Source of the DNA: Myxococcales bacterium | Lineage (GTDB): Bacteria > Myxococcota_A > Polyangia > Fen-1088 | DNA: 13,510 nt | NCBI GenBank assembly: GCA_003170035.1 | Contig: PMZX01000158.1 | Coordinates: 1 to 13,510 of the forward strand | Direction of reading: 5' to 3' | Part shown: piece by piece, positions 1 to 13,510 of the stretch | Numbering within the stretch: position 1 is the stretch's first letter | Layout of the letters: each line of letters begins with the position of its first letter | The notes under the pieces: model-generated | Database searches by the model: none | Seen by the model: only the letters and a program-made list of their open reading frames with translations | Told to the model about the DNA's origin: nothing | Program-made: the position numbers and the translations under genes

Positions 1-990
1 GGCAACACGCCGCTGACCGGCGACGCTGACTGGATACCCATCGGCGGCGTGGATCCAGGCCAAGTCCAGTTGTTCATCTTGAGCAATACATCGCGGCCGT
101 TGGTTGTGGATAGCAGCAACCCGCCCGACGGGTTCTGCGACGACATCAACCCTGACTTGGTGCCCACGACGAAGCCGCAGACCGACACCGACGCGCAGGT
201 CGTGAACATGCTGCCCATTTCACCTCACCGTGGAGCGGATTTCAGCCCAGAACCCAACGCCCCCTGTACCACAGGTGTTGGCTCGCCCCCTGACCCGGGT
301 TCCTTCTGCGGGACCACCTTCAATCTCAGCAAGGCTCAGTTTGATCCCAGGAACTCGACAGCCCATTGCTATGCGATGACGGAGGTTCTCTCCTATGTCA
401 GCATTCTGCCGTCCGTCTACACGATAGGGCCGATTGTGAACGACGGCCTGCAATGCGCTGGCCACCAGTTCGATGCTTCCAACAACCTCAAGGACGGCTG
501 GGCGTGCCTGGCTGCGACCGCAAGCGACACGCTAGGCAACAAGCAGGTCTCGCGCCCCATCCGGATCTGTGTCATGGCCACCCTGTCGAGCACGGCGTGT
601 GCAGAGTTCAAGTCTGTGGCGGCGGTGGTGCTCTCAGATCCAGTCGAGATTGACACTTCGGTTCCGCTGGTAGGCACGGGCGGTGCAGCCCTGCAGGCGA
701 ACGACGAGGTGGTGGTGTCAGCAGTGGTTGGAGTCTCGGGAATCAACCGGCGTTGGAAGGTGACTCCGCTCGACGACTCGGGCATGCGCTTCTCACTGCA
801 GGGCGCTCATGGTGCAGGGGGCGCCGCTTCGATTCCAGTGCAAGGGCGCGTCGTCCCGGTCGCGGCGATGCCCGACTGCACCGGCACGGTCATCAAGGCG
901 GCGACTGATGGGGGCCTACCGCTGGTCGACTACACGAAGCCGTGCAAGCAGTTCTCGAATTTCGTTGCGGGTGAGCTGCGACCGTATTGA
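1..990 (+). CDS. C-terminal part of a Cys-rich, probably exported protein (5' partial)
   Basis: The reading frame is open from base 1 and ends at TGA 988-990, giving 329 visible residues; the true start lies upstream of the window, and the first ATG (49) is internal. I do not recognise a named family. Ten cysteines are spread over the visible part, an even number that would suit disulfide bonds outside the cytoplasm. The stretch around WACLAATASDTLGNKQVSRP resembles the end of bacterial Ig-like surface domains, where an Ala-x-Asp-x-x-Gly-Asn motif precedes the last strand; this is only a resemblance. The remainder is rich in Pro, Gly, Thr, Ser and Asp with no long hydrophobic segment, as in secreted or lipoprotein surface proteins. 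The gene converges on the repeat-protein gene with a 15-bp gap. Function unknown; coding status is fairly secure from the long open frame and G/C-biased third positions. Confidence 0.75.
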   Translation, partial: GNTPLTGDADWIPIGGVDPGQVQLFILSNTSRPLVVDSSNPPDGFCDDINPDLVPTTKPQTDTDAQVVNMLPISPHRGADFSPEPNAPCTTGVGSPPDPGSFCGTTFNLSKAQFDPRNSTAHCYAMTEVLSYVSILPSVYTIGPIVNDGLQCAGHQFDASNNLKDGWACLAATASDTLGNKQVSRPIRICVMATLSSTACAEFKSVAAVVLSDPVEIDTSVPLVGTGGAALQANDEVVVSAVVGVSGINRRWKVTPLDDSGMRFSLQGAHGAGGAASIPVQGRVVPVAAMPDCTGTVIKAATDGGLPLVDYTKPCKQFSNFVAGELRPY

Positions 991-1005
991 ACAAAGGCGA
1001 ATCCG

Positions 1006-4000
1006 TCACCAGGTCTGTGTGTTCAGCCCGCGCGCACGGCGGTCGGGTGCGGGTTTGGGCGTACGGCCGTACCAGGCAGTCTTGGCGGCTGAGACCGGCT
1101 CCAGTTCGAACGGGATGAACAACACCTTGAGGTACCGGTTGCGGCCAATGCGTTCCCACCCCAGCACGCCGAGCAGGACTTCCCACATATAGTCGCCCGG
1201 TCGCTTGACTTGCGACTCCCAGAACGGCACGAACCAGAAGTGCGAGGTTCCGGTCTCGGAGCCCAGGCCCCGGCTGACCCAGATGCTGGGAAAGATGAAG
1301 GTCCCTTCCCAGGTCGGGCGACGGACACCGAAGTAGAAGGGAAACAAGACGGTGGTGCTGCGTTGTTCACTCCAGAAACGCCAGTAGAGCGGGAACGCGA
1401 TGGTGCTGGCGTCGTTGGGCCCGCTACGCCGGTAGAAGAGCGGCACCAAGGTGTAGGTCTGGTCGCTGACCTCGTTGCGGTAGCGCAAGAAGAACGGCAG
1501 GAAAGTGGTCACCCGGCTTTGGTGGTAGGCGTGCACATCGTAGTAGAGCGGCAGGCCCAGGGTGGTGGAGGAGGTGATGTTGCTGCGATGCCAGAAGAGC
1601 AACAGCCAGGTTGAGAGCGAGCGCTCGGGATTGAAATGCGCGTAGTGGAGGAGCGGTGGGATCACCCTGGTCGTGGTTTCGCTGACCTTGTCGCGATACG
1701 AGAACCAGAGCGGGAAGAAGGTCCAAAACCGGGTCTTCCAGTTGTCGCGCCAGGCGAAGTTGCCCGCGTACCACCACAAGCTGTCGGGCGCCTTGCCAAA
1801 GCCGAACACGGCGGTGGCGAAGGTTTGCGACAGACGTGAGTGACTCTCGTAGAAAAGGGGCAGCAGCGTCTCACTGCCCGCCTGGTTCGCGTGGTCACGC
1901 GAATACCAGAAGAGCGGCAAGAGACCGCGGGTGGTTTCGCTGCCCCGGCGCGACCAGAGCAAGGGCCCCGCCAGGTTGAACGAGCTTTGCTCGTCGCGGT
2001 TGGCAAAATGCCAGTAGAGCGGCATGAGCATGGCGTAGCTCTGGCTGCCCTGGCGACCTTGCCACCAGAGCGGGAACAACACATGGGTGCTGCCGTCGGG
2101 CCGGGTCGACTGAAAGTAGAGCGGCGACACCACGTGGCTGGTTTGGGTTTCGTGGTTGCGATGGTAGACGAAGAGCGGCGTCACCAGCAGGCGGCGCTGG
2201 GGACTGCCGGCCGAGACAAACAAGGGGACCAAGCCCGAGGCGTGGCTATGCTGCTGGTCGTTCTGGGTACGGAACCAGGGCCCGACCGTGAGGGTGCGGT
2301 GGTCGCGATCGTGGCTCGACCAGAAGAAGGGAAGGAAGCTGTCCAGTCGGTAACCGTCGTTGCTGCGGCGGCCGAAATAGAGGGGAAACACATAGGTGCC
2401 GGTGTCTCCTGATTCCCGATAGCGTGCATAGAAGGGAAAGAAGACCCGAGTGGTCACGCCCGGGCCATCAACCATGAGGTAGGGCCCGAACATGCGCGTG
2501 CGCTGGCCCGAGCCCTGGAAGTAGTGGTCAAGGTAGAGCAGGGGCACGCCGCGAGCCTGGACCGCGTCGCTGCGGTACCAGAAATAGGGAAGGACGAAGC
2601 CGGCCTGCAGGCCCGGACGGCGGATCCAGGCCGCCAGGGGCGAGGCGAACAGGGTGCTCCGGCTGTCGCGGCGATAGTGCGCGAAGGGGAAGAGGGTGAA
2701 GCTGGTTTCATCCTGGCCGCCCGGCCGTGCCCCGCGGCGATAGTGGAAAAGGGGGAACAAGGCATCGGTGGTTTCGCCACCCCAACTTCGGTGCAGGTAG
2801 GTCCCCACCGCGGTGGTGGTGCGGCCGGCGGCGGCGTCGCGAAACCGCCAGAAGAGCGGGAAGAGAACGAAGTGACTGCGTTGGCTGCCGCCACCCCAGA
2901 AGAGGAGAGGCACGATCCCCGCTGACGAGCCGGTCGGATCCACGTTGCGGAAGAAGAGGGGAGTGATGGTGGTAGAGGTGCCGTGGCGGGGATCGGCGAA
3001 ATGCCATAGCAGCGGAATCTGGATGTGGAAGCTGGCCCCGTCATCGTGCCCAGCGAAGAAGAGCAGGGGTAAAATGGCGACAAGCGAGCTTGTGGCGTCG
3101 CGTGCGTGATACCAGAGCGGGAAGGCCAGCGTAGTACTCGAGTGCCGGTCGCGGAAATGCCAGAGCAGCGGGGCTACGATCAGGTGGCTACGCTCACCGC
3201 GCTGGCCGAAAAACACGAAGGGGGAAAGACCCCCGCTGCTGCCGCCGTCGGAGAAGTGGCGGTGATAGGCCCACAGCGGGAAAATGCCGGCCGCGGTGGT
3301 GCTCTCGTCCGGGGAATGGCGGTGGAAATACAGGGGGAAGAAGCTGTGCGCACTTGCTGCCTGCGCCCGATCGTGGAAATACCAGAAGAGCGGAAAAACC
3401 ACGCGCGTCGACCCGGCGGGATCGAGGCGTTGGTAGTAGGGGCCGACCAGGGTGGTGGTGGCGTCGGCAGGAATGTCGCGATAGCGCCAGTAGAGCAGGA
3501 GGTACGAATCCAGCTCGCTCTGCCGATCGTGCCAGCGCAGGATGGGCGGCAGCAGCCAGGTCAGCCCGTGCGAGCCGGCGTTGTCGTCGCGACGATAGCC
3601 ACCGAGGGGCGACAGATACAGGGCCTTCTTGCCGTGGTCGGCGCGGCTGCCGAGAAAGAACGGCAGGATGAGCTGCCAGTTCGATCCCTTGTCCCGATCT
3701 CGTCCCCACCAGGCGAGCAGGGCAGCCGACCCCATGGACCAGGCGCCGCGCCGGATGTGGAACACAGGCGGGATGATGGTGGTGTTCGACTCCGGTGAGC
3801 GGAACGACCACAACAGAGGAAAGCCGACATCGTAGTTGTAGTTCTTGCTGCGGCCGAACCAGTACAACCAGAAGAAGGCGCCGGTCTTGTTCTCGCCATC
3901 TACCGACGAGTAGCCCAGCCAGGATCCGAAGTAGCCGCCCTTGGGGGTCGCGTGGCGAATTCCCACCGGCACGATGAGCAGGGTCGACTCGTCCCCGCTG

Positions 4001-4818
4001 CGCCAGTAGAAGTTGAGCGGCAAGGCATAGGTGAAGGCCGATTCCTTGGAGCGCCACGAAACGAAGAGGGGAGAGACGTCGAACTTGCGGTCGGGCGACC
4101 GCTTCCAGAAGTAGAGGAAACCGAGAAGGCCGAGGGCGCGGCCTTTGTCCGGATCGCCGACGCTGAATGAGCCCAAAAGCGGCGCGGCCCAGCCGAACTT
4201 GGTCGACGTGTAGAAGAAGGGCCACACCGCCCATGAACGCGCGTCCGGCTGCCGGGTGTGCGAGTAGAGCCCGACCACCGTGACCACACGCTGCTTGAGA
4301 TGGTCTTCGATTCGCCAGTAGAAGGGAAACACGATCTGTACACGGGACTCAGGGCTCCAGAAGTGCCAGTAGAACGGGGCGAGCACCCGGTGGCCCGGGT
4401 TGCCCCGGCGCGACCAGTAGAAGGGGATGAAGTCGAGGGATGCGCCTTCCTTGCGGAAGAGCAAGAGATTGAAGGCCCTCTCGAAGGAGCGACAGACGCC
4501 CTGTTCGCAGATGGTATCCACCGGGCACTGATCATCCCGGCTGCACGCTGGCCCCGCGGCGGTCGTAGTCGTGGTCGTGGCCGTGGTCGTGGCCGGCCTT
4601 GCGAACTCAGACACTCCATCCGGCGCCGGCGCTGCCCTGGCCGGTACCGGTTCCTCTTCGGCCTGCGCCGTGCGGAAGGGCAACAGCGAGCCAGACCGCA
4701 TGTTGCGGGCAAAGGGATCCAGGTTGGTGGCCGACCAGGCGTACCCCGGCAGCCCGATCGCGACTGCCAAACCGGCTACCGCAACCCACGCTGACGGAAA
4801 GAGACGACGTTGTTTCAT
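1006..4818 (-). CDS. Giant exported FPLFW-repeat protein, function unknown
   Basis: A 1,270-residue protein that I cannot assign to a named family. The start at 4818 is chosen because it gives a clean signal peptide (MKQRR, then a hydrophobic core, cleavage likely near residues 28-30) and lies 16 bp after the upstream stop; a start at 4893 would overlap that gene and add an Arg-rich, non-signal N-terminus. Order: signal peptide; low-complexity Ala/Pro/Thr linker with a poly-Thr run (77-86); a four-Cys module at 92-109 (C-x5-C-x5-C-x4-C, CPVDTICEQGVC), a pattern often seen in myxobacterial surface proteins; then about residues 131-1200 made of 50-60 degenerate repeats spaced 17-19 residues. 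The repeat core is hydrophobic-Pro-hydrophobic-aromatic-Trp/Tyr (FPLFWRFRD, FPLYWRFWS, APLLWHFRD), preceded by Ser/Thr and followed by a polar, charged turn. There are no cysteines after 109. A predicted beta-rich envelope protein (barrel, solenoid or sheet) is inference. Last gene of the glyA operon. Confidence 0.85.
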   Translation of the reverse strand: MKQRRLFPSAWVAVAGLAVAIGLPGYAWSATNLDPFARNMRSGSLLPFRTAQAEEEPVPARAAPAPDGVSEFARPATTTATTTTTTAAGPACSRDDQCPVDTICEQGVCRSFERAFNLLLFRKEGASLDFIPFYWSRRGNPGHRVLAPFYWHFWSPESRVQIVFPFYWRIEDHLKQRVVTVVGLYSHTRQPDARSWAVWPFFYTSTKFGWAAPLLGSFSVGDPDKGRALGLLGFLYFWKRSPDRKFDVSPLFVSWRSKESAFTYALPLNFYWRSGDESTLLIVPVGIRHATPKGGYFGSWLGYSSVDGENKTGAFFWLYWFGRSKNYNYDVGFPLLWSFRSPESNTTIIPPVFHIRRGAWSMGSAALLAWWGRDRDKGSNWQLILPFFLGSRADHGKKALYLSPLGGYRRDDNAGSHGLTWLLPPILRWHDRQSELDSYLLLYWRYRDIPADATTTLVGPYYQRLDPAGSTRVVFPLFWYFHDRAQAASAHSFFPLYFHRHSPDESTTAAGIFPLWAYHRHFSDGGSSGGLSPFVFFGQRGERSHLIVAPLLWHFRDRHSSTTLAFPLWYHARDATSSLVAILPLLFFAGHDDGASFHIQIPLLWHFADPRHGTSTTITPLFFRNVDPTGSSAGIVPLLFWGGGSQRSHFVLFPLFWRFRDAAAGRTTTAVGTYLHRSWGGETTDALFPLFHYRRGARPGGQDETSFTLFPFAHYRRDSRSTLFASPLAAWIRRPGLQAGFVLPYFWYRSDAVQARGVPLLYLDHYFQGSGQRTRMFGPYLMVDGPGVTTRVFFPFYARYRESGDTGTYVFPLYFGRRSNDGYRLDSFLPFFWSSHDRDHRTLTVGPWFRTQNDQQHSHASGLVPLFVSAGSPQRRLLVTPLFVYHRNHETQTSHVVSPLYFQSTRPDGSTHVLFPLWWQGRQGSQSYAMLMPLYWHFANRDEQSSFNLAGPLLWSRRGSETTRGLLPLFWYSRDHANQAGSETLLPLFYESHSRLSQTFATAVFGFGKAPDSLWWYAGNFAWRDNWKTRFWTFFPLWFSYRDKVSETTTRVIPPLLHYAHFNPERSLSTWLLLFWHRSNITSSTTLGLPLYYDVHAYHQSRVTTFLPFFLRYRNEVSDQTYTLVPLFYRRSGPNDASTIAFPLYWRFWSEQRSTTVLFPFYFGVRRPTWEGTFIFPSIWVSRGLGSETGTSHFWFVPFWESQVKRPGDYMWEVLLGVLGWERIGRNRYLKVLFIPFELEPVSAAKTAWYGRTPKPAPDRRARGLNTQTW
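1219..4428 (-). repeat. Tandem 17-19-residue coding repeats with FPLFW core (50-60 units)
   Basis: Residues 131-1200 of the giant protein are tandem degenerate repeats. Cores in the best-preserved block fall at residues 476, 495, 514, 533, 550, 567, 584, 602, 620, 637, 654, 672 and 689, a period of 17-19 residues (51-57 bp). Near residues 210-330 and 1000-1030 the period is blurred. On the + strand the cores appear as recurring CCAGAAGAGCGG or CCAGAGCGGGAA words. Copies are clearly diverged at DNA level, so this is an old internal expansion, not a recent duplication. Confidence 0.85.
4561..4590 (-). repeat. Thr-codon simple repeat encoding TTTATTTTTT
   Basis: A short run of ACC/ACG codons (one Ala codon inside) encodes residues 77-86 of the repeat protein, in the linker between signal peptide and Cys module. 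On the + strand it reads as repeated GTCGTG/GTGGTC words, a sequence liable to slippage in multiples of three. It probably acts as a flexible, possibly glycosylatable spacer, which is inference. Confidence 0.6.
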
Positions 4819-4834
4819 GCGGCGGCGACTGCGG

Positions 4835-5389
4835 TCACGGCTGCGGTGGAAGCATCTTCCATTCGCTGTTCTCGCGCACGAAGACCACGTCACCGGTATC
4901 CGAATCCTCGCCCTTCTGGCGCGTGACTTTGAGGGTGGCCGTCTCTCCCTTCACGGATGAACTCTTGATGCTGAACTTGGTCCCCTCTACCTCCTTCTGC
5001 ATCTTCTTGAGGCCTTCGGTCGCCTGCCCCATCTGCGTGGCCAGCATGCCCTGGTACATGAGGGCATAGCAGTCGATCACCTTTTCCATGTTGCCCTCGA
5101 CTAGGGCTTTGCGCCACCGCTCGAAGGTCTTCTCGGGCGTGGAGAATTCAGCCCGCGCAGGCGGAAGCTGGAAGGAGATGCTCTTGATCTTCTCCTTGGG
5201 AACCTTGACCGTCTGCCCCTGGGTTTCGACGGTGAAGACGCCGTCGTAGTAGTGGATGAGCTTGCCGTTCATCTTGGTCTTGTCGAGCAACTCGAAGACC
5301 TCGGCGCGCGCGGCCGGCGCCCACAGGGCGGCCGCGAGCAAGGCCGCCGCCGCCAGGACAGAGGAGCGGACTGTGCGACTTGACGCCAT
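4835..5389 (-). CDS. Small secreted protein, SH3/Sm-like N-terminal part plus NTF2-like C-terminal part (tentative)
   Basis: A 184-residue protein with a clear signal peptide (basic SSRTVR, then Ala/Leu core, cleavage near ARA|EV, residues 29-30). Residues 30-75 read as short strands (VFELLDKTKMNGKLIHYYDG, then a Val-rich strand, then KIKSISF), the pattern of small SH3/Sm-like barrels in secreted bacterial proteins. Residues 84-181 begin with a helix (PEKTFERWRKALVEGNMEKV) and end with strands and a closing Glu-x-x-x-Trp-Lys motif (ENSEWKMLPP), typical of NTF2-like/DUF4878-type folds; both calls rest on pattern only. Start: ATG 5389 is preferred because GAAGGG lies nine bases upstream. The alternative ATG at 5398 overlaps the glyA stop (ATGA) but has its Shine-Dalgarno with no spacing. 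The gene sits between glyA and the giant repeat protein on one strand, so it is probably co-transcribed and may partner the latter in the envelope. Only one Cys (107). Confidence 0.85.
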   Translation of the reverse strand: MASSRTVRSSVLAAAALLAAALWAPAARAEVFELLDKTKMNGKLIHYYDGVFTVETQGQTVKVPKEKIKSISFQLPPARAEFSTPEKTFERWRKALVEGNMEKVIDCYALMYQGMLATQMGQATEGLKKMQKEVEGTKFSIKSSSVKGETATLKVTRQKGEDSDTGDVVFVRENSEWKMLPPQP

Positions 5390-5394
5390 GGTCG

Positions 5395-6654
5395 TCATCC
5401 CTTCACCGAAATTCCAGGGGCCGGGAAGCGGCCGGTCAACTCGCGCACCTCGGTCGCCACGCGGGCCGTGTTCTCGTCGCTCGGGTCGGACATCACCCGG
5501 TCCATCCAGGCCACGATCTGTTTCATCTCTGTGGGTCCCATGCCGCGGCTGGTGACCGCGGGCGAGCCGAGACGGATGCCGGATGGATCGAACGGCTTGC
5601 GTGTGTCGTAGGGGACCGAGTTGTAGTTGAGCTCGATGCCGGCCTTGTCCAGCGCCTTGGCCGCGACCTTTCCCGGGATGTTCTTGTTGGTCAGGTCGAC
5701 CAGGATGAGATGGTTGTCCGTGCCGCCCGAAACCACGTGGTAACCACGCGCCATCAATTCAGCGGCAATCACAGCGGCATTCTTGACCACGTTCTGCGCG
5801 TACTCGCGGAAGGCCGGCTGCGACGCTTCGTGCAGGGCGACCGCGACCCCGGCGGTAGTATGGTCGTGCGGTCCACCCTGCAGGCCTGGGAACACGGCCT
5901 TGTCCAGGGCCGCCGCATGGGCCGAGCGGCAAAGAAACATGCCGCCTCGCGGACCACGCAAGGTCTTGTGGGTCGTGGTGGTGACCACGTCGGCGTGGGG
6001 AACCGGCGAAGGATGGGCACCGCCCGCCACTAAGCCTGCGACGTGCGCCATATCCACTGCAAAACGGGCGCCCACCTCGCGTGCGATCTCAGCCATCGCG
6101 GCGAAGTCCCACAGGCGAGAGTAGGCCGTGCCGCCGGCCCACAGCAACTGAGGCCGTTCGCGGCGGGCCAGGTCCCGTACCTCATCAAGGTCGATGCGGC
6201 CGGTGTCCTTGCGCACCCCGTACTGGACCGACTGGAAGTAGCGACCCGTGATGGACACATTCCAGCCGTGGGTCAGGTGCCCCCCCATGGGCAGGGCGAG
6301 GCCCATCACCTTGTCGCCGGGCTTCAGAAAGGCGAAGTAGACGGCCAGGTTGGCCGGCGAGCCCGAGTACGGCTGTACGTTGGCGTGGTCCGCGCCGAAG
6401 AGCACGCAGGCGCGCTCCTGGGCCAAGGTCTCCAGCGGGTCCACGAACTGCTGGCCTTCGTAGTAACGCTTGCCGGCGTAACCTTCACTGTACTTGTTCG
6501 TGAAGACAGAGCCAGTGGCCTCGAGGACGGCACGCGAGACGTAGTTCTCCGACGGAATCAGGCGGATCTTCTCGGCCTGGCGGCGCTCCTCGGCGCGCAC
6601 CAATTCCAAGACCTTGGGATCGGTCACGGACAAAGGTTCATCGACGAAGTTCAT
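5395..6654 (-). CDS. glyA: Serine hydroxymethyltransferase
   Basis: Cytoplasmic PLP enzyme that interconverts serine plus tetrahydrofolate with glycine plus 5,10-methylene-tetrahydrofolate, the main one-carbon source. At 419 residues it matches the usual bacterial length (about 417). Visible family motifs: YSEGYAGKRYYEG (55-67, folate/PLP tyrosines), the GGHLTHG loop with the ring-stacking His126, VDMAHVAGL with Asp201 and His204, the Schiff-base Lys230 in VVTTTTHKTLRGPRGG, FPGLQGGP (255-262), and the carboxylate-binding Arg361 in SGIRLGSPAVTSRG. All key residues are present. Start ATG 6652-6654 has no evident Shine-Dalgarno, and a promoter-like pair ends eight bases upstream, so the message may be nearly leaderless. 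It is the first gene of a probable three-gene operon with two exported proteins, an unexpected pairing for a central-metabolism enzyme. Confidence 0.98.
   Translation of the reverse strand: MNFVDEPLSVTDPKVLELVRAEERRQAEKIRLIPSENYVSRAVLEATGSVFTNKYSEGYAGKRYYEGQQFVDPLETLAQERACVLFGADHANVQPYSGSPANLAVYFAFLKPGDKVMGLALPMGGHLTHGWNVSITGRYFQSVQYGVRKDTGRIDLDEVRDLARRERPQLLWAGGTAYSRLWDFAAMAEIAREVGARFAVDMAHVAGLVAGGAHPSPVPHADVVTTTTHKTLRGPRGGMFLCRSAHAAALDKAVFPGLQGGPHDHTTAGVAVALHEASQPAFREYAQNVVKNAAVIAAELMARGYHVVSGGTDNHLILVDLTNKNIPGKVAAKALDKAGIELNYNSVPYDTRKPFDPSGIRLGSPAVTSRGMGPTEMKQIVAWMDRVMSDPSDENTARVATEVRELTGRFPAPGISVKG
5399..5404 (-). promoter_or_regulatory. Ribosome binding site GAAGGG inside the end of glyA
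   Basis: On the minus strand GAAGGG directly abuts ATG 5398 but is nine bases from ATG 5389. This decides the start in favour of 5389, while the ATGA overlap with the glyA stop still indicates translational coupling. Confidence 0.5.
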
Positions 6655-6662
6655 GGACCCGC

Positions 6663-6691
6663 AAGCTATTCCGGCGGGGGTCGTGAGTCAA
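6663..6691 (-). promoter_or_regulatory. Candidate sigma-70-type promoter for glyA
   Basis: Reading leftwards, TTGACT (6691-6686, five of six to consensus) is followed after exactly 17 bases by TAGCTT (6668-6663, matching the first, second and last -10 bases). The -10 ends eight bases before the glyA ATG, which would place transcription start at or next to the start codon. The -10 is weak and this is unproven. Confidence 0.35.
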
Positions 6692-6703
6692 CGCAAGGAA
6701 CGC

Positions 6704-6748
6704 GCCCGGCCGCTTTTCGTCAAGCGGCAGGCAACTTGGCGGCCGGGC
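6704..6748. repeat. Perfect 10-bp inverted repeat with a nested 7-bp alternative stem
   Basis: GCCCGGCCGC (6704-6713) is repeated as its reverse complement GCGGCCGGGC (6739-6748) around 25 bases. The left arm can instead form a tighter hairpin, GCCGCTT (6709-6715) with AAGCGGC (6722-6728), with a six-base loop. The two pairings exclude each other. It lies in the divergent gap between glyA and the lipoprotein gene, so it could be an operator or a leader RNA structure of the lipoprotein transcript. High GC content makes chance stems common. Confidence 0.4.
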
Positions 6749-6781
6749 TGCCGACAACAGGGGCGTCCGTCAACGTCCTTC

Positions 6782-6788
6782 AAGGAGG
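6782..6788 (+). promoter_or_regulatory. Strong Shine-Dalgarno AAGGAGG for the lipoprotein gene
   Basis: AAGGAGG lies seven bases upstream of ATG 6796, a near-consensus site at near-ideal spacing. It fixes the start of the lipoprotein at 6796 although the frame is open far upstream. Confidence 0.85.
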
Positions 6789-6795
6789 CCCGAAC

Positions 6796-7266
6796 ATGAA
6801 TCCGATCGCTCGACTGGTTCACACAATTGTTCCTGTTTTCGCCCTGTCCCTCTTCCCACTCGCAGGGTGTGACGACAACTCGGCCGGGTCAAAGCCGCAG
6901 CCGGTGGAGCAGGTCATGCTCCACATCGAGGACGTGCCCGAGGACGTCGCCTGCCTGCGCATCACCGCCACCGGCAGCAGCCGTGAGATGGTGCGTGACC
7001 TCGAGGTCACCGTGGGCCAGGCCGTTGGCGAATCCTTCTCCGGCTTGCCCATCGGCACCGTCGTGTTCCAGGCTGCGGCCTACTCGCAAACCTGCGACAA
7101 AGTGACCAAGACCACGGTGCCCTCCTGGGTCAGCGAGGAGGTTTCTGTCACGGTGAGCCTCACCCACTCCACCAGCGTGTCGCTGACGCTGTACCGGAAC
7201 GGTCGGGCCAAGGTCAGCGTCGGCTTCGATCCCGAGGTTGACGCTGGAGCGCCGGACGGCGGGTAG
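6796..7266 (+). CDS. Small putative lipoprotein, function unknown
   Basis: A 156-residue protein with a short N-region, a hydrophobic segment and a lipobox (FPLAGC) giving a lipidated Cys25 after signal peptidase II cleavage. Asp at +2 (CDDNS) is an inner-membrane retention signal in E. coli; whether that rule holds here is uncertain. The mature part (about 130 residues) reads as alternating beta-strands: EQVMLHIEDVPEDVACLRIT, then a Glu/Val-rich strand, FSGLPIGTVVFQAAAYS, a Val-rich strand, and STSVSLTLYRNGRAKVSVGF. The phrase LPIGTVVFQAAAY followed by a Cys resembles single beta-sandwich (carboxypeptidase-regulatory or Ig-like) domains of surface lipoproteins. Two Cys (57 and 98) could pair. 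I do not recognise a family. It is divergent from glyA and followed by a strong hairpin, so it is probably a single-gene transcript. Confidence 0.85.
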   Translation: MNPIARLVHTIVPVFALSLFPLAGCDDNSAGSKPQPVEQVMLHIEDVPEDVACLRITATGSSREMVRDLEVTVGQAVGESFSGLPIGTVVFQAAAYSQTCDKVTKTTVPSWVSEEVSVTVSLTHSTSVSLTLYRNGRAKVSVGFDPEVDAGAPDGG

Positions 7267-7280
7267 CGCCACGCCCACGC

Positions 7281-7335
7281 CGGCAGCCAAGGCGGGCGAG
7301 TTCATTCACCTCGAACTCGCTCGCGTAGGCTGCCG
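7281..7335 (+). terminator. Long imperfect intergenic hairpin after the lipoprotein gene
   Basis: Left arm 7281-7303 pairs with right arm 7313-7335 over 23 positions: 20 Watson-Crick pairs, one G-U (7295/7321) and two mismatches (7289/7327 and 7291/7325), with a nine-base loop ATTCACCTC. The outer eight pairs (CGGCAGCC/GGCTGCCG) and inner nine pairs are perfect. It begins 14 bases after the lipoprotein stop, a terminator position, but no T-run follows the right arm. It may instead be an mRNA 3'-end stabiliser, a leader structure of the kinase gene, or a dispersed repeat element. Confidence 0.55.
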
Positions 7336-7375
7336 TCCCAAAACTGAGATGTATTGTGATAGCGTGCCCAGGCAG

Positions 7376-8941
7376 ATGGCGGCAGCTCACATGGCAAGCG
7401 CGAAAGATCTCAAAGGCACCCGGCTCGGTCGCTACACCTTGGTCGAGCATCTGGCCACGGGTGGAATGGCGGAGATCTTTCGTGCCTCTCACGAGGCTGC
7501 GGGCGCTTTCCGCAAGGAACTGGTGCTCAAGATCTTGCAGCCGCGCTGGGCGGAACATCCGGCGGTGGTGGAGATGTTTCTGGGCGAGGCGCGCATCGCC
7601 GCCATGCTGGAACATCCCAACATCGTCGACGTATATGATGTGGCCAGCGAGGAGGGGACGCACTACATCGCCATGGAGTACATCCGTGGCAAAACACTGA
7701 CCGAGCTGGCTCGTCGTGCCATCGAGGTCTCACAGCTTCTGTACCTGGACATCGGGGCGCATATCGTGGCCGAGATAGCCGCAGCGCTGGCCTATATGAA
7801 TGAGGGGCTAGACGACAACGGCCAGCCGATGCAGGTCGTGCATCGCGACGTTTCACCCACCAACGTCATCATCGGCACCTCGGGCCAGGTCAAGCTCATC
7901 GACTTCGGGATTGCGCGACAAGGGGCGGCGATCAAGGACGAGCCGGGTATGCGTCCGGGCAAGGCATCCTATATGTCCCCCGAACAGGCACAGGGGGCCC
8001 CGCTCGACGGGCGCTCTGACATCTTCAGCCTGGGTACCATCCTGTACGAAATCACCGTGGGTCGTCGGCTGTGGCGCGGTTCGAGGGCGAACTCGATCCG
8101 CCGCATCGTCGAGGAGAAGCCCGTGCCGCCCACCTATGTGCGGCACGACTACCCTGGCGACCTCGAAATGATCGTCATGCGGGCGCTGGAAAAGAAGCCG
8201 GAGGATCGCTATCAGTCGGCCCACGAATTTGCCGAGGCCTTGCAGTATTTCTTGCAGGATTCGGGTGCCAGGATGCGCAGCCATCATCAGTTGGCGCGCT
8301 ATCTGCGCGAGATCTACTCGCCCGAGGCCGAGGCGCAGATTACCGAGGACGGCCTCCGGCAGGCGCGCATCTTCGCCGAGGGAGATGAGGATGGCCGGCA
8401 GGAAGATGTCGAGCCTCTCGATTTCGATCAGGCTTTGGGCGACGGCCCGGGCGCGGCGCTGGCCAGGGCTTTGCGCGCCGCCGGGTCAGCCCTGGGGCCT
8501 GGAGGACCTGCGGCCTCTGCCCGCATTTCGCCGAGTGCCGACGAGGCGCCATACCAGGAGAGCGGTGCGCCCGCGGCCATAGAGGACGGGCAGGGGGCGT
8601 CCGTTGCGTCTCGCAGCATTTCGCCCAGCGCCGAGCAAGCGCTGGGCCAGGACAGTGCTCCGTCCGCGGCCACGGATAATGGGCAGATGGCGTCCGTTGC
8701 ATCCGACGGGACGCCGGTTCGCGTTTCGCCGGGGGACTCGGGTTCTGCCGATCCGTCAGCGTCCCACTCAGCCGCAGCGCCGCGCCAGACGCCTGTCGTG
8801 GTGCGCGCCGTCCCCGCCAAGAAAGCCGCCGGCAAGAATGACAAGGTGCCCAGGTCGGTGCCACTCGCGGCGGTCCTGTTCGTGGCTGTGCTGCTCGCTG
8901 CTGCCACGGCTGGCCTGGTGTGGCTGCTTCGCGGCGGCTAG
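7376..8941 (+). CDS. Hanks-type Ser/Thr protein kinase with C-terminal membrane anchor
   Basis: A 521-residue eukaryotic-like kinase. Domain about 17-295: Gly-loop LATGGMAEIF (26-35, first Gly replaced by Ala), ATP-binding Lys52 in LVLKIL, helix-C Glu71, catalytic loop HRDVSPTN (157-163), DFG at 177-179, SPE at 201-203 in place of APE, Asp215 and Arg278. All catalytic residues are present, so it should be active. Residues 296-495 are a low-complexity linker with two 31-residue repeats. A single hydrophobic segment (about 496-517) ends four residues from the C-terminus, so the kinase is cytoplasmic with no extracellular sensor domain. Start: 7376 is favoured because the frame upstream runs through the hairpin at 7281-7335; ATG 7349 or 7391 remain possible and none has a strong Shine-Dalgarno. 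The next gene, 65 bp downstream, is GltJ/AgmX-like and may be co-transcribed and a substrate; that is inference. Confidence 0.93.
   Translation: MAAAHMASAKDLKGTRLGRYTLVEHLATGGMAEIFRASHEAAGAFRKELVLKILQPRWAEHPAVVEMFLGEARIAAMLEHPNIVDVYDVASEEGTHYIAMEYIRGKTLTELARRAIEVSQLLYLDIGAHIVAEIAAALAYMNEGLDDNGQPMQVVHRDVSPTNVIIGTSGQVKLIDFGIARQGAAIKDEPGMRPGKASYMSPEQAQGAPLDGRSDIFSLGTILYEITVGRRLWRGSRANSIRRIVEEKPVPPTYVRHDYPGDLEMIVMRALEKKPEDRYQSAHEFAEALQYFLQDSGARMRSHHQLARYLREIYSPEAEAQITEDGLRQARIFAEGDEDGRQEDVEPLDFDQALGDGPGAALARALRAAGSALGPGGPAASARISPSADEAPYQESGAPAAIEDGQGASVASRSISPSAEQALGQDSAPSAATDNGQMASVASDGTPVRVSPGDSGSADPSASHSAAAPRQTPVVVRAVPAKKAAGKNDKVPRSVPLAAVLFVAVLLAAATAGLVWLLRGG
8522..8707 (+). repeat. Two imperfect 93-bp (31-residue) repeats in the kinase linker
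   Basis: Unit 1 covers residues 383-413 (RISPSADEA...GASVASR) and unit 2 residues 414-444 (SISPSAEQA...MASVASD); 17 of 31 positions are identical. At DNA level GCATTTCGCC and GCGTCCGTTGC recur with a 93-bp period. Both units carry a Ser-Pro site in an Ile-Ser-Pro-Ser motif; a third, degenerate motif (RVSPGDSG) follows. The repeat is probably a duplication in a disordered linker, possibly an autophosphorylation region. Confidence 0.75.
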
Positions 8942-9006
8942 ACTAGAGCCCTCGTCCCCGAATCAGGCTGTGGTACCCTCATGGCCCTAGGGGCTCTCAA
9001 GCTGTC

Positions 9007-11193
9007 ATGAAGTTCGTCTGCGATCGCTGTCAGACCCGCTACTCCGTAGCGGATGAGAAAGTCAGACAGCGGATTCTTCGCATTCGTTGCAAGACCTGCG
9101 GCAACGTCATCACGGTGCAGGCCGGCGAGGTGGTCCCCGGTCCCGCGGACGCCTCCAGGCGGCCGGAGCCTGCTGCTTCGGCCGGTTCCACACCGCCCCC
9201 GCGCCCCTCATCAAGGCTCTCGCGTCCGCTCTCGGGTCTCCATGAGTGGTTCGTGTCGGTCGATGGCGCTGAGCGCGGCCCGCTGAGCTGCACCGATGCG
9301 GCGAAGTACATCGTGTCGTGCAAGCCGGAGCAGTCGATCCATGTCTGGAAGGAAGGTATGGATGGCTGGAAGCGGCCCAAGGACGTGGCGATCATCGCCC
9401 AGGAAATCACTGCGCTGAGGCTGCCGCCGGCCGGACCATCGCCGCCTGCGCCGGTGCGCGCCGACACTTCCTCTGCTCTCCGCCCCGCGCCATCTGCGCC
9501 GGGGGTTCAAGCTCCTGGCGTCAGGCCGAAGCCGCCGCCGGCTGGAGGTCTTGGCTCCGGCCCGAAGCTGCCGCAGCCCGGCTCGGGTCTCAAGCTGTCA
9601 TCGACTATTCCCGGATCGGGCCCCAAGCCGCCACCCGTTCCCGGATCGGGCGCCAAGGCGGCGCCACCGCCGATCCCCGGGTCAGGACCCAAGGCACCGC
9701 CGCCTGTTCCTGGGTCCGGTCCCAAGCCTGCGCCGGCTGGAGTTTCTGGCCCAGAGCGGGCGCGACCTCGGATTTCGGGCTCCCAGTCTGTGCCCGGGAT
9801 GACTGGTTCTGAACCAAAGCTACCGTCGCCGACCGCAGGATCCGGCGCCCGGTCGCCACAGTCGGTCTTGCCAGACTCGGCCGCGGAAACGCCTCTGCCG
9901 GCCTTAGGCGCGGACGCGCCGCACCTGAGCCCGCGTTCGGTGCCCAAGTTGTCAGTGGTGCCGTCGCCGAAGAAGGGACCAGCCTTGCCGGGCCTGACGC
10001 CCCTGAGCGCGGGGCTTCCTACGCCTACACCCGCGGTGGAGACGGAATTCGACAAGGCGCCTACCACCAAACCCGAGAGGCGAAAGTCCGGGACTCGAGA
10101 AGTCAGCGCACGCGGTCCGCAGTTGCCGGACATCGCGCAGCCGACAGCCTCTCGAGAGCAGATGGATGCAGACGAACTCGAGCAGGGGGAGAAGACGCCC
10201 CCGCCCCGCAAGCCCCTGCCGCCCATCGTGGCCCCGGGGCCCGACGGTCACGCTGGGAAGGATTCGCGCTTGTCAGCCTTTGCTCCTGCCTTGCCGCCGC
10301 CCCTGCCGCAGCCGTTCGACTGGTCGGGCACAGGCTCGGCCGCAGCGGCCACGATGAACCCTTCGGCAAAGTTAGCCCCGCCAGCGGGTTCCTTGTTCGG
10401 CAACGTGGCGGCCCTGCCCGCTACGCTTTTTCCCGCGGCACATGACGAAGCTGGCTTGTCCAAGTTAACTGGTCTGGCGACCCTGGCCCGCCGGCACCGA
10501 CACCTCAAGTACGTCATCGCGGCCGGCATCGTGGTGGTTCTTGTCATCCTGGTCATTCTGCTTTCGTGGCGAGGCGAGAGTGGGAAGGCCGCGGGGTCTA
10601 TCTTGAGGCGTGCCGCGCCCGTCGCACCAGCCCCACCCTCGGGCGAGGTCGAGCCGCCAGCGCAGGAGGTGACCACAAGTGAACCGGAGGCCCGGCCGAA
10701 AGTGCGAGCCGCCGCGCGGTCCGCGTCCAAGCGATCGGCGGTCGTCCATTCCGCAGGCCCGTCGGGCAAGGCGGCTGCGGTGGGAGAAGACCCCTTCGAG
10801 AGATCATCGGCTCGATCCCACTCTGTCGAGCGGCCGGTGCCGGTCGAGACGCCAAGCCGGTCTCGCCCCCCGCGTTCCGGCCCGTCGGGTCGCGAGGTCG
10901 GGGCGATTTCCCAGTCGCAAATCAGCGAGGTCGTGAGGAACAAGGGGAACCAGGCCGGCCTGAAATCGTGCTACGAGCGAGCGCTGAAACGCGATGGGCA
11001 ATTGCGCGCGGGCCGACTGGACATCACGGTGTCAATTGGCGAGACGGGCGTTGTGCAGAATGTTCAGGTCCATGGTTCGTCGGATTTCTTGCTCATCGAC
11101 GGCTGCATCAAGAATGCCATCCGGCACTGGCGTTTCCCCGCGAACGTGGAGGAATACGCGACGAGCTTCCCGCTGATCCTGCAGGGGGGCTAG
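9007..11193 (+). CDS. GltJ/AgmX-like protein: zinc ribbon, GYF_2 domain, Pro-rich linker, one TM, AgmX/TonB-like C-terminus
   Basis: A 728-residue protein whose domain order matches the myxobacterial gliding-motility protein GltJ (AgmX), which links the cytoplasmic GTPase MglA to the envelope. Order: MJ0042-type zinc ribbon 1-40 (Cys5, Cys8, Cys28, Cys31); GYF_2 domain about 79-131 (EWFVSVDGAERGPLS, then VWKEGMDGW); Pro/Ser/Gly-rich linker 135-495 with PGSGPK repeats; one membrane segment 501-520 (YVIAAGIVVVLVILVILLSW); charged periplasmic spacer; and a C-terminal domain 637-727 (GLKSCYERALKRDGQ, then DGCIKNAIRHWRFP) with Cys655 and Cys700, probably disulfide-linked. The start is set by the usual MKFxCxxC beginning of such ribbons. 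In Myxococcus xanthus gltJ lies in a glt cluster; none of those partners is visible here, and the neighbour is a Ser/Thr kinase, so it may be a paralogue with another role. The 65-bp gap upstream contains a 7-bp inverted repeat (8945-8951 with 8991-8997). Confidence 0.92.
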   Translation: MKFVCDRCQTRYSVADEKVRQRILRIRCKTCGNVITVQAGEVVPGPADASRRPEPAASAGSTPPPRPSSRLSRPLSGLHEWFVSVDGAERGPLSCTDAAKYIVSCKPEQSIHVWKEGMDGWKRPKDVAIIAQEITALRLPPAGPSPPAPVRADTSSALRPAPSAPGVQAPGVRPKPPPAGGLGSGPKLPQPGSGLKLSSTIPGSGPKPPPVPGSGAKAAPPPIPGSGPKAPPPVPGSGPKPAPAGVSGPERARPRISGSQSVPGMTGSEPKLPSPTAGSGARSPQSVLPDSAAETPLPALGADAPHLSPRSVPKLSVVPSPKKGPALPGLTPLSAGLPTPTPAVETEFDKAPTTKPERRKSGTREVSARGPQLPDIAQPTASREQMDADELEQGEKTPPPRKPLPPIVAPGPDGHAGKDSRLSAFAPALPPPLPQPFDWSGTGSAAAATMNPSAKLAPPAGSLFGNVAALPATLFPAAHDEAGLSKLTGLATLARRHRHLKYVIAAGIVVVLVILVILLSWRGESGKAAGSILRRAAPVAPAPPSGEVEPPAQEVTTSEPEARPKVRAAARSASKRSAVVHSAGPSGKAAAVGEDPFERSSARSHSVERPVPVETPSRSRPPRSGPSGREVGAISQSQISEVVRNKGNQAGLKSCYERALKRDGQLRAGRLDITVSIGETGVVQNVQVHGSSDFLLIDGCIKNAIRHWRFPANVEEYATSFPLILQGG
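9547..9735 (+). repeat. PGSGPK-type Pro/Gly repeats in the GltJ-like linker
   Basis: Residues 181-243 contain six units of 9-12 residues built on PGSGPKxPPP (GSGPKLPQ, PGSGLKLSS, PGSGPKPPPV, PGSGAKAAPPPI, PGSGPKAPPPV, PGSGPKPAPAG). Codons differ between units. They suggest a flexible, extended cytoplasmic tether between the GYF domain and the membrane; the PPPV/PPPI runs are the kind of Pro-rich peptide that GYF domains bind, so self-binding is conceivable. Confidence 0.7.
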
Positions 11194-11198
11194 CCGTG

Positions 11199-11225
11199 CT
11201 CCATGGGAGTGTCTCCATGGGAGTG
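11199..11225. repeat. Two 13-bp direct copies (period 14) able to fold into a hairpin between convergent genes
   Basis: CTCCATGGGAGTG occurs at 11199-11211 and again at 11213-11225. Because each copy is nearly palindromic, the first can pair with the second: CTCCATGG (11199-11206) with CCATGGGAG (11215-11223), eight pairs with one bulged G. It fills much of the 52-bp gap between two convergent stop codons and may act as a bidirectional mRNA end. There is no T-tract, so terminator function is unproven. Confidence 0.45.
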
Positions 11226-11245
11226 GACTGGCAGAGGCGAGGCCG

Positions 11246-12637
11246 TTAGCCTTTCCACCAGGCGAGCCAGTGAATCCGGCCGCTCGTCCCTTCCATCCAA
11301 AGAGACAGGGCCGTCGACAGAACGAGCCAGAGCAGCCACGAAGCCGCAATTGCGGCCGTGGCCTTTCGCGAAGGCCAGCCACCGGAGAGAGAGAAGCCGA
11401 GAAAGGGCAGAGCCATCAAGAACACCGGGTAGCCGTACCGGCTTTCGACCATAACTGTCGCGAGAAACCCCAGGTCCGCAACGATTGCCGCAGCCAGAAA
11501 GAGGAGCAGAGCCCTCGTCCCCGATGGCAGTTCTCGTCGGTGTCTCAGGAAGCGGATGAAGCCAAGAGCGATCAGAAACCACGCCGTCTGAAGCAGGAAC
11601 GAGGCCGGAAAACGGCTTCGTGCATAGTAGTCCGTAATGTAGGTGTCGACACGGCCCCAGTCGAGGGCTGCAAACATGTGCGCAGCGGCGCTGCGCGAAA
11701 ACGCCAGCGGCGATTTCATCGCAAATTCCAGGAGCGAATGACACGAGTTGTCCTCCCATGGGTTCGCGAAGCAGAGGGGAGGGGGTTCGCCAGGAATAAC
11801 GACGCCGACAAGCTTCAGGCAGCGCATCGCTCCGTGCGTCTGCGCTGTGTAGAGGGGTACGTGGATGATGGGCGTCCAGTGGTTGAACTTGGTGACGTTC
11901 ATATAGAGTTGCGGCACGAAGACGGCCAAGGAGAGAGCAAAACTCAGGAGGATCTTTGGGAGCCGTATCGGTTCGACATACCGCCGCACAGCCAGACCCA
12001 ACAATGCAATAGGGATGAAGAGCAAAGAGGCCGGACGAACCATCACCGCAGCGGCAAAGGGCAGGGTCGCGAGGAGACGATTTTTGCGCAGGCGCAGGTC
12101 CCCGAACAGTAGCTTGTTGAACCCGCAGGCCACCAAGCAGGCCGCCAAGATGTCGGTGAGAAACAGAGTCGTTGCTTGCACCAGGTACGGATTGAGCGCC
12201 CCCGCAGCAAAGACAAGATGGCCGGCGGCCCTGTTTCCCGTCAGCTTGACAGACGTGGCGGCGACTAGCCTGAGCGAGTACAAGAAAACCGCGTACTGGA
12301 AGACGCAGATAAGGGCCTTGCTCGCCGGACTGGCGCCGAACAGGAGCTTGGCAAAGGCGATCAGGAGAGGATAGAGATAGGTCCGCAGGTCGTCCTGAAA
12401 TCCAAATAGGCCGTGATTCAGAATCCGCTCGGCGACGAACACATAGTAGTTTTCGTCGTAGTAACTGACACCCACGTTCTTGACGAGATATCGGACAAAG
12501 AGCCCGAGGGACCCCAGCATGACCGCCACGGTGAAAGCAACGGGCCAGTGAGGCCAGTTCCGAACCGAGTCGGCGAGGAGTTGGCGACCCTTCTGAGTTG
12601 GCCCAGAGGATGATGACGGTTGATCAGCTGGGGACAT
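11246..12637 (-). CDS. Polytopic membrane glycosyltransferase, GT-C / GT39-like
   Basis: A 463-residue inner-membrane protein with about ten hydrophobic segments, the first at 32-51. Such proteins transfer sugars from polyprenyl-phosphate carriers on the periplasmic face. Supporting marks: Asp61-Glu62 in SYYDENYYVFVAERIL just after TM1, the acidic pair of the first periplasmic loop that is catalytic in GT-C enzymes; LNPYLVQATTLFLTDILAA (148-166), matching the second conserved loop with Thr-Asp; MVRPASLLFIP (199-209); and ESRYGYPVFLMALP (398-411), the usual C-terminal E-x-RY-x-x-P motif. The start at 12637 is chosen because GGAGAAG lies nine bases upstream and a candidate promoter would start transcription near 12729, downstream of the longer start at 12745. 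Exact donor and acceptor are unknown. Divergent from rfbH, so it probably belongs to a surface-polysaccharide locus extending to the right. Confidence 0.85.
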   Translation of the reverse strand: MSPADQPSSSSGPTQKGRQLLADSVRNWPHWPVAFTVAVMLGSLGLFVRYLVKNVGVSYYDENYYVFVAERILNHGLFGFQDDLRTYLYPLLIAFAKLLFGASPASKALICVFQYAVFLYSLRLVAATSVKLTGNRAAGHLVFAAGALNPYLVQATTLFLTDILAACLVACGFNKLLFGDLRLRKNRLLATLPFAAAVMVRPASLLFIPIALLGLAVRRYVEPIRLPKILLSFALSLAVFVPQLYMNVTKFNHWTPIIHVPLYTAQTHGAMRCLKLVGVVIPGEPPPLCFANPWEDNSCHSLLEFAMKSPLAFSRSAAAHMFAALDWGRVDTYITDYYARSRFPASFLLQTAWFLIALGFIRFLRHRRELPSGTRALLLFLAAAIVADLGFLATVMVESRYGYPVFLMALPFLGFSLSGGWPSRKATAAIAASWLLWLVLSTALSLWMEGTSGRIHWLAWWKG

Positions 12638-12646
12638 GAAGGGATG

Positions 12647-12653
12647 CTTCTCC
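12647..12653 (-). promoter_or_regulatory. Ribosome binding site GGAGAAG for the glycosyltransferase
   Basis: GGAGAAG is nine bases upstream of ATG 12637 on the minus strand. It is the best Shine-Dalgarno among the possible starts (12745, 12673, 12637) and supports the 463-residue form. Confidence 0.6.
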
Positions 12654-12735
12654 GCTGTCGGTGGGTGTGCCATGCGTCCGAGACGGTGCGCACGGGAGAG
12701 GGCAGGGGCGGCCTCCCGAACTGCGACAGGCCGAG

Positions 12736-12764
12736 CAGATAGCACGCGTTCGATGCTCGCTCAA
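12736..12764 (-). promoter_or_regulatory. Candidate extended -10 promoter for the glycosyltransferase
   Basis: Reading leftwards, TTGAGC (12764-12759) and TATCTG (12741-12736) are separated by exactly 17 bases, and the -10 is preceded by TGC, the extended -10 motif. Transcription would start near 12729, giving a leader of about 90 bases before ATG 12637. The last three -10 bases do not match consensus. Confidence 0.35.
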
Positions 12765-12830
12765 GGCCGCGTTTGCTCCCGCCCTGCGGGCGCTGGACAA
12801 GCTCCTGGGCGGCGGGCCATGGTAAGGCCC

Positions 12831-13510
12831 ATGAGCAACAACAAGGCGCAAGATCTTCGGGCGCGAATCCTGGATTTGGTCGAGGAGTACCAGCGCAGCC
12901 GTGAGGATCACGCCCCGTTCGTCCCCGGGCAGTCGATAGTACGCTACGCCGGCCGGGTTTTCGGACCTGCGGAGCTGCGCAACGCCGCGGACGCTGTGCT
13001 CGACTTCTGGCTGACCGCCGGGCGCTTCACCGAGGAGTTCGAAGGGCGTCTGGCCGACACCCTCGGTGTGAGCGACGCCCTGATGGTGAACTCCGGCTCC
13101 TCGGCCAATCTGGTCGCGGTCACCACTCTGACGTCGCCCAAGCTGGGCGCGCGTCAACTCCGTCCTGGGGACGAAGTCATCACCGCGGCGGCTGCGTTCC
13201 CGACCACGGTCGCGCCCATCGTGCAGAACCGTCTGGTCCCGGTGTTCGTCGACGTGGACATCGGCGGCTACAACGCTCTGCCCGACCGGATTGCCGAAGC
13301 CATCGGACCGCGCACACGGGCCATCATTCTGGCGCACACCCTGGGAAATCCGTGGAATGTGGCCCGCATCCAGGGTCTGGCCAAGCAGCACGGTCTGTGG
13401 CTGATCGAGGACAACTGCGACGCCCTGGGCTCGCGCTTCGAGGGACGGTTGACCGGGACGTTCGGCGATCTGGCCACGTTTTCGTTCTACCCCGCGCACC
13501 ACATCACCAC
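12831..13510 (+). CDS. rfbH: CDP-4-keto-6-deoxyglucose 3-dehydratase E1 (3' partial)
   Basis: First 226 codons, open at the window end. RfbH (DdhC, E1) is a PLP/[2Fe-2S] enzyme that with its reductase removes the C3 hydroxyl from CDP-4-keto-6-deoxyglucose, making CDP-3,6-dideoxyhexoses for O-antigen. It has the DegT/DnrJ/EryC1 aminotransferase fold: NSGSSANLVAV (87-97, phosphate loop), FPTTVAPIVQNRLVPVFVDV (123-142), HTLGNP (169-174), IEDNCDALGS (192-201). The decisive mark is FSFYPAHHITT (217-227, last codon cut): His223 stands where aminotransferases have the PLP lysine, as in E1 of Yersinia (His220). Cys196 sits at the position of Cys193, the first cluster ligand in E1; the remaining ligands lie beyond the window. 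Full length is usually near 430-440 residues. ATG 12831 has TAAGG three bases upstream, a close but plausible site. It is divergent from the glycosyltransferase. Confidence 0.93.
   Translation, partial: MSNNKAQDLRARILDLVEEYQRSREDHAPFVPGQSIVRYAGRVFGPAELRNAADAVLDFWLTAGRFTEEFEGRLADTLGVSDALMVNSGSSANLVAVTTLTSPKLGARQLRPGDEVITAAAAFPTTVAPIVQNRLVPVFVDVDIGGYNALPDRIAEAIGPRTRAIILAHTLGNPWNVARIQGLAKQHGLWLIEDNCDALGSRFEGRLTGTFGDLATFSFYPAHHIT

Follow-up and report, generated by a model that had tools for sequence, protein, structure and literature searches.

A long exported-type repeat protein of Myxococcales predicted to form an open beta-hairpin ribbon with one hydrophobic edge

What does a protein of more than a thousand residues fold into when most of its length is a single short motif, and where in the cell would such a protein reside? 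A gene in a 13,510-nucleotide stretch of DNA from a Myxococcales bacterium (contig PMZX01000158.1; this whole stretch is called the window) raises this question. Computation gives the product an exported-type N terminus, a repeat, a hairpin topology, polar and nonpolar edges, and conservation. The features are collected in Table 1. The gene lies on the minus strand; plus-strand frame 1 of the same interval is broken by stops.

Table 1. Features of the window, numbered along its forward strand
Feature	Position	Strand	Basis or remark
Repeat-protein gene	1006..4818	minus	ATG at 4818, stop at 1006; product of 1,270 residues
Predicted signal peptide without lipobox, residues 1-29	4732..4818	minus	Sequence
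Thr-rich tract, residues 77-86	4561..4590	minus	Sequence
Four-Cys module, Cys 92, 98, 104, and 109	4492..4545	minus	Sub-threshold EB, DUF7107, and Dickkopf_N Pfam matches
Predicted beta-hairpin ribbon, residues 116-1196, about 63 units of 17.5 residues, 126 predicted strands	1231..4473	minus	Models, coupling, periodicity
Conserved C-terminal module, PGDxxWExLLGxxGxERIGRNRxxKxLFIPFEL	1087..1230	minus	Related form common to long and short members
C-terminal tail, ARGLNTQTW, ends in Trp	1009..1035	minus	Last residue W in 121/139 long relatives
Operon partner, exported-type 187-aa protein, weakly DUF4878-like	4835..5398	minus	19.3 bits versus a cut-off of 24.1
Serine hydroxymethyltransferase (SHMT), first gene of apparent operon	5395..6654	minus	Pfam SHMT, 2.5e-154
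Convergent gene	1..990	plus	Open from the window start
Ser/Thr protein kinase	7238..8941	plus	
Zn-ribbon/GYF_2 protein	9007..11193	plus	Sub-threshold TonB_C match
Hydrophobic membrane-protein-like ORF, 499 aa	11246..12745	minus	

The repeat is far from a chance pattern. The core motif xP[LFYVIW][FLYWV] occurs 46 times in the body of the window protein, versus a mean of 7.4 in 2,000 shuffles (SD, 2.5; maximum, 15). The periodicity of aromatic and aliphatic residues peaks at 17.5 residues with a power of 79, whereas none of 300 shuffles exceeded 13.7, and successive motifs are mostly 16 to 20 residues apart where units directly adjoin. The first-pass annotation had described a repeat protein with a signal peptide, a poly-Thr tract, and a Cys module, and the ORF, the sequence, and these shuffles bear it out. 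Its estimate of 50 to 60 units was slightly low, as the 126 predicted strands correspond to about 63.

We found many relatives. A search with the window protein returned 390 proteins at an E value of ≤0.001 among 7,995 scored. The best 120 of these share 43 to 89% identity with it, most over at least 90% of the length; 111 of the 120 are 1,200 to 1,350 aa long in a search that allowed about 700 to 2,200, and the list is ranked by score and thus biased to near relatives. A profile built from eight relatives of about 555 to 680 aa matched 173 of 7,997 proteins, and a 1,581-aa relative used as the query matched 539 of 5,652. Among the matches listed, the names, where given, are "hypothetical" or "EB domain-containing," and the organisms, where given, are Polyangia, Polyangiaceae, Myxococcota, Myxococcales, Deltaproteobacteria, or Proteobacteria. 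In whole genomes, the window protein was matched in 42 of 59 relatives. Within the class, 142 genomes were sampled, and profile A4 had a match at an E value of ≤1e-10 in 97 of them (89 of 128 among the good ones). In a phylum-wide draw, profile A3 matched 44 of 282 genomes at ≤1e-6, including 3 that belong to other classes. A scan of genome contigs gave 15 loci, all titled Myxococcales, Deltaproteobacteria, or Proteobacteria, which do not establish a spread beyond the phylum.

The family occurs in at least three forms. The long form (about 1,080 to 1,350 aa) mostly has the Cys module and a DUF4878-like partner gene, the short form (about 530 to 1,030 aa) is encoded downstream of hisS, and a third form, f6, has open frames of about 1,220 to 1,665 aa, several of them near PlsX/FabD. 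Of 139 long relatives, 129 passed a crude h-region test and 2 showed a lipobox-like pattern; of 85 short relatives, 71 passed and 4 showed the pattern. The four-Cys pattern, sought within residues 1 to 170, was present in 131 of these long relatives and in none of the short ones. The C-terminal module has a pLDDT mostly below 50 in the window-protein model and of 79 to 94 in the model of P0130. The C-terminal Trp appears to be clade specific, because just 25 of 62 tails from long relatives, all below 50% identity, are aromatic, and some of these tails may belong to incomplete proteins; we rejected the Trp as a general barrel signal.

AlphaFold2 modeled the window protein with a pLDDT of 76.6 and a 594-residue relative with a pLDDT of 93.1; the pTM values (0.32 and 0.57) leave the global shape of both uncertain. 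In both models, each FPLFW unit is a beta-hairpin whose two strands, of six residues each, are joined by a turn that contains the conserved Pro. A few predicted strands at either end of the ribbon are of low confidence in the window-protein model. In the coupling analysis, 4 of 8 tests showed the pairs of a hairpin, and 2 of 4 showed antiparallel pairs with the next unit. Pairs expected from one long strand per unit or from a parallel solenoid did not rise above the null at any of four repeat spacings (0 of 4 each), and we rejected both arrangements. The models and, at the two best-sampled spacings, the coupling agree on the hairpin. It is highly probable, on the strength of these predictions, that the window protein is a continuous, open, single-layer antiparallel meander of 126 predicted strands. 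An exported-type all-beta repeat protein, with a novel sheet as one option, had been foreseen, and this part fits the models. The single strand of 9 to 11 residues per unit is not supported. The puzzle of a Pro within a barrel-type strand disappears, because the Pro is placed in the turn in both models.

Several known beta structures come close to the ribbon. The OspA single-layer sheet has flanking domains, the ApoB beta-belt covers lipid, and the YD shell of teneurin and Rhs is closed, and in these respects they differ from the ribbon. The motif of such YD repeats is of the YDxxGR type, and YDxxG occurs in neither P0001 nor P0130. MORN arrays (MORN1 and junctophilin) resemble our models in their hairpin of two six-residue strands per repeat and their extended, open single-layer sheet, but the MORN unit has 23 residues with GxG and YEGEW, whereas the repeat of the window protein has 17.5. 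We found no YEGEW and five GxG in its 1,270 residues and no Pfam MORN match (E ≤ 1 for the window protein; E ≤ 0.01 for 50 members), and no sequence link. That the motif fits neither MORN nor YD had been stated at the outset. The TCP domain (G-box) of CPAP/SAS-4, like the predicted ribbon, is an open single-layer beta-meander. It belongs to a eukaryotic centriole protein, has about 20 strands rather than 126, and is hydrated on both sides, whereas the ribbon has one hydrophobic edge; PDB searches with the window protein and profile A4 revealed no sequence link. The CPAP report calls this freestanding meander unique in natural proteins to its authors' knowledge (PMC3776556).

The turns of the ribbon alternate between two edges that differ sharply in the two models. 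On one edge, Pro is present in 83% and 77% of turns, with 0.08 and 0.03 charges per turn; on the opposite edge, Pro is present in 34% and 17%, with 0.98 and 1.62 charges. When strand residues are ordered by distance from the Pro-turn edge, positions d1 and d2 are hydrophobic, Arg is at d5, and Ser, Asp, and Glu are at d6, with Trp the commonest residue at d2 or equal to Phe. Hydrophobicity falls away from this edge by 0.95 and 1.13 kcal/mol per residue (null SDs, 0.07 and 0.13; Wimley-White interface scale). The difference between the two faces is small, at 0.00 (SD, 0.06) and −0.16 (SD, 0.10). In the models, then, the ribbon is edge-amphipathic, with a Pro-turn edge that is hydrophobic on both faces and a charged opposite edge; we rejected a face-amphipathic belt for want of a clear difference between the faces. 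A similar succession of aliphatic, Trp/Tyr, and Arg residues is typical of membrane interfaces, and because of this likeness edge-on insertion into one leaflet is favored.

From here on, we infer membrane insertion, the choice of membrane, and a scaffold role. The protein would be exported and would then fold as an open single-layer antiparallel beta-meander, each unit running through a strand (about −7 to −2), an x-P-x turn, a second strand (about +2 to +7), and a charged turn into the next hairpin. The ribbon would be about two nanometers wide and, at a strand spacing of 4.8 Å, its 126 strands would extend about 60 nm. Its hydrophobic edge would comprise the F-P-L turns and two adjoining residues per strand on both faces, with Trp, Tyr, and Phe next and Arg further out. 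The ribbon would dip this edge into a single leaflet of a membrane, most probably the outer one, and would stand edge-on as a long scaffold. Taken as a whole, we hold this explanation tentatively, at not quite even confidence. That it founds a new bacterial class of freestanding beta-sheet, a single-molecule ribbon of 30 to 60 nm with its Pro-turn edge inserted over the full length into one outer-membrane leaflet as a protein fence or ruler, seems unlikely. Lengths are fairly constant among the best 120 hits, but members as small as about 530 aa and larger than 1,800 aa exist, so that a strict ruler role is speculative.

The same fold and edge polarity would also suit an assembly of several ribbons that does not enter a membrane. 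Zipped to one another by their hydrophobic edges, extracellularly or within the periplasm, the ribbons would build a fiber, a sheet, or a layer of the envelope. A hydrophobic edge needs some cover, and the CPAP G-box is reported to be able to form supramolecular assemblies and MORN1 to dimerize (PMC7725318). However, edge pairing alone would leave hydrophobic parts of both faces bare, and in solution the CPAP TCP domain is reported to be mainly a monomer (PMC3776556). We regard such assembly as possible but somewhat unlikely. Alternatively, the ribbon might curl into a long groove or spiral whose hydrophobic edge faces inward and which carries lipid or wraps around it, by analogy with the ApoB beta-belt, YD shells, and AsmA/LptD-type grooves. 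A groove would require one hydrophobic face, yet the faces of the ribbon hardly differ. The best ten Foldseek rows (TM scores of 0.03 to 0.09 and rmsd of 40 to 70 Å) contain no global match, and the neighboring gene elsewhere is hisS or DUF4878-like, which makes a lipid-carrying coil quite doubtful. Finally, a giant outer-membrane barrel with more strands than the 36 of SprA, or several barrels, as first suggested, is very improbable, with a small chance left to it by the uncertain global shape of the models; against it stand a predicted hairpin meander of six-residue strands with Pro in the turns, a polar half in every strand, faces that are alike, open sheets that outscore barrels in structure comparison, and a C-terminal aromatic residue that is not general.

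The first-pass annotation knew of no named family for the repeat, and we found no confident match to a characterized one. Pfam gave no family for the repeats in the window protein (E ≤ 1), where the only matches were sub-threshold and on the Cys module, or in 50 diverse members (E ≤ 0.01), where EB matched in four, DUF7107 in two, and Dickkopf_N in one. PHROGs gave no match at an E value of ≤1, and sequence searches of the PDB returned no chain at ≤10 for the window protein or at ≤1 for profile A4. Against a library of viral structures, the row with the best E value had a TM score of 0.11, and none among the matches listed exceeded 0.22. The NCBIfam model NF047486, LA_1737_Cterm, whose name we take to be a Leptospira locus tag, matched the window protein with 34.5 bits (E = 1.8e-8), below its cut-off of 60 bits. 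It was detectable in 32 of 50 members of the profile A4 set at an E value of ≤0.001 (best, 3.8e-20), with matches at different places within the repeats. All 22 scores of single proteins were below the cut-off (highest, 58.9), as was every score in 188 phylum genomes; judged by its E value, the A4 member at 3.8e-20 probably exceeds 60 bits. The entry gives no function, and a literature search found no paper on the LA_1737 family; further searches found nothing on an FPLFW repeat, on such giant barrels, or, by title, on this protein family. By their sequence match, the LA_1737 and FPLFW repeats probably represent one kind of unit, and the hairpin ribbon suggests a structure for these unexplained repeats.

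An exported-type family that is present in 97 of the 142 sampled class genomes and has no Pfam family of its own is predicted to extend CPAP-type architecture to 60 to 126 strands, with a new repeat unit and a greasy edge. If the prediction is true, the strand number of the window protein is six times that of the CPAP domain formerly regarded as unique, and the family offers a testable case of how so long an open sheet reaches its fold, avoids aggregation during export, and meets a membrane.

The SHMT, partner, and repeat genes run head to tail on the minus strand. In 18 of 24 long-type loci, a member of the partner's ORF cluster lies immediately upstream of the repeat gene, a count in which L033 and L044 look like one locus and the misses L040 and L042 reach or adjoin a contig end. 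Of three distant partner homologs, one has a weak DUF4878 match and two have none. The best NCBIfam match of the partner itself is LB_137 (E = 0.001, far under the cut-off), by its name presumably another Leptospira-named family. The SHMT cluster is upstream in 10 of the 24 loci, and SHMT is probably merely a neighbor. The short form has hisS upstream in 22 of 27 loci, confirmed by Pfam in L043 and assigned by clustering in the others. As clues to function, hisS and the weakly DUF4878-like gene are both uninformative, and we set them aside.

The convergent gene at the start of the window has no Pfam or NCBIfam match, and its homologs (35 to 97% identity) adjoin the repeat gene in several relatives. 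One is seen in the window's own assembly, where a second copy of the repeat gene (L002, G000:C198, positions 1 to 2517; 84% identity), cut by the contig end, is followed by it as in the window; this copy is either a paralog or contamination by a sibling species. Another is near a remnant of 152 C-terminal residues in a sister genome (L034, positions 8001 to 8456), about 18 kb from a full copy on the same contig. On the other side of the operon, the kinase gene is followed by that of the Zn-ribbon/GYF_2 protein. For the membrane-protein-like ORF beyond them, the top Pfam hit, PIG-F (E = 0.51), is not significant, and by eye the product resembles a GT39-type glycosyltransferase.
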